NCBI GenBank assembly: GCA_024276075.1
Contig: JAJRXX010000076.1
Coordinates: 1 to 64,000, forward strand
Origin: Planctomycetota bacterium
GTDB taxonomy: Bacteria > Planctomycetota > Phycisphaerae > Phycisphaerales > Phycisphaeraceae
Length of the DNA: 64,000 nucleotides
Reading direction: 5' to 3'
The notes beneath the pieces were generated by a model. The model was not told the DNA's origin and ran no database searches. It worked only from the letters and a program-made list of their open reading frames with translations. Positions 1 through 64,000 of the stretch are shown here, piece by piece (positions within the stretch are counted from its first letter, which is position 1; the number at the start of each line of letters is the position of its first letter). Made by a program: the position numbers and the translations under genes.

Positions 1-288
1 AAGGCCAATAATACGCTCACTCGCAGCAGTAATCCTTTTTTCATCTAATACACTGCTTTTAGAGGATTAATAGAAGGATCAGAGTGAAACACAGAATTGG
101 CTTTTCTGATTAATGCTGCCAGAGGATAGATTTATTGTATTTTTTTAATTGCAGGTATTGACAAACAACAATTCCTTGTTAAGCTAGAGTCTCAAATGGT
201 GGTAGGTGGGGCACGTTCCAGGAAGCTGGAGAAGAGTAGTTAAAAGTAGCCATATCGGTTTTATTCATATTTTAGGAGACGTATCTTT
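1..288. other. AT-rich leader region without a recognised gene
   Basis: This stretch is clearly more AT-rich than the rest of the window and holds no convincing reading frame. Its right end contains an AGGAG ribosome binding site at about 274-278 serving the gene that starts at 289. A promoter for that gene presumably lies here, but I see no pair of boxes that I would defend. Confidence 0.5.
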
Positions 289-984
289 ATGAAAACATTA
301 ACTTTAAAATCAGGGCTCTGTTTAGCCGCGGCAGCAATGTTCGCCATTGGCTCAACCGCTAAAGCGGGGCAAGTTGATGTCCTGTTACTGGACATCAACA
401 CATTGGATGTCGCGACCAGCACCACGCCGTTCGGCTTGGGATACACGGGTGACGTCACCCTGTCGCTCGGAAGTGCGACGACCCTTCCTGCTTTGTCAAC
501 TTTTAATAATGGTATCGCAACAACTCACACCATTGCTGGGTCACTACAGGATGTAGTGGCGAAAGTCAGTTTTACTAGTGGTTTGGTCACTGGCGGTGCA
601 TTAAAAGTCATCTACGACAATGGCGACGCGACCACCACGACTTTTACCGCTGACCTAATCCCACATGCCGCATCAGGCATCGGATCAATCGCCAGCCAAT
701 CGTCAGCGCTTGGCACATTTACTTTCAGCGCCGACATCAACAACGGACAATTCGATAACGCTACATTCGGTGGCTACGATCTCAGCCCATGGATTGCCAA
801 CCAAGGTGCTGCCCAAGGCTTGTTTGGTAACGTTATCACCTTTGCAATCAACACCAGGTCTGGGTCCGCAGACGTGGACATTGCCGTCCTGGTCCCGATG
901 CCTTCATCGGCACTCATGGGTGCTGCCGCTCTGGCAGGTCTCGGACTGGTTCGCACCATCCGCCGTCGGCGTCAGGTGGCCTGA
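289..984 (+). CDS. Exported protein with PEP-CTERM-like C-terminal anchor
   Basis: A 231-residue exported protein of unknown function. Residues 1-26 form a signal peptide (charged start, then an alanine-rich hydrophobic core ending in AKA). The middle is rich in Thr, Ser, Gly and Ala and looks like a beta-rich surface protein. The last 30 residues have the layout of a PEP-CTERM sorting signal: a VPMPSS motif, a hydrophobic helix of about 18 residues, then RRRR. It is the VPxP variant rather than classical VPEP. Such signals are recognised by exosortase-type enzymes; no exosortase gene is in this window. An AGGAG site lies 10 bases before the ATG, and a strong terminator follows, so the gene is probably a single transcription unit. 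No enzymatic motif was recognised. Confidence 0.75.
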   Translation: MKTLTLKSGLCLAAAAMFAIGSTAKAGQVDVLLLDINTLDVATSTTPFGLGYTGDVTLSLGSATTLPALSTFNNGIATTHTIAGSLQDVVAKVSFTSGLVTGGALKVIYDNGDATTTTFTADLIPHAASGIGSIASQSSALGTFTFSADINNGQFDNATFGGYDLSPWIANQGAAQGLFGNVITFAINTRSGSADVDIAVLVPMPSSALMGAAALAGLGLVRTIRRRRQVA

Positions 985-1010
985 ATCAATTAGTTAATCT
1001 GCTTTTAAAA

Positions 1011-1037
1011 AAACCCTCCGTATAGGAGGGTTTTTTT
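1011..1037 (+). terminator. Rho-independent terminator
   Basis: A perfect nine-base stem (AAACCCTCC / GGAGGGTTT) with a five-base loop is followed by a run of T. It lies 27 bases after the stop of the PEP-CTERM-like gene and would end its transcript. Confidence 0.9.
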
Positions 1038-1075
1038 ATGCTCTTATTCTTCTACCTCCTAGTACTCCATCTCAT

Positions 1076-1239
1076 CTATATTGCCGGATAAAGTTTTTTG
1101 AGTTTGATTCGAGCGTCTGCAGTGGTGAATTGCCAATCGATGCCCGCCTTGCTTTCGTTCCTCGAATATTCCCAGGCCGCGATTGTCTGAGCCAAGTGCT
1201 CAATCGTGTCAAAATAATCGTTGATGCACTGGCGGCCTA
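1076..1239 (-). pseudogene. C-terminal fragment of a second IS630-family transposase
   Basis: On the minus strand an open stretch ending in TAG at 1076-1078 encodes about 53 residues that read VLGRQCINDYF, then WQFTTADARIKLKKLYP at the end. This is the typical C-terminal tail of another IS630-type DDE transposase, distinct from the adjacent one. No start or catalytic core remains. It stops where the terminal repeat of the neighbouring IS630 element begins (about 1240), which suggests that element landed in or next to this gene. I found no matching N-terminal part on the other side of the element. Confidence 0.65.
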
Positions 1240-1247
1240 ATACGCAT

Positions 1248-2391
1248 TCACCTTAATAACAGCGCTTGACCCATTGTGTGTTGCAAATGGTGTTGAGTCG
1301 TTCGGGTTCGCTCTGGTTCCATACGTGTCGGCAAGCCGTTCCAGAGGTTGTCCTCGTCTTCAAAGACGCGGTTGCTCAGGTAATGGTTGCGTAGATAAAG
1401 CCACAGCCGTTCGATCGGATTGAGTTCGGGGCTGTACGGCGGCAGATGCAGCAGTGTGATGTTGTCGGGGACGTTCAATGCCTTGGTGACATGCCAACCG
1501 GCTTGATTCATGACGATCACGACGTGTCGTCCACCGCCTGTACGCTGCACCTGTTTGCTAATCATTTCCAAATGAGCATTCATCAAGTCCGTATTAGAGC
1601 AACTTGCGTAATTATTCTCCATCTCCCCAAGAAGAAGGCAGGTCAATGACCTGCCCTACTCCAGAACTGACATGGCGATTATTTATGCAAGGTGCTCTAA
1701 CCGTCGGGCCTAGCAATGCCGAGGATTCGCCGGCCACGGGGTTCACTAAGGTGAACAGATACACCCATTCGTATTCCGTTTGTTTGACCGCTGTAGGACG
1801 CGAACCTTGAGCAGCCCATACTTTTGTCAGCGTGCCCTGTTGGCCGAAGCGTGCTTCATCCTGAAACCACACCTCGACCGTGCGGTCGGGGTGCTGGTCC
1901 CTTACATCTTGGACAAAAGGGGGGCGTCCTGAACCCACTGTCGCATCGCTTCGGGATCGTTCTTGCGATGGCGTAGACGAGGTTTAAGACACGACAGCCC
2001 TAGGCCGATGGCGTCGCCTAGCGAGTAGTTGACGCCAAACTCGTCGGCGAGGATGCGTTGGGCATCTTTGCCACGTAATGTGCACAAGCCCGCATCGGCT
2101 CCTTGCATTCCGCAGGCGTTGCTTGAACGCTTGTTACTTCTGGCGGGGCAGCTTGGTCGGTTGGCCCGAACGGGGCCGATCCCAAAGCCCATCGACGCCT
2201 TTGGCGTTATAGCGTCTGACCCATTCCTGCACCGGCCGACGGCTCATCCCGGTCGCGGTGGCGATTTGGAGTGCGGTTTTACCTTGCCACGCCAGGACCA
2301 CGATACGCAGCCGCATCGCCATGGACCGATGTGACTTGAGACGCCCCAAGCGTTGAAGATGTTTGATCGGGTCGTGGGAGTGAACATGCAT
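1248..2391 (-). pseudogene. IS630-family transposase, broken by stops, frameshifts and a MITE
   Basis: The frame begins at an ATG at 2391 with an AGGAGG site in front. The N-terminal helix-turn-helix part reads intact through GLWDRPRSGQPTKL, then meets a TAA near 2131 and a frameshift near 2115. A second frame carries the part with LSCLKPRLRHRKNDPEA; another shift near 1920 leads to VWFQDEARFG, which holds the first catalytic Asp. A 105-bp MITE at 1595-1699 interrupts the gene after GPTV. Beyond it come VIVMNQAGWH and LPPYSPELNPIERLW. The usual second catalytic Asp (MDQAGWH) is Asn here, so even a repaired protein would probably be inactive. A last frameshift lies near the C-terminus. Confidence 0.85.
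1595..1699. repeat. Family A MITE, copy 1 (inside IS630 transposase)
   Basis: A 105-bp unit counted from TA to TA. Inside the TA pair are imperfect 20-bp inverted ends: GAGCAACTTGCGTAATTATT and, from the other side, GAGCACCTTGCATAAATAAT. An internal palindrome GGCAGGTCA-A-TGACCTGCC lies in the middle. Copies at 5647-5751 and 47661-47765 are identical in every base. Removing the unit and one TA joins GPTV to NTDLMNAH in frame in the host transposase, which demonstrates insertion with TA duplication. The element has no gene of its own and must have been moved by an enzyme supplied in trans, plausibly IS630/Tc1-like. Confidence 0.95.
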
Positions 2392-2594
2392 GATGAAGGC
2401 CTCCTTGCCAAGTGCCAACATCATCGCAGAGAAGCTTGAAAAGCGCAATGCCTAACATACGCCGTGCAACGCGCTGGAACTAAGATGAATGCGTATAATA
2501 CGGATCACAAAAGCTTTTGGCCTATTCTTGTTTTTGAACTGTTTTCCAGTAAATCACAACGCCCCGTGATGTAGGTCAAATCTTTTTGCGATCC

Positions 2595-2663
2595 GTATAA
2601 GTTATTGTTTGTTTTGCCTTCGCGTTCGCAGATGCCGCGCAAGTATTAATCTTAATGGGTACA
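2595..2663. repeat. Family B repeat, truncated copy
   Basis: From GTATAAGTTATTG to CTTAATGGGTACA this stretch matches the right two thirds of the complete family B copies at 38119 and 59214 (shared CGCGTTCG, CGCAAGTATTAATCTT). The left end with TAATACGCATT is missing. Confidence 0.75.
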
Positions 2664-2731
2664 AGAGACCGCTTCCTGACGGACGCGGCTCGTTGTGGGA
2701 ACCTGTTACGATCAAAAGCAAAAATGCTCTA
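2664..2731. repeat. Family C repeat, right half
   Basis: It carries the family C core (CGCTTCCTGACGGACGCGGCTCG) in degenerate form and the terminal AAAATGCTCTA. The left half is missing; its place is taken by the family B fragment. Confidence 0.7.
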
Positions 2732-2788
2732 AGAACATTTTTCACCTTTAATTCTGCCATAGGCCATTAACGTGAACTACTGTGATAT

Positions 2789-4330
2789 TCACCTACCCCA
2801 CGCCTCTACAGTTTGCACCAGAAGCCGCACGCCGAACCCGGTTGGCCCCTTAGCGTACAACGACTTATCACCGCCCTTCGTATCGCTGACGCCTGCGATG
2901 TCCACGTGTGCCCAGGGCGTCTTGGGTAGTTCGGTCTGATCTGTAGAATCGACAAAATGACTCAGAAACGCTGCGCCCTGGATCGGCTGCGCTTCGCGTC
3001 CTGCTGAGTTTACGATATCGCTGTGGGTGCCCTTGAGCTGTCGCTTGTGCTCAGGCCACAACGGCAATTGCCACAGCCGCTCGCCTGTATCCTCCGCAGC
3101 GCCCATCAAGCGATTTTTTAACTTTTGATCGTTGCAGAATACCCCCGCACAGTACGATCCCAGCGCGACGACCACGCCGCCGGTTAGGGTCGCCAAATCA
3201 ATCACCGCACGTGGCTTATACCGCTCACACCCGTATGCTATGGCGTCCCCCAACACCAAGCGTCCCTCCGCGTCCGTGCTGATCACTTCCACGGTCACGC
3301 CGTTGTACATGGTGATTATGTCACTGGGGCGATAGGCCTTGTCGCTAACCATATTCTCAGCGGCTGCCACCAAACCCACGACAGGCACAGGCAGCTTCAA
3401 TCGAGCGATTGCGTGCATTGCCCCGATGACTGCCATTCCCCCGCACTTGTCATATTTCATTGACTCCATGCCGACACTCGACTTGATCGAGTATCCGCCT
3501 GTGTCGAATGTAACCGCCTTGCCCACGAGCAAAATAGGTTTACCTTTAGCCCCTTTAGGCCGATGCTCCAACGCGATCAGTGCCGGGGGCGTCGAGCCTG
3601 CGCGTCCAACTGCCAGCAACCCGTTCATACCCAGCCGACCCGCACGCTGTGCATCCACCACCGAGCACTTTAAGCCCACCTGCCGCGACATTTTTCGGCA
3701 ATAAGCCACCAAATAAGCCGGATTTGCCACGTTCGGAGGTGTCGCGGCTAGGCTCCGTGCCACGGCGACCGAGTCACCGACTCGAAGCCCGTGATCCAGT
3801 CCTAACCGGATCGCCGCTTCTGATTCGACCGTTAGTGAGGGTCGCTTTGCACTGCCCTGACGGTCGCTGGCGGTGGCTGTGCCTTTGTACGTATTGAATT
3901 CAAAGTTACCGATCGTCATCCCGTCCGACACCGCACGACCGACCGCTTTGGCGCTGATCGTATTGCCGATACCCGCAATCAATCGCAGGCTCAGTCGGCT
4001 CACTTTTGTCGTATATGCCTTGCGTACCAGCCCTGCTGCCGCTGCCCGTAGCGTGTTACTTGAGAACCGCTCACGTTTTCCCAGCCCCAGGACGAAGACT
4101 CGCTGCGGCTGCTTCTGTTTGCCCTGCGGGGATGAATACAAAACCGTTACATCCCCTGGGCCCAACGAAACTTCTGGACGACCTATGCCCGCAGACAAAA
4201 CCCCGCCGACAGCTTTATCGAGCCGACGATATTCCATAGGCAGTTGCTGTGTATTCTCGAATAGCGCTACCGCCACAGCCTCAGGTGTGCTGCGGCTTTT
4301 TGTATCTGTAAGGCGAATCTGCTTGTACAC
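2789..4330 (-). CDS. pepA: Leucyl aminopeptidase (M17 family)
   Basis: A cytoplasmic dizinc aminopeptidase that removes N-terminal residues during peptide turnover. The 513-residue length is normal. The N-terminal half is the variable macro-like domain; the C-terminal half carries the M17 signatures: GKAVTFDTGG with metal and substrate ligands, KYDKCGGMAV, and the family hallmark STDAEGRLVLGDA (the usual form begins with Asn). The start is GTG, supported by a GGGAGGT site eight bases upstream. The gene stands alone, divergent from the secreted protein at 4551. Confidence 0.93.
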   Translation of the reverse strand: MYKQIRLTDTKSRSTPEAVAVALFENTQQLPMEYRRLDKAVGGVLSAGIGRPEVSLGPGDVTVLYSSPQGKQKQPQRVFVLGLGKRERFSSNTLRAAAAGLVRKAYTTKVSRLSLRLIAGIGNTISAKAVGRAVSDGMTIGNFEFNTYKGTATASDRQGSAKRPSLTVESEAAIRLGLDHGLRVGDSVAVARSLAATPPNVANPAYLVAYCRKMSRQVGLKCSVVDAQRAGRLGMNGLLAVGRAGSTPPALIALEHRPKGAKGKPILLVGKAVTFDTGGYSIKSSVGMESMKYDKCGGMAVIGAMHAIARLKLPVPVVGLVAAAENMVSDKAYRPSDIITMYNGVTVEVISTDAEGRLVLGDAIAYGCERYKPRAVIDLATLTGGVVVALGSYCAGVFCNDQKLKNRLMGAAEDTGERLWQLPLWPEHKRQLKGTHSDIVNSAGREAQPIQGAAFLSHFVDSTDQTELPKTPWAHVDIAGVSDTKGGDKSLYAKGPTGFGVRLLVQTVEAWGR

Positions 4331-4550
4331 CGAATCAACCTCCCACGTTTATGGTCCCGCCTCACATAAGTGTAATGGTTCGAACCGGTTGAAACGAAAC
4401 CCGGAACCGACAATGACGTTATACTACCCCTTGGCATCGATTACCATTGACATGCCGCCCAGCGACCTATAGGGTTCCATGGGCGCTGTTAAACATGTCA
4501 AAGCGTTATTTTTTCTAATAACCCGTTGAAGCGATCTTAGGAGACTGCTC

Positions 4551-5606
4551 ATGACACCATCTCGCTACCTGCGGCTCACCGCCACGGTGTTATGCCTGGC
4601 TATCCCCCAACTGTGCTTGGCCCAGAACAAGATTCCCTACGACGTGGTGACCGCCACGACCGTTCTGTCAAACGTGCAGCGCCAACACATCGATCGCTAC
4701 CTCAACGAACGAGTAGCCAACCTACTCGACGGCACGCTTAATGAGATTGTGCAAGCCCGTAAGGACCTGATCGAGCCGCTGACTTGGGCTGGCAGCACGG
4801 AGATTTTTCACCTGGCCTATTCATCGGCGGCCAGCAACCGCTTGGCGCCAGCGGTCAACTCGGATCAACCCGAGGTTCGGCTCAATGCGATGATCGTGGT
4901 CAATTCACTAAACGACCCGGGAACGGTCTTTCTGATTCAAAAAGGACTGACCGATCCAAACCCCGCAGTAAGATATTGGGCTGGCAAAGCGGTCAACCAG
5001 ATCACCACGCGCAGCGAACTATCCGAGCAAGAGCAGCGCACGCTGCTTGAATCGTTGGCGTCGGCGATGTCGAAGGAAACCTCCGAACGCGTGTTGCAGA
5101 GACTGCTCGTCGGGCTGGTGGGACTCAACATCCCCGAAGCCGCCACCGAGCTACTCGACGGCCTAAACAGCCGCATTGACCTTCACGCTGTGAACCCCAG
5201 CATGCCCCTGCAGGCTGAAATTGACGGCCTACGCACGTTATTTGTGAAAACCGTCCAGGCGAACTCCAACGGCCAAAACATCCCTGTTCCGACAGTCAGG
5301 CAGATGGCCCTCGTTGCCTACCGCTACCTCACCCTGTCATCGGCGCTACTGGATATGGACCGTCCAAGTCAGGAAGCCCATCTCCATCACCAAAATATGA
5401 TCAAACTCACCGACGCGATACTCCGGTGGACCGCTCAACAAATGCCGCCGCAAGTCCCTCAGCCCGTTACGGTCAAGAACGAACTGGCATCCCAAAATTG
5501 GCAATTGATTCGGCTTCGTGCCGAAGAGTGGCGGCGTGTTCTTTCACTGGCGCCCTTTAACTTCGGACCGATCGACCTGATCGTAACGATTCCCGATCAC
5601 TCCTGA
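4551..5606 (+). CDS. Secreted HEAT-like protein of unknown function
   Basis: 351 residues. The N-terminus is a signal peptide (basic start, hydrophobic core, LCLAQ), so the mature protein is periplasmic or secreted. Residues about 40-240 are helical with a HEAT/ARM-like cadence, for example QPEVRLNAMIVVNSLNDP and NPAVRYWAGKAVNQI, which is a common way to build a protein-binding scaffold. No catalytic motif is seen. It has its own GGAG site just before the ATG. A family A MITE follows 40 bases after the stop. Confidence 0.7.
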   Translation: MTPSRYLRLTATVLCLAIPQLCLAQNKIPYDVVTATTVLSNVQRQHIDRYLNERVANLLDGTLNEIVQARKDLIEPLTWAGSTEIFHLAYSSAASNRLAPAVNSDQPEVRLNAMIVVNSLNDPGTVFLIQKGLTDPNPAVRYWAGKAVNQITTRSELSEQEQRTLLESLASAMSKETSERVLQRLLVGLVGLNIPEAATELLDGLNSRIDLHAVNPSMPLQAEIDGLRTLFVKTVQANSNGQNIPVPTVRQMALVAYRYLTLSSALLDMDRPSQEAHLHHQNMIKLTDAILRWTAQQMPPQVPQPVTVKNELASQNWQLIRLRAEEWRRVLSLAPFNFGPIDLIVTIPDHS

Positions 5607-5646
5607 TCCGCATTCCAATTCATTTTCGTGCTTCAGTTGCGAAGAT

Positions 5647-5751
5647 TAGAGCAACTTGCGTAATTATTCTCCATCTCCCCAAGAAGAAGGCAGGTCAATG
5701 ACCTGCCCTACTCCAGAACTGACATGGCGATTATTTATGCAAGGTGCTCTA
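5647..5751. repeat. Family A MITE, copy 2
   Basis: Identical in sequence to the copies at 1595 and 47661, again bounded by TA on both sides. It lies in the gap between the convergent genes ending at 5606 and 5842. Directly after it, 5752-5786 resembles a family C core (GCCCGCTTCTTGACGGTCAC followed by GGCTCGT), so the MITE probably landed in an older family C repeat. Confidence 0.95.
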
Positions 5752-5841
5752 GCCCGCTTCTTGACGGTCACGGCTCGTCACGACGGCCCGTGGGAATGCC
5801 CCGGTTAGCTGTGCGGATACGGCTTGCTCGATACCACCTGA

Positions 5842-6243
5842 CTAATCCAGTCCACCGCCCGCGAGGTCATCTGATAATTCGGTATTCATCGCAGCACCCA
5901 CACCGCCAGGCGAGGACTCGCCCGCAATTGCTTCGTCCACGCGCCGCATCAAGTCGAGGTAGTCCATCTGCGTGATCTGAAGCTCCCGGAGCTTTTCATG
6001 ACGCATCACCTGGCCCTGGAGGCTCTCTAGCCGATGCTTGTCCTCGACCTCGATCGGTTGCTGATGTGCCTCTTTTTCACCGATTTTCGCCATCTGCCGT
6101 TGGTAGTCGTTAAGCAATCGTTGGGCGTCGATATCTTCCTTAAACCCATCAATCACCGACTGCATTTTGACGGCTGATTCGTGCCCAGCGATCAGGCGTC
6201 CCAGTTCACCGGCGGCTTTGAGGATTTCCTGGGTTGTTCCCAT
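5842..6243 (-). CDS. YlbF/YmcA-like coiled-coil protein
   Basis: 133 residues from the ATG at 6243. An open frame continues 36 codons further upstream, but MGTTQEILKAAGELGRLIAGH matches the usual start of YlbF-type proteins. The sequence is almost entirely helical and charged. In Bacillus relatives, YlbF and YmcA form a complex that affects RNase Y and development; what the planctomycete proteins do is not known. It is divergently placed next to RNase R with about 155 bases between the starts, which makes an RNA-related role attractive but unproven. Confidence 0.6.
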   Translation of the reverse strand: MGTTQEILKAAGELGRLIAGHESAVKMQSVIDGFKEDIDAQRLLNDYQRQMAKIGEKEAHQQPIEVEDKHRLESLQGQVMRHEKLRELQITQMDYLDLMRRVDEAIAGESSPGGVGAAMNTELSDDLAGGGLD

Positions 6244-6399
6244 AGAACACATGGTACCAAAAAATAATGGCCCATCTCCACCCCAACTGCTCTGGGCCTG
6301 TAGAATCTCCTGCGATAGATCGTCGTCGTCACCTTTTACCGATCCGCCCAACCGCGCGGCCGTTTTCCTTCAATACATCGCAGTCCGCAAAAGCATCCT

Positions 6400-8826
6400 A
6401 TGAAACACCGTTCCTCGAAAAGTAACCCCCGCCGAACCTCGAAGAAAACGTCGGAGCCCGACTCGGCCGACCAATTGGCAAAAGACCTGGGCGTCCGTCG
6501 CGAAGACACCGATCAATTCAACCGTTCCGTCAATGACCAACTCAGCGACGATCAAGTTGTCCTGAGCAAACCACAAGCCACTGTCCTGCCACCCCCCGGG
6601 CGAGAGATGGTGGGGTCGTTCCAGCTCAACCAACGCGGATTCGGCTTTATCATTCCCGACACCCCCATTGAACACGGCGACCTGTTTGTGCCTGCGGGTA
6701 ACACCGGCGGCGCCCTGACCGGTGATCACGTGCGGGCGCGCGTGATCCACCAAAAATCCCGCGGCGGAGGCTCCAAATCCGGGCGATCGCCCTACATCGG
6801 CGAAGTGATCGAGGTCATCCAGCGGGGCAATCAGTGTTTCACCGGCAACCTCAAAAAACGCGGACAGGTCTGGGTCGTCCAGGTAGACGGAAAAATTCTG
6901 CACGACCCCATCATCATCCGCGACCCGCACGCCAAAGACGCCAAGGAAGGCGATAAGGTCGTCATCGAGATCAGCGACTACCCCACCGACGACGAACCCG
7001 GTGAAGGGGTCATCATCGAGGTCTTGGGCGAATCGGGCCAGCCACACACCGAGACGCTCGCTGTCATCCGCGCATTTGGGCTGCCCGGCCAGTTTCCGCC
7101 GGAGGTCATCGCCCAAGCCCGCGCCGCCGCTGCCTCGTTTGACGAAACGACGCCCCGCTCCAACCGCGAAGACCTTACCAAGCAGTTAATCTGCACGATC
7201 GACCCGCCCGACGCTAAGGACTTCGACGACGCGATCAGCATCGACCGCTTCGATCCGCACGACCAAGACGACGGAGCTGCGTACGAGCTGGGCATACACA
7301 TCGCTGACGTATCGTATTTCGTGACCCAAGACAGCGAACTCGACAAGGAAGCGTACACTCGGGGCAACAGCGCTTATCTGCCCAAAAAAGTCGTGCCCAT
7401 GCTCCCCGAGCTTCTGAGCAACGGCGTCTGCTCACTCCAAGAGGGCGTCGACCGCTTCTGCAAGTCGGCCTTCGTCCGCTACGACGAGCGGGGACACGTC
7501 ATCTCCGAGCGACTTGCCAATACGGTGATCCATTCCGCGAAGCGTCTGACGTACATCGAGGCTCAAGCGCTGATCGAGGACGACCTGCGCCTGGCACGCA
7601 AGCACACCCGCAGCACACCCAAGTATTCCCGAGCCCTGATCGACAAGCTCAAGCTCATGGACGAGTTGGCACGCCTGCTGCGGCAGCGGCGGATCAAGGA
7701 CGGCATGATCACCTTGGCACTGCCCGATGTGGAATTGGTATTCGACGAGCACGGGTTCGTGGTCGACGCCACGCCGGAGGATAACGCCTTCACCCACACG
7801 ATCATCGAGATGTTCATGGTCGAAGCCAACGAAGCCATCGCCCGCTTTTTCGATCGATTACAGGTCCCGTGCATCCGCCGTATTCACCCCGACCCCGATG
7901 TCTCCGACCTGAGCGATCTGCGGCGATACGTCCGCGTCGCGGGGTACAACGTCCCCGATAACCCCACCCGCATCGAGCTACAACAGTTACTCAATTCCGC
8001 GCGTGGCAAGCCAGCGGAATACGCTGTGAATATCGCTGTACTCAAAACACTCAGTAAAGCTGAATACTCACCGCAACCCATCGGCCACTTCGCGCTGGCC
8101 AGCAAGCAATACGTGCACTTCACCAGCCCGATACGACGGTACCCCGACCTGACCGCACACCGTTCGCTCGACGCCTGTCTGGAGCACGCTGGCAATGATC
8201 CCAAAGGCGGTCGCAAGAAAAAGATCAACCTGCAACGGCTGCTCGACGACCCCCGCTGCCCCGACGAACAATCGCTGACCGAAACCGGGCGCCACTGCTC
8301 CTCCACGGAGCGCAACGCCGAGTCGGCAGAGCGTAACCTGCGTACATTTTTTGTGCTTGAGCTGCTAAGCCACAAGCTCGGCGAGGACTTTGAGGGTACT
8401 GTCACCGGGGTCACCAATTCCGGCGTCTACGTCCAAATTAACCGCTACCTTGTCGATGGGTTCATCCCCGTCAACGACCTGCCTAGCCACGGCTCGGGTA
8501 CAGACCGTTGGCGGCTCAACCGCGCGACCGGCGCACTGGTCGCTCAGCGATCGGGCAAGACCATCACGATCGGGGATCAATTCGTCGTGCGCATCGCCAC
8601 CGTCAAACCCGCCGGCCGAGTGCTCGAACTGGCCATCGTCGATGGGCGCCCATCCAAATCCCAAAAGCGGTCGCAGCCCAGAGGCGCGAGAAAAGCCTTC
8701 CAAGAGACCCTGGAACTCAAGCGAGCCAAAAATAAAGCCAAAAGTACACACAAAAACAACGACATCAATAAAAGCAAGAGTAAGGCCAAGAGTAAAAAGA
8801 AAGACCGCCGCAAACGAAAGCGATAG
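6400..8826 (+). CDS. rnr: Ribonuclease R
   Basis: An 808-residue 3'-to-5' exoribonuclease that degrades structured RNA. After a charged N-terminal segment come cold-shock-type OB folds (GSFQLNQRGFGFIIPD near residue 70), then the RNB catalytic domain with the metal-binding TIDPPDAKDFDDAIS near residue 266 and the HFTSPIRRYPDL signature near residue 573, and an S1 domain (DFEGTVTGVTNSGVYVQI). The last 50 residues are a Lys/Arg-rich tail as in other RNase R proteins. The ATG overlaps CTATG with no strong ribosome site. lgt follows 36 bases later on the same strand. Confidence 0.95.
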   Translation: MKHRSSKSNPRRTSKKTSEPDSADQLAKDLGVRREDTDQFNRSVNDQLSDDQVVLSKPQATVLPPPGREMVGSFQLNQRGFGFIIPDTPIEHGDLFVPAGNTGGALTGDHVRARVIHQKSRGGGSKSGRSPYIGEVIEVIQRGNQCFTGNLKKRGQVWVVQVDGKILHDPIIIRDPHAKDAKEGDKVVIEISDYPTDDEPGEGVIIEVLGESGQPHTETLAVIRAFGLPGQFPPEVIAQARAAAASFDETTPRSNREDLTKQLICTIDPPDAKDFDDAISIDRFDPHDQDDGAAYELGIHIADVSYFVTQDSELDKEAYTRGNSAYLPKKVVPMLPELLSNGVCSLQEGVDRFCKSAFVRYDERGHVISERLANTVIHSAKRLTYIEAQALIEDDLRLARKHTRSTPKYSRALIDKLKLMDELARLLRQRRIKDGMITLALPDVELVFDEHGFVVDATPEDNAFTHTIIEMFMVEANEAIARFFDRLQVPCIRRIHPDPDVSDLSDLRRYVRVAGYNVPDNPTRIELQQLLNSARGKPAEYAVNIAVLKTLSKAEYSPQPIGHFALASKQYVHFTSPIRRYPDLTAHRSLDACLEHAGNDPKGGRKKKINLQRLLDDPRCPDEQSLTETGRHCSSTERNAESAERNLRTFFVLELLSHKLGEDFEGTVTGVTNSGVYVQINRYLVDGFIPVNDLPSHGSGTDRWRLNRATGALVAQRSGKTITIGDQFVVRIATVKPAGRVLELAIVDGRPSKSQKRSQPRGARKAFQETLELKRAKNKAKSTHKNNDINKSKSKAKSKKKDRRKRKR

Positions 8827-8862
8827 CAACGGCCTGCTCAGAACTGGTATCTTCACCCCATC

Positions 8863-9879
8863 ATGCACACGGCCCTCGCAGCATACCTGCACACGATCGA
8901 CCCGTATGCCCTGAAGCTCTGGGATGGCGGGCCGATCCGATGGTACGGACTCTCGTATCTCTTTGGTTTTCTGCTGGCGTACCTGCTAGTCCGCCGCGTC
9001 GCGAGAGCCGGCAGGTCCACGCTCGAGCCCGATCACGCTGGTGATTTCATCTTGTCCGTATCGGTGGGCATCATCCTCGGGGGACGCCTGGGCTACGTGG
9101 TTTTTTATCAGCCTCAGATGCTGTGGACCTTTACCAGCAATCCACCCTTCTGGGACATGCTGGCGATTAACAAAGGCGGCATGGCGAGCCACGGCGGGAT
9201 GATCGGAGCGCTGCTGGCTGGGCTCTACTATGCTCGCCGCGGAGAACACCGCCCCACGCACCTGTTCGATCTGGTCGCTTTCGCGGCGCCCCCAGGCCTG
9301 TTGCTGGGCCGGCTTGCTAATTTTGTCAACGGCGAATTAATCGGTCGACCCTGCTCGCCGGACCTGCCCTGGGCGGTCAAATTCCCTCAGGAAATGTTTA
9401 CCTGGGGTCACCGACATCTTGCCAAGCTCGACCAAGCAGTCGGGCACTTGCTGCCGCGTGACTACCCCATCGGGTATTACATTCCGGACATCGTCACCCA
9501 GATCCAACTGGGCAATCAACAATTTATCGACGCTGTGGGGCCCCTGCTCACACCCCGACACCCATCGCAGATCTACCAGGGCCTGCTCGAAGGGGTGGTC
9601 CTGTTTGCCATCCTCGCCTTCGTTTGGCGTAAGCCTCGCAAGCCGGGCGTCGTCGGCGCGTTGTTCTGCATCGCCTACGCTGTGCTGCGTATCGTCAGTG
9701 AGTATTTCCGCGAGCCCGACGCTCACCTAGGCCTGCGGTGGCTCGACCTGACACGCGGGCAGTGGTTGAGCGTCGCACTGCTGGCCGTGGGAGCGTTGCT
9801 CTTATTTGTATTCTCACAGCGTGACACACAGCCGATGGGCGGCTGGCGGTTCGCTACCGATCAGGCAAGCGATAGTTGA
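8863..9879 (+). CDS. lgt: Prolipoprotein diacylglyceryl transferase
   Basis: A membrane enzyme that transfers diacylglycerol from phosphatidylglycerol to the Cys of lipoprotein lipoboxes. At 338 residues it is somewhat longer than usual. Visible features are several membrane helices, the GGMASHGGMIGALLA segment, GRLANFVNGELIGRP (the Lgt signature with the essential Asn/Gly/Glu) and HPSQIYQGLLEG. An inserted hydrophilic stretch of about 60 residues (from RHLAKLDQAVGHLLPRD) precedes HPSQIY and explains the length. Its substrates would include the lipoproteins encoded at 32130, 35170, 38638 and 38976. Confidence 0.93.
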   Translation: MHTALAAYLHTIDPYALKLWDGGPIRWYGLSYLFGFLLAYLLVRRVARAGRSTLEPDHAGDFILSVSVGIILGGRLGYVVFYQPQMLWTFTSNPPFWDMLAINKGGMASHGGMIGALLAGLYYARRGEHRPTHLFDLVAFAAPPGLLLGRLANFVNGELIGRPCSPDLPWAVKFPQEMFTWGHRHLAKLDQAVGHLLPRDYPIGYYIPDIVTQIQLGNQQFIDAVGPLLTPRHPSQIYQGLLEGVVLFAILAFVWRKPRKPGVVGALFCIAYAVLRIVSEYFREPDAHLGLRWLDLTRGQWLSVALLAVGALLLFVFSQRDTQPMGGWRFATDQASDS

Positions 9880-9948
9880 AAAACCAAACACCGCCTCTCG
9901 GCTTCAGAAATTGCGTCTTCCGCCACGCCCTGTCTTGGTGATCCGCTG

Positions 9949-10743
9949 CTACCTCGCAAGCTGTTGGTGAATCATCGCACTCATCGTTCTTACGTGGCTT
10001 ACCTCACCGGCGTCGAACACCTCTTCCCGGCCGCTCACTTCCAGCCGCAGACGACCGGCCCCATCGAGCCCCACACACAGCCCCGTCACAACGCGATCAC
10101 CCACGTGCAGCGACACGGCATGCCCCACCCACGCCAAATTTGTTTCGAGGCGTGCAAAAAACGCGGACCCCATTTCGCTACGCTCCAACTCCAGCCGCGT
10201 GATCAACCGCTCGATCCGAGCCGCACACCCTCGGATTAGATCGGTCACGTCCACGCACCCGCCTGTGAATTCTGAGAGCGTTCCTGCTGACCGCCGCAGG
10301 TCGTCTCCTAGCCGATCGCTATTGAAATTCGTGTTGATCCCCACACCGACGACCAGCGTAGCAGGCAGCCCCCGCGCCCCGGCCCGCCCTCCCAGGACAC
10401 GCTCGCACAAGACGCCCGCTACTTTTTTGTCTTCCACCAACACGTCATTGGGCCACTTGATCTGTACCCGCGCCGCCGGCCCTAGAATAGCCTTGACCGA
10501 ATCGAGCACCGCTTTCCCAGCCAGCAGTGGCACCGAGTTGTATCTTTGAGGTTCGACGCGCATCGGCCACGCCATGCTGAACCACGCACCACCCGCCGGC
10601 GACCGCCACACTCTGCCGCTGCGCCCGCGACCCGCTGTCTGGCGGTCCGACGTAACGAGAATGATTTGGCCAGGGTTTTCCGCGACCAGCTGCTTGGCCT
10701 GATCGCTGGTCGAGTCGATTGTATCGTAAGAAAAAGTAAGCAT
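9949..10743 (-). CDS. birA: Biotin--[acetyl-CoA-carboxylase] ligase
   Basis: A 264-residue single-function biotin protein ligase: it makes biotinyl-AMP and attaches biotin to a Lys of carrier proteins. The GRGRSGRVW nucleotide/biotin loop and IKWPNDVLV are clear. There is no N-terminal winged helix, so it is not a repressor. It is the last gene of a minus-strand run that includes the biotin carrier at 12542-12871, which is an obvious substrate. Confidence 0.92.
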   Translation of the reverse strand: MLTFSYDTIDSTSDQAKQLVAENPGQIILVTSDRQTAGRGRSGRVWRSPAGGAWFSMAWPMRVEPQRYNSVPLLAGKAVLDSVKAILGPAARVQIKWPNDVLVEDKKVAGVLCERVLGGRAGARGLPATLVVGVGINTNFNSDRLGDDLRRSAGTLSEFTGGCVDVTDLIRGCAARIERLITRLELERSEMGSAFFARLETNLAWVGHAVSLHVGDRVVTGLCVGLDGAGRLRLEVSGREEVFDAGEVSHVRTMSAMIHQQLAR

Positions 10744-10761
10744 GATCCGTAGCCATCTTCT

Positions 10762-10866
10762 TAATACGCATTGCGTATGTTTATAGCGCGTCGGAGATTC
10801 TGTAAGTTATTGCCTGTCATGCTCCGCGTTCATAAACACACACCAATTTCAAGTGGAATGGTATTA
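10762..10866. repeat. Family B repeat, complete copy
   Basis: It begins TAATACGCATTGCG, has GTAAGTTATTGCCTGTC in the middle and ends GGTATTA. It lies between the starts and ends of birA and oadB. The opening bases resemble the IS630 terminal repeat at 1239. Confidence 0.8.
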
Positions 10867-10897
10867 CGGAAACCGCACATGCGTTGATCTAAGATCG

Positions 10898-12481
10898 TTA
10901 AGACACCGTCGCTAATTTGCTGAGCAACACACCCGCCGCCACCGCCGATCCGATCACACCCGCCACATTCGGCCCCATCGCGTGTTCGAGCAGATGGTTG
11001 TGTGGGTCTTCCTTGGTCGCCACCACCTGCACCACCCTAGCCGCCATCGGTACCGCGGACACACCCGCCGCCCCGATTAATGGGTTCAACGGCTCCTTTG
11101 TGAATCGGCTCATCACCTTGGCAAACAGCACGCCGCCTGTCGTAGCCACCGCGAACGCGATCGCACCCAGTACAAACACACCCACGGTCTGCCAGGTCAG
11201 GAAATTACTTGCCGTCGTCGTCGCGCCGACCGTTAGCCCCAATAGGATCGTGACGATGTCGATCATCGCGGTGCGAGCGGTCTTTGCCAGACGCTCGGTC
11301 ACCAGCGACTCCTTGAGCAGGTTCCCGAAAAACAGCATCGCCAACAGCGCCAACCCACCGGGCGCGATAAAGGACGTCAACAAAAACCCGATCAACGGGA
11401 ACATGATCTTGATGTTTTTGTTGACTGGTTTGGGCCGGTTCATGCGGATCTTCCGCTCCTCGGGGGTGGTGAGGAATTTCATGATCGGCGGCTGAATCAC
11501 GGGGACCAGCGCCATGTATGAATACGCCGCCAAAGCGATGGTCCCGAGCATGTCCGGCGCCAGCCTCGCGGTGACGAAGATCGCCGTCGGGCCGTCAGCG
11601 CCCCCGATGATCCCGATGCTCGCCGCCTCATTTAGATCAAACCCAAGCAGGGTCGCCATCAGCAGCGCGCCGAAAATGCCCACCTGTGCTGCGGCGCCCA
11701 ACAGAAACAGCTTCGGGTTCGCAAGCAACGCTGAGAAATCGGTCATCGCCCCGATCCCCAGGAAGATCAGTGCCGGATAAATGCCCCATTTCACGCCGCG
11801 ATACAGAAACCATAAAACACTGGCATTCCACGGGTTCATCTGAGCGGGCGGGATCACCCCGGGCCAATCCGCCGGCGCGGGGCCTGCATCAGACTCTCGA
11901 CGATCAACCAAAACCATACGCCCCTGCGCCAATTCTCCCACCACCACCTCGCCGATCTGTACGCTGTCCACACGACGGCCAACCTCTACAAAATCACAGT
12001 AAGCACGCGGGTTGTTTTGGTAATCTTTAATATCCTTCGGCTCATAGACGGGTACGTCCATCGCGCCCGTTCCCGGGAAAGGGTGCCTGTGGCTGACATC
12101 CAACAACGCCGACGGCGGCGGAAACCCACCGTCGGGCAAGCGATCGAGTTTGTTTTTGTCAGGCGGGAATAGTGACGAAGCGGGCAGGCGGACGTACCGC
12201 CCCTGCGTATCGCGCAGAAGCACCGTCGGCGGCAAATACACTTTGTCCACATACGCTGGGTCAACCGGTCCGTCGTACACACCCAACGGTAATTGGCTAA
12301 CGGAATAAGGGATATTCCCGACGATCATGCCGAACCCGATCGGCACCAGGAGCAACGGCTCAAAACCCTTCTGCACCGCCAGGAAAATGAACAGCAAGCC
12401 GACCGCGATCATGGTCAGGTTGCCAATCGTGGCCTGGCCAAAACCCGAGGTTTGGTAATAGTTAATCAGGACGTCGATCAT
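10898..12481 (-). CDS. oadB: Sodium-pumping decarboxylase, beta subunit (OadB family) with large insertion
   Basis: Membrane subunit that couples decarboxylation of carboxybiotin to Na+ export. It is 527 residues, whereas family members are usually about 375-435. The first membrane hairpin (residues 20-60) is followed by an unusual hydrophilic insertion of roughly 150 residues (about 66-218), after which the normal family sequence resumes at GVKWGIYPALIFLGIGAMTDF. The conserved IIGGADGPTAIF motif at 291-302 holds the Asp linked to Na+ transport. Upstream on the same strand lie the biotin carrier and a gamma-like subunit; the carboxyltransferase (alpha) is not in this window, so the substrate (oxaloacetate, methylmalonyl-CoA or another acyl-CoA) cannot be told. 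Confidence 0.88.
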   Translation of the reverse strand: MIDVLINYYQTSGFGQATIGNLTMIAVGLLFIFLAVQKGFEPLLLVPIGFGMIVGNIPYSVSQLPLGVYDGPVDPAYVDKVYLPPTVLLRDTQGRYVRLPASSLFPPDKNKLDRLPDGGFPPPSALLDVSHRHPFPGTGAMDVPVYEPKDIKDYQNNPRAYCDFVEVGRRVDSVQIGEVVVGELAQGRMVLVDRRESDAGPAPADWPGVIPPAQMNPWNASVLWFLYRGVKWGIYPALIFLGIGAMTDFSALLANPKLFLLGAAAQVGIFGALLMATLLGFDLNEAASIGIIGGADGPTAIFVTARLAPDMLGTIALAAYSYMALVPVIQPPIMKFLTTPEERKIRMNRPKPVNKNIKIMFPLIGFLLTSFIAPGGLALLAMLFFGNLLKESLVTERLAKTARTAMIDIVTILLGLTVGATTTASNFLTWQTVGVFVLGAIAFAVATTGGVLFAKVMSRFTKEPLNPLIGAAGVSAVPMAARVVQVVATKEDPHNHLLEHAMGPNVAGVIGSAVAAGVLLSKLATVS

Positions 12482-12541
12482 AAAAGCAGTGGCTTTCTGA
12501 GAGGTTTACCCGCGGCGAGGGTTGCCGAGACGGTAGGCGCG

Positions 12542-12871
12542 CTAGGCGAAACGAACCAGTACCTGGCCGTGCGTCACACTGTCACCGATTTTTACGCACA
12601 CCTCACGCACCGTGCCCGATTGGGTCGAGGCGATGTTAGACTCCATCTTCATCGCTTCGAGTACCAGCAACGTATCGTTTTCATTGACCTGATCCCCAGG
12701 CTTTACGCGGATATCAAAGACCGTCCCCGCGATCGGGCTGCTCACCTCGCCGCCTGAAGCCGCAGCGATCACACCGCCGCCGCCAGCCTGAGACGGTGTG
12801 CCAGTACCTTCATCTAGCACTTCGACATCTACATCATATTGAACACCCTGGACTGTGATCCGAAGCTTCAT
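12542..12871 (-). CDS. Biotin carboxyl carrier protein of the decarboxylase
   Basis: 109 residues. A short N-terminal region is followed by a Gly/Ala-rich linker (residues 28-42) and a lipoyl/biotinyl domain with the biotinylation motif EAMKMES, Lys75 being the attachment site. It sits 60 bases before oadB and 60 after the gamma-like gene, so it is expected to shuttle the carboxyl group from an alpha subunit to OadB. The birA gene two places downstream encodes the enzyme needed to charge it. Confidence 0.9.
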   Translation of the reverse strand: MKLRITVQGVQYDVDVEVLDEGTGTPSQAGGGGVIAAASGGEVSSPIAGTVFDIRVKPGDQVNENDTLLVLEAMKMESNIASTQSGTVREVCVKIGDSVTHGQVLVRFA

Positions 12872-12932
12872 GTTTTGCCCTTCTGTTGACCTCTACGCTT
12901 TAACCAAACCCGATGCCTTCGTCGCGTGGTGT

Positions 12933-13244
12933 CTATGTTGATTTTGACGAATTGATCCGAACAATGCGCACACGGCGTGAAGCAACCACGCTGGCCGCAG
13001 CAGCCAAAACCACCCGCAGGTGAGCGTCCCGGTCCAATGCTCCGCTGGCGCCATGCTTACCCGATTCGACACCGGCTGTTGTATCGTCTGACGCAAAAAT
13101 CCGGTTCAGACAAACAATCACGGTAGCCGTCAGGCACAGCGCCACAAAGACGACCAGCATCCCCACAACCATCAGCGATAGGCCCTCGCCTAGCCGTTGC
13201 CACATTCCGCCACCGTCTTGAGCCATCGCCAGCCACACTGTCAT
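12933..13244 (-). CDS. OadG-like gamma subunit of sodium-pumping decarboxylase
   Basis: 103 residues from the ATG at 13244, chosen for the GGAG site eight bases upstream. One membrane helix (residues 16-45, LSLMVVGMLVVFVALCL) matches the start of OadG-type subunits, which anchor and stabilise the complex. The remainder is polar and poorly conserved, as is usual in this family. The assignment rests on the helix, size and position just upstream of the biotin carrier and oadB. Confidence 0.7.
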   Translation of the reverse strand: MTVWLAMAQDGGGMWQRLGEGLSLMVVGMLVVFVALCLTATVIVCLNRIFASDDTTAGVESGKHGASGALDRDAHLRVVLAAAASVVASRRVRIVRINSSKST

Positions 13245-13313
13245 CGCAGCGTCTCCATTCATAGCCCCAAAGCATAGCGTTTTTTCGTTCTCCGGGAGAG
13301 AGCCCACCTCGGT

Positions 13314-14237
13314 CTAGGCGATCTCGATGCGCGGATCGACCCACGCATACGCCAGGTCAACGAGCAGATTAAAAACAACCAGAATCGCCGCGTAGACCAG
13401 CACAACGCCTAGTATCAGAAACTGGTCCTTGTTCAACACAGCGTTGACAAAATGCCCGCCCAACCCCGGCACGGCAAAGACCTTTTCAACCACAAACGAA
13501 CCGGTCATCACTGCGGCACCTGCTGGACCTAGAAAACTAAGCACTGGCAGAAACGCGACCTTCAGCCCGTGGTGGATCACCACCCGATGCGCCGGAAGCC
13601 CTTTTGCCCGCGCGGTGCGGATAAAATCACTGGTCATCACCTCGGCTAGCCCCATCCGGATCAGCCTGGCGATATACGCCGCCGGCGCCGCACTCAAGGT
13701 AATCGCCGGCAACACCACGTGCGCCGGCCCACCCCAACCGCCTGCGGGCGCCCAATCCAGCACGCCACAAAATAAAACCAGCAGCACCGATCCCGTCACG
13801 AATATAGGCAAGCTGATGCCCCCCAACGCGATCGCAAGCCCCGCCCAATCCGCCACCGACCCCGGCCGCAGCGCACCGACCACCCCCGCACTGATGCCTA
13901 TGACCAACGCGATCACCAAGGCTGCTGCGCCCAGCAGCGCGCTGACGGGTAGCCCTTCAGCGATCAGATCGTTCACACGCTGATCACGGTACTGCAGGCT
14001 CGGACCGAAATCGCCGTGCAGCAAGACGCCCTTGAGGTACGCCCCCGCAAACGCCCACGGGCTGTGCAGATTGTATTGGCGGAGCATGGCCTGCTGGACC
14101 TCCACAGGGGGACGCTGCCCCTCGGGGCGTTCGAGCGGGTTCCCGGGGACGAGCCAGACCAATGCAAAAGTCACCACAAAGATGACACCCAGAATCGCCG
14201 GGAGCTGTACCAATCGCGTGATGATCAACCGCAGCAT
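13314..14237 (-). CDS. Peptide/nickel-type ABC transporter permease (DppB/OppB family)
   Basis: 307 residues with six membrane helices. The N-terminal MLRLIITRLVQLPAILGVIF and the LVWLVPGNP motif are typical of DppB/OppB. The coupling segment reads DFIRTARAKGLPAHRVVIHHGLK, the EAA-type contact with an ABC ATPase. The second permease, binding protein and ATPases are not adjacent. A DppF/OppF-type ATPase lies 21 kb away at 35719-36873, but nothing shows that the two work together. The stop is about 70 bases before the gamma-like gene. Confidence 0.87.
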   Translation of the reverse strand: MLRLIITRLVQLPAILGVIFVVTFALVWLVPGNPLERPEGQRPPVEVQQAMLRQYNLHSPWAFAGAYLKGVLLHGDFGPSLQYRDQRVNDLIAEGLPVSALLGAAALVIALVIGISAGVVGALRPGSVADWAGLAIALGGISLPIFVTGSVLLVLFCGVLDWAPAGGWGGPAHVVLPAITLSAAPAAYIARLIRMGLAEVMTSDFIRTARAKGLPAHRVVIHHGLKVAFLPVLSFLGPAGAAVMTGSFVVEKVFAVPGLGGHFVNAVLNKDQFLILGVVLVYAAILVVFNLLVDLAYAWVDPRIEIA

Positions 14238-14471
14238 GGTGCCATTTTGAGGCCCAACCCGGCATATGTCGATCCCAGGGGGTGTCGGCGGGCCTACAGA
14301 ATCGCCTCTGAGAGCTTTTCGCCAAGAAAAATCCCGGCCCGTGTTGATCGGAGCCTAGATATGATGATATTATTTAATAGGCATACAGCTATGCGAGCAG
14401 CCGGGGAACGGCCGCGACCGGATCGGGCTGATGCTGACAAACTCGTTTTTCGCACCTATCGGGGTTATCGC

Positions 14472-14912
14472 ATGAACACAGTCAATGACCTGCTGGCAAC
14501 CAAGGGATCAGAAGAGGTCTTCTCGGTCAGTGGAGACACCAGCGTGCTCGAAGCCGCCAGGAAGATGAACCAGCACAAAATCGGGGCGCTGGTCATTATC
14601 CACAACGGGCGCGTCAAAGGCATCTTCACCGAGCGTGACGTCCTGCGACGGGTGGTCGCCGAGCAGCTCGACCCCGGCGCCACGAAGGTCGATCAGGTCA
14701 TGACCACCGAGATCGCCTGCTGCCGCACGGACACCCCCATCGAAGAGGCCAAGTCCGTGATGAAGTCGAAACGGATCCGTCACCTGCCCGTCGTGGGCGA
14801 CGATATGCAACTGCACGGCATGATCTCGATCGGCGACCTGAACGCGCACCAAGTGAACAACCAGGAAATTGCCATCCACTACCTCAACGAATACCTCTAC
14901 GGCCGCACGTGA
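14472..14912 (+). CDS. Two-CBS-domain protein
   Basis: 146 residues with two CBS domains, about residues 10-65 (VSGDTSVLEAARKMNQHKIG, GIFTERDVLRRV) and 75-135 (MTTEIACCRTDTPIEEAKSVM, HLPVVGDDM). CBS pairs bind adenine nucleotides and regulate partners. It has no fused catalytic domain. The frame is open further upstream, but the ATG at 14472 gives the usual length. It stands alone between divergent and convergent neighbours. Confidence 0.85.
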   Translation: MNTVNDLLATKGSEEVFSVSGDTSVLEAARKMNQHKIGALVIIHNGRVKGIFTERDVLRRVVAEQLDPGATKVDQVMTTEIACCRTDTPIEEAKSVMKSKRIRHLPVVGDDMQLHGMISIGDLNAHQVNNQEIAIHYLNEYLYGRT

Positions 14913-15275
14913 AGCACGCCTGGAAGCGTACCGAGGTATTCGGCTGATTACTCAACGTCTACACGCTGTTTCAAAACCCCTCTCCCCTTGAGGGGAGAGG
15001 TTGGGTGAGGGGTGAAAGCCTCGTAAATCATGAACGCACGCCCCTCCCCCTACCCTGACAGGGAGGGGAGCAGGTAGGCCCGGCATCGTGCCGGGCAGGT
15101 TTAGTGTCGTGGATGACCTACGCCCGGCATGAGTGCCGGGCCTACTAACTGCATGTCCAGGTCCGTAATCAACTGAGCGCAGATCGGGGAGGGGTAAGGG
15201 GGCCGAAGGATAAGGGGAAGGATAAGGGGGTCGGAAGTTCGATTTGGCGAAGCGAAAGATAAAGACACGACTCGA
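14913..15275. other. Intergenic region of dispersed hairpin repeats
   Basis: No gene. It contains a CCCCTCTCCCC-TTGA-GGGGAGAGG hairpin near 14980-15005 and two short palindromes built on CCCGGCA...TGCCGGG near 15077-15100 and 15122-15145. These look like REP-type extragenic repeats. The first also resembles a shorter stretch near 44070. Confidence 0.6.
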
Positions 15276-16286
15276 TCAAGCAAACGCTAATTGCCCTTTG
15301 CCCGATCGTTTCGCTACGTAGAGATTATCGTCAGCGGCTTTGAGCAGTTGGGCCCCGCTGGTGATGCCGCTTTTCAATTCCGAGATGCCCATCGATAGAC
15401 CCGTACGAACTTCACTGGGCATCGCTGTGCGCACGTGCTGACGAAACAGTGCAACGAGCTGCTGGGCAAATTCCTTGGCACGGTCCATCCCGCAGCCGGG
15501 TAGCAAAACGACAAACTCATCGCCCCCCAGCCGCACGCCGCAATCTTCGCTGCGCGTGCTGGCCCGGATCAGCGAGCCGAGCGTCCGCAACAGGTCGTCG
15601 CCCACGTCGTGCCCCAGCGTGTCGTTTACGGTTTTAAAGTTATCCATATCAATCGCCACGCAGGTCAATTCGGTACCCGACACCCACGCTGACTGAAACA
15701 ACTGCTCAAGGTTTTCATCTAGGAACCGGCGATTACCCAATCTCGTGAGCGTGTCCTGCATGGCCATCTGCCGCAGTTGCACCGTCGCCCGCCGCGTCGC
15801 CTGCTCGACGCCGTGATCGAGGTTACGCCGCAGGCGCTTGGCTTCGTGGTAGTCCTGCACACGCTGCACGGAGAGTCGGCTAACCACCCGTGCGATCCGA
15901 CCCACCTCGTCAGTTCTGTCCACCGGGAGGGCTTTGAACGACGCCGGCCGGTCCTCTCGCTCCAACCGATCCAGCAATTTCAACAACCGATCAACCGGCC
16001 CGCATATCCAGTGTTTACTTAGCCGCAGCAAGACCGTCACGAGAGCCGCCAGCCCCACGAGCATCGGCCAAGCCATGTACCCAAGTCCCCCTTCGACCAC
16101 ACCGATCAGGTTGCCCAACACCGCAGCTAGGGCGATCAATAAGCCTACCTTGGTATGCAAATTGGCATCTTTGCGGACGGGAGGTGTCGCTGTGTCGGGC
16201 GACGGGATCTGCTCACTGGGCGAGGATGCTTTGGGGTCAACAGATACGGTGGATGCCTCTCTCATCAAGACTTTTATCGGGAACAA
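15276..16286 (-). CDS. Membrane diguanylate cyclase
   Basis: 336 residues. Two membrane helices (about residues 46-88) are followed by a HAMP-like linker (DRTDEVGRIARVVSRLS) and a GGDEF domain with the intact catalytic motif RLGGDEFVVLLPG. The inhibitory site RSED lies exactly five residues before GGDEF, so product feedback is expected. It should make cyclic di-GMP from GTP in response to an unknown signal; no separate periplasmic sensor domain is visible. Confidence 0.9.
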   Translation of the reverse strand: MFPIKVLMREASTVSVDPKASSPSEQIPSPDTATPPVRKDANLHTKVGLLIALAAVLGNLIGVVEGGLGYMAWPMLVGLAALVTVLLRLSKHWICGPVDRLLKLLDRLEREDRPASFKALPVDRTDEVGRIARVVSRLSVQRVQDYHEAKRLRRNLDHGVEQATRRATVQLRQMAMQDTLTRLGNRRFLDENLEQLFQSAWVSGTELTCVAIDMDNFKTVNDTLGHDVGDDLLRTLGSLIRASTRSEDCGVRLGGDEFVVLLPGCGMDRAKEFAQQLVALFRQHVRTAMPSEVRTGLSMGISELKSGITSGAQLLKAADDNLYVAKRSGKGQLAFA

Positions 16287-16580
16287 TTGCTGACGAATTT
16301 GCTCCCGATGCCACCGCGGCCAAGATAGTCAGCCGAGCGTGCGGCCTAGGCAAAGTTGAGAGTTTCCAGAACGATCGTCGCGGTTATATATCAGCCACGA
16401 GACGGCCCCCACCGTCATGGAGACGAGTCTCTTTTGGACCATCCAATACCCTCCAAATTACCCAAGCTGTACAATCCAACCCCAGTCACACTTCCTGGTA
16501 TTGACATCCACAACCCCCTATCCATAAATGAATGCTAGGATTCTGTAGCCCGTCAAACCTCTAGGCCTGGAAGCCATGTC
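16287..16580. other. Intergenic region, nothing recognised
   Basis: About 290 bases between the divergent diguanylate cyclase and nrdR genes. No convincing reading frame, repeat or RNA structure was seen. Promoters for both genes should lie here. Confidence 0.4.
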
Positions 16581-17072
16581 ATGCGTTGCCCGTACTGCCG
16601 AGAAAATCACGACAAAGTCATCGACTCCAGGGGTGCTGACGACGGTCGGGTCATCCGCAGGCGAAGGCACTGCCAGGCGTGCGGCAAAAGGTTTACCACC
16701 TACGAACACGTCGAAGAAAACAATCGGCTGTGGGTGATTAAAAAGGACGGCACCCGCGTGCCCTACGATCGGCAGAAACTGCTCGGAGGACTACAGAAAG
16801 CCTGCTACAAACGCCCGGTCAGCGCAAAGGCTGTCTTGGCGATCGTCGAGGAAGTCGAAGACGACATCTTCCGCCGACACGAGCGTGAGGTCGAAGCGGT
16901 GGAGATCGGCAGGGAAACCGCGGATCGACTCAAACAACTCGATCAGGTGGCGTACGTGCGATTCGCAAGTGTGTACAAACAGTTCCGCGATCTAGACGAC
17001 CTGCTCGACGAGGTGCGTGACGTGCTGGGATCGAGTCAGCCCGACGCGCCCGATCAAGGCAAACTGTTTTGA
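16581..17072 (+). CDS. nrdR: Transcriptional repressor NrdR
   Basis: 163 residues. An N-terminal zinc ribbon (MRCPYC...CQACGKRF) is followed by an ATP-cone domain (VIKKDGTRVPYDRQKLLGGL onward). NrdR binds NrdR boxes in front of ribonucleotide reductase genes and senses ATP/dATP. No reductase gene is nearby. A family C repeat begins 20 bases after the stop. Confidence 0.96.
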   Translation: MRCPYCRENHDKVIDSRGADDGRVIRRRRHCQACGKRFTTYEHVEENNRLWVIKKDGTRVPYDRQKLLGGLQKACYKRPVSAKAVLAIVEEVEDDIFRRHEREVEAVEIGRETADRLKQLDQVAYVRFASVYKQFRDLDDLLDEVRDVLGSSQPDAPDQGKLF

Positions 17073-17092
17073 TATGCGCCGATGCCGTACGC

Positions 17093-17197
17093 TAGAGTAT
17101 TCTCAACGCATCTGTAGCATTTTGGTTACAACAAATTGCCCGCTCCCTGACGGTCGCGGCTCGTTGTGCACGCCACAGGTCAATTGAGAATGCTCTG
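17093..17197. repeat. Family C repeat, complete copy
   Basis: About 105 bp. The inverted ends are TAGAGTATTCTCAA and TTGAGAATGCTCT, the latter followed by G instead of A. The core is GCCCGCTCCCTGACGGTCGC followed by GGCTCGT. It fills the gap between the convergent nrdR and gltD genes. Confidence 0.85.
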
Positions 17198-17204
17198 ATC
17201 GAAT

Positions 17205-18689
17205 TTACGGCAGTTCGGTGACACCCATCAGATATCGGTCACACTCACGTGCCGCGGCTCGGCCCTCGTTGATCGCCCAAACGACCAGCGACTGGCCACG
17301 GCGACAGTCGCCCGCAGCAAAGACGCCATCGACGGACGTCGCAAAACGCCCGTACTCAGCTTTGAAGTTCGACCGCGGATCGGTCTCCAGTCCCAGCGCC
17401 TTGGTGAGTGTGTCCTCGGGTCCCAAAAATCCCATGGCCAGCATGACCAACTGGGCGGGGTACACCTTTTCGGTGCCCGGAACGTCCTTTGGCGCAAATC
17501 GACCGTTCTCGTCCTTCACCCATTCAACCAAGACGGTGTGCAGTGCCTTGACGTGGCCGTCCTGATCACCCTCAAATTTCTTGGTCATGATGCAATACTG
17601 ACGCGGGTCGTCGCCGAAAGCATCGGCGGCTTCCGCCTGACCGTAGTCGAGCAAATACCGCTTGGGCCACTGCGGCCAAGGATTGTTCGGGGCTCGCTCG
17701 TTGGGCGGCTTTGGCATGATCTCGAACTGCACCAAACTCTTGCACCCGTGGCGCATCGACGTGCCCACACAGTCGGTGCCGGTGTCACCGCCGCCGATCA
17801 CGATCACGTCCTTGCCTTTAGCGTCGATGTAACCGCCGTCTGCATGCTGCGAGTCCAACAGGCTCTTGGTATTGGCGTGCAAGAATTCCATTGCGAAATG
17901 GATGCCCTTGAGCTCTCGGCCGGGGATCGGCAGGTCACGCGGGTTTGTGGCGCCGCAGCAAAGGGCTACCGCATCAAAGTCTCGCATCAGTTTGCCCGTT
18001 GGGTAGTCCTTGCCCACCTCGGTCTGCGTCACAAAGCGAACACCCTCCTGGTCCATCAGATCGACACGGCGCTGCACCACCGCTTTATCGAGCTTCATGT
18101 TGGGGATGCCGTACATCAGCAGCCCACCGACGCGATCGGATCGCTCGAAAACGGTAACGTGATGCCCCACCTGATTGAGCTGTGCCGCACAGGCCAGTCC
18201 CGCCGGACCCGAGCCGACCACCGCGACTTTTTTGCCCGTACGCTGACGCGGCGACCTGGGCGTGACCCAACCTTCCTCGAAGCCGTGGTCAATGATCGAG
18301 CACTCGATATTCTTGATCGTCACCGGCGGCTCGTTGATCCCCAGCACGCACGACCCCTCACAAGGCGCCGGGCAGACCCGGCCCGTGAACTCGGGGAAAT
18401 TATTGGTCTTGTGCAAACGGTCCAGCGCCTCGCGCCAGTGGCCGTGATAGACCAAGTCGTTCCACTCAGGAATCAAATTGTGAACAGGGCATCCCGCAGC
18501 CATACCAGCGAGCAACTCACCCGTGTGGCAAAACGGCACGCCGCAGTCCATACAACGCGCCCCCTGCTGGCGGAGGTCCTCCTCGGGCATGTGCTCGTGG
18601 AATTCGTTCCAGTCCTTGACCCGCTCGCTGGGCGCACGGTCCGCGGGTAACTGACGTGTGAACTCCATAAATCCAGTCGGCTTGCCCAT
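17205..18689 (-). CDS. gltD: Glutamate synthase, small subunit
   Basis: 494 residues. It supplies electrons from NADPH via FAD to the large subunit. N-terminal Cys clusters ([32 protein letters not shown]) bind iron-sulfur centres. [16 protein letters not shown] is the FAD site and [17 protein letters not shown] the NAD(P)H site. It is transcribed together with gltB, which ends 82 bases upstream. Confidence 0.95.
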
Positions 18690-18771
18690 TACTTACACCT
18701 TCACGCACGTATGACCTATGACCCGTCGATTCGCTAAGGGGCGAACCGGAGTCTCATTTTTACCTTTACAC

Positions 18772-21700
18772 CTATCCATGAGCGGCAGGCTCTTCGGGGA
18801 CGACCACACCGCCGGGCAAATCAACCACATCGCCATCGGTAGAGGCTGATGCCATATGTTTTTCTTCTTCGATCTCCGCCAACACACGTTTGTATTCGCT
18901 GGGTATCACCTTGTGGAAGTTCGCCACAGCGTTATCCCAATCCGCCAACAACGCTTCGGCAACGGGTGAGCCCGTGTGCTGTTGGTGCTGCTGTACGACA
19001 CCGCGGAGCCAGTCGCGCTCTGTCGCGTCGTCAAGCTTTTCGAGTTCGACCATGCCCAGGTTGCACATCGGCAAGAACTCGTCGGCTGGGTCGTAGACAT
19101 ATGCGAACCCACCTGACATCCCCGCAGCGAAATTGCGCCCCGTGGGTCCCAGAATCACCACTCGGCCGTTGGTCATGTACTCGCAAGCATGATCGCCCAC
19201 GCCCTCGACCACCGCTGTAGCGCCGGAGTTGCGAACACAGAACCGCTCGCCTGCCACGCCCCGGAAAAACGCCTGGCCGTTGGTCGCACCGTACAGCGCG
19301 ACGTTGCCGATGATGATGTTATTTTCCGCAACGAAGCCCGCTGCCAACGATTCGCCCGGCGGGTACACAATCAGTCTGCCGCCAGACAGCCCCTTGCCGA
19401 CGTAGTCGTTGGCGTCGCCCTCTAGTTCAAGCGTGATCCCCTTGGCCAACCAAGCGCCCAGGCTCTGACCCGCAGAGCCGATGAGCTTAATATGGATACA
19501 ACCGTCGGGCAGACCCTCGCCGCCATACCGCTTGGATACCGCGTGGCTGAGCATCGTCCCCACGGTGCGGTTCACGTTTTTAATCGGCGTATCGATCCTG
19601 ACCTGCTGACGGTTTTCGAGCGCGGGCTGTGCCTGCCGAATCAATTCGTTGTCGAGTGCCTTATCCAAGCCGTGATCCTGCTTCATCGTGCAGACGACCT
19701 CGACGCCAGGGTGGGGCTTCTTGGCGGGTGTCAAAATCGGGCTCAGGTCCAGGCCCTGTGCCTTCCAATGGTTGATCGCGTCGCCGACTTCGAGCATGTC
19801 GGCCCGGCCAACCATCTCGTTAAACGTCTTGAACCCCAACTGGGCCATGTACTCGCGTACCTGTTCGGCCAACAGGAAGAAGAAATTGATCACGTGCTCG
19901 GGCTTACCGGCAAATTTTTTGCGAAGTGTAGGGTCTTGCGTAGCGATACCCACGGGGCATGTATTGAGGTGGCAAGCGCGCATCATGATGCACCCGAGCG
20001 AAATCAGCGGCGCGGTTGAGAAGCCGAACTCCTCGGCACCCAGCAGCGCTCCGATCACAACGTCACGCCCGGTCTTAAGCTGCCCGTCGACCTGAACCAC
20101 CACGCGCGATCGCAGGTCGTTTAGCACAAGCGTCTGATGCGTCTCAGCCAAGCCTAATTCCCACGGTGCACCGGCGTGCTTGACACTCGTGAGCGGCGAC
20201 GCGCCCGTGCCGCCGTCGTGGCCGGCGATCAATATGTGGTCGGAGTGCGCCTTCGCCACACCGGCGGCGACCGTGCCGACGCCCGTCTCGGACACGAGCT
20301 TCACGCTCACGCGGGCTGCGGGGTTGGCGTTTTTCAGATCATGGATGAGCTGAGCCAAGTCCTCGATCGAATAGATATCGTGGTGCGGCGGCGGGCTGAT
20401 CAGTGTAACCCCGGGCGTCGAGTTCCGCAGCCTGGCGATGTACTTGTCGACCTTGTGCCCCGGTAGCTGGCCGCCCTCGCCGGGCTTGGCGCCTTGGGCC
20501 ATCTTGATCTGCAACTCGTCGGCGTTGGCCAAGTAATGGCTGGTCACGCCGAACCGTGCGGACGCGATCTGCTTGATCGCCGACCGGCGCAGCGTGCCGT
20601 CGGGATCGGGTTTAAATCGTCGCGGGTCTTCGCCGCCCTCGCCCGTGTTGCTCTTGCCGCCTAGCTTGTTCATGGCGATTGCCAGCGTCTCGTGCGCCTC
20701 GGTGGAGATCGATCCCAGGCTCATCGCGCCGGTGCAGAACCGCTTAACGATCTCCTTGACCGGCTCGACCTCGTCGATCGGAACGGGCTGCGCCGATTGC
20801 TTGACCCGAAACAACCCCCGCAGCGTGCAGCGCTGCTGCGCATGGTCGTTGATCATCTCGGTGAACCGCACGAAAGCCTCGCGGCTATTGCCCTGGGTTG
20901 CCTCTTGGAGGTGAGCGATCGTCTGCGGGTTATACATGTGCCGTTCGCCGTCATGGCGCCACTGGTACTGGCCGCCGCTGGGCAACATGGGCAGGCGCAC
21001 CATTTCCTTGCGGATCGGGAACCCGATCTCGTGTCGCCTGACAGCCTCGCTGGCTAAAGCGTCAAAACCCACGCCCTCAACGCGGCCAAACGTCGACGCG
21101 AAGCAATGGTCGACGACCTCGCAATTGAGCCCGACGGCTTCAAATATCTGAGCGCCTTTGTAGCTCTGGATCGTCGAGATACCCATCTTACTCATGACCT
21201 TGAGGATGCCCTTACCCGCCGCTCTGATGTAGCCCTTGACCAGCTTTTCGTCGCTGAACTTCTCGGGGTTGAGCGTACCGTCGCGTGTTAGTCCCCACAG
21301 CGCCTCAAAGGCGAGGTACGGGTTAACCGCATCGGCGCCGTAGCCGATCAGCACACAATGGTGGTGGACCTCTCTCGCTTCACCCGACTCGAGCACGATC
21401 CCGATCTGTGTGCGTGTGCCGTCCCGGACCAGGTGGTGGTGCACCGCTCCGCACGCCAGCAGCGATGGGATCGCCATGCGGTCTGCATTGACACCGCGGT
21501 CGGACAAGACGACGAGGCTATACCCCTGATCGATCGCGGTCGACGTTTCCCTGGATATGCGCTCCAACGCATTGGTCAACGCCGACGTCGGCCCGCCTTC
21601 GGCGTGACGCTTAAACGTGATGTCGATGGTCTTGCTGCGCCAGCCGCGTTGGTCCATGTACTTGAGCTTGGCCAATTCCTCGTTGGTCAGGATCGGGTGG

Positions 21701-23451
21701 AGCAACCGCAGCCGATGGCAGTGCTCCGGCGTCGCTTCGAGGAGATTAAACTCAGGCCCGATGCAGCACTCAAGCGTCATGACCAGTTCCTCGCGGATCG
21801 GATCGATAGGCGGATTGGTCACCTGCGCGAACATCTGCTTGAAGTAGTCATAGAGCATGCGAGGCTGATCGCTCAGGCACGCCAGTGCCGCGTCGTTACC
21901 CATCGACCCCGTCGCCTCGTAGCCGTCCGTGCCCATGGGGATCAGCAACTTGTGGATCTCTTCGTGTGTGTATCCCAGGCACTGCATCCGCACCAGCCGC
22001 GTATCCAGGTCCAGACCCGACACACTGCCCGGACCCGGCGTGGGGATATCCTCGAGATTAATCATCTGTTCACGCAGCCACTGACCGTACGGGTGCTGAC
22101 GCGCCAGGTCTGACTTGAGTTCGTTGTCGTCGATGATTCGACCCTGCTCGAAGTCGACCAGGAACATCCTGCCCGGCTGTAGCCTGCCCTTAATCGTCAC
22201 GTCCGCCGGGTCGATCGGCAAAACGCCGACCTCGCTAGCCATGATCACCAGATCGTCTTTGGTCACGTAATACCGGCTGGGACGCAACCCGTTACGGTCG
22301 AGTACCGCGCCGATGTAATGGCCGTCCGTAAACGCCACCGACGCCGGGCCGTCCCAAGGCTCCATCATGCACGAGTGGTACTCATAAAACGCACGCTGTT
22401 GCGGGTCCATCGATTCGTGGTTCTGCCACGCCTCGGGGATCATCATCATCACCGCGTGTGGCAGGCTCCGGCCCGTGTGCAGCAGCATCTCCAGGCAATT
22501 ATCAAACGTGCCCGAGTCGGACGTGTCCGGCTCGCAAACGGGGAATATCTTGTGAATGTCCTGCCCAAACAGCGCGCTCTCAAACATCGACTCACGCGCA
22601 TGCATCCAGTTGATGTTGCCACGCAGCGTATTGATCTCGCCGTTGTGGCTCATAAACCGCATCGGCTGGGCGCGGTCCCACGACGGGAATGTATTTGTAC
22701 TAAACCGTGAATGGACCATCGCCAAATGGCTGGTGTATCGCTGGTCACGCAGGTCGGCAAAGTACTGGTTCAACTGGTGCGGGGTGAGCTGACCCTTATA
22801 GATCATCACCTTGGTCGATAGGCTACACACATAAAAGTAACCCGCCTGATCCAATGCACTGTTGCGTAGCTCAAAGCTCGCGAGCTTGCGGATAATGTAC
22901 AATTGCCGCTCAAGCGCCTCGACGTCTTCGTCGGGCTGGGCACCCACAAACAACATGCGCATCCTCGGTTCGGTGGCCTTGGCCGTCTGGCCGATCATCG
23001 AGTTGTCTTGAGGCACGTCACGCCAACCCAGGAATACCTGACCCTGCTTCTTGATGATCCGCTCAACCGTCTTTTCACAGTAGTCACGCTGGGCGTCGTC
23101 AGAGGGCAGGAAAACGATGCCAGCCCCGTAGTGACCCCGCTCGGGCAGATCGATCCCGGCGTCGGACTTCGCTACCGTCGCCAAAAACGTGTGAGACAAC
23201 GTCGTGAGAATGCCCGCCCCGTCACCTGTATTCGCCTCGCAACCACAAGCACCGCGGTGGTCCATGTGCTCGAGCATCGTCAGGGCGTTTTGGACGATCT
23301 CGTGGTTAGCGTGGCCCTTGATGTGTGCCACAAACCCCACGCCACACGAGTCCTTCTCGTGCTGGGGGTCGTACAGCCCCTGCTTGGTGGGTCGACCGTG
23401 TTTCAGTGTCGCCAAGTCGTGTATCGGATCGCTCATTGTTCGTTTGCTCAT
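18772..23451 (-). CDS. gltB: Glutamate synthase, large subunit
   Basis: A 1559-residue enzyme that converts 2-oxoglutarate and glutamine to two glutamates. After a 35-residue propeptide the class II amidotransferase domain starts at Cys36 ([12 protein letters not shown]). The central and FMN-binding synthase domains follow, with the 3Fe-4S cluster Cys in [13 protein letters not shown], and a C-terminal beta-helix domain rich in Gly. Its ATG overlaps the TGA of the LysR gene (ATGA), which implies translational coupling. gltD follows. Confidence 0.96.
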
Positions 23452-24392
23452 ATAACGCTACTTACTAACTCATGCTCAACCGTCTCGGCGCGGGTGCTGT
23501 CATCCGCGTCGGGCCCGGCGTGCTCGAACAGATAGTCGATAAACGCCTGTACAGCAGGGCGAAACCCTTGACCACTTGGGCGACGGTAGATGATGCCCAT
23601 TGGCCGAACAAGCTCCGGCTCCAGGCCGACCACCGCCAGCGTCCCGGCAGTCACGTCACGCATAACCGTTCGCTTAGGCAGGATAGCCACATGATCTGTC
23701 ACGACCACCGCATTTTTGATCGTGTCAATGTTATCAAAAACACTTGCTTCGGATGGGTTGGCCCCGTGCTCCCTGAGATATCGCCTGATTCGGCGTCCCA
23801 CAGGCAGGCTCTGCTCAAACATAACCATTGGCCAGTGCCCTAATTGCGAGGCATGTATCTTCTGTGTACCCGCCAAGGCGTGTTTAGGCGAGCAGACGAC
23901 CGCCATCGGCTCGTCCCGCAGTCCGATCGCCTGCACCTGATGCCATCGCTGGGGATAGGACAATATCCCTAAGTCGCACCGGTGGTCGTGGACCCCCTGA
24001 TACACCTCGTCGGGCTGTTTGTATTGAATCGTCACCCTCACAGCCGGGTGCAGTGCTTCAAACGACTCCTTGACATGGTTGAGCAGGTCGATCCCCGCTG
24101 AGTAGATCGCATCGACCCGGATACTTCCCTCCGCAAGCGGCTTGAAGTGAGACACCTGCTGCTCAAGCTGATCGTAATGCTCGAGCAACTCCTCACACCC
24201 ACGTAGATACACCTCTCCTGCGGGTGTCAACGCCAACGGCCTGACCGAACGGTCGATCAGCTTTACACCCAACCTTTTTTCGAGTTGCCGAATACGCTGG
24301 CTAGCAGCCGATTGGGTAATACCGTGATCCGCCGCAGCCCGGCTAAAGCTACGACGCCTGGCAACGTCACAAAATATTCTTAAGCTTTGCAT
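23448..24392 (-). CDS. LysR-family transcriptional regulator, first gene of the gltBD operon
   Basis: 314 residues from the ATG at 24392 (an ATG six codons earlier is also possible). The N-terminal winged helix-turn-helix reads [20 protein letters not shown], then [19 protein letters not shown]; the rest is a periplasmic-binding-protein-like effector domain. The stop overlaps the gltB start by four bases, so regulator and enzyme are produced from one message. LysR proteins usually lie divergent to their targets; this co-directional fusion of units suggests autogenous control of nitrogen assimilation, though the effector is unknown. Confidence 0.88.
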
Positions 24393-24550
24393 GATAAGAG
24401 ATTCTAACATTAATCCAATTTATGTCAATTGTCGCTAATATTGCAATCCCTAATGCTATATTGATCACGTAATCCAGCACCAAACGTCGATTTTGTAGGG
24501 TATTGGCCTTAGCCATCTCCTTCTATATTTTTGTATATTGATTTGTAACA

Positions 24551-25729
24551 ATGTGTTGCGAAATGACCAATCTAAAACAATCACACCCCGTCGATGACAC
24601 ACCCGACAAGCCGGTCATCGCTCACGTGCTGCACCAATTGTCGTTCGCCGGTGCGGAAGTGCTGGCAGCGGGCTTGTCACGAAGCCTGGGCGACCGTTTT
24701 CGGTTTGTCTTTCTGTGCCTGGATCGGGTCGGTCCGCTGGGCGAAGAATTGACGCAAGAAGGCTTTGAAGTAATCAACCTCCAACGACAACCAGGGATCG
24801 ACTGGTCGGTGTCGCGGCGTCTAGGCCAAGCGGTGCGCGACCACCACATCGCTTTGCTACACGCCCATCAGTACACGCCGTTCTTTTACGCCGCCTTGTC
24901 TCGCCGATTTAGCAGTACCCCCCCTATTTTGTTCACCGAGCACGGGCGACACTACCCCGATTTCCGCCGACTCAAGCGGGTGATCGCCAACCGATTTCTG
25001 CTGCGCCGCAGCGACCGCGTCACCGCAGTGGGCCAATTCGTCAAGCAGATGCTCGTCGATCACGAGGGCCTCGCACCGGGCTGTATCCAGGTCATCCACA
25101 ACGGCATCGAGCCTCAGCAATTCTCGATTAAACCTCCCGACGAACAGCGTGCTCGAATCCGAGCCGAGTTGGGTTTGGGCGACGATCAGCCGGTCATCCT
25201 CCAGGTCGCACGGTTCCACCCGGTCAAGGACCACGCTTGTGGCGTCCGCGCGATGGCCCATGTGCTCGGGGCGGTACCCAAAGCTCAATTGATACTCGTC
25301 GGCGACGGGCCGGAGCGTGATGCCATCGAAACACTGGCCAATGAGTTGGGTGTGAGCCGAAGCGTGCGGTTCCTGGGTGTACGGACCGATATCCCAGACC
25401 TCATGGCTGCGGCGGACGTCTTCATGCTCAGCAGCCTCAGCGAGGGGATTTCCGTCACACTGCTCGAAGCGATGGCTGCAGCACGACCCATCGCAGCCAC
25501 GGACGTGGGCGGCAACGGCGAGGTGGTCCTGCACGACCAGACTGGGTTGCTATCACCGCGGGGCGACGCCGAAGCGCTAGCCCGGAATCTGACGACCCTG
25601 CTGCGTGACCCCGATCTCCGCAGGCGCATGGGCCTGGCCGGCCGCGATAGGTTGCTTAAGCAATTTACGCAGCAGCAAATGCACGATGCCTTTGCCGGGC
25701 TCTACGAAGAAATGACCGCACACCGCTAG
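24551..25729 (+). CDS. Glycosyltransferase, GT4 family
   Basis: 392 residues in two Rossmann-like halves. The N-terminal half has HVLHQLSFAGAEVLAAGL, the usual GT4 opening; the C-terminal half has the donor-binding segment VARFHPVKDHACGVRAM and the E-x7-E motif region SLSEGISVTLLEAMA. It should transfer a sugar from an activated donor to a glycan or lipid. Located upstream of a second transferase-like gene and the flagellins; a role in surface or flagellar glycosylation is possible but not shown. Confidence 0.87.
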   Translation: MCCEMTNLKQSHPVDDTPDKPVIAHVLHQLSFAGAEVLAAGLSRSLGDRFRFVFLCLDRVGPLGEELTQEGFEVINLQRQPGIDWSVSRRLGQAVRDHHIALLHAHQYTPFFYAALSRRFSSTPPILFTEHGRHYPDFRRLKRVIANRFLLRRSDRVTAVGQFVKQMLVDHEGLAPGCIQVIHNGIEPQQFSIKPPDEQRARIRAELGLGDDQPVILQVARFHPVKDHACGVRAMAHVLGAVPKAQLILVGDGPERDAIETLANELGVSRSVRFLGVRTDIPDLMAAADVFMLSSLSEGISVTLLEAMAAARPIAATDVGGNGEVVLHDQTGLLSPRGDAEALARNLTTLLRDPDLRRRMGLAGRDRLLKQFTQQQMHDAFAGLYEEMTAHR

Positions 25730-25986
25730 CCGGATGCCACGGGTGTCATCACCCGTGGCTAAATAGGGTCCGGGAGGAGTCATACTGGGGTCGGGTACGA
25801 TAACCGTTGCTTATCTCACCGATAAGCCCAGGACGATCTGTACAGTGGACCCTTACATACTCACTGGTTGCAAGCAACCAGTGCCACCCAGCCATTGCTT
25901 ATCTCACCGGTGAGAAATACCCTTACCTTATAGGACACTGTCAAACGAGGCGGTTGACCACCATTACCCCAAAGCATCTGGTTGTG
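25730..25986. repeat. Cluster of palindromic extragenic repeats
   Basis: GCCACGGGTG-TCAT-CACCCGTGGC at 25736-25759 recurs at 38342-38365, both followed by TAAAT and GGG. CACTGGTTGC-AA-GCAACCAGTG at 25862-25883, followed by CCACCC, recurs at 56405-56426. GCTTATCTCACCG occurs twice here (about 25810 and 25899). These are REP-like hairpins with no coding signal. An open frame runs through them from 25807 but is not convincing. Confidence 0.8.
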
Positions 25987-26712
25987 ATGAGTCACACTAC
26001 GCAATCGAGAGCCTTGACGACCGCCATCCACGTTGTCGTGATGGCCAAGCCCGCAGTGCCCGGCCGAGTCAAGACCCGTCTTGCACGCAAGGTGGGGCCT
26101 GATAAGGCAGCTGCGATACACGCGGCCATGCTCGATTGCATACTCCAACGAGCCGGTTGCCATATCACCCGTGACGAAGCACCGATAAGCTATATCCTGG
26201 CCCTTGATGAGACGCTCGTTGAGCCGGGCCAGGACCTTGGCGATTTGGATGTAGACCTCCCCGTCGGTTGGCGGGTAATCCCTCAAGGCACCGGTGATCT
26301 GGGGGACCGACTGGGTCGGGTCTGGCAGCAGCTAGGCAATGGGCCCATCGTGTTTCTCGGAGCTGACACCCCGGACGTGCCGAGCGAAACACTCGACAAG
26401 GTCCTGCCCACACTCGAATCAGCGGACGTAGCGATCGGCCCCGTCGCGGACGGCGGATATTGGACCTTGGCTGCCCATGGCTTCGAACCGAGCCTGCTAA
26501 CGAGTATCGACTGGGGAACATCAACCGTGTATCATCAGACCGTGACCGCAGCGTCTCAAGCTGGCCTGTCGGTAGCGACGCTGCCGCTCTGGCACGACGT
26601 CGACCAGCCAGCAGATCTGACTCGTTTGCACGACCGTTTACACGACGCCACGGAGGCAGCCTTTGTCCGATTACGGTCAAGGCTATCCAAGGTATTAAAC
26701 GCTAAGGGATAA
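25987..26712 (+). CDS. DUF2064 / TIGR04282-like glycosyltransferase-fold protein
   Basis: 241 residues from the ATG at 25987. MAKPAVPGRVKTRLA is the conserved nucleotide-sugar-like opening; the DTPDVPSE segment carries the metal-binding acidic motif, and PVADGGYWTLAA follows. The family has a GT-A fold related to nucleotidyltransferases and cofactor guanylyltransferases; substrates are mostly unknown. Earlier in-frame starts would translate repeat DNA and were discarded. Confidence 0.8.
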   Translation: MSHTTQSRALTTAIHVVVMAKPAVPGRVKTRLARKVGPDKAAAIHAAMLDCILQRAGCHITRDEAPISYILALDETLVEPGQDLGDLDVDLPVGWRVIPQGTGDLGDRLGRVWQQLGNGPIVFLGADTPDVPSETLDKVLPTLESADVAIGPVADGGYWTLAAHGFEPSLLTSIDWGTSTVYHQTVTAASQAGLSVATLPLWHDVDQPADLTRLHDRLHDATEAAFVRLRSRLSKVLNAKG

Positions 26713-26720
26713 GTTCAGCC

Positions 26721-27272
26721 ATGATGCCGCTTGATCATCAGACCCCAACGAGCAGCCAACCGTCAGCAGGCGCCGATAACGCGGTCGCCGGTGAGGAAGA
26801 GACCCTCGATACCAGCGAATCCACGATCCTGATCGTGGATGATAACGCCCAAAACGTCGAGCTATTGCAGGCGTATCTGGAGGTTCTGCCCTGTCAAACG
26901 GTCACCGCATCCGACGGGCTTGAGGCGATGAAGTACTTTGAAGACCCCACGAGCACCATCCCCGACCTGATCTTGCTCGACGTTATGATGCCCCGCATGA
27001 GCGGCTTCGAGGTCTGTCGGAAGCTCAAGGAGGACCCAGCGACCCGGTCGATCCCCATTATGATGGTGACTGCCCTGAACGAGTTGGGTGATATCGAGCG
27101 AGGGATCGATTCGGGCATCGATGATTTCTTGACCAAACCCGTTAATAAACTTGAGCTAATCACGCGCGTCAAGTCGCTTCTTCGTATCCGCCACCTCAAA
27201 CGAGAGCTTGATCGCACCATGGCTTACATTCAGGATATCGAGACGGACAACCCCTCGTCTAACGCCATGTAA
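26721..27272 (+). CDS. Single-domain response regulator
   Basis: 183 residues. A receiver domain spans about residues 32-160: acidic pocket VDDNAQN, phospho-acceptor in LILLDVMMPRMSGFEVC, and FLTKPVNKLEL with the conserved Lys. A short helix follows and no output domain is present. It resembles PleD/CheY-type receivers. It starts eight bases after the preceding gene, suggesting co-transcription. Its place just before the flagellin genes suggests a motility link, but no kinase is nearby. Confidence 0.88.
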   Translation: MMPLDHQTPTSSQPSAGADNAVAGEEETLDTSESTILIVDDNAQNVELLQAYLEVLPCQTVTASDGLEAMKYFEDPTSTIPDLILLDVMMPRMSGFEVCRKLKEDPATRSIPIMMVTALNELGDIERGIDSGIDDFLTKPVNKLELITRVKSLLRIRHLKRELDRTMAYIQDIETDNPSSNAM

Positions 27273-27942
27273 TGCTCTTTTTTTTCGTACCTGCATTGTG
27301 AATCATGGCTTATCGGCCATCCCCGTTTGATTGACGCGCCTGTTGCTGTCGGTCCGCTAAATCCGCCGGAATGCGGACATATCTAATCCTGTGCGCTAAT
27401 CCATCAAGGACAATCCCTTAAGCCGATCGTCACCATTCGTAGATCGGTCCTTCTGTAATACCTGCACTGCTTAGGGCTGTGATAACGGCTCGCACTGCTG
27501 TCACTATCGCAATTTCTGCACCTTTTGTGACCGTCAAAATCGGTTGACATATCTGGCAGATTTATAACGCTCATGTCGACTGTAACATCATATTTAGATT
27601 GATTTTACCGTCTGACTTAACTGTCCGGTCATCCCGCAAAACCTCCCATCCGATTCCCCTGGAGTCAGCGTCAAAGACCGCAAGGTCCCAGACCCAGAGT
27701 CGAACGTCCAGGGAGCAGATTTCGGAGGCATCGTTTTTCAAATTTAGACCCGCCATCGCCTATGCCCCTATTGGGCTGCGATGGCATGACCAAACGTGAA
27801 AGGGGAACTCCCCACCGGCCCAATGTTGTGGCCCCAAATGCTCAAACAGCTTAACCGCTGAAAACATAAATAACTTTGTTCATGGAATTTAGGGCATATC
27901 CGGAGGCATCACCGGCTGTCCAGGAGGAGGAGAAATTCTCAA
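27273..27942. other. Long leader region before flagellin 1
   Basis: About 670 bases without a convincing gene; the 27599-27799 frame lacks coding character. A strong AGGAGGAGGAG ribosome site lies just before the flagellin start at 27943. I could not find a clean sigma-28 or sigma-54 promoter here. Confidence 0.5.
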
Positions 27943-29472
27943 ATGAGTCGAATCAATTCAAACATCTCGTCATTGGTTGCACGACGGGTTCTTGATCAAA
28001 ACAACAAGGACCTGTCCAAGTCTCTTGAACGTCTAGCTACCGGCGTCAGGATCAATCGGGGCGGCGACGACCCCGCGGGTCTGATCGTCGGCGAACGGCT
28101 GCAAACCGAACAGTCACGGCTAGAGGCGGCGATCGGCAACGCTCAGCGAGCCGACCAAGTCGTCAACATCGCGGAAGGCGGACTGCAGGAGATCAGCTCG
28201 TTGCTACTCGAAGCACAAAGCCTCGTAAGTCAGAACGGTAACGACGCCGGCCTGAGCACGGACGAAAAAGAAGCCAACCAGCAGCAGGTCGATCAGATCA
28301 TCTCGACGATTGATCGGATCGCATCCGTTACAACGTTCAACGGCTCGAAGCTGCTCAACGGCCGATTCGACTTCGTGGTCAGCGGCTTGAGCTCGAGCGT
28401 GACGGACTTCGAGATCAACGCTGCCAAGATCCAAGACGGCACGAACGTTGACGTCAACGTGATCGTCACGCAGTCGGCTCAGCACGCGGGTTTGTTCCTG
28501 TCGGCGGGTAGCACGTCAATCAACCTGTCCGCTGCGGGTAACTCGTTCTCTTTTGAACTCGCAGGCTCTGATGGCACTCGCCAATTCACCTTCGGGTCAG
28601 GCACCACACTGACCGACGCCGCTGCTTCGATTAATACCTTCAAGACCGTAACCGGCGTATCCGCCCGGGCCAGCGGCAACGGCATCGTTCTCAAAAGCAC
28701 CGATTTTGGCAGCGCTGAATTCGTATCGGTAAAGGTCCTCACCGACGGCGGGATCAATGACGCCAGTTCTGGTGCAGGTACCACAGCGGGTATCTACTCG
28801 CTCTCGTCTCTAAACGAGAACGGTGTGGTGAGCACAGGCTCGACCGCGTTTGTCAGCGCGACCAACGCGATCCGCGATGAAGGCCAGGATGTCGGAGCTT
28901 CCATCAACGGCATCAACGCTCGCGGCAACGGTCTGGTCGTAAGTATTGCTAACGACGCGCTGGACCTGAACCTAACCGTGAACAGCACCGTAGGAACCTC
29001 ACCGGGGAGCCTCAGCGCATTGACCCTCACCGGTGGCGGCGCCAAGTTTAACCTCGGCACCGAAGTCAACCTGGCTAACCAAGTACGCCTTGGGCTTCCC
29101 AATGTGGCGGCCCGAAATCTCGGGTCAAACGCGTTGGGTTTCTTAAACGACATCGGCTCGGGCGGGAGTTTGACGATCGTCAACTCGTCCAACGTCGACG
29201 GCGCTCAAAAAGTCGTCAACAAGGCGATCGATCAGGTTGCGAAGCTCAGAGGTCGACTGGGTGCTTTCCAAGGCAATACCGTGCAGTCGACCATCAGGTC
29301 GCTGGGCGTATCCCTGGAAAATACCACCGCTGCGGTGAGCCTGATCCGCGATACTGACTTTGCGGCAGAGACCTCAAATCTGACGCGATCACAGATCCTC
29401 GTCCAGGCATCAACCAATGCATTGGCACTGTCGAACGTGTCGCAGCAAAATGTCCTGGCACTGCTTGGATAA
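27943..29472 (+). CDS. fliC: Flagellin, paralogue 1
   Basis: 509 residues. The N-terminal D0/D1 region (MSRINSNISSLVARRVLDQN, then LERLATGVRINRGGDDPAGL) and the C-terminal region (RDTDFAAETSNLTRSQIL to VLALLG) are typical flagellin. The middle domain (about 170-380) is thread-like and Ser/Thr/Gly rich. It is closely similar to the gene at 30203, including the central region. An AGGAGGAGGAG site gives strong translation and a terminator follows at 29541. No signal peptide, as expected for type III export. Confidence 0.95.
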   Translation: MSRINSNISSLVARRVLDQNNKDLSKSLERLATGVRINRGGDDPAGLIVGERLQTEQSRLEAAIGNAQRADQVVNIAEGGLQEISSLLLEAQSLVSQNGNDAGLSTDEKEANQQQVDQIISTIDRIASVTTFNGSKLLNGRFDFVVSGLSSSVTDFEINAAKIQDGTNVDVNVIVTQSAQHAGLFLSAGSTSINLSAAGNSFSFELAGSDGTRQFTFGSGTTLTDAAASINTFKTVTGVSARASGNGIVLKSTDFGSAEFVSVKVLTDGGINDASSGAGTTAGIYSLSSLNENGVVSTGSTAFVSATNAIRDEGQDVGASINGINARGNGLVVSIANDALDLNLTVNSTVGTSPGSLSALTLTGGGAKFNLGTEVNLANQVRLGLPNVAARNLGSNALGFLNDIGSGGSLTIVNSSNVDGAQKVVNKAIDQVAKLRGRLGAFQGNTVQSTIRSLGVSLENTTAAVSLIRDTDFAAETSNLTRSQILVQASTNALALSNVSQQNVLALLG

Positions 29473-29540
29473 AAGAAGACAGCACGCTCGGGTTTTTCTT
29501 GACAAAAACCCGGTGATCTGAAAATCTCATTTGAGCACTC

Positions 29541-29570
29541 AAAGGCGGCCATCACGGCCGCCTTTTTTTT
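29541..29570 (+). terminator. Rho-independent terminator after flagellin 1
   Basis: Stem AAAGGCGGCC / GGCCGCCTTT with a short loop, followed by eight T. It separates the two flagellin genes transcriptionally. Confidence 0.92.
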
Positions 29571-30202
29571 ATTGGCCCCGCCAAGCCCCTCCCCATCAAT
29601 CACCCGCCACGACAACCCTCTCAATACCCCTTCGTTAACACCTAGCCATCCGTCCAGATCACGGGATTTGTTATAGGCCTTTCGAATTTGGACGCCTGTC
29701 TCTGAGACATACGTACCGTGTATAAGTCCTATATCACGCATTACCGTTTATTCAATTCATGCCGAAGATGACGGCTGAAGTGATCTTCACGTCTTTTCTG
29801 ACTGTTCTGTTTGTGACGCGCTTAAGGGGTGGTCAGTTTGTGTCGATGGTTCCGATCAGACGGGCAAAGAGCGCCCGGGAGATCGAAATGTCACAAGCGT
29901 TTAAAAAGAGAGACACGAATGCGACTCGGCGAGCAAGAGGCTGCGCCACCGCGTTTGGCCCAGCGACCCACAGGTCCTCAAGCTCGCGGCTCGAGGTGCA
30001 CAGTTGGGAATCGCAAGCCGTCAGCCGGGACCCGCCAACCACCGGCTCAGAGGCACCGCGTTTCCCGAAATCAGCCGCCTCTCGAGAAAAAAGCTTGTTT
30101 AGATATGCATCGGGATTGGAGAAGCAACCAGAGGCAGGATGCCCTAACAGAATTCAGAACAAAAAGTGAACCCACAAAAGAGTTCGCGGAGGATCTAATA
30201 CC
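29571..30202. other. Region between the flagellin genes
   Basis: About 630 bases. Open frames at 29759-30169 and 29829-30206 exist but neither shows a ribosome site or a recognisable product. A sigma-28-like promoter at 29742-29768 is the only feature I would propose. A GGAGG site stands before the second flagellin. Confidence 0.45.
29742..29768 (+). promoter_or_regulatory. Possible sigma-28 (flagellar) promoter
   Basis: TACCGTTT, an 11-base spacer, then GCCGAAGA. This matches the enteric sigma-28 consensus (TAAAGTTT-N11-GCCGATAA) at 6 of 8 bases in each box with the exact spacing. It would give flagellin 2 a leader of over 400 bases, which is long, so it remains tentative. Confidence 0.3.
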
Positions 30203-31729
30203 ATGAGTCGCATTAATACAAACGTATCATCGCTTCTGGCGCAGCGAATCCTGGGCCAGAACAACAAGAACTTGACACAGTCACTAGAACGGCTGAGCAC
30301 CGGCTTGGCCATCAACCGCGGTGGGGACAACCCAGCCGGTCTGATCGCTAGTGAGAACCTACGATCCGAGCTGGCCTCGATCGACGCTGCCATCGGTAAC
30401 GCCGAACGTGCCGACCAGGTCGTCAACATCGCTGAAGGCGGGCTGCAGGAAATCAACACCCTGCTGCTAGAGGTGCAGAGCCTAGTCACCGAGACCGCCA
30501 ACAACGCCGGTTTGAGCAAGGAAGAAAAAGACGCCAATCAGCTACAGGTCGATTCGATCATTCAAACGATCGATCGTATCGCCAACGTGACCAACTTCCA
30601 GGGCACAAAGCTGCTCAACGGCTCTTTTGACTTCAATATCACCAGCCAGAACACTGCTGTGTCGGACTTTGAAATCAACGCCGCCAAGCTTGAGTTTGGC
30701 GATACCCGAACGGTCCAAGTCCTGGTGACCGGATCGGCACAGCACGCGGGCCTGTATCTCTCTGCCGGTAGCACATCGATCAACCTATCGGCTGGTTCCA
30801 ACCGGCTGACACTCGAGATTGCCGGCGTCGACGGCTCACGTGAGTTCAGTTTTGCCTCGGGCACCACGCTCGCGGACGCCGCCACCCAACTTAATACCTT
30901 TAAGTCGGTTACAGGTGTATCCGCCCGTGCCAGCGGCAACGGAATCATTCTCAAGAGCACCGACTTTGGTTCCAGCCAATTCGTGTCGGTGAAGGTCACC
31001 AGCGACGGCGGTATCAACGACGCCAGTTCAGGTGCTGGTTCGACTGCGGGCATCTACACGCTCTCGTCTGTCAACGAGAACGCCATCGTGAGTTCAGGCT
31101 CAACCGCGTTCGTCAGTGCGACCAACGCGATTCGCGACACCGGCCAAGACGTCTCGGCGATTATCAACGCCGTCGACGCCACATCCAACGGTACGACCGC
31201 CAGGATCAACACCGAATTCCTGGACCTGAGCATCGACCTGACCACAACCGGTGCCCAGACGCTCAGTAGCTTTAATGCCTTCACCATCACCGGCGGCGGA
31301 GCCAAGTTTATCCTCGGCCCCGACGTCGATATCTCCAATCAGGTGAGTATCGGCATAGGCAACGTCGCGTCCCGGAATCTGGGCAGCAAGTCCGCTGGTT
31401 TCCTTGACGACCTGGCGTCCGGTGCATCGAATAACCTGGTTAACGGGAACCTCGAGACAGGCCAAAAGATCATCGACACAGCGATCAACCAGGTATCGAG
31501 CCTGCGAGGTCGACTCGGTGCGTTCCAGAAGAACATCGTGGGTGCCACGATCCGAGCGTTGGGTGTAGCCTTTGAGAACACCAGCGCAGCGGAGAGTTCC
31601 ATCCGTGATACCGACTTCGCGTCGGAGACAGCAAAGTTGACCCGATCTCAGATCCTGGTCAACGCCGCGAGTAACACTTTGGCTATCGCAAACGCGCAGC
31701 CACAGAGTGTACTAAGCCTGCTCGGATAA
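30203..31729 (+). CDS. fliC: Flagellin, paralogue 2
   Basis: 508 residues, one shorter than paralogue 1 and aligned along its whole length. D0/D1 ends are MSRINTNVSSLLAQRILGQN and RDTDFASETAKLTRSQILVN. The central stretch with DGGINDASSGAG and STAFVSATNAIRD is almost identical in both proteins. A GGAGG site precedes the ATG and a separate terminator follows, so the two genes can be regulated separately. Multiple flagellins may build different filament segments. Confidence 0.95.
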   Translation: MSRINTNVSSLLAQRILGQNNKNLTQSLERLSTGLAINRGGDNPAGLIASENLRSELASIDAAIGNAERADQVVNIAEGGLQEINTLLLEVQSLVTETANNAGLSKEEKDANQLQVDSIIQTIDRIANVTNFQGTKLLNGSFDFNITSQNTAVSDFEINAAKLEFGDTRTVQVLVTGSAQHAGLYLSAGSTSINLSAGSNRLTLEIAGVDGSREFSFASGTTLADAATQLNTFKSVTGVSARASGNGIILKSTDFGSSQFVSVKVTSDGGINDASSGAGSTAGIYTLSSVNENAIVSSGSTAFVSATNAIRDTGQDVSAIINAVDATSNGTTARINTEFLDLSIDLTTTGAQTLSSFNAFTITGGGAKFILGPDVDISNQVSIGIGNVASRNLGSKSAGFLDDLASGASNNLVNGNLETGQKIIDTAINQVSSLRGRLGAFQKNIVGATIRALGVAFENTSAAESSIRDTDFASETAKLTRSQILVNAASNTLAIANAQPQSVLSLLG

Positions 31730-32129
31730 AGAGCTAGCCAACCCAGAGAACTTTCGCTTCCTGGCGAGCGTCCGATCACTGATGCGGAAGCGGCGGCTTA
31801 ACAGCCGCCGCTTCTTTTTTAGCCCCCCAACGCAACGCAAATCCAACCACTTCTTGGCTAATCCTGAGCCATCGATTGCCGCCAGGCATCGGTATGTATC
31901 ACAAATAGCTTTAAACAAATTGCTTATAGAGGCTTCGGGGGCAGGCCGCGTCATCCCTGGACCACCTATCCCGCGTCAAACTATATAGAGAGGCTACGAA
32001 GAATTTGACGATTGATACAACACAAGCCGATCATCATGTAGAGTCAGATACCATTGACTGCGGATCTCCTCGCTATAGATATACGCTCCCTATACTCATC
32101 TCAATGATTGCCAAGCCGAGCAAGGTAGT
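31730..32129. other. Intergenic region after flagellin 2
   Basis: Apart from the terminator at 31787 nothing is recognised. The end (about 32050-32129) should carry the promoter of the amidase gene; its sequence is AT-rich but I see no defensible boxes. Confidence 0.4.
31787..31820 (+). terminator. Rho-independent terminator after flagellin 2
   Basis: GAAGCGGCGGCT / AGCCGCCGCTTC stem with a TAAC loop, followed by six T, 57 bases after the flagellin stop. Confidence 0.92.
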
Positions 32130-32837
32130 ATGAAAGAGATATCACGTCGACAGTTTGCTATTGCCAGCATCGGCTTGGTCGCTGTAGGTTGTACAGAGTC
32201 CCGCCGGATTGTACACAGGCGTCTACCCCCGCCGATTGATCCGCCTACGCGGCTACGTAGCTATGATCCACCATCGACTTTGCCGCCTCGATCCCAACCG
32301 CAGGTTCAAGTGCCCACGGCAACCCAGCCGCTCAAGGCCATCGCTCGATCACAATGGACTACCGCTAAACCAATCAAGGCTCGGCTGCGCCCGCTGCAAT
32401 CAGTTAAACGTATCACCGTTCACCACGAGGGTTGGAAACCGGTTTGGTTTGACGATGTCCGGACTACCGCTGCCCGCTTGGAAAGGATCCGCAAGTCACA
32501 CCTCGAACGGCTACACGCGGGTGATATCGGATATCACCTAATCATCGACAGAGCGGGGCGTGTCTGGCAAGGCAGAGACCTGCGGTACCAGGGTGCGCAT
32601 GTCCGTAACCACAACGTAAACAATCTGGGCATTATGGTACTGGGTAATTTTGAGTTGCAGCGTCCCACCGAGGTTCAGCAAAATGCCCTCCGCCATGCTC
32701 TGTTGATCCTGATGCGGCACAATCGTGTCCCAACAAATCAAGTCTTTACTCACCAGGAGCTAAACGTCACCTCCTGTCCAGGCAAGGCGTTACAGGCTCA
32801 TATGGTCTCGCTGCGACGCAACGGACGTCTAGCGTAA
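32130..32837 (+). CDS. Tat-exported lipoprotein N-acetylmuramoyl-L-alanine amidase
   Basis: 235 residues. The N-terminus combines a twin-arginine motif (SRRQFAIA) with a lipobox (VAVGC, Cys at 21), so it is predicted to be Tat-exported and lipid-anchored. After a Pro-rich linker the amidase_2/PGRP domain shows ITVHHEGW and THQELNVTSCPG, which supply the zinc ligands, with HVRNHNVNNLGIMVLGNF between them. It should cut the amide between MurNAc and L-Ala in peptidoglycan, during remodelling or flagellar assembly. Confidence 0.87.
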   Translation: MKEISRRQFAIASIGLVAVGCTESRRIVHRRLPPPIDPPTRLRSYDPPSTLPPRSQPQVQVPTATQPLKAIARSQWTTAKPIKARLRPLQSVKRITVHHEGWKPVWFDDVRTTAARLERIRKSHLERLHAGDIGYHLIIDRAGRVWQGRDLRYQGAHVRNHNVNNLGIMVLGNFELQRPTEVQQNALRHALLILMRHNRVPTNQVFTHQELNVTSCPGKALQAHMVSLRRNGRLA

Positions 32838-32931
32838 ACACCGCACTTAAACCTATACCTCTCTGGAGCGTGATACCCTTATGCTCGGGGCCACGTTGCC
32901 TTAGTCCATCAATTGCCTCTAAAATCTATTC

Positions 32932-33537
32932 ATGAGTGAGTCTGTACAAGAACGGCAAAACGACACGCAGCAACTCGAAGCCGAAACCACTGATGCCACG
33001 CCCGAGACGGACGAGACCGATATGCTCCTAAAGGTCGAAGCGGTCTTGATGACGACAGACCGCCCCCAGTCGTCGTCACGGCTGGCGGATGTCTTGGGAG
33101 AAGGGCTTGGAACCAAACTGATTCATCAGGCCATCGAACAGCTAAATCGGGGTTACGCAGAATCGGGCCGCAGCTTCCGCATCGAGCGCGTCGCTGGCGG
33201 CTGGCAGATCCGCACGCTACCCGCGTTCGCCACGCTATTGTCGGCGTTTCACCGGGATAAGGCAGCGACACGGTTGAGCCCTGCTGCTATGGAAACCCTG
33301 GCGCTGATTGCTTACAAGCAACCAACCCTGCGTGCCGAGATCGAAGCGATCCGCGGCGTGGCCAGCGGGGAAGTCATCCGGAGCCTCATGGAGCGGCGCC
33401 TGGTCAAGATCGTAGGCCGGGCTGAGGAACTGGGTCGCCCTATGCTCTACGGCACAACCAAAGCATTCCTGGAGGTCTTTGGATTAGCTAACCTCAAAGA
33501 CCTGCCCAAAGTCGAAGAGTTCTCTTCCTCAGCTTGA
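32932..33537 (+). CDS. scpB: Segregation and condensation protein B
   Basis: 201 residues with two winged-helix domains; AMETLALIAYKQPTLRAEIEAIRGV is the family signature. An acidic, unstructured N-terminal extension of about 28 residues precedes the core. ScpB works with ScpA and SMC in chromosome condensation. The usual neighbour scpA is absent here; thiE follows 86 bases later. Confidence 0.93.
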   Translation: MSESVQERQNDTQQLEAETTDATPETDETDMLLKVEAVLMTTDRPQSSSRLADVLGEGLGTKLIHQAIEQLNRGYAESGRSFRIERVAGGWQIRTLPAFATLLSAFHRDKAATRLSPAAMETLALIAYKQPTLRAEIEAIRGVASGEVIRSLMERRLVKIVGRAEELGRPMLYGTTKAFLEVFGLANLKDLPKVEEFSSSA

Positions 33538-33623
33538 CCGTCAGCAAGCCCCATGCACCTACCCGCAATGTGGCTTAGTCGTCGGTTCATTCGTGATACA
33601 CACTCGCCAAGTTCCTTTCGGAT

Positions 33624-34298
33624 ATGCAGGACGTATCAAGACCTACCCCCAACCCGCGTAGCACCAAACCACAGTGGCGACTGTGTGTGCTGATCAGCGA
33701 AGCGCTGTGCCCTGCCGGGGATTGGCTAGCCGTGGCCGAGGCGATCACCAGCGCCAAGGCGAGACACCGTAAAGCCGACTGTATTCAGCTACGTGAAAAA
33801 ACGACCGATGACCACGAGTTGCTTCGGAGGGCGCAGCAACTCGTATCGCTGTGTCGGCCCCGCGGCGTGGCGATCGTGATTAATGATCGGCCCGATATCG
33901 CGCTGCTGGCGCGTGCCGATGGCGTGCACCTGGGGCAAGACGACCTACCTTGCGCCCGTGTCCGCGAGTTGGTGAGCGACAAGCTGTTGATCGGCGTGAG
34001 CACCGCCAACCTGGACCAGGCCCAGCGGGCATTGAAAGACGATGCGGACTACTGCGGGGTCGGACCTATGTTCCCCACAACGACCAAGGACAAACCCACA
34101 ATTGCAGGCGTCGACTACTTGCAACAATATCTGGCTTGGGGAAAGCTCCCGCACCTGGCAATCGGTGGGATCACACCTGCGAACACTACCCAACTCGTTG
34201 ACGCCGGCGCGCGGGGCGTCGCTGTAAGCAGCGCGGTTTGCTCGGCGTCTGATCCTCAAGCGGCAGTAGATGAATTGTTGGGGACGCTGTCGGGGTAG
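33624..34298 (+). CDS. thiE: Thiamine-phosphate synthase
   Basis: 224 residues with a TIM-barrel. ADGVHLGQDDLP, GVGPMFPTTTKDK and AIGGITPANTTQLVDAG are diagnostic motifs for pyrophosphate, thiazole-phosphate and phosphate binding. It joins HMP-PP and thiazole phosphate to thiamine phosphate. An N-terminal extension of about 20 residues is present. No TPP riboswitch was seen upstream and no other thi gene lies nearby. Confidence 0.94.
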   Translation: MQDVSRPTPNPRSTKPQWRLCVLISEALCPAGDWLAVAEAITSAKARHRKADCIQLREKTTDDHELLRRAQQLVSLCRPRGVAIVINDRPDIALLARADGVHLGQDDLPCARVRELVSDKLLIGVSTANLDQAQRALKDDADYCGVGPMFPTTTKDKPTIAGVDYLQQYLAWGKLPHLAIGGITPANTTQLVDAGARGVAVSSAVCSASDPQAAVDELLGTLSG

Positions 34299-34363
34299 GG
34301 GCGTACAATACAACTTCGTCGTTGACTGAATTTTTACCCTGGAAACGAATTCCGCTATCTCCT

Positions 34364-35074
34364 ATGAGCGTTTCTTTATCACCACGTAAGCCATTGGATG
34401 TTGGTCATTTTGGGATCAATTCCGAACAGCTTCCCCCGATCGATGCGGGTGCTGTCGATATGAGGAATTGGTTTTCTGATACAAGCTGTGCCAACCCGCT
34501 TGAGCTGGAGATCGGGTCGGGCAAAGGTACTTTTCTGTGCCAGCAAGCATCTCTGACGCCGAACGTGAACTACATCGGCGTCGAGTACGCTAAGGCATTC
34601 TGGCGACACGCTGCGGATCGCTGCCGGCGACGGGGCTTGGAAAACATACGCATCGTGCACGGCGAGGCGGGGTCATTTGTGCGGTACCGCGTTGCGGATG
34701 CGAGCCTGCGTTGTGTGCATATCTATTTCCCCGACCCTTGGCCAAAGAAGCGCCACCACAAACGGAGGCTCGTGCAGGCACCGTTTCTGACGCTGCTACA
34801 CCAAAAACTCGAAACGGATGGACGGATACGGATCGTCACCGACCACGCCCAGTATTACGAGTGGATGACCCAGCATATCCAACAAGTAGAATCAAAATTT
34901 GAACAGTTGCCGTTCCACCCTGCGGACGGTGCCAACGACGGCGAATTGACCGGCACGAATTTTGAGCGGAAGTACCGCTGTGAAGGACGCCCGTTCTACT
35001 CAACGATCCTGTGTAAGCGTTCCCACGACCATGCCGGGCCGATCCACCACACAACGGGTAGCCTTGCGGTTTAG
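34364..35074 (+). CDS. trmB: tRNA (guanine-N7)-methyltransferase
   Basis: 236 residues from the ATG at 34364 (a TTG at 34322 is possible but less likely). LELEIGSGKGTFLC binds AdoMet, NYIGVEYAKAFW continues the Rossmann fold, and IYFPDPWPKKRHHKRRL is the TrmB hallmark for tRNA binding. It methylates G46 in tRNA. It starts about 65 bases after thiE. Confidence 0.95.
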   Translation: MSVSLSPRKPLDVGHFGINSEQLPPIDAGAVDMRNWFSDTSCANPLELEIGSGKGTFLCQQASLTPNVNYIGVEYAKAFWRHAADRCRRRGLENIRIVHGEAGSFVRYRVADASLRCVHIYFPDPWPKKRHHKRRLVQAPFLTLLHQKLETDGRIRIVTDHAQYYEWMTQHIQQVESKFEQLPFHPADGANDGELTGTNFERKYRCEGRPFYSTILCKRSHDHAGPIHHTTGSLAV

Positions 35075-35169
35075 ATTAGGTATAGTGCAATCTGATGGAT
35101 GCTCGCGGGGTGTGGGCATCGTCTCCCCAACCGATGAATCGCCAACCTACACCAGCAGGATCAGGAATC

Positions 35170-35667
35170 ATGTACCGACGAAATATTGCGTTGTGCCTGA
35201 TGTGCCTAACAGCGGCGGCCATACTCGGCTGCCAACCCACCTTGGTTATCCCCATCACGAAGTCACGCCCGCAACCGATCGCTGTCCTGCGCCACTACAA
35301 CGGCAGCGACCCAGGATTCCAAGAGCCGATGATACTGCTGATCAACAAAGCTGAGGACCTGAATAGGTTGGGCAGCTACGACTTGGTTAACAGCAAGATC
35401 AACTTTGCTAAGGAATCGCTTTTGCTGCTGACCTTGGGTGAGCAGCCAACGAGCGGGTACTGGGCGAGGATCACGGGTATCCAGCGAAAAGGCGGTCTGA
35501 TCTATGTACAAGGCATGGCGAACCGGCCGGGTGAAAACGAAACGGTGACCCAGGCGCTGACATATCCCTACGACGCAGCGGTGATCAAAAAAATCTATTC
35601 AGGTGAACTGCGTAGCGAAATCGAATCGGTCTCAGGCCGACCAGCGCCATCGCAATGGGTGCCGTGA
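35170..35667 (+). CDS. Lipoprotein with PrcB-like C-terminal domain
   Basis: 165 residues from the ATG at 35170. The signal peptide ends in the lipobox ILGC. The C-terminal half contains LLLTLGEQPTSGYWARI, matching the protease complex subunit PrcB domain, known from spirochaete protease complexes and found as a stand-alone lipoprotein elsewhere. It may bind or regulate an envelope protease; none is adjacent. Confidence 0.7.
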   Translation: MYRRNIALCLMCLTAAAILGCQPTLVIPITKSRPQPIAVLRHYNGSDPGFQEPMILLINKAEDLNRLGSYDLVNSKINFAKESLLLLTLGEQPTSGYWARITGIQRKGGLIYVQGMANRPGENETVTQALTYPYDAAVIKKIYSGELRSEIESVSGRPAPSQWVP

Positions 35668-35718
35668 TCCCGTCGCGCCTCACCACAATGTACCGATCAA
35701 TTTCACAGGCTTAAATGA

Positions 35719-36873
35719 TCAAGCCCCTTCGCCGCTAAACCAACACGCCACACGGTGATCCGCGTTGTCCTGCACCGGGTCAAGCGCTGGCACCTGATCA
35801 ACACATCGCTGCATCACGCGCACCGGCTCGCCATCGACCGATACACGAACCGTCTCAGTAGATTGGTTCACTTCCGCTAAAGCGGTCTGGCGCGACAGCC
35901 AACAGCGGGGGTGAAACGCGCACCCTGGCGGTGGATTGACCGGCGAAGGCACCTCGCCCGGCAAGACAATCCGTGTGCTGGCTCTGGCTGGGTCGGGCTG
36001 CGGCGCGGCACTGAGCAATGCCTTGGTATACGGATGCTGCGGCGACCGGTACAGGGTATCTCGGTCGGCTACCTCCACGATGCGACCAAGATACATTACC
36101 GCCACGCGATCACAAAAATGCTCGATCACGCTCAGATTGTGGGCAATGAACAGATACGACAGGCCCAGTTCTTGTTTCAAGTCGGACAGCAAGTTGAGAA
36201 TCTGTGATTGAATCGACACGTCCAGAGCGCTGACCGGCTCGTCACAGACAATAAAGCTCGGCTCCAATGCCAGGGCCCGAGCAATCCCAACACGCTGACG
36301 CTGACCACCGGAAAATTCGTGAGGATACCGTCTCGCATAATCCGCGCTGAGCCCGACGCGCTTGAGCAACTCCGCGACGCGGTCTTCTAATTCGCTGCCC
36401 CTGGCGATGCGGTGCACAAGGATCGGCTCACCGATGATCCTGCCCACTGTCATACGAGGGTTGAGCGAGCCGACGGGGTCCTGAAAGATGATCTGCATCC
36501 GCCGCCGCAGACGATGCAGCTCGGTACGCCCAGCAGCGAAGACGTCCGTACCGTCATAGATCACCCGCCCGGAAGTGGCTGGGATAAGTCGCAAGATCGT
36601 CCGCGCCACCGTGGACTTGCCACAGCCCGACTCACCCACGAGCCCAAGTGTTTGGCCACGACCCACGCTAAACGACACCCCGTCGACCGCGCGGAGTTGG
36701 GCTACGGTGCGCCGCATAAAACCACGCTTCACGGGAAAGTGCGTGCACAGGTCCTCGACCTGAAGCAACGGTTGAGACGATTGATCTTGAGGGATCGCTA
36801 TCACGCGATCAGTATAACGCCGGGCGTATCGCTGAGTCTGATACCTATCAACCGTGCACGACAAACAAAACAT
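35719..36873 (-). CDS. Oligopeptide/dipeptide ABC transporter ATP-binding protein
   Basis: About 384 residues. Walker A GESGCGKST, signature FSGGQRQRVGIARAL, and Walker B SFIVCDEPVSALDVS are intact. The C-terminal oligopeptide/dipeptide motif PVNPPPGCAFHPRCWLS is of the OppF/DppF type, often with iron-sulfur-like Cys. The true start could be the ATG at 36873 or a GTG at 36804. It stands without permease or binding-protein genes; the DppB-like permease is 21 kb away. Confidence 0.9.
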   Translation of the reverse strand: MFCLSCTVDRYQTQRYARRYTDRVIAIPQDQSSQPLLQVEDLCTHFPVKRGFMRRTVAQLRAVDGVSFSVGRGQTLGLVGESGCGKSTVARTILRLIPATSGRVIYDGTDVFAAGRTELHRLRRRMQIIFQDPVGSLNPRMTVGRIIGEPILVHRIARGSELEDRVAELLKRVGLSADYARRYPHEFSGGQRQRVGIARALALEPSFIVCDEPVSALDVSIQSQILNLLSDLKQELGLSYLFIAHNLSVIEHFCDRVAVMYLGRIVEVADRDTLYRSPQHPYTKALLSAAPQPDPARASTRIVLPGEVPSPVNPPPGCAFHPRCWLSRQTALAEVNQSTETVRVSVDGEPVRVMQRCVDQVPALDPVQDNADHRVACWFSGEGA

Positions 36874-36916
36874 TAAATAATCATCGACTCCCCGCCCACC
36901 GGTGCCTATCATCAAT

Positions 36917-37041
36917 TAGAGCAGGTGGCAAAAACAATCGCCATCCCGGTGGGTCGCTGGTGCGCCACGTCTCTGTATCTCACGGCTTGCAAGCAAGCCG
37001 TGCCACCCGACTAACGGAGATTAATTACGCTATCTGCTCTA
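36917..37041. repeat. TAGAGC-ended repeat (family E) containing a hairpin
   Basis: 125 bp with ends TAGAGCAG and CTGCTCTA, so again a TA-bounded element of the TAGAGC class. Inside is the palindrome CACGGCTTGC-AA-GCAAGCCGTG (36981-37002) followed by CCACCC, a variant of the hairpin at 25862 and 56405. A single copy in this window. Confidence 0.7.
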
Positions 37042-37445
37042 ACATATATGTAGAGCGGTTACCTGATGATACAACCATACCCCCGAAGCTAGCTCCGGGG
37101 GCATGATGGTGGTGGAGAAAGAGAATGCTCTCGCGTTCTGGGGAATATGTGAACAACCGCAACGAGCCACGCCAAATACCGACAGACGTGTATACTCGAC
37201 ACAGGAGATTCAGCGAAGGCACCGTCCAGACATCTGACTTTCACCAATGGCGGACTTCCGATCACTGATGCCTAATGGTTGCCGATTTTGACTTTGTTCT
37301 TCCGTGAACACCACCAAGACCGGGACTAGGTCACGAGCAGGACGGCGAGAATCCGTTCGTCCTTCGCTGAATTTTTTAGCTATCCAAGGAGGCGATATCT
37401 CCGATTACATTGTTTGCTCTCATACCAACGGGCTGCTGTCAACTG
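37042..37445. other. Region between the ABC ATPase and mraZ
   Basis: About 400 bases. One clear hairpin, CCCCCG-AAGCTAGCT-CCGGGGG, lies near 37080-37102. The open frame at 37304-37624 runs antisense into mraZ and was not accepted. No tRNA, tmRNA or RNase P signature was found. Confidence 0.45.
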
Positions 37446-37928
37446 CTATTTCGGTGCTCGTGGAGGCGTCGGACGCCCCATGGCACGACGCGGGTTCATT
37501 AATATCTGCGGCTGAAGGTCGAGCATCTGCTTCACGTGAGCCTGCCAACTTTCACGGTCGCGTATTTCCATGTGGTCCTTTACACCGATCAACACGACCT
37601 CAGGCTCTAGCTTCGCCATTTTGAGCAAATTATCCGGCAGCCGAATCCGACCCTGCTTATCCACTTCGACGCGCCGGGCCAAGCTGAACATCAAACGCTC
37701 GTAACTGAGCAACTGATCCGGGTCGAGTTCGCTGTGATCGAGTTCGTCAGCCCGCTGCTCAAACCGCCGCTGGGTGTACAGGCACATCGCCTGACCCTCT
37801 CCGAGCGTTACATACAAAAAAACATTCGAGCCGTCTGATTCTTCTTTGAGCTGAGCACGCAATTCCGCTGGGATCGCCAAACGGTTTTTCCCGTCGATCG
37901 TGTGCTCGTAGGTACCGGTAAAAACCAA
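37446..37928 (-). CDS. mraZ: Transcriptional regulator MraZ, detached from the division cluster
   Basis: About 160 residues, two SpoVT-AbrB-like halves: FTGTYEHTIDGKNRLAIPAELR at the N-terminus and VEVDKQGRIRLPDNLLK in the second half. The frame is open from a GTG at 37994, but homologues begin just before FTGxYEH, pointing to the TTG at 37928 with AGGA upstream. MraZ usually heads the dcw cluster, followed by rsmH; here only non-coding DNA and an ABC ATPase gene follow. The C-terminus is extended by about 15 residues rich in Pro and Arg. Confidence 0.88.
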   Translation of the reverse strand: MVFTGTYEHTIDGKNRLAIPAELRAQLKEESDGSNVFLYVTLGEGQAMCLYTQRRFEQRADELDHSELDPDQLLSYERLMFSLARRVEVDKQGRIRLPDNLLKMAKLEPEVVLIGVKDHMEIRDRESWQAHVKQMLDLQPQILMNPRRAMGRPTPPRAPK

Positions 37929-38045
37929 CGCATTAGGCTTCCTAGTTGTGTCTACAAGTGGGATATTAACCCACTTCACCCCACTATTCAACACTCTGCT
38001 ACATGATGTGGAAAATATGTCGGGATAACCACCGTCACCTACACT

Positions 38046-38297
38046 TAGAGCATTTTCTGAATGAGTGTACGGTTGACAGGACTTCGCTACGAGCCGCGAT
38101 CGTCAGGGAGCGGACCCTTTATACGCATTGCGTATAGTTCTAGCGCGTCGTAAGCGATGTAAGTTATTGCCTATCTTATCCCCGCGTTCATAGACACCGC
38201 GCAAGTATTAATTTGAATTGGTATTAGAGCCAAAAAACCGCTTGCTGACGCGCGCGACTCGCTAAGAATCCCCCATGCGAAATCAGAAAATGCTCTA
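38046..38297. repeat. Family C repeat split by a nested family B repeat
   Basis: Outer ends are TAGAGCATTTTCTGA and TCAGAAAATGCTCTA, a perfect 15-base inverted pair. The left half has the core in reverse (GAGCCGCGATCGTCAGGGAG), the right half has it forward (CCGCTTGCTGACGCGCGCGA). A full family B unit at 38119-38226 sits between them. Confidence 0.85.
38119..38226. repeat. Family B repeat, complete copy nested in family C
   Basis: 108 bp from TTATACGCATTGCG to GAATTGGTATTA. Closely similar to 59214-59321 and, inverted, to 57117-57224. Confidence 0.85.
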
Positions 38298-38637
38298 GCC
38301 TGGGTAATCACACCCGGGGCATGCACGGGTACGAACGGGACGCCACGGGTGTATTCACCCGTGGCTAAATGGGTATGGATTCAGCGGGCAATGAATCACC
38401 AGCATACACCAAACCACCCGGCGTGGCATGAACATGCGCTAAAATATCACGCTGGCAGTGACAACTCGACCCCCAATCCCTTATCTTTACCTGACCTTTT
38501 ATTCTTAACAATCCGTTATAATGTGACCTGTCATGCCATCGTCAGCCGCTCTCCGTTGAAGGTGGCACGAACAGGTTCATCAATAAAATGTCCGTAACCA
38601 CGATGTATTAAATCCGAAACATGGAAGGAACCAACAG
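38298..38637. other. Region before the small lipoprotein gene
   Basis: It contains the REP-like hairpin GCCACGGGTG-TATT-CACCCGTGGC at 38342-38365. The open frame at 38349-38597 starts inside that repeat and shows no coding character. A GGAAGGA-type ribosome site lies at about 38624 for the next gene. Confidence 0.5.
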
Positions 38638-38796
38638 ATGAATAAAGTGATCAACGTACTTGTGATGATGGCAATTACCTCCGCCCTTTCGCTTGCTACG
38701 ATGGGTTGCCAGAGCCAGGACGAACACCCCTCGTCAGACCACGCCACATCGGATCACCCCTCGTCGGAGCACCCGACGTCAGAGCACCCGGAATAA
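38638..38796 (+). CDS. Small lipoprotein with His-Pro-Ser repeats
   Basis: 52 residues. A signal peptide ends in ATMGC (lipobox Cys at residue 24). The mature part is 29 residues, made of short repeats: DEHPSS, DHATS, DHPSS, EHPTS, EHPE. The ribosome site GGAAGG precedes the ATG. The His/Asp/Glu pattern could bind metal, but that is only a guess. Start and stop are clear; the coding call rests on the perfect lipoprotein layout and the repeat-driven reading frame. It is followed 180 bases later by the transglutaminase gene. Confidence 0.75.
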   Translation: MNKVINVLVMMAITSALSLATMGCQSQDEHPSSDHATSDHPSSEHPTSEHPE

Positions 38797-38975
38797 TCGT
38801 CCTTTTCTAAAAAGTTAGAATTGTCGGCTGGTAATTATCCATATACCGATTTCGGTCGCTCACTTGGCGACACGAATCAGGTGTGATGTGCCATGGTGTT
38901 TTGTGGCAGCATAGATACGGTGGCTAAGAGGGACGAATTAGCTGCGGGCAGTCATTTTGAGATGAAAGGGATGCT

Positions 38976-40316
38976 GTGAATTGGCGAACTCTAATACCGG
39001 TTATGGCAATAGTTTGCGGCGCGATTGCGGGTTGTCACACGACGCGGGATAGCAGCCAAGCCACCGTCGAATCCGTGCCTCATGTGGTTACAGCAGACAT
39101 ACAGGCCGGCATCGAAAAACACATCGAAGAGCAGTCCCGGTTAGGCGGAGGCTATTTCAAACTCCCGTTTAAGGACCGTGAACTTCGTCTTAAGCTCGTC
39201 CGCGTCCACACCGAATACCTGTCAAACCTGGGCCCTCGCCGCCACTTCGCCTGCGTGGATATGGCGAGTACCGAAGGCGAAGTCTACGACGTCGATTTTT
39301 TCCTTGCGGGTGATCCCGGCGCGATGACCGTCACAGAAACCACCGTCCACAAGATCAACGGCCAACCCTTTTATGTATGGAAGCAAAAGTTTGATAAATC
39401 GTGGCGACGCGTCCCGGTAAAAAACGCATCGCAACAACTGCTGGGCGTCATCACCGGCCGTGACGAGTTCGAGTTCTTATATCAAGCCACGCTGCCGGAA
39501 ATGACCCATGCAGCTCGCATGTGGATGCCCATGCCCGCCACCGATTCGTTTCAGACCGTCGCCGTAAAATCCATCACCGCCCCCGGCCAACGGAAATTTC
39601 TGAAGGATCAAGAATTCGGGAATAAGGTCCTTTTCCTGACACTTGGCCCGGAAGATAGCGGGAAAACGATCGCAATCCGCTTTCAGGTACAACGCATTGA
39701 GAAGACCGTCTATCCAGCAAATACGCTGACGCCTCAGGACTATCTCAAGCCCGAACGGCTTGTGCCGACCGATGAGGAGATACGCGACATCGCCGCCGAG
39801 GTCGTAAAGAACAAGAAGAGTGATCTGGTTCGCGCAAGGGCCCTCTACGGCCATGTCATCGACCGCATGCGCTACATGAAATTTGGCTCGGGCTGGGGCA
39901 ATGGCGATGCGGTTTATGCCTGTGATTCACGCACGGGCAACTGTACTGATTTTCACTCGTACTTTATCGCCTTGGCCAGGGCTGCCGACATCCCCGCTCG
40001 CTTCGCCATCGGCGCAGCCATCCCGTCGGAGAGGAATGACGGCGGAATCGACGGCTACCACTGCTGGGCAGAATTCTACGCTGACGGTAATTGGTGGCCC
40101 GTTGACATCAGTGAGGGCGACAAGTGCTCTAGCCTGATGACCTATTACTTCGGGCACCACCCAGCGAACCGTATCGAATTCAGCCGCGGCCGCGACTTGG
40201 TGGTCGAGCCGGGCCCGGTGTCAGGCCCGATCAATTTCCTTGCCTACCCTGTGCTAGAGGTCGGCGGCAAACCGACCCGCGTGAAGGTTAACTTTTCATT
40301 TAAACGAGGTGCGTGA
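38976..40316 (+). CDS. Secreted transglutaminase-like lipoprotein
   Basis: 446 residues with a GTG start and an AAAGGG site. The N-terminal signal ends in the lipobox IAGC (Cys20), so it is a predicted envelope lipoprotein. The C-terminal third is a transglutaminase core with a complete triad: Cys323 in GNCTDFHSYF, His362 in GYHCWAEFY and Asp377 in WWPVDISEG. Bacterial members act as proteases or cross-linking enzymes. The first 270 residues form an uncharacterised beta-rich domain. Confidence 0.85.
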   Translation: MNWRTLIPVMAIVCGAIAGCHTTRDSSQATVESVPHVVTADIQAGIEKHIEEQSRLGGGYFKLPFKDRELRLKLVRVHTEYLSNLGPRRHFACVDMASTEGEVYDVDFFLAGDPGAMTVTETTVHKINGQPFYVWKQKFDKSWRRVPVKNASQQLLGVITGRDEFEFLYQATLPEMTHAARMWMPMPATDSFQTVAVKSITAPGQRKFLKDQEFGNKVLFLTLGPEDSGKTIAIRFQVQRIEKTVYPANTLTPQDYLKPERLVPTDEEIRDIAAEVVKNKKSDLVRARALYGHVIDRMRYMKFGSGWGNGDAVYACDSRTGNCTDFHSYFIALARAADIPARFAIGAAIPSERNDGGIDGYHCWAEFYADGNWWPVDISEGDKCSSLMTYYFGHHPANRIEFSRGRDLVVEPGPVSGPINFLAYPVLEVGGKPTRVKVNFSFKRGA

Positions 40317-40406
40317 CAGGGGAAGATAAAGAAGATAAGGTTCCTGGAGAAGATAAGGCGACACCTTTCCCATCCACTTTTTTCTCTCAAATCATGAGGC
40401 CGCAAA

Positions 40407-41393
40407 ATGAAAGTCTGCCCAATATGCTGGGACCTATATGACGATCGGACACATGATTCATGTCCGAACAGGAAGTGCGGAAAGGGAGCTACAGAGAAGG
40501 CAAGAGCCGTGCCCTCGCCAATAACTAGTCCTGTCCTGCTACGTCGAATGCCCTTGAAACAGAATCAGAAGATAAGGCCACCCGCCCCCATCCGTCAGAA
40601 AAAGGGGCCTATCCTGCCCGAGAGGCGGCCATCCTCCTCAACGCTTTCCAAGCCTAAAGTTACACCACTGACGGAAAAGACAACTACGACAATAACTACG
40701 CACTCTGTCGAGTACCCTGAATGCTCCATTTGCCTCGAAAATGACGAGCCGATCTTCGACTACCCCTGCTGCAAATACTCCGCGTGCAAAGGCTGCGTTA
40801 GCGAATATCCCTGGAACCCCGGCGCACCGGGACAGATATTTTGCCCGGGATGTAAAAAAGAACTTCAGCCCGAGCTTTTCGAAGGTTATGTGTCAGATCA
40901 GAAAATCAAAGATGTTCTAAAAATACGGGAGATAGCGAGGGCGAACTTCAAACTAGTTAAGAAGTCAGACCCCAAGAGTCTGGCTTGGGGTGGGATGCGG
41001 CAGTGCACCAATCTGGAATGTGATTTTTTTATACTGCTCGAAGGCGGCTGCAACACGATTACTTGCCAGTGCCGCCGGTTATTTTGCGTAATCCGAGGCA
41101 AAGAAGATAACAAGGGCGACCATACCTTTTCGCTGTCCAGTTTCATGGCTAAAGTGAAGAAAACCCACAAAAGAACTGCGCTTAAAACCTTACTTATGGA
41201 CAGAGAATTATGTTCTGCGGAGTGGCATAGTCTGTACCTCGATGAGCTATTTCTGGAACTCGCCGCAGCCGAGTGCGACGAAATAGCGGTAGACAAAGTG
41301 CTAGAGGGATATTTTGGGGATTGGCCAGGTTTCAAGGCATGTGTGCGTCACATTGCGCTGACCGAGAAAGACCTGGCACGGTATTTTAAGTAA
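40407..41393 (+). CDS. RING/IBR-like multi-zinc protein (eukaryote-like)
   Basis: 328 residues. Three Cys-rich parts are seen: an N-terminal knuckle (CPIC...CPNRKC, residues 4-24); a RING-like cluster (Cys106, 109, 121, 122, 127, 130, 146, 149) with all-Cys ligands as in C4C4 RINGs; and a segment around residues 195-227 reading WGGMRQC, then GGCNTITCQCRRLFC, which strongly recalls the IBR/RING2 part of RBR ubiquitin ligases, including the Gly-Cys-Asn where RBR enzymes carry the catalytic Cys. A Pro/Thr/Lys-rich linker (30-100) separates the parts. GC is about 51% over a 540-base sample, lower than neighbours. GAGG site before the ATG. Ubiquitin-ligase activity is not established; no ubiquitin, E1 or E2 gene is present here. 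Confidence 0.7.
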   Translation: MKVCPICWDLYDDRTHDSCPNRKCGKGATEKARAVPSPITSPVLLRRMPLKQNQKIRPPAPIRQKKGPILPERRPSSSTLSKPKVTPLTEKTTTTITTHSVEYPECSICLENDEPIFDYPCCKYSACKGCVSEYPWNPGAPGQIFCPGCKKELQPELFEGYVSDQKIKDVLKIREIARANFKLVKKSDPKSLAWGGMRQCTNLECDFFILLEGGCNTITCQCRRLFCVIRGKEDNKGDHTFSLSSFMAKVKKTHKRTALKTLLMDRELCSAEWHSLYLDELFLELAAAECDEIAVDKVLEGYFGDWPGFKACVRHIALTEKDLARYFK

Positions 41394-41530
41394 CCTGCCA
41401 GAGAGGGAGGATCAGGGGGCGGGTGTCGTCGTTTATGTTTTCTCGGACATCTTTTGGGCCGTCCGCGTTGCGTCCAAGTCCGGACTGTTGATAATACGAC
41501 AGCAACGATCACTTGGTGAGCCAGACAACC

Positions 41531-41980
41531 ATGAAAATTGCTATCGCCGCGGACCATGGCGGATTTCCCATCAAGGACGAGCTGACGCAGTTGCTGCGCT
41601 CAATGGGACACGACGTCCAAGACCTGGGTGCCCATCAACTCGAACCCACCGATGACTACCCCGATTATGCGCGGTACATAGGCCAGGCCATCCAGAACGA
41701 ACACGCCGACCGGGGCATCCTGCTGTGCGGCAGCGGTGTCGGTGCAAGCGTGGCTGCGAACAAGATGAAAGGCGTCAGGGCCGGGCTGTGCCACGACGGG
41801 TACAGCGCCCATCAGGGTGTCGAGCACGACGACATCAACGTCTTGTGCCTGGGCGCCCGCATCATCGGTACTGCGCTGGCGACGGAGTTGGTTAAGGCGT
41901 TTGTAACCGCCAAGTTTACTGGCGAGAAACGCCACGCCCGCCGACTCGAAAAAGTCCAAGCCATCGAAGCGGCGTCCTAA
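41531..41980 (+). CDS. rpiB: Ribose 5-phosphate isomerase B
   Basis: 149 residues from the ATG at 41531. IAIAADHGGFPIKDEL and GILLCGSGVGASVAANK are the RpiB signatures (phosphate binding and the catalytic Cys), and RAGLCHDGYSAHQGVEHDDINVLCLGAR completes the fold (its central part only is quoted here as EHDDINVLCLG). It interconverts ribose and ribulose 5-phosphates. It ends 16 bases from the convergent next gene. Confidence 0.95.
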   Translation: MKIAIAADHGGFPIKDELTQLLRSMGHDVQDLGAHQLEPTDDYPDYARYIGQAIQNEHADRGILLCGSGVGASVAANKMKGVRAGLCHDGYSAHQGVEHDDINVLCLGARIIGTALATELVKAFVTAKFTGEKRHARRLEKVQAIEAAS

Positions 41981-41996
41981 ATAATACCTCTGATCC

Positions 41997-43973
41997 TCAC
42001 CGGATCGCGCCGGCTTGTGCCATTTCCGATGCGGCTTCCTGCAACTCTGTCACGGCTAACAGCGTCATGGCAGCGGGGCCGATGCTTAATCGGTTGTCCC
42101 ACAGCGATGCTCGCACGCCACCTAATGCGTCGTTTGGGCTACGCACATAAAAGCAACCCGGCTCGTCGAACATCAGCTGCGCCAGGAACCGGCACGCCAG
42201 CCCGCCGTCGAGCAGCCAATCCACCACATCGCGGCCAAAGGCGAGGTCTCGCTGCCTCAGCGCCGCTGCGAGGAACATCAGCACGTGAGCGGAATGCCAC
42301 TCAGGTTCGGGTACACCTGAAGCCGGCCCCGGCTTGAGGTCAAAGCCGCCCACCACGTCGGCTGGGCCAACCGTCGGCGCTGACGTAATCTGCCGACGAC
42401 GGAGCGTATCGGCCAACTCGCCCAGTTGGCGCCCCGTAACCCGCCAACGATCCTGATCCGCGTCCACGTCCAAAGCGCCCAGTCTGAGCATGCGGAACTC
42501 GGTCATCGCCAACCACGGCAGGCCGCTCAGGACCACGTTTGTGTCGGCCCCCTGCCACAACCGCTGCTGCGACTGCGCTACGACCTTTTTAAGCTCGCCG
42601 TCTCGCGTCTGCTCGTACAGACTAGACAACGCCAAGACGACCAGCGCCTGCGTAGGCCTATTAAACAGCTTCCCGGTCGACGACGACCGGAACAAGCCCT
42701 CGTTATTCCGCAGCGCCAGCAGACGATCGGCCAGTTCATCCCGCTGCGTTTTGTGATGGGTTATATCCGGAGACTCCACCATCGCCATGAGCGTCAGCGC
42801 CGACGCCACAGCTTCGTCTTCCTGCTGCTGCGATCCCAACAACTGTTCCAACAATGTTTCGAGCCCAATTCTTACCGTGTCTCGGATGACAGATTCTTGC
42901 GCGTGCCCGGGGTCGGTGCGTGCGAGAAATTCCGCTCGTTTGCCTAGCGCGTAGGTCGCCAGCGCCAGGTCCCGCGCGGGCGCCGTCGCCGGCTCGTACC
43001 GATCGGTGCTGGGGTGATAGGTACCAGCCATCTGCCCGTCGGAACGACGGCGGCGCAGGTGAAACTCCGTAAGCCGATGTGCCATCCCCTCAAGTGATCG
43101 GCTAGACAAACTCGATAAGGGCAATACATCATTACCACGCACCAACCGCATCGCTGGCATGTCACGAGACGGGCGGACGACATGGATCACCTCAAACCGT
43201 TCGAGCCGAGGCCCCGCTTTCCTGGCGACGATCTGCATGGCCTTGAGGTCGTAACCCAGGTCCGTTAGCAACCTCCTGAGTTGGCCACGCGGCGATATGT
43301 TGGCCGTTAATGCCGTCACCGGCCATATCCACGCCACCTGGGTTTGTCGCACACCACTGTGCCTGGTCATGCGCAGGCCGTGGTACCCGGGGGCAAACAG
43401 CCGATACAGAACACGGTAATCGGTCTCTCGTTGGATAAATAGGGGCTGCGGGCTGTGCGCCACCTGGAGATCGACCTGCATACGAGCGCCAGCCTCGGCG
43501 ATCGTCGTTCGAACGCTGCCGTCGGGCCCCAATGATTTACGGTAAAGATCGTTTAGCTTTTCTTCCGCGGCGAGTAATGCCCTGGCTGTGGCTGTGCGAG
43601 ATAGCGCAGCGAGGTCGGCCACACGCTTGGGCTGTGCCTCAACCGGTATTGCATCGCCCACGCCCAGGATCAGCCCCGACCACCTTAGCGTCACCCGCAC
43701 GCCCAACGCATCGGTCACGTGGATCGGCTGCGCTTGTCCGCGCTGATTGACCGCACCCGCCGCGACCCAACTCTCGATCTGGCGGTGAGCGCGCTCCGCG
43801 TGCGACCAGTCCACCCGTGGCGCTTCGGCAGGCGTTTGGCCCGACGCTTCATCGATTTGTTGCGCTACGCCTACCCGCACCGGACCCAACAGACAGGCTG
43901 CGATCAAGGCCAGGCATGTAGCACAGCTTTGAAATGTCCGCCCAAATAGCAAAAGGTGAAATCGACGCGGCAT
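41997..43973 (-). CDS. Large secreted protein of unknown function
   Basis: 658 residues. A signal peptide (about residues 1-37, ending VGVAQ) directs export. The first half is mixed beta; from about residue 300 the sequence is strongly helical with LALATYALGKRAEFLA, ALTLMAMVES and ALVVLALSSLYEQT, a spacing like an alpha/alpha toroid of the terpene-cyclase or glycosidase type. No catalytic motif was recognised. Codon use and length argue for a real gene. Confidence 0.7.
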   Translation of the reverse strand: MPRRFHLLLFGRTFQSCATCLALIAACLLGPVRVGVAQQIDEASGQTPAEAPRVDWSHAERAHRQIESWVAAGAVNQRGQAQPIHVTDALGVRVTLRWSGLILGVGDAIPVEAQPKRVADLAALSRTATARALLAAEEKLNDLYRKSLGPDGSVRTTIAEAGARMQVDLQVAHSPQPLFIQRETDYRVLYRLFAPGYHGLRMTRHSGVRQTQVAWIWPVTALTANISPRGQLRRLLTDLGYDLKAMQIVARKAGPRLERFEVIHVVRPSRDMPAMRLVRGNDVLPLSSLSSRSLEGMAHRLTEFHLRRRRSDGQMAGTYHPSTDRYEPATAPARDLALATYALGKRAEFLARTDPGHAQESVIRDTVRIGLETLLEQLLGSQQQEDEAVASALTLMAMVESPDITHHKTQRDELADRLLALRNNEGLFRSSSTGKLFNRPTQALVVLALSSLYEQTRDGELKKVVAQSQQRLWQGADTNVVLSGLPWLAMTEFRMLRLGALDVDADQDRWRVTGRQLGELADTLRRRQITSAPTVGPADVVGGFDLKPGPASGVPEPEWHSAHVLMFLAAALRQRDLAFGRDVVDWLLDGGLACRFLAQLMFDEPGCFYVRSPNDALGGVRASLWDNRLSIGPAAMTLLAVTELQEAASEMAQAGAIR

Positions 43974-44187
43974 AGGTTGTCTGATCAGTAAACACTACAG
44001 GATCACGACGCTTTGAGGCACTGAAATATACCTTCCATCACTCGTTTAAACACAAGCTGTTTCGCCTGCCCCTCTCCCCTCATAAGAGGTGTGGGTGACG
44101 TTCAAAAGCCCCGCCCACATCACGGCGATCAATCCGCTTCCCACGCAACCCCCGCCGACCAAATCCCGTGGCGCACCGTATCCAGTC

Positions 44188-45141
44188 TCACGCCAAGCTC
44201 GAGTCCATCTGGCACACAACTTCTACCAATTCCTTGACGTGGCTCACCGACCGGTCCATCAGCTCTTTTTCCTGGGTATCGAGGTCGATCTGGATCACCC
44301 GCTCGACACCCTTCGCTCCCAATACACACGGGACACCCACAAAATAGCCCCCGATGCCGAACTCACTCTCGCAATACGCGGCACACGGCAGGATTCGCTT
44401 CTTGTCTTTAACAATCGCTTCGACCATCTGCACCACGCCGCTAGCCGGAGCGTAGTAGGCACTGGTCCCCATGAGCTTGACGATCTCGCCGCCACCCACC
44501 TTGGCACGCTCGACACAAGCGGTAAGCTTTTCTTGGCTCATCAACTGCGACACGGGAATGCCGTGCACCGACGTGTATCGTGGCAGCGGAACCATGTCGT
44601 CGCCGTGACCACCCAGCAGCAACGCGCTGATGTCCTCAACCGAAACGCCTAGCTCCATCGCAATAAACGTGCGGTACCGGGCGACGTCCAGGCAGCCGGC
44701 CTGACCGACAATCCGGTGCGTCGGGAACCCCGTCGCTTTCCAGGCTGTATAGACCATCGCGTCGAGCGGGTTGCTCACAACGATCACCACGGCTTCGGGA
44801 GCGTGCTGGGCGATCTTCTCGCTGACCGATTTCACGATCTTGACGTTCGTCGCGATCAGGTCGTCGCGGCTCATCCCCGGCTTGCGCGGCACACCCGCAG
44901 TGATCACCACCACGTCGGAACCAGCGACCTGGGCGTAATCGGATGTACCGATAATCTGCGCGTCGAACCGCTCAATCGGACCGCACTGAGCTAGGTCGAG
45001 CATCTTCCCCTTGACCCGGTCTTCCAGCTCAGGGATATCCACCACAACGATGTCGCCCAGCTCCTTGCTGGCTGCCCACACCGCACAGCTCGCACCCACG
45101 TTGCCCCCTCCGACAATCGTAATCTTCGCACGCTTTACCAT
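44188..45141 (-). CDS. mdh: Malate dehydrogenase (LDH-like type)
   Basis: 317 residues. NAD site ITIVGGGNVGASCA; mobile loop AGVPRKPGMSRDDL with the MDH-type substrate Arg; VSNPLDAMVYTAWK; catalytic His in LGGHGDDMVPLPRY. It oxidises malate to oxaloacetate in the TCA cycle. The segment IVGQAGCLDVARYR has Gln where many relatives have Met (GMAG). It stands alone. Confidence 0.94.
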   Translation of the reverse strand: MVKRAKITIVGGGNVGASCAVWAASKELGDIVVVDIPELEDRVKGKMLDLAQCGPIERFDAQIIGTSDYAQVAGSDVVVITAGVPRKPGMSRDDLIATNVKIVKSVSEKIAQHAPEAVVIVVSNPLDAMVYTAWKATGFPTHRIVGQAGCLDVARYRTFIAMELGVSVEDISALLLGGHGDDMVPLPRYTSVHGIPVSQLMSQEKLTACVERAKVGGGEIVKLMGTSAYYAPASGVVQMVEAIVKDKKRILPCAAYCESEFGIGGYFVGVPCVLGAKGVERVIQIDLDTQEKELMDRSVSHVKELVEVVCQMDSSLA

Positions 45142-45316
45142 TTATTTGAATCCTCAGCCTCTTCGGCTCAAAAACCATTGATTTTTCGCATGATAGACAA
45201 CGAACAAATATACTCAAGTAGGCGTCGTCCAAGCCGATAATAAATATAGAGTCTGCTGTTCTTGAATTAGATTTGAGGTCTTGTGACCTGGGCTTGTAAT
45301 TTCAGGGGTCCTCACG

Positions 45317-45532
45317 ATGGTCGAAGCCTGCGTTTCTGCCACAAAACAACACAAACCAGCACCACATCGTCGTCACACTTCGCGGCGGCGGTTCACTTGG
45401 TTTAGGCGAAAGCCTCGCCAACATGTCTACGACCCGACAGCCGGAGGATTCAGGAGCCTTATCCTCGGGCTCCTGATTGGCTTCGTGGGGGCGTTGCTGG
45501 TATCAGTCCTATCCGTTGACACTTATCCCTGA
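45317..45532 (+). CDS. Small membrane protein
   Basis: 71 residues. A basic N-terminal half (several Arg and His) is followed by one membrane helix, SLILGLLIGFVGALLVSVL, and a short tail. It ends 16 bases before ribH, so the two are probably co-transcribed. No family recognised; the coding call rests on the clean helix and position. Confidence 0.5.
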   Translation: MVEACVSATKQHKPAPHRRHTSRRRFTWFRRKPRQHVYDPTAGGFRSLILGLLIGFVGALLVSVLSVDTYP

Positions 45533-45548
45533 TACTCAAGGACAAAAT

Positions 45549-46013
45549 ATGGTTACGCGCCACGAAGGCGACTTACTAGCACACGACGCGAAGATCGCGC
45601 TGGTCGTGAGCCGGTTCAACGATTTCATTACCCGTCACCTGCTCGACGCAGCGGTAGACACGCATGCCCGCCACGGAGGGAGCGACGAGCACCTGACCAT
45701 CGTCCACGTGCCGGGGAGCTTTGAGCTACCCGTCACTGCGCTGAGGCTGGCTCAGACTAAGAAATTCGACGCGATCGTCTGCCTGGGCTGCGTTATCCGT
45801 GGTGCCACGCAGCACTATGATCTCGTGGTCGACGCCGCTGCAAAGGGGGTCGCGCAGGTCGGGCTCCAAACCGGCGTGCCGACGATCTTCGGCGTGATTA
45901 CCGCTGACACCCTGGAACAGGCGATCGAACGGGCCGGCTCCAAGCAAGGCAATCAAGGCGCCAAAGCGATGCTGGGGGCGATGGAGATGGCCAACCTGTT
46001 TAAACGTTTCTGA
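45549..46013 (+). CDS. ribH: 6,7-dimethyl-8-ribityllumazine synthase
   Basis: 154 residues from the ATG at 45549. VVSRFNDFITRHLLDAA, VPGSFELPVTALRLA, CLGCVIRGATQHYDLV and IFGVITADTLEQAIERAGSK cover the active site, including the conserved His. It makes the riboflavin precursor and forms an icosahedral shell in many bacteria. nusB follows, the common ribH-nusB order. Confidence 0.96.
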   Translation: MVTRHEGDLLAHDAKIALVVSRFNDFITRHLLDAAVDTHARHGGSDEHLTIVHVPGSFELPVTALRLAQTKKFDAIVCLGCVIRGATQHYDLVVDAAAKGVAQVGLQTGVPTIFGVITADTLEQAIERAGSKQGNQGAKAMLGAMEMANLFKRF

Positions 46014-46196
46014 TCTATACGCATCCACATATGTTTCGACCGCGTCGAGTATGCATAAGTGTTGCGACGTCTATTTCCACATACACGGACACTGTGACAA
46101 TACCCCTGGAGATTGGTATATACTGCGTGTGATCTACTGTCCGATCAACGACCCTTATCAGCCTCCTATCCGTTGGCTATTAAACGACTGCCTCCG

Positions 46197-46685
46197 ATGC
46201 CCACCCGCCGTGACACCCGCCGCCTAGCCATGCAGGTGCTCTATCAGATCGACGTGCGTAGCCAGGACGACCTAGACGCAATCCGCGCTGGCCTTGAAAT
46301 ATCGAGCGACGCTCCCGCAGAATGTGAACTGGCGTTTGAACTCGCATACGGAGCGTGGGAGCAACGCGCCGATTGTGACGCACTGGTTACAGAACTGGCA
46401 CCTGATTGGCCAACGCACCGCCAACCCCCTATTGATCGAGCTATCCTACGCTTGGCGTACCACGAGATCGTCTCAGGTCACGCTCCGGGCGGGGTCGCCA
46501 TCAACGAAGCGGTCGTCCTGGCGAAGCAATTCTGCTCGGAGCAATCGCCTGGATTCATCAATGGCGTTCTCGATAAGATGGCCAGAAAGATCGCACGCAG
46601 CTCGATCGAAACAGCCGTCAACCAAGCCACGGATACAGCCGATGACACGCAACCCGCTGATCCCCCGCCAACCGATTTGCGTTAA
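46197..46685 (+). CDS. nusB: Transcription antitermination protein NusB
   Basis: 162 residues from the ATG at 46197. TRRDTRRLAMQVLYQIDV is the family N-terminus; the helical core continues with AILRLAYHEI and GGVAINEAVVLAKQF, then GFINGVLDKMAR. It takes part in rRNA antitermination with NusE and NusA. The last 25 residues are a polar tail. ftsY starts 45 bases later. Confidence 0.95.
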   Translation: MPTRRDTRRLAMQVLYQIDVRSQDDLDAIRAGLEISSDAPAECELAFELAYGAWEQRADCDALVTELAPDWPTHRQPPIDRAILRLAYHEIVSGHAPGGVAINEAVVLAKQFCSEQSPGFINGVLDKMARKIARSSIETAVNQATDTADDTQPADPPPTDLR

Positions 46686-46730
46686 GTATTGCATGTGCCG
46701 TGCAACGGATTCGACCACCCACAGCCGCGT

Positions 46731-47663
46731 ATGAAGCTATTCAAATCCACTATCGCTAAGCTTAAACAAGGCTTGTCCAGAACCCGCGGCGGGCTGATCT
46801 CCAGCCTGCGCGCCGCGCTGACCGGCAAGACCCTTAGCCCTGAACTACTGCGCGATATCGAGGCCAAGATGCTCCAGGCCGACATCGGCGTCGTCACCAG
46901 CACCAAGCTGATTAACGAACTGCGCGAAGCCTGGAAAAAGGGTGATATCAAAGCTGGCGATCAGGCGCTTGCATTCCTCAAGGACCGGCTCATCGCGGGC
47001 TGGCCCCAGGCGGATCGGCAGCTAAATCTCGCCACGCCAGCAGGGTCAGGCCCATCCGTCTTGTTCGTCGCTGGGGTCAACGGCGCGGGCAAAACGACCT
47101 CCATCGCCAAGCTCGCCAAAACCCTGCGCGATGACGGTCAATCCGTCATGCTCGCCGCCTGCGATACCTTCCGCGCCGCGGCTGTTGAGCAACTCGAAAC
47201 CTGGTCCAATCGCCTGGGGGTGAACGTGGTGAAAGGCAAGCAGGGTGGCGACCCCGCCGCCGTCGCTTTTGACGCCTGTGACGCCGCCCTGACGCGCCAC
47301 GCCGACGTGCTGATCGTCGACACCGCCGGCCGGCTGCACACCCAAGACCCGCTGATGCGGCAGTTGACCAAAATCCGTAGCGTGTGTGCCAAAAAAATAC
47401 CGGGTGCTCCGCATGAAGTTATCCTGGTGCTCGACGCGACCACGGGGCAAAACGCGATCAACCAAGCCAAGATATTCATCGAGGCTGTCGATGTGACGGG
47501 AATTTTCCTAGCCAAGCTCGACGGCACCGCCAAGGGAGGGATCGTCGTAGCGATACGCGATCAACTGGGTATCCCGGTCAAGTTCGTCGGGATCGGAGAA
47601 ACCCCCGACGACGTTCAGCCGTTCGACCCGGTCGAGTTCGTCGAGGCACTTTTTGCCGACTAG
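46731..47663 (+). CDS. ftsY: Signal recognition particle receptor FtsY
   Basis: 310 residues from the ATG at 46731. NG domain: helical N domain, then GVNGAGKTTSIAKLA (G1), CDTFRAAAVEQLE, LIVDTAGRLHT and LDGTAKGG with TKLD-like IFLAKLDG. It lacks a long acidic A domain; the membrane-targeting part is only a short basic helix (MKLFKSTIAKLKQGL). Its stop codon TAG (47661-47663) is made of the first three bases of a TAGAGC repeat. Confidence 0.96.
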   Translation: MKLFKSTIAKLKQGLSRTRGGLISSLRAALTGKTLSPELLRDIEAKMLQADIGVVTSTKLINELREAWKKGDIKAGDQALAFLKDRLIAGWPQADRQLNLATPAGSGPSVLFVAGVNGAGKTTSIAKLAKTLRDDGQSVMLAACDTFRAAAVEQLETWSNRLGVNVVKGKQGGDPAAVAFDACDAALTRHADVLIVDTAGRLHTQDPLMRQLTKIRSVCAKKIPGAPHEVILVLDATTGQNAINQAKIFIEAVDVTGIFLAKLDGTAKGGIVVAIRDQLGIPVKFVGIGETPDDVQPFDPVEFVEALFAD

Positions 47664-47765
47664 AGCAACTTGCGTAATTATTCTCCATCTCCCCAAGAAG
47701 AAGGCAGGTCAATGACCTGCCCTACTCCAGAACTGACATGGCGATTATTTATGCAAGGTGCTCTA
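47661..47765. repeat. Family A MITE, copy 3 (supplies ftsY stop codon)
   Basis: Identical to copies 1 and 2. Its left TAG serves as the ftsY stop. Its right TA is at the same time the first two bases of the next repeat (TAGAGCGTTCTC at 47764), so it inserted in the terminal TA of an older family C repeat that already ended ftsY. Confidence 0.95.
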
Positions 47766-47982
47766 GAGCGTTCTCAACGCATCTGTAGCGTTTGGTTACA
47801 ACAAATTGCCCGCTCCCTGACGAACATTATGCACGTATCGCACGGGAATAGCTGTCACGAAATGAGGGTGGCACAGCAGGTCAGGGTAAACACGTGTCGA
47901 GCAAACCACGTTTGACGCAAGGGGTTGCAAAAAACTGTGCATCATGTCTTCACGGTCGCGACTCGTTCCCGACGCACGGGCC
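47764..47982. repeat. Family C repeat interrupted by a family D element
   Basis: It starts TAGAGCGTTCTCAACGCATC and reaches the core GCCCGCTCCCTGACG at 47822; the core resumes at 47952 with ACGGTCGCGACTCG. Between them is a 129-bp insert. The right end is lost near the PiT gene end. Confidence 0.75.
47823..47951. repeat. Family D element nested in family C
   Basis: The ends are AACATTATGCAC and GTGCATCATGT, inverted relative to each other, flanked by ACG on both sides (possible three-base duplication). The right 57 bases, read on the minus strand, match the insert in the copy at 56328 (GACATGATGCAC, AACCCCTTGCGTCAA). Confidence 0.65.
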
Positions 47983-49407
47983 TCAAATGGAAAACGAGAA
48001 CCTTAGGATATAAAAGATAATCACGGTCAGTATTGCCCCAGCGGGAATGGTGATAATCCATGAAGCGATAATGTCGCGGACCGTATTGAGGTTCAAAGCG
48101 CCGATCCCCCGAGCCAGCCCCACCCCCAGCACCGCCCCAACGAGCGTATGGGTTGTGGAGATCGGCAGGCCAAGCTTCGAAGCGAGGACAATCGTCGTGG
48201 CAGCGCCGATCTCGGCGCAAAAACCACGTGTCGGAGTCAGTTCGGTAATCCGCTTCCCAATCGTCTCGATCACACGCCACCCCCACGTCGCCAGACCGAT
48301 GACGATGCCTACACCGCCCAATCCTAAAGCCCAGACAGGGACCGCTGACTTGACCGCAACCAAGCCCTGATCGAGCGTAGAGACCACCGCTGACAGCGGG
48401 CCGATCGCGTTGGCCACGTCGTTGGCGCCGTGGGCGAATGCCACAAAACAGGCACTCAATATCTGCAGGAAGCTAAATATCCGTTCGACTCCCTGGTAGG
48501 CATTGGCGCCGCCCTGGACTTGCTCTTTGCGGGCGGTATCGGCCAACAGTTCGGCTTCTTTGAGCAACTCAGACGTCTTGCTGTGTAGGTCGCCCGTTGC
48601 GGTGGTCTTCACGCGTTGGAGATTTTTAACCGCTTTTTCTAAACCGGTCAGTAGATAGGCTTCACGGGCGGGATTGTTCTGGGGGGGCGTAACATCAACA
48701 TTCATCCGATTCACCAACAGTTTGCTGATAAACGCCGCGATCAAGCCGACCAAGACCGCAACGCCGAAGGCAGCAGGCAAGGTCAAATCGAGCTTCAAGT
48801 TCTTCAGGCCCTTAAAGACCGTGACCAACGTCAAAATGATGAAAACAAAAAAGACAATATACGGCGTGAGTCTTTTGGCGGCCTGAACCGGGTGGTGTGA
48901 AAAGAATATCTTCCGACGTATTAACTGGAAGATCATGTAGGAGATTGCTCCGCTCAGCAGCGGTGAAACCACCCAGCTCGATACGATACTGCCGACTTTA
49001 CTCCAATACACCGCTTCGACGCCGGCGTAGGCAAGAGCGAATCCCAAGATCGCCCCGACAATGGAGTGCGTCGTGGAGACCGGCCAGCCGAAATAGGACG
49101 CAAATTGCAGCCACAGACCTGCCGCCAACAGTGAGGCGAGCATGCCCAGCGCAAACACCATGGGTTCGCTGGCGAAGATTTCCGGGTTAATAATCCCTTT
49201 GCGGACGGTCTGCGAAACGCTTGTGCCAACCAGGAAGGCTCCCGCAAATTCGAATATGGCCGCGGCAATGACCGCGTTTCGAAGTGTCAGCGCGCCGGAC
49301 CCGACGGATGTGCCCATGGCGTTGGCCACATCGTTGGCACCGATGCTCCAGGCCATGTAAAAGCCGAATATCAGAGCCAGTCCAAGCAGGATGGTTCCCG
49401 TATCCAT
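47983..49407 (-). CDS. pit: Low-affinity inorganic phosphate transporter, PiT family
   Basis: 474 residues with about ten membrane helices. The duplicated signature is present: SIGANDVANAMGTSVGSGAL near the N-terminus and FAHGANDVANAIGPLSAVV in the second half. The two halves are joined by a hydrophilic loop (about 250-320). It carries metal-phosphate by proton or sodium coupling. It follows the DUF47 gene by 54 bases in one operon, a standard pairing. Confidence 0.94.
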   Translation of the reverse strand: MDTGTILLGLALIFGFYMAWSIGANDVANAMGTSVGSGALTLRNAVIAAAIFEFAGAFLVGTSVSQTVRKGIINPEIFASEPMVFALGMLASLLAAGLWLQFASYFGWPVSTTHSIVGAILGFALAYAGVEAVYWSKVGSIVSSWVVSPLLSGAISYMIFQLIRRKIFFSHHPVQAAKRLTPYIVFFVFIILTLVTVFKGLKNLKLDLTLPAAFGVAVLVGLIAAFISKLLVNRMNVDVTPPQNNPAREAYLLTGLEKAVKNLQRVKTTATGDLHSKTSELLKEAELLADTARKEQVQGGANAYQGVERIFSFLQILSACFVAFAHGANDVANAIGPLSAVVSTLDQGLVAVKSAVPVWALGLGGVGIVIGLATWGWRVIETIGKRITELTPTRGFCAEIGAATTIVLASKLGLPISTTHTLVGAVLGVGLARGIGALNLNTVRDIIASWIITIPAGAILTVIIFYILRFSFSI

Positions 49408-49461
49408 AGGTAATGGGCTCCCCGATCGAATTGTTTATAAGAAGTGAAGCCTTGAAAATCG

Positions 49462-50136
49462 TTATTTGAATTCCAACGTCATCCGGACACGATTGGCCAG
49501 CTTTTCGGATAGATTCGATAACGCGGCAACTTCCCGAAAAACCCGTAACCATAAGTGGAAGCTGCCGTGAGTTAGTTCCTCTTCATGCGCAAAAAGGTCT
49601 TTGAGTAAAGCACGCTGAATCAAATCGGCTTCGTGCTCTTTCAGGGCCACGTCATCGACCAAGTCTCTTACTTTCTGGGCCTCCACACCTCCAAACCCTG
49701 TTTCGATCAACTCGTCAAGCTGCTGGATCACAAGGTGCACCGCGTAGAAAGACTCAAGATTCTTATTCAGGAAGGCTTTGAAGTTTTCTTTGAACGCCTC
49801 GACCATCACAAGTGGTTTGAGCGTTAACAGGACGCCGATGTTCTCTGCCTTGTCGGCGATATCGTCCTGGATCGACAGGATTTCAAGCAGGTGGCTCCGG
49901 TCAATGGGCAAGAACAGACCCTTGGGCAGGTGATTGCGGATATCGTTCTTGACCAGGTCAGCGTTGTGCTCAAGTTTGGAGATTTTTGCCGACAGCTGCT
50001 CGACGGCTTTGCGATCACCGGCTTTGGAAGCGTCGAACGCTTTGGGTAGTTCTTCAATACACGCAGCGACTTTGGCCATATGCGTTTGCAACGGCACAAA
50101 AGGTGAACGCCCAAATAATTTTGCGATACTACGCAT
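49462..50136 (-). CDS. DUF47/PhoU-like phosphate transport regulator
   Basis: 224 residues, all helical, of the TIGR00153 type: FGRSPFVPLQTHMAKVAACI at the start and a helical core with ADKAENIGVLLTLKPL and KEHEADLIQRALLKDLF, where acidic residues bind metal in PhoU folds. The family partners with PiT transporters and affects their activity. Confidence 0.92.
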   Translation of the reverse strand: MRSIAKLFGRSPFVPLQTHMAKVAACIEELPKAFDASKAGDRKAVEQLSAKISKLEHNADLVKNDIRNHLPKGLFLPIDRSHLLEILSIQDDIADKAENIGVLLTLKPLVMVEAFKENFKAFLNKNLESFYAVHLVIQQLDELIETGFGGVEAQKVRDLVDDVALKEHEADLIQRALLKDLFAHEEELTHGSFHLWLRVFREVAALSNLSEKLANRVRMTLEFK

Positions 50137-50317
50137 AGATATATCTCACAAACACAAAGGTCAAAAGTCATTTGGCGCGAGAGTAATACCAAAGCGCCTA
50201 TTACATTGCAAATCAGATTTTGGGTCTGTTGCCAATGGGTCGTGGATCGGTTTGAATCTGAGACGAATTCCCGATCATATACCGAAAAAAATCAAAGCAA
50301 ATTAAACAAGGCAGATG

Positions 50318-50377
50318 CCCGCCACTTCGCAATCGCGACTCGTGGCGATGACGCACAGGTCTATTGCGAATGCTCTA
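50318..50377. repeat. Family C repeat, right half
   Basis: From CGCAATCGCGACTCG to TATTGCGAATGCTCTA it matches the right half of the copy at 17093-17197. The left half is missing. Confidence 0.65.
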
Positions 50378-50399
50378 AACCAATGACCGGGTGGGAACC

Positions 50400-50580
50400 G
50401 AACACCCATCGAAATCCCCCGAAAAAACAACCAAATCAAGGCGGCGCAGAATCCGGCGCGCCGCGTGCGCAAACCAGCCCCGCTGACCCCGATCTAGTCT
50501 CTTTGATCGACGCTTGGCGGACGCTGCCCGAAGCGGTCAAGGCGGGTATCGTGGCGATGGTGGGTGCGACTAGGGGATGA
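50400..50580 (+). pseudogene. Possible tail of a tyrosine recombinase
   Basis: The frame ends with SPADPDLVSLIDAWRTLPEAVKAGIVAMV. A tail of the form DPDL...W..LPE.V...I..MV is familiar to me from the C-termini of planctomycete phage-type integrases. No catalytic Arg/His/Tyr part is present and the frame runs upstream into repeat DNA. It is therefore at most a remnant. Confidence 0.35.
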
Positions 50581-51090
50581 GCGTGATATTCCATGCAATC
50601 GTGCCGCGTGTGTCGCAAGGGGGGGGGGTAGGCCCCCAAAACGCATTGCGGCGGTGGTGACAAAGTGCTCCGTTCATGTTCCGGCAGGGTTCTGACTCAA
50701 AATAACCCTCCATAACCACAGGGCCTGAGGTTGCGCGGATCAAAATCCGCAATTCCGGCATTAAGCTGGGTGAGTTCAAGCAGATTGGATGCTATTAGAG
50801 GACCAGATTTGAGAGGAATACGTCGAAAAACAATGAAATAACCCTAGGCGCCGTCTTGGGTTGCTGGTAGCATAACAGGTCATCAATCCATGCCACTTTT
50901 GGCGCAGGAGGAGATGGAACATATCGGTTAGAACATCGCAAGGTGCATTTTGCCAGGCTCGCCCAGGAGGTATTGATTGGGGTGGATCGGGCGTCCACGG
51001 GTGCATGTAGGCACCGTCATTCGGGTTGTTCTTGCCCGGGTGTGTTTAAGCGTACCGTTTGGTTTGTTGTTAGTGGAGGCCCCCCCCGTT

Positions 51091-54000
51091 ATGCAAAGAT
51101 TTATGTCATTACGTCGTGTGAGTACAACCGCAGTTTGTCTTGTGCTTGTGGCTAGCTTCACCGTTCCCGTCCACGCGGCGAACCGCTTCTGGGACGGCAC
51201 CGGCGGCAACGATCTGTGGAACAACTCAGCTAACTGGTCCGGTGGCAACCCTCCCGGGTTTGGGGTTGGCGATGACGTGTTCTTTGATGATAACGTTGCA
51301 GGCGTGGGACAGACCGAGGTCAATGTCAATGTGAACCAAGCGGTCGACTCGATCACGATTAGAAGCGATATCAACTACCTCCTGTTCGGGGGCAGCTTCC
51401 TGACGCTGCAGGGGGCGGGCAACGTCGTCCAGTCCTTTACAGACGGGGCCGGGCCCGCTATCCACACCATCAACAATAAGATCAATATACAGTCCAACGG
51501 TACCTGGGTGATCCAGACGGGGGCCGACCTTGTTGTGAATGGGGTCATCTCCAATATGGCCGGGCCCGGGCAGGTCTTTTCTGTGACGAAGACCGGTGCC
51601 GGCAAGCTCACGCTCACTGGAAACAACACCTATGGTGGCGGGACGGTGGTTTCCGGGGGCAGGCTCGTGGTCAATACCGGTTCGTTGCCCACCGCTAACG
51701 GTGTTACGGTTAATAATGCGTTCCTCGAGTTTAATCAGAGCGCCAACGGGACGTACTCCGGTGTGATCTCCGGGAACGCTAGCGGGCGGGTGGACAAGAC
51801 GGGTAACGGCAAACTCACGCTCACAGCCAACAACAGCGGCTTCACCGGTGGGGTGAACGTCAATGGCGGGACACTGGAGATCGGCGGCTCAACAGAAACC
51901 CTCAACAACAACTCGGCGGTGACGGTCGCCGGCGGGGCCACCCTGCGGATCGCCGGAGATGGCGAGGGGTTCGGCAGCCTCGCCGGGGCCGGCAACGCTG
52001 TCCTTGCAAGCCCCATGATTGTCGGGATCAACAACGCCAGCACGACCTTCTCCGGGTCGCTGTCCGGCGGCGCCACCTTCGCCAAGAGAGGCACGGGCAC
52101 CATGAAACTCACCGGGAACAACAGCGGGTTTACCGGACTCGTTGAGGTCAAACAAGGGACGCTGGAAGTCGGTGTCAACGATTCCTTGGGCAGCGTGACC
52201 CCGGTCACGGTCGCCAACGGGGCCACCCTGCGCATCGCGGGTAACGGGGAGTTATTCGGGAGCGTCGCCGGGACCGGCAACGTCGTGATGACCCAGCCCA
52301 TGAGTGTCGGGGTTAATAATCAGTCCACCACCTTATCCGGGGTGTTATCCGGGTCTGGACTCTTCACCAAGGCCGGAACCGGCACCATGACGCTCTCGGG
52401 GGCCAACACCCACACCGGGGGCACGCAGATCCTTGCCGGGACGCTGGCGATCGCCGGGGGCAGCACACCGTCTTCATTGACTGAGATTTTGTCGAACGGG
52501 ACGCTCCTGGTCAACGGTGGCACGTTCAACGCCAACGGTGACGTGAACGTCAACGGCGGCTCGCTTACCCGTGCCTCAGGCAGCTTCAACCTCGCGGCGG
52601 GCAAGACCCTCACCGCCTCCAACAACGCGCAGGTTAGCTTCACCGGGCTTTACAACATCGCAAACGGCACCACGTTCAACTTTAACTCCGGCGCTGACTT
52701 GATGCTCGACGTCTTCCTACAGGTCGCGATCGGGAACAACGCAGTCGGGACGCTCAATGTGTCCGGTGGATCCACCGTCACCAGCACCGGGGGCGACGTA
52801 GCGGGGTCCGCAGGTTCCAATGGGATCGTCACCATCACGGGTGAGAACTCTATCTGGCAGACGACCAGCACCCTGTTTCTCGCAACCGATACAAACACCG
52901 TTGGCACGATCGATATCGAAAATAAGGGCCATATGACAAATGGGGCGGCTCTTATAGGCTCCGGGACAACGGCTATGGCCAGGGTGACGGTGACGGGCGA
53001 TCAGTCAAACTGGATGAGCCAAGGGAATATCAATTTAGGGCCATCGGGCTCCGACGGTCAGATCATTGTTAAGGATCTCGCCGTCGCTGAGACCTCCGGC
53101 ACCCTGACGGTCTTCCCCACCGGCAAACTTACCGTCGACACTGGCGGCACGTTCAACGCCAACGGAGGGATCAATAACAGCGGGGTCGTGCAGCTGCTGG
53201 GCAGCCAGATCAACACGTCAAACTTCGTTAACACCGGGACGTTTACCCACCAGGACGGGACGCTTACTGTCAACGGAGGCACGTTCGACCCGGGAACCGC
53301 GAGCCATATCATCGACGGGGCTGATACGGCTGATCTGCCGGTCGTGAAGCTCATCAACGGGGCGTCGGCAACCCTCAGCGGGCAACTGCGCGTGGGGTCC
53401 AATTTCAACGGGGAGTTGCGCCTCGAGAACGGATCGATCATGGACGTGGGGTCCGCGGCGGTGTTCGGAGACTTTGCGGGCAGCCACGGGACGGTGGTCA
53501 TCGACGGATCGACCCTAAACATCACCGGTCTTCTGGTTACCGGACAGCGTACGGATTCCAAAGGCGGCGATATCACGATCCGCAACGGCGGGGCCCTGAC
53601 AGCCGGCGGCGTTCAGTTCGCCAGCGGGAACGGGACCAATATTCCCATTACTCGGCTCACCGTCGACGGGGCAACGTCTTCGGTGACTAGCACCGTTAAC
53701 CTGGACATCGGCGGCGGCGGGCTGGGGGACCTGTTCCTCAAAAACGGGGGTGTCGCGAACGCGACCAATACGCTGCACATCTTCCCCAACGGGCGGCTGA
53801 TCGGCAATGGGCAGGTCAACGCCAACCTCGTGCGTGTCTTCGCCTCCACTACTGCGCAAGGTATGGTCAACCCCGGCCAGACCGGGCAAACCGGCCGACT
53901 AGCCATTAACGGGAATTACCTCCAAGAATCTGACGCCGTCCTGCAACTCGACATCGCAGGTACTAGCGGCTCCGGCATCCCCAACGGGAATGACCTCCTC

Positions 54001-54564
54001 ACAATCACTGCAAACGCCGCGCTTAACGGCACACTCGACGTCCAGGTTGACCCCGGTTTCACCCCCGCCTACGGCAACACGTTTGAGATCCTCACCTACG
54101 GCTCACGCACGGGTGCGTTCGACCAAGCCACCGTCAATGGCTCCATACTCGCACTACAGACCGATCTGGCCCTTGCACCCGTCTATGATTTCCCCGGATC
54201 AACCGATCCTCTGTTCGCTGCTACACCGTTTGCCGCTGCGCCCGATAGCCTGATGCTCTTTACCACGCTTCCCGGCGACGCCAACCTCGACCTCCAAGTC
54301 GAAGACGCCGACCTGAGCTTGCTGTTGACCAATTTCGGCAACACGGACGCACCCTGGACCGCCGGCGACTTCACCGGCGACGGAATTGTTGATGATGCGG
54401 ACCTGAGCCTGCTGCTGACAAACTTCGGGGGGGATGTACGAAGCCCATTCAGCAGCACTGGTCTCTCAATAAACGTTGTCACCATCCCCGAGCCCGCCAC
54501 GCTCACCCTGTTCTCGCTGGGTTGCCTGCTGCTGGCACGGCGTCGGGCTGCAAATGGCGATTAG
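51091..54564 (+). CDS. Giant strand-repeat surface protein with dockerin-like region and PEP-CTERM
   Basis: 1157 residues from the ATG at 51091 (GTGGAGG site upstream). A signal peptide ends VPVHAA. The mature start RFWDGTGGNDLWNNSANW is a common opening. Next come autotransporter-type strand repeats (TKTGAGKLTLTGNNTYGGGT, then TGNGKLTLTANNSGFTGG, and others) and PEP-CTERM-associated repeats (GTLNVSGGSTV, ITGENSIW). A dockerin-like pair follows (GDANLDLQVEDADLSLLLTNF and GDFTGDGIVDDADLSLLLTNF). The protein ends with IPEPATLTLFSLGCLLLARRR, a PEP-CTERM sorting signal. No passenger enzyme domain is visible; it is probably an adhesin or cell-surface structural protein. Confidence 0.88.
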   Translation: MQRFMSLRRVSTTAVCLVLVASFTVPVHAANRFWDGTGGNDLWNNSANWSGGNPPGFGVGDDVFFDDNVAGVGQTEVNVNVNQAVDSITIRSDINYLLFGGSFLTLQGAGNVVQSFTDGAGPAIHTINNKINIQSNGTWVIQTGADLVVNGVISNMAGPGQVFSVTKTGAGKLTLTGNNTYGGGTVVSGGRLVVNTGSLPTANGVTVNNAFLEFNQSANGTYSGVISGNASGRVDKTGNGKLTLTANNSGFTGGVNVNGGTLEIGGSTETLNNNSAVTVAGGATLRIAGDGEGFGSLAGAGNAVLASPMIVGINNASTTFSGSLSGGATFAKRGTGTMKLTGNNSGFTGLVEVKQGTLEVGVNDSLGSVTPVTVANGATLRIAGNGELFGSVAGTGNVVMTQPMSVGVNNQSTTLSGVLSGSGLFTKAGTGTMTLSGANTHTGGTQILAGTLAIAGGSTPSSLTEILSNGTLLVNGGTFNANGDVNVNGGSLTRASGSFNLAAGKTLTASNNAQVSFTGLYNIANGTTFNFNSGADLMLDVFLQVAIGNNAVGTLNVSGGSTVTSTGGDVAGSAGSNGIVTITGENSIWQTTSTLFLATDTNTVGTIDIENKGHMTNGAALIGSGTTAMARVTVTGDQSNWMSQGNINLGPSGSDGQIIVKDLAVAETSGTLTVFPTGKLTVDTGGTFNANGGINNSGVVQLLGSQINTSNFVNTGTFTHQDGTLTVNGGTFDPGTASHIIDGADTADLPVVKLINGASATLSGQLRVGSNFNGELRLENGSIMDVGSAAVFGDFAGSHGTVVIDGSTLNITGLLVTGQRTDSKGGDITIRNGGALTAGGVQFASGNGTNIPITRLTVDGATSSVTSTVNLDIGGGGLGDLFLKNGGVANATNTLHIFPNGRLIGNGQVNANLVRVFASTTAQGMVNPGQTGQTGRLAINGNYLQESDAVLQLDIAGTSGSGIPNGNDLLTITANAALNGTLDVQVDPGFTPAYGNTFEILTYGSRTGAFDQATVNGSILALQTDLALAPVYDFPGSTDPLFAATPFAAAPDSLMLFTTLPGDANLDLQVEDADLSLLLTNFGNTDAPWTAGDFTGDGIVDDADLSLLLTNFGGDVRSPFSSTGLSINVVTIPEPATLTLFSLGCLLLARRRAANGD

Positions 54565-54629
54565 CCCTGCGTAAATCAGTTTGCATACCACTGCCGTCGC
54601 CAAAACCCCCTCTGGCAAAAGCGTAAAAG

Positions 54630-54702
54630 TGACCGGGGTGGGACTCGAACCCACGACCAGCGGCTTAAAAGGCCGATGCTCTACCAACTGAGCTACCCGG
54701 TC
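54630..54702 (-). tRNA. tRNA-Lys (anticodon TTT)
   Basis: On the minus strand: acceptor GACCGGG / CCCGGTC, D-arm GCTCAGTTGGTAGAGC, anticodon loop CTTTTAA, and T-arm GTGGGTTCGAGTCCCAC. CCA is not encoded; the discriminator is A. The outermost anticodon-stem pair appears to be T-C, a mismatch, while the other four pairs are good. Confidence 0.93.
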
Positions 54703-54813
54703 GGCTGGCGTATTGTAGCGATCCGATGAAAACCATCACGCCGCACCACCTACGACACAAACGCCATAGCTAACTTTGTTTTATTAACGCCTAATCATCA
54801 GAAGCAATACCCG

Positions 54814-55338
54814 CTACTGCTCGACCCCCAGGTCCGTCTTCGTGAACAAGCTCTCAAAACCATAACCCGCTGCTTCGATGTTCTCACGTCCGCCTTCTTC
54901 GCGGTCCACCACCGCCACGATCGCGGCTACCGTCGCACCAGACGCTTCGATCACCTTCGCCGCTTCGATCACCTGGCCACCCGTGGTCACCACGTCCTCC
55001 ACGACCAACACGCGATCACCCTTATCGAGCTTTCCCTCGAACGGCTTGCTTGTCCCGTACGCCTTCTTCTCGTTTCGAATTAGCACCGTGGGCTTGCCAC
55101 CGGCGAGCGACGCAGCACATGCCAGCGGCACGGCACCCAGTTCAGCTCCCGCAACGCGATCGACCCCTTCACCTGCTCGCTGTGCTAAACGCTCACCCAA
55201 TGCCGACAAAATGTCCGGCTGCGTCTCGAACAGGTATTTATCTAAGTAATAGCTGCTTTTGCGGCCACTGCGCAGCGTGAATTCGCCACGCAGCAGCGCC
55301 GATTCACAAATCCGCTTGACCAGTTGCTCGTCCGTCAT
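54814..55338 (-). CDS. pyrE: Orotate phosphoribosyltransferase
   Basis: 174 residues from the ATG at 55338. FTLRSGRKSSYYLDKY binds orotate; DRVLVVEDVVTTGGQVIEAA is the PRPP motif. It makes OMP in pyrimidine synthesis. The length is typical of the short bacterial form. It is divergent from the SDR gene with 81 bases between starts. Confidence 0.94.
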   Translation of the reverse strand: MTDEQLVKRICESALLRGEFTLRSGRKSSYYLDKYLFETQPDILSALGERLAQRAGEGVDRVAGAELGAVPLACAASLAGGKPTVLIRNEKKAYGTSKPFEGKLDKGDRVLVVEDVVTTGGQVIEAAKVIEASGATVAAIVAVVDREEGGRENIEAAGYGFESLFTKTDLGVEQ

Positions 55339-55419
55339 GGCGGCAAGTATAAACGATTCGCCCGACCCCACGGGGCCACGTGACGCCCCAACCCCAGCCA
55401 GGTACACTCGCCCCTAACC

Positions 55420-56271
55420 GTGGCACGCGATCTAAGAGATAAAGTCATTCTCATCGCCGGCGCTAGCTCCGGTATCGGCGCCGCCACCGCGATTGCCTGC
55501 GCACAAGCGGGCATGCACACCGTTCTGGCTGCGCGACGGCAAGACCGACTAGACCAAGTCGCCGACCAGGTCCGACAGCTAGGCCGACGCGCCTTGACCG
55601 TCGCTTGTAACGTCGACAGCGACCAAGACGTCACCCGGCTATGTGACCTCGCCATCTCTGAGTTTGGCCACCTCGACGCTGTATTCGCCAATGCTGGGTA
55701 CGGGCTCATGGTCCCCGTAGCGGATACCTCCGATCGAATGATGCGTGATATTTTCGAGACCAACTTCTTTGGCACGATGCGCTGCATACATGCGGCGCTG
55801 CCTCTGCTGCGTAAAAACACAAACCCCACCGACAAAGGCCACATCATCATCAACTCCAGTTGTCTCAGCGAGATATCCCCACCGCTGCACGGCGCCTACA
55901 GCGCCACGAAAGCCGCTCAGGACGCCATCGCACAGTCGCTACGCGCCGAACTGACAGACGAAGGCATCTACGTCAGCTCCGTGCACCCGATCACGACCCG
56001 CAGCGAGTTCTTAGACCGCGTCGCGGAGCACTCACCCCCCGAGCACGCTGACCCATTCTCAAAGCACATGGTTGTCCAGACCACCCAGTACGTGGCAAAG
56101 ACCATTGTGCGCTGCTTACGCAAGCCCCGCCCCGAGGTCTGGCCGTATGTACCCACACGCATCGGCATGGCGATCTGCACCGCCATACCCAGCGTCACCG
56201 CTTACGCCATGCGCAAAATGATGCGCTCTTATCAGCGACAGCAATCGCGCCAGCCCACTGCTCAAGCCTAG
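55420..56271 (+). CDS. Short-chain dehydrogenase/reductase
   Basis: 283 residues with a GTG start. Cofactor loop GASSGIGAATA, NAGYG, the catalytic Ser in IINSSCLSEI and YSATKAAQDA with Tyr and Lys are all in place. AARRQDR suggests NADP(H). The C-terminal helix-rich end (TRIGMAICTAIPSVTAYAM) may touch the membrane. Substrate unknown. The stop TAG at 56269-56271 is the first three bases of a TAGAGCATT repeat. Confidence 0.88.
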   Translation: MARDLRDKVILIAGASSGIGAATAIACAQAGMHTVLAARRQDRLDQVADQVRQLGRRALTVACNVDSDQDVTRLCDLAISEFGHLDAVFANAGYGLMVPVADTSDRMMRDIFETNFFGTMRCIHAALPLLRKNTNPTDKGHIIINSSCLSEISPPLHGAYSATKAAQDAIAQSLRAELTDEGIYVSSVHPITTRSEFLDRVAEHSPPEHADPFSKHMVVQTTQYVAKTIVRCLRKPRPEVWPYVPTRIGMAICTAIPSVTAYAMRKMMRSYQRQQSRQPTAQA

Positions 56272-56541
56272 AGCATTCCCAACGCATTTCTAGCGTTTGG
56301 TTACAACAAATTGCCCGCTCCCTGACGGACATGATGCACAAAGTTTTGTAACCCCTTGCGTCAATCATGGTTTGCTTGCAAGTGTGGTTTGGCCAGTCGT
56401 GACTCACTGGTTGCAAGCAACCAGTGCCACCCCCATCGTAGGATAAGCGACTGGAGCGGTCCGCACAGCGGACCCTACTTCTTCTGTTCGTGCATGGTCG
56501 CGGCTCGTAGTAGACGCTACACATGGATTGAGAACGCTCTA
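56269..56541. repeat. Family C repeat with insert (supplies SDR stop codon)
   Basis: The left end TAGAGCATTCCCAACGCAT supplies the SDR stop; the right end is TTGAGAACGCTCTA. The core is interrupted at CCCTGACGG by about 165 bases, which begin as a family D end (ACATGATGCAC, at about 56328) and include the hairpin CACTGGTTGC-AA-GCAACCAGTG (56405-56426) and GGTCCGC-ACA-GCGGACC. It fills the space between convergent genes completely. Confidence 0.8.
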
Positions 56542-56543
56542 AA

Positions 56544-57092
56544 TCAATCGCCACCCCGCCCGCGGAGCACCCATCCCCCCACTAGCACTACCGCTACCAA
56601 TAGCCCTACGAACACCAACGGCACCGCACCCACACCCCCCGGACGCGACACCAACAGCGCCACCCACACGCCCGCCAGCGCAAACCGACCCCTCACAAGT
56701 CGAGCGAGCACGTTTGAGTTTTTGACGAACAACTCAATCACCATCACCACCACCACTGCCATCGCCAACCCCGCCGACCGCCCACCCCACTGCAACTGTC
56801 GCGCCTGCCTCGCCAACGCTACTTCTGTTTGCAGCAGGCGTCGCTGCGGCTCGTTTCGCGCTTCCACTTCAGCCACCGCAGCAGCCGTCACACCCGTCGC
56901 CTCCAGGCGCTGTACCTCTTGATCTACCTTTCGCTCAAATACCTCGAGCACCTCCACCGCCTCGATGCCGCCATAGAAGCACCACTCGTACACACCCGGT
57001 GCCACCCATCCCAGCACGCTCGGCCCCAGAAACACGCCCACCACAGCACCCACGGCCACCATCCACACGCTCGAACGATTCGGGCTGTTCAT
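56544..57092 (-). CDS. Membrane protein with central coiled coil
   Basis: 182 residues from the ATG at 57092 (57098 also possible). A first membrane helix (WMVAVGAVVGVFLGPSVL) is followed by a helical, charged stretch with coiled-coil character (VEVLEVFERKVDQEVQRLEA...VAEVEARNEPQRRLL), then two or three further hydrophobic helices. No family recognised. Confidence 0.6.
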   Translation of the reverse strand: MNSPNRSSVWMVAVGAVVGVFLGPSVLGWVAPGVYEWCFYGGIEAVEVLEVFERKVDQEVQRLEATGVTAAAVAEVEARNEPQRRLLQTEVALARQARQLQWGGRSAGLAMAVVVVMVIELFVKNSNVLARLVRGRFALAGVWVALLVSRPGGVGAVPLVFVGLLVAVVLVGGWVLRGRGGD

Positions 57093-57116
57093 CTTCACGA
57101 TCCTTGTGGTTCGACG

Positions 57117-57224
57117 TTATACCAATCAAGATTAACACTTGCGCGGTATCTGCGAACGCGGGAACAGAATAGGCAATAGCTTACGTTACTTGCGACGCGC
57201 TAGAAATATACGCAATACGTATTA
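57117..57224. repeat. Family B repeat, inverted complete copy
   Basis: 108 bp in the opposite orientation to the other copies: it starts TTATACCAATCAAGATTAA and ends CGCAATACGTATTA. Confidence 0.85.
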
Positions 57225-57436
57225 TTCAACTTGCCACCGCCCTTCGAACCATATCAAATCCAGCAATCACCCGACACCATTGGCCCACTGCCCACACTCA
57301 AAACAAATAAGCCGCAACCATCAAGGCCTCGGCTCGACAAAACCACAAAACTCGCAAAACCCCTCGCCTCACTTCATCCACCACCGAGTCCCCACACTCA
57401 TCAATGGATTCTCGCCGGTTTATCGAGATGGGCTGC

Positions 57437-58489
57437 TTACGGGACCAGAAATGAATCGTCCGCGTCCGCCGGTGCTTCGGTCCCCCTGTATTCACGCACG
57501 CCACGGATCAGCCAAATGTTGTCTCCGTTGGGCCCGGTGGGCTGCTCGCTCCACACCACACTACCCGCCGACGTCAAGATGTTCTGTCCCCGACCCCCGT
57601 GCATGGCGCTTGGGGTTTGGGGGTCCATATCCGACCGATACCTCAGACCCGCTCGGCCATCCGACCGATCCACAAACATAGGGTTTTTGTCTGCGAGGAT
57701 CGCCATCTTCGGGAGCATATCCAGACGCAGCGGTTTGGTTGTGTATTGGTTCTGGTAGCTGTACGACACTGCTTTGGCATGGGGCCAATCCTGTAGCGAC
57801 GCGTCCAGGCCTCGCACCGACGATGCGTTGTCCGGGCAACGAAGCGTATCGGCACTTACATATCCCATGCGCACCAGCAGATACAGATGAGCGGAGTTCG
57901 ACTGCATCGCCCCCGATTCATGCTTACGGTGATGCTGCCCGACGTTCCACCACACAGACCCGGGCGTCACCTGGCCCCGCGGCAACTGGTTACCAAACCC
58001 AGCGGCGTACCGGCCTATCGCGGCACCCGCAGCCCCGAGATTACCCGCACACGCTGCCCGTCTCGCGTCCCCACGCACCCGGTTGAGCGCAGGCAACAAT
58101 AGGGAAACACCCACCAACACGACCGCTGCCATCGCGGCTAATTCGCCCCACCACAACCCCCCTCCGATTCCACCGCCACTAAGCTGCTCAATTTGTCTAT
58201 CAAAACGATCTTGCTGTTTTATTTGCCTCACACGCACGAGGGTGCGCGACACCAGGTCATCGGGGAGTTGCTCCACTCCGCAGTGATCGAGCAACTCCAC
58301 CACCGAAGCCACACGGTCTGATCGCTCGTCGCCTCCGCCCGCTGCCAGACGCAAAGTACCTTGTTCTGTATCAGTTGCATTGAGCCACCCCATCGCGGTC
58401 TCCAATGCCCGAGCGTCAGTCTCACTAAGCCGACACAGCCGGCCCATGGCGTCACCCGCATCGTGTGTTTCCGGTCCATTCATTGGCAT
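57437..58489 (-). CDS. Sigma-linked protein with pseudopilin-like domain
   Basis: About 350 residues from an ATG at 58489. The N-terminal 110 residues are cytoplasmic, like the anti-sigma or sigma-linked proteins of planctomycetes (LPDDLVSRTLVRVRQIKQ). One membrane helix (LAAMAAVVLVGVSLLLPAL) is followed by NRVRGDARRAACAGNLGAAGAAIGRYA, closely resembling the start of DUF1559-like pseudopilins, and by a globular domain with Cys pairs. It starts right after the ECF sigma stop, implying co-expression. Confidence 0.7.
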   Translation of the reverse strand: MPMNGPETHDAGDAMGRLCRLSETDARALETAMGWLNATDTEQGTLRLAAGGGDERSDRVASVVELLDHCGVEQLPDDLVSRTLVRVRQIKQQDRFDRQIEQLSGGGIGGGLWWGELAAMAAVVLVGVSLLLPALNRVRGDARRAACAGNLGAAGAAIGRYAAGFGNQLPRGQVTPGSVWWNVGQHHRKHESGAMQSNSAHLYLLVRMGYVSADTLRCPDNASSVRGLDASLQDWPHAKAVSYSYQNQYTTKPLRLDMLPKMAILADKNPMFVDRSDGRAGLRYRSDMDPQTPSAMHGGRGQNILTSAGSVVWSEQPTGPNGDNIWLIRGVREYRGTEAPADADDSFLVP

Positions 58490-58493
58490 CAAC

Positions 58494-59123
58494 CTAGTCT
58501 CCCGACTCTATCTGGCCATCAAAGCGTTGCTTCCAGCGATCCGCGAATGTCCCCACAGCCGTGTGCAGCCGGCTCTTGACCGTACCAATTGGCACGCCAA
58601 GCATTTGGGCGATCTGCTTGTAGCTAAACCGGTGAAAGTAAGCCAACAAAAGCACCTCACGCAGGTTTGTCGGCAGCTTTTCTACCACTTCCCGGACAAA
58701 CTGCCGCGTTTCCTCTTGCTCGACCCGCTCACCGGGTTGTACGACTTCTACTTCCATCAAGTCGATATACGAACGCTCACGATTATCATCCCCCCCCACC
58801 GCCTGCGACAGCGACATTGCGGCCCGCTTTGTACTTCTACGTAACTGATCCCTGGCTTTGTTCGTAGCAATCGTAAAAAGCCAAGGCCTAAATCGACGTG
58901 AAGTGTCGAATGTAGAAGCAGATACATGCACTTGTAAAAATGTTTCTTGAAATATGTCCTCTGCCGCCGCTTGATTATGCACCAGCCGGGCCAAGTAGTG
59001 ATACAACTCCCTGTGGTACCTCTCCACCAACTGGGCAAACGCTTGCTCATCGCCTGCCTGGTGGAGCTTCATCAGATGCTCATCAGGCAAGTCACCCATC
59101 ACTTCTTTGTCGCTTAAAGCCAT
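58494..59123 (-). CDS. ECF-type RNA polymerase sigma factor
   Basis: 209 residues. Region 2 (FAQLVERYHRELYHYLARLV to FRPWLFTIATNKARDQLRR) binds the -10 element and core; region 4 (LPTNLREVLLLAYFHRFSYKQIAQMLGVPIGTVKSRLH) binds the -35. A 30-residue acidic linker joins them. Its putative partner with a membrane helix is encoded immediately downstream. Confidence 0.93.
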   Translation of the reverse strand: MALSDKEVMGDLPDEHLMKLHQAGDEQAFAQLVERYHRELYHYLARLVHNQAAAEDIFQETFLQVHVSASTFDTSRRFRPWLFTIATNKARDQLRRSTKRAAMSLSQAVGGDDNRERSYIDLMEVEVVQPGERVEQEETRQFVREVVEKLPTNLREVLLLAYFHRFSYKQIAQMLGVPIGTVKSRLHTAVGTFADRWKQRFDGQIESGD

Positions 59124-59213
59124 AAAAACAAGTATCTTAAAGTACTTTTCTTCCCACCTGCCTCACGTGTCCACAATATTTATCCTGCACCCAAACGCTC
59201 GGCAACTACGCAA

Positions 59214-59321
59214 TTATACGCATTGCGTATATTTCTAGCGCGTCGTAAGTAACGTAAGTTATTGTCTGTTCTGTCCCCGCGTTCGCCGATACCTCGCAAG
59301 TATTAATCTTGATTGGTATTA
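59214..59321. repeat. Family B repeat, complete copy
   Basis: 108 bp from TTATACGCATTGCG to GATTGGTATTA, between the DUF1015 gene end and the sigma gene promoter region. Confidence 0.85.
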
Positions 59322-59355
59322 CATCGCCCCAGACGTGCCCAAACCTACACGCACC

Positions 59356-60693
59356 TCACCCCAACGGGTGGATCGCCAACCCCGTCGCCACCTTCGGATA
59401 GAAAAACGTGCTCTTCTGAGGCATCAGCTCACCAGCCTCACTCACCAACCTCACCGCGTCCAGCGGCGTCGCCTGCATCACCACGCCCAGTTGATGGCCT
59501 TCGCTCTGGGCCTCCGTCTCCAGTTCCGCCAGCGTATGTGGGAACTTCCATTTAACTTTTTCTCCTGTCTCGCAGAAATGCTGCTCAAGCAAGCCGCCCA
59601 CCACCACATGCTGAAGCACCGCCACGTCCAACTCCCGCCACGCCGCTGACCGGTCCGGATGGCTAGCCGCCAAGGGGTCCGGGTCTGTTGTTGTCATGAC
59701 CGCCAGTTCCGCAGCACCCGCCTGGCCCGGCACGTACAGCCCCATCGCGTGCGGTCCCGCTTTGGGTAACACCGCTTCCAACACCGACAGGTCTCCGCCT
59801 TCAATCCGCTCGATCTTCACCTTACCGGCGCCCACTTGGGCTAACCGATCCAGTGAAAAACCTTGCATCGCGCCAAACACCCGGTGCGTCGGCAGCACGA
59901 TCATCCCAGGGTCTTGCATCGCCACGAGCACAAACATGCAGTAGTCCGCCGGCCGATCACCCGCCCCCCCATCACCCAACCGCTGCTGGTAGTTCAATGC
60001 CGTCGTGTACCGGTGGTGCCCATCCGCGATGAACACGTCCAAACCCGCCATCGCCCCAACAAACTGATCGATCCGGCTCGCGTCTTCCACAGCCCACACC
60101 TCGTGCCGAACACCGTCGTGAGCTGTCACCCCAAAAAAGCTCGGATCACCGCTCTGCGTCACATCACCGAGCATCGCGCCGATGCGTGACTGCGGGTCTG
60201 AGTACAACCCGAAAATCGGCGAAAGCTGCGCCTGTGTCGCGCACATGAGTTTCATCCGGTCCTCCTTCGGACCGCTGAACGTCTCCTCGTGCGGGTAGAT
60301 CGCTCCATGCCCCGCTACTTTTTCCCCAAACGGCTGGAGCTTCACGCCCGCAATCAGGCCGCGACGCTTAAATTCTTGCTCAACACCACCCACGCACGCG
60401 CTGTATACCTGCTGGTACACAAACAACGCCGGCTGATCGCGACGCTCAAGCACCCTCTGTGCCAGCCATCGCTCATACATCTGGGCCGCACCCTCATACA
60501 CCGCGTCAGGGCCTACCGTCTTTGCGGGCACCTGCGGCAGGTCAATCGCCACGACGTTGTGCGACTCCTCGCGTAGCAGAGCGTCCTTGCCCGCCGCGTC
60601 GAGCACGTCGTAAGGCGGCGCAATGTACCGCGACACGTCCGAACCCTGCCTCGTCGAGTAGCACACCGCGTCAATCGCTCGGATCACTGGCAT
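59356..60693 (-). CDS. DUF1015 family protein
   Basis: 445 residues, the full length of this conserved family. YIAPPYDVLDAAGKDALL opens it, HEETFSGPKEDRMKLM and FIADGHHRYTTALNYQ are the most conserved segments; the latter might form an active site with Asp and His. The function is unknown. Confidence 0.9.
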   Translation of the reverse strand: MPVIRAIDAVCYSTRQGSDVSRYIAPPYDVLDAAGKDALLREESHNVVAIDLPQVPAKTVGPDAVYEGAAQMYERWLAQRVLERRDQPALFVYQQVYSACVGGVEQEFKRRGLIAGVKLQPFGEKVAGHGAIYPHEETFSGPKEDRMKLMCATQAQLSPIFGLYSDPQSRIGAMLGDVTQSGDPSFFGVTAHDGVRHEVWAVEDASRIDQFVGAMAGLDVFIADGHHRYTTALNYQQRLGDGGAGDRPADYCMFVLVAMQDPGMIVLPTHRVFGAMQGFSLDRLAQVGAGKVKIERIEGGDLSVLEAVLPKAGPHAMGLYVPGQAGAAELAVMTTTDPDPLAASHPDRSAAWRELDVAVLQHVVVGGLLEQHFCETGEKVKWKFPHTLAELETEAQSEGHQLGVVMQATPLDAVRLVSEAGELMPQKSTFFYPKVATGLAIHPLG

Positions 60694-60821
60694 ATCTCAT
60701 CCCTTGTAATAACATTACACTACGCAACACCCCTACAGCCTACCGCCCCACGCCCACCCCAGCCACCCGCGACACACACGATAGGCAAGCCACCACCCGT
60801 CCAGTAACCTACTCAAATCAG

Positions 60822-62417
60822 ATGACCAAAATCGCCGCATCCATCATGGTCCACGCACCCGACCAAGCGTTGGACGACACCACACGCGCCGCACAACACG
60901 GCGCCGATCTGGTCGAGCTGCGCGTAGATGGTTTTACCCACGACCACAACGCGCTGGCTCGGGTGGTTGAAGAATCTGACTTGCCCTGCATCGTCACCTG
61001 CCGACCTGATTGGGAAGGCGGCCAATACCAAGGCGACGAGCACGCGCGCATCAGCTTGTTCGAGCACCTCGCACAGTGCGCCAGGCCACCCGCGTACATC
61101 GACATTGAACTAGCTGCGTACCAACGCTCCAGCGATACCCGCCGCCGCATCGATCGGCTCGTCGATCACCCCGGCCAAGTCAAACCCACCTCCACCGGCT
61201 TGATACTCTCTTCGCATGATTTTAAATCTAGACCCATCGACCTCTATCAGCGTGTCGAAGCCATGGCCGCGGCGCCCGCCTGCCGTATCATGAAGCTCGC
61301 CTGGTACGCCAAGTCACTGCGTGACAACCTCGAAGCCTTCGAATTGCTCGCCAGCCACCACAAGCCCACCATCGCCCTGTGCATGGGGCCGTTTGGCCTG
61401 CCCAGCCGAGTGCTGGCGAAAAAATTCGGCGCGCTACTCACCTTCGCGTCGATCGAACCATCTGCCGCCACCGCTGAAGGTCAACCCACCATCGACCAGC
61501 TAAAGAATCTCTACCGCTGGGACACCATCACCCCCACCACCCGCGTCTTCGGCGTGATCGGCTACCCCGTCGCGCACTCTGCAAGCCCCGCCATCCACAA
61601 CGCAGCGTTTGATGCTGTCCATCACGACGCTGTTTACTTGCCTCTGTCGATTCCACCCGAATACGAGCATTTCGCCGCGACCGTCGGCGCCTGGCTCGAC
61701 GCGACCGACCTGCACTTTCGCGGCGCGTCCGTCACCATCCCCCACAAAGAAAATCTCCTGCGGTTTGCACACGAACGGCACGCCAACATCGAACCACTCG
61801 CCGAGCATATCGGTGCTGCCAATACTCTGGTGCGCCATGATAACGGATCGCTGCACACTACTAATACCGACTGCAGTGCCGCCATCGATTCCGTCTGCCA
61901 CGCGCTGGGCATCCTACACGCTGACCTCGCGGCGCAGCGTGTCGCTGTCATCGGCGCAGGCGGTGTCGCACGCGCCGTCGTGGCGGGATTTGCACAGCAC
62001 GGCGCCACGGTCGTCGTCTACAACCGCACACTTGAAAAGGCACAGGCCCTAGCCGATCGTTTCAATGGCCACACCGGCAAGGTCGTCGCCACACCGCTCG
62101 ACAAGCTCTGCGACTCGTGGGGCCAAATCTATATCAATTGCACCCCCCTGGGCATGCACCCGCACACCGACGCCACACCCGTGCCCGATCCCCAAAAAAC
62201 CTGGGGCCCCGGCACCGTCGTTTTCGACACCATCTACAACCCCACCCACACGCGTTTGCTTCGCGATGCACGGGCTGCGGGATGCCTGACCATCTCAGGC
62301 CTGGACATGTTCATCCGCCAAGCTGCCTTGCAATTCAAGCTATGGACCAACCAAGACGTGCCGTTGGACGTCTTCCGACGGATACTCACCGATCGCCTAA
62401 CCAATTCGGGTACTTAG
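60822..62417 (+). CDS. aroDE: Bifunctional 3-dehydroquinate dehydratase / shikimate dehydrogenase
   Basis: 531 residues from the ATG at 60822. Residues 1-225 are type I dehydroquinase: VELRVDG, CRPDWEGGQYQGD, and the Schiff-base Lys in CRIMKLAWYAKS. Residues about 240-531 are shikimate dehydrogenase: VFGVIGYPVAHSASPAIHNAAF, SVTIPHKENLL with the catalytic Lys, NTDCSAAI, and the NADP site VAVIGAGGVARAVVAGF. The fusion runs two consecutive shikimate pathway steps, the plant arrangement. The stop TAG is the start of a TAGAGC repeat. Confidence 0.95.
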   Translation: MTKIAASIMVHAPDQALDDTTRAAQHGADLVELRVDGFTHDHNALARVVEESDLPCIVTCRPDWEGGQYQGDEHARISLFEHLAQCARPPAYIDIELAAYQRSSDTRRRIDRLVDHPGQVKPTSTGLILSSHDFKSRPIDLYQRVEAMAAAPACRIMKLAWYAKSLRDNLEAFELLASHHKPTIALCMGPFGLPSRVLAKKFGALLTFASIEPSAATAEGQPTIDQLKNLYRWDTITPTTRVFGVIGYPVAHSASPAIHNAAFDAVHHDAVYLPLSIPPEYEHFAATVGAWLDATDLHFRGASVTIPHKENLLRFAHERHANIEPLAEHIGAANTLVRHDNGSLHTTNTDCSAAIDSVCHALGILHADLAAQRVAVIGAGGVARAVVAGFAQHGATVVVYNRTLEKAQALADRFNGHTGKVVATPLDKLCDSWGQIYINCTPLGMHPHTDATPVPDPQKTWGPGTVVFDTIYNPTHTRLLRDARAAGCLTISGLDMFIRQAALQFKLWTNQDVPLDVFRRILTDRLTNSGT

Positions 62418-62450
62418 AGCGTTTTCTGACAAGTTTTAATGGGATTGGTC
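62415..62450. repeat. TAGAGC repeat end (supplies aroDE stop codon)
   Basis: TAGAGCGTTTTCTGAC resembles the left end of the family C copy at 38046. The rest of the element is missing; only this end can be identified, so the right limit is approximate. Confidence 0.55.
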
Positions 62451-62467
62451 AATGCGCCTGCCGCCGA

Positions 62468-62956
62468 TCACACGTGCGATTCGAACGCACCGACGTGATG
62501 CCGCACGATCGGCTCCACGCCACACCTGCCCGCTGGAAGGTCCACTCCCATCACATCGAACCGGATGGGCCTGTGCGTCAGGCCGTACCGCCTAACCAAA
62601 ACCACCGCTAGGCTCACCAGCCGGCGGCGCTTCCTCGCTCCCACGCGTACCTCGGGCACCAACGCCGACTCGACGCCTGTACCCCGACGCTTTGAAACCT
62701 CGCGGCTCTTGACCTCGACCACCACCACGGTACGCCCATCGGGCGCCTGGGCGAGGATATCCACCTCACCGATTCGGGTGCGGAGATTACAACCCAACAC
62801 CCGGTACCCCTGCTTGCGAAGGTAGCGTGCCGCTACACGTTCGCCGCGATCGCCCTGCTCACGCCATCTCGACGCTATACCGCCAGCACCGTTACGCAAC
62901 CGCGCAAGCCAAGCCTTTACCCGTATCACTGGATTTGATGTGCCCGTACCCACCAA
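62468..62956 (-). CDS. yraN: UPF0102 (YraN) family protein
   Basis: 162 residues. The nuclease-like core reads GERVAARYLRKQGYRVLGCNLRTRIGEVDILAQ, then VVVEVKSR, giving the E-x-D-x-EVK residues of the restriction-endonuclease fold (quoted in two pieces for brevity). A 25-residue basic N-terminal extension precedes it. The role is unproven; it begins three bases after the isomerase gene. Confidence 0.88.
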   Translation of the reverse strand: MVGTGTSNPVIRVKAWLARLRNGAGGIASRWREQGDRGERVAARYLRKQGYRVLGCNLRTRIGEVDILAQAPDGRTVVVVEVKSREVSKRRGTGVESALVPEVRVGARKRRRLVSLAVVLVRRYGLTHRPIRFDVMGVDLPAGRCGVEPIVRHHVGAFESHV

Positions 62957-62959
62957 GCC

Positions 62960-64000
62960 TTACTCCAACCCCGCGAACCGGTTCACCGCTATCGCCAGCA
63001 GAGCCTCACCCATCTGATCAATCGAGTTATAGCTGCCCGTTTCGAATAGCTCTCGCCGGTACTGCTGCGTCAACTGCTGAAACCGCTGACGCTGTAACAA
63101 CGATTCGACCTCTAGCTGCACCTCACTGAGGCTACGTCCCTTGGGTTGATCGATCGACTCCACCCGCACCCACCAGTACCGCCCTCCCGCCTGCACACGC
63201 CCGCTGAACTCACCGGCACGCAATGTCAACATCGCCTCATTGAGCACCGCGTGGCCAAACACCTCGTCACCAACCGCCTTCTCCGCCATCAACCCACCCT
63301 CTTCATGCCGATATTGGTTCAGGTCTTGCTTCGCCACCTCTTCGAAAGCGACCCCTTCATCGAGCATCCGGCCCACCGTATCGGCGGACTCTTTGGTTTC
63401 GACGTAGATCAACCTCAGCCCACGGTTCGCGGGCGGGTTGAAATCGCTGAAGTGTTCTTGGTAATACCGCTCGACATCCTTGCGCGACACACTGATCTTC
63501 GACCACAACCGCTCGCGCAGGTAACGCTGGACCAGCATGCGCTCACGCGTCTCGTTGAGCGTCTGATCGAGGGTCCTGCTCGTCTGACGAACCAGGTTCT
63601 CCTGCGCAACCGCCACCGACCCGATACCCCAAAACCGGATCAATTCTTCTCGTTGGAGCTTCAAGAACTGTAGCAACCCCGCGTGCTCCTGAACCGTCAG
63701 ATCGCGTTCCGCCTCACCCAGGATTAGCGCATCGGTCACGATCTGTCCCAGGCGACCCTCGATTAACTGTCTCGCACGCCCCACAAATTCTTTGCGAGGC
63801 AGGCTCTTGCCCAATACCGACAACTGCTCTTCGATCGGCTCGAGCACCTCCGCTGCGTAGATCGGCTTACCATTCACCTGACCGACCATCGCGTCCACGG
63901 TGTACGATCGGCCTATCCCCCTGGGCGTTGATGTGCCCGCCGTGACGCTCACACCGCCCGATTCCTCTGTTACTTTTTCAACTACGCCCGCTGCGGCTGC
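62960..64000 (-). CDS. PpiC/SurA-like peptidyl-prolyl isomerase (5' end cut off)
   Basis: At least 346 residues. The frame runs open through the right edge of the window, so the true start is probably outside; the GTG at 63952 would be internal. VGQVNGKPIYAAEVLEPI resembles a SurA_N-type N-terminal part, followed by helices and a parvulin-like domain (RLIYVETKESADTVGRMLDEG, VAFEEVAKQ, GEFSGRVQAGGRYWWVRVE). It probably assists folding of exported proteins; no signal peptide can be seen because of the cut. Confidence 0.8.
   Translation of the reverse strand, partial: AAAAGVVEKVTEESGGVSVTAGTSTPRGIGRSYTVDAMVGQVNGKPIYAAEVLEPIEEQLSVLGKSLPRKEFVGRARQLIEGRLGQIVTDALILGEAERDLTVQEHAGLLQFLKLQREELIRFWGIGSVAVAQENLVRQTSRTLDQTLNETRERMLVQRYLRERLWSKISVSRKDVERYYQEHFSDFNPPANRGLRLIYVETKESADTVGRMLDEGVAFEEVAKQDLNQYRHEEGGLMAEKAVGDEVFGHAVLNEAMLTLRAGEFSGRVQAGGRYWWVRVESIDQPKGRSLSEVQLEVESLLQRQRFQQLTQQYRRELFETGSYNSIDQMGEALLAIAVNRFAGLE

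What the first reader, a model, noticed from the sequence alone, without database searches (positions are those of the whole stretch)
40407..41393. Bacterial protein resembling RING-IBR-RING ubiquitin ligases
An eight-Cys RING-like cluster of C4C4 layout precedes a WGGMRQC...GGCNTITCQC...FC segment that mimics the RBR RING2, where the Gly-Cys-Asn Cys (Cys215) carries ubiquitin in eukaryotes. Such proteins are rare in bacteria. GC of about 51% in a sample suggests later arrival. It has no signal peptide, so it would act in the cytoplasm or be delivered by another route.
Basis: partly seen in the sequence, partly recalled or inferred. Interest (0 to 1): 0.85.

Follow-up and report, generated by a model that had tools for sequence, protein, structure and literature searches.

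The report
Bacterial RING plus RING2-like protein, no IBR
A flagellated bacterium carries one foreign-looking gene whose protein joins a RING finger to a piece resembling the catalytic end of eukaryotic RING-between-RING ubiquitin ligases; the middle domain and two catalytic helper residues are missing, so it is probably a stripped-down or worn relative and not a full enzyme of that kind.

Summary
It has an N-terminal CxxC...C-x4-C pair, an eight-Cys RING (C106-C149), a 50-residue stretch without Cys or His, and a RING2-like block (residues 197-239) with Cys215 in GGCN. A RING2 profile built without this protein scores it at 26.9 bits; none of 2000 Cys-fixed shuffles reach that. It does not match the IBR profile. 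The only whole-genome hits for RING (PF13920) and for IBR_1 both fall on this ORF. The gene is foreign-looking and absent from 50 same-family genomes and a 392-genome phylum sample.

It is not a member of the RBR family: the IBR is absent, the catalytic His and Glu positions are Thr217 and Leu225, and one zinc ligand of the second site is Arg230. No E2 or ubiquitin was found in the genome (the E2 search is not conclusive). The only type III export gate found is flagellar. Structure models were too poor to use. Most likely it is a horizontally acquired, IBR-less RBR relative that could recruit a eukaryotic E2; activity is open. Complete RBR proteins do occur in a few other bacteria.

The parts
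40396..40399 (+). Shine-Dalgarno-like GAGG, 7 nt before the ATG
   Evidence: read from sequence
40407..41393 (+). 328-aa RING + RING2-like protein gene
   Evidence: open frame; lowest GC/GC3 of listed ORFs; most deviant codon use of 25 window genes
40416..40478 (+). N-terminal CxxC...C-x4-C (C4, C7, C19, C24), probable zinc ribbon
   Evidence: sequence; no family match
40494..40706 (+). Pro/Lys/Thr-rich, probably unstructured linker (residues 30-100)
   Evidence: sequence; inference
40713..40865 (+). RING-like finger, residues 103-153, eight Cys (C4C4, adjacent CC pair)
   Evidence: PF13920 E=7e-4, 19.8 bits, gathering 27; only PF13920 match in the whole genome, E=7.7e-5
40866..40991 (+). Linker without Cys/His (residues 154-195), where an RBR would carry its IBR
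   Evidence: sequence; IBR profile match not significant
40992..41126 (+). RING2-like block (residues 196-240): C200, C205, C215, C220, C222, C227, H239
   Evidence: RING2 profile 26.9 bits at 197-239, 0/2000 shuffles; blastp to L026 RBR
41049..41051 (+). Cys215 codon (TGC), equivalent of the RBR catalytic Cys
   Evidence: alignment with L026-L028 and ARIH1/2
41139..41390 (+). C-terminal region, residues 245-328, no family match
   Evidence: no Pfam/NCBIfam/PHROG/PADLOC match; helices only in a useless model

Best explanation
This is a horizontally acquired, IBR-less relative of eukaryotic RING-between-RING (TRIAD) ubiquitin ligases. The RING would fold around two zinc ions and dock a ubiquitin-loaded E2 (inferred). 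The RING2-like block keeps its first zinc site and the catalytic-position Cys215 (shown in sequence). It lacks the His, the Glu and a second-site zinc ligand, so any Cys215 thioester step would be slow or lost, and the protein more likely acts as a RING-type scaffold (inferred). No ubiquitin or E2 was found in the genome, so the only plausible substrate system is that of a eukaryote in contact with the bacterium, such as a grazing protist (inferred). How the protein would get there is unknown.
For: RING2 profile (ARIH1, ARIH2, L026-L028; query excluded) 26.9 bits; 0/2000 Cys-fixed shuffles (max 20.9) and 0/2000 free shuffles (max 10.2) reach it. Next best of 1289 window frames: 11.6 bits. Without L026 the profile still gives 19.3 bits at 204-229, 0/2000. 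Pairwise blastp with the L026 RBR 28/96 identities, E=3e-9; hhalign probability 90.7. A1, the set of RBRs used, is genuinely RBR: ARIH2 E=2e-31. RING: PF13920 E=7e-4 and sole genome match; IBR_1's sole genome match is in the same ORF. Foreign: GC/GC3 lowest of listed ORFs, codon use most deviant, no relative in 51 family or 392 phylum genomes. Ubiquitin not found.
Against: Every curated Pfam match is below gathering. Part of the RING2 score comes from the motif that drew attention: a chance motif match (L025) scores 18.5 bits. With a profile of the two human sequences alone the best match is the RING, not the RING2-like block. The RBR-RING1 profile gives only 9.4 bits (4/2000 Cys-fixed shuffles) while other window frames reach 11.2. 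The C-x4-C spacing at C200-C205 is unlike the C-x2-C of the RING2s in the profile, though the IBRs there and L030 have C-x4-C. No usable structure. No delivery route found.
Confidence: 0.5

Rival explanations
1. A decaying or functionless acquisition: an RBR-type gene entered this lineage recently, lost its IBR and catalytic helpers, and has not yet been removed.
For: Missing IBR, T217 and L225 in place of His and Glu, R230 in place of a zinc Cys; single genome of 51 in the family; foreign composition.
Against: 328 codons remain open with a good start context; all eight RING Cys and the first RING2 zinc site are intact.
Confidence: 0.25
2. An unrelated array of zinc ribbons (nucleic-acid or protein-binding adaptor) that resembles RING and RING2 by convergence on spaced Cys.
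For: Pfam matches below gathering; zinc-ribbon proteins of the phylum also give weak IBR_1 hits; the N-terminal CxxC...C-x4-C is ribbon-like; human-only profile does not pick the block.
Against: Cys-fixed shuffles do not reach the RING2 score; RING and RING2-like blocks lie in the right order in one ORF, each the only genome match of its model; the motif is almost confined to RBR-like proteins in the genome collection.
Confidence: 0.17
3. Part of an endogenous bacterial ubiquitin-like conjugation pathway.
For: A RING-like E3 candidate exists; bacterial pathways with E1/E2-like proteins are known (established knowledge; also PMC4327156).
Against: No UQ_con (but no control genome rang, so weak) and no ubiquitin family match; neighbours are ordinary genes (transglutaminase-like protein, rpiB); no relatives keep it. 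Bacterial E2-like and JAB families were not searched.
Confidence: 0.03
4. Assembly artefact: a piece of eukaryotic DNA joined into a bacterial contig.
For: The genome is a draft of 77 contigs; scaffolds that look chimeric and carry RBR pieces do occur (L027).
Against: The ORF is intronless, has a Shine-Dalgarno-like site, and sits 90 nt after a bacterial gene with 71% identical relatives in the family and 119 nt before rpiB, inside an 81.7-kb contig.
Confidence: 0.05

Closest known systems
RBR (RING1-IBR-RING2, TRIAD) E3 ligases, for example ARIH1/HHARI, ARIH2, parkin
   Same: RING followed by a RING2-like block with Cys in GGCN, first zinc site, xFC motif
   Different: No IBR; Thr at the His position; Leu at the Glu position; Arg at one site-II Cys; RING has Cys at the fourth ligand and a CC pair
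RBR protein of MAG 'bacterium isolate nzgw202' (L026 103-1722, minus strand)
   Same: 28/96 identities over linker and RING2; both lack the last Cys of FCxxC
   Different: L026 has RING1, IBR and RING2, His after GCN, and a 300-residue N-terminal region
Parendozoicomonas short RING2/IBR-like ORF (L030 1608-1796)
   Same: C-x4-C...GCNxMxCxCx3FC block, 30% identity in the alignment
   Different: 63-aa ORF with no RING seen upstream
Bacterial RING/U-box proteins, for example Parachlamydiaceae NEX1b (PMC4209131) and the Simkania RING E3 (PMC12591485)
   Same: RING finger in a bacterium without its own ubiquitin system
   Different: No RING2-like block described in the passages read; those organisms are intracellular; this one shows no injectisome export gate

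Membership tests
RBR E3 ligase | RING1 able to bind E2~ubiquitin | tested here: inconclusive
   Generic RING profile E=7e-4, below gathering; RBR-RING1 profile only 9.4 bits
RBR E3 ligase | IBR domain between the two RING domains | tested here: not met
   No Cys/His between C149 and C200; IBR profile 3.1 bits, reached by 156/2000 Cys-fixed shuffles
RBR E3 ligase | RING2 with first zinc site and catalytic Cys | tested here: met
   C200, C205, C220, C222 and C215 align with RING2; 26.9 bits, 0/2000 shuffles; sequence level only
RBR E3 ligase | His two residues after the Cys and Glu before FC (catalytic triad of parkin, PMC3730226) | tested here: not met
   T217 and L225 at these places
RBR E3 ligase | Second RING2 zinc site (C372, C375, H382, C389 in HHARI, PMC3772753) | tested here: not met
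   C227 and possibly H239 only; R230 at the second Cys
RBR E3 ligase | Cys-ubiquitin thioester and transfer | not testable with these tools
   needs biochemistry
RING-type E3 | Eight zinc ligands in RING spacing | tested here: met
   C106 C109 C121 C122 C127 C130 C146 C149; fourth ligand is Cys and adjacent to the third
RING-type E3 | Curated family score | tested here: not met
   PF13920 19.8 bits against 27; 24.4 bits in the genome search
RING-type E3 | E2 binding | not testable with these tools
   needs biochemistry

The most novel reading that the evidence does not exclude
A working minimal RING-RING2 ligase without an IBR, carried by a flagellated bacterium with no detected ubiquitin, which modifies proteins of a eukaryote it meets using Cys215 without the usual His-Glu helpers.
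Probability: 0.1. Interest if true: 0.85.

Novelty: new variant of a known kind. Interest (0 to 1): 0.5.

Why it matters
RBR ligases are generally regarded as eukaryotic. A RING plus RING2-like protein in a bacterium that shows no sign of an intracellular life would be a natural test of how much of the RBR machine is needed for E2 recruitment or ubiquitin transfer. Together with complete RBR proteins seen here in an Endozoicomonas plasmid and another bacterial MAG, it suggests that RBR genes reach bacteria now and then; none of the papers found here describes bacterial RBRs. If it is only a worn import, it matters little.

Tried and rejected
Homologue searches that found nothing: viral contigs, genome contigs, phages and plasmids. 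The weak phylum hits inspected were rubredoxin or matches in frames without sense. IBR_1 hits in 84 phylum genomes: those inspected are ordinary CxxC zinc-ribbon proteins. AlphaFold2 alone (pLDDT 33) and with four RING2 fragments (pLDDT 44) was too poor. The element order in the second model, a short helix and four strands, is like that described for HHARI RING2, but the Foldseek hits, ARIH2 among them at E=7, are meaningless. A mixed alignment with RING1 fragments misaligned them onto RING2 and was dropped. A repeat element near the start was looked for: the 171-nt upstream stretch is unique in the genome. Synteny: the 658-aa gene next to rpiB is a neighbour in many relatives, but the transglutaminase-like gene and this gene are not.

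Full report
Observation. The ORF is at 40407-41393 on the + strand, 328 aa, ATG start with GAGG 7 nt upstream. The protein has an N-terminal CxxC...C-x4-C (C4, C7, C19, C24), a Pro/Lys/Thr-rich linker, an eight-Cys RING-like finger (C106-C149), and after 50 residues without Cys or His a RING2-like block (C200-H239). A C-terminal 84-residue region matches nothing.

Is it more than chance? Pfam gives PF13920 (RING) E=7e-4 and IBR_1 E=0.04, both below gathering. In a search of the whole 2.88-Mb genome, PF13920 has one match, and it is this ORF; IBR_1 also has one match, the same ORF. The DNA pattern for GGCNx[I/M]xCxCx3FC was found at 6 places in 257 Gb of bacterial and archaeal genomes. L026 encodes a complete RBR, L028 another, L027 an RBR piece, and L030 a short ORF that passes the IBR gathering score. 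L025 and L029 look like chance. A RING2 profile from ARIH1, ARIH2 and L026-L028 scores this protein at 26.9 bits over residues 197-239. None of 2000 shuffles with Cys fixed (max 20.9) or of 2000 free shuffles (max 10.2) reach it, and the next best of 1289 window frames has 11.6 bits. As a caution, the chance motif match in L025 scores 18.5, so much of the score is the motif itself. Leaving out L026 the score is 19.3 (0/2000), but a profile of the two human sequences alone matches the RING instead. The IBR profile does not match (3.1 bits, 156/2000) and the RBR-RING1 profile is weak (9.4 bits, 4/2000). Direct comparison with L026's RBR gives 28/96 identities, E=3e-9 for the pair, and hhalign against A1 gives probability 90.7. 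A1 itself is RBR beyond doubt (ARIH2, E=2e-31).

What is missing. RBR ligases transfer ubiquitin through a RING2 Cys. In parkin, mutation of His433 and Glu444 reduces activity (PMC3730226). HHARI RING2 needs zinc to fold, and its second site is C372, C375, H382, C389 (PMC3772753). Here the His place is Thr217, the Glu place is Leu225, and the second-site Cys is Arg230. L026 also lacks that last Cys (FCYID), so its loss is not unique. There is no IBR. By the membership test this is therefore not an RBR; it may still work like part of one.

Origin. GC is 49.6% and GC3 54%, the lowest of the listed ORFs, and codon use is the most deviant of 25 window genes. No relative was found in 50 other genomes of the family or in the phylum sample (weak hits spurious where inspected). 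The flanks are bacterial: a transglutaminase-like gene with 71% identical relatives but a patchy distribution upstream, and rpiB with its usual convergent neighbour downstream. A recent acquisition fits best. The donor is unknown. The organism's name is not given by the tools.

Partners and delivery. No ubiquitin family match and no UQ_con match were found, though the latter search has no positive control. The one FHIPEP gene lies beside ORFs that read as flhB and flhF and is flagellar, and flagellins are in the window, so by this marker no injectisome is present. Type IV and VI systems were not searched.

Structure. Both AlphaFold2 runs were low confidence, and the fold search gave nothing usable. 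The structural claim therefore rests on sequence only.

Wider context. A tblastn search with L026's RBR found a complete, unannotated RBR in an Endozoicomonas plasmid (CP092490.1). Bacterial RING/U-box proteins are described for Chlamydiae (PMC4209131; PMC12591485). In the library searched I found no paper that reports bacterial RBR proteins; subscription journals are mostly not held.

Verdict. Novelty: new variant of a known kind.

Noticed in passing
L079 1748-3172 (Endozoicomonas sp. Mp262 plasmid CP092490.1): Unannotated 475-aa open frame with a complete RING1-IBR-RING2, a second partial RING/IBR before it, and a hydrophobic stretch near the N-terminus that may be a signal peptide.
   Followed up: partly
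L026 103-1722 (minus strand): Complete RBR in a bacterial MAG (nzgw202) with a long N-terminal region; a clostripain-like protein (by eye) is encoded next to it.
   Followed up: partly
L030 1608-1796: 63-aa Parendozoicomonas ORF that is little more than an IBR/RING2-like block (PF01485 E=1.4e-6).
   Followed up: partly
L027, L028: RBR sequences in contigs filed as Rhodobacterales and Prosthecobacter; runs of N or poly-Ser suggest chimeric or eukaryotic contamination.
   Followed up: no
window 38976-40316: Transglutaminase-core protein just upstream, patchily distributed (6 of 51 genomes, own included) yet 67-71% identical in four of the five others, so possibly also transferred.
   Followed up: partly
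window 40330-40362 and 40567-40581: AGAAGATAAGG repeated three times, twice before and once inside the gene; unexplained.
   Followed up: partly
window 50977-54564: 1195-aa protein with passenger-associated (autotransporter) repeats.
   Followed up: no
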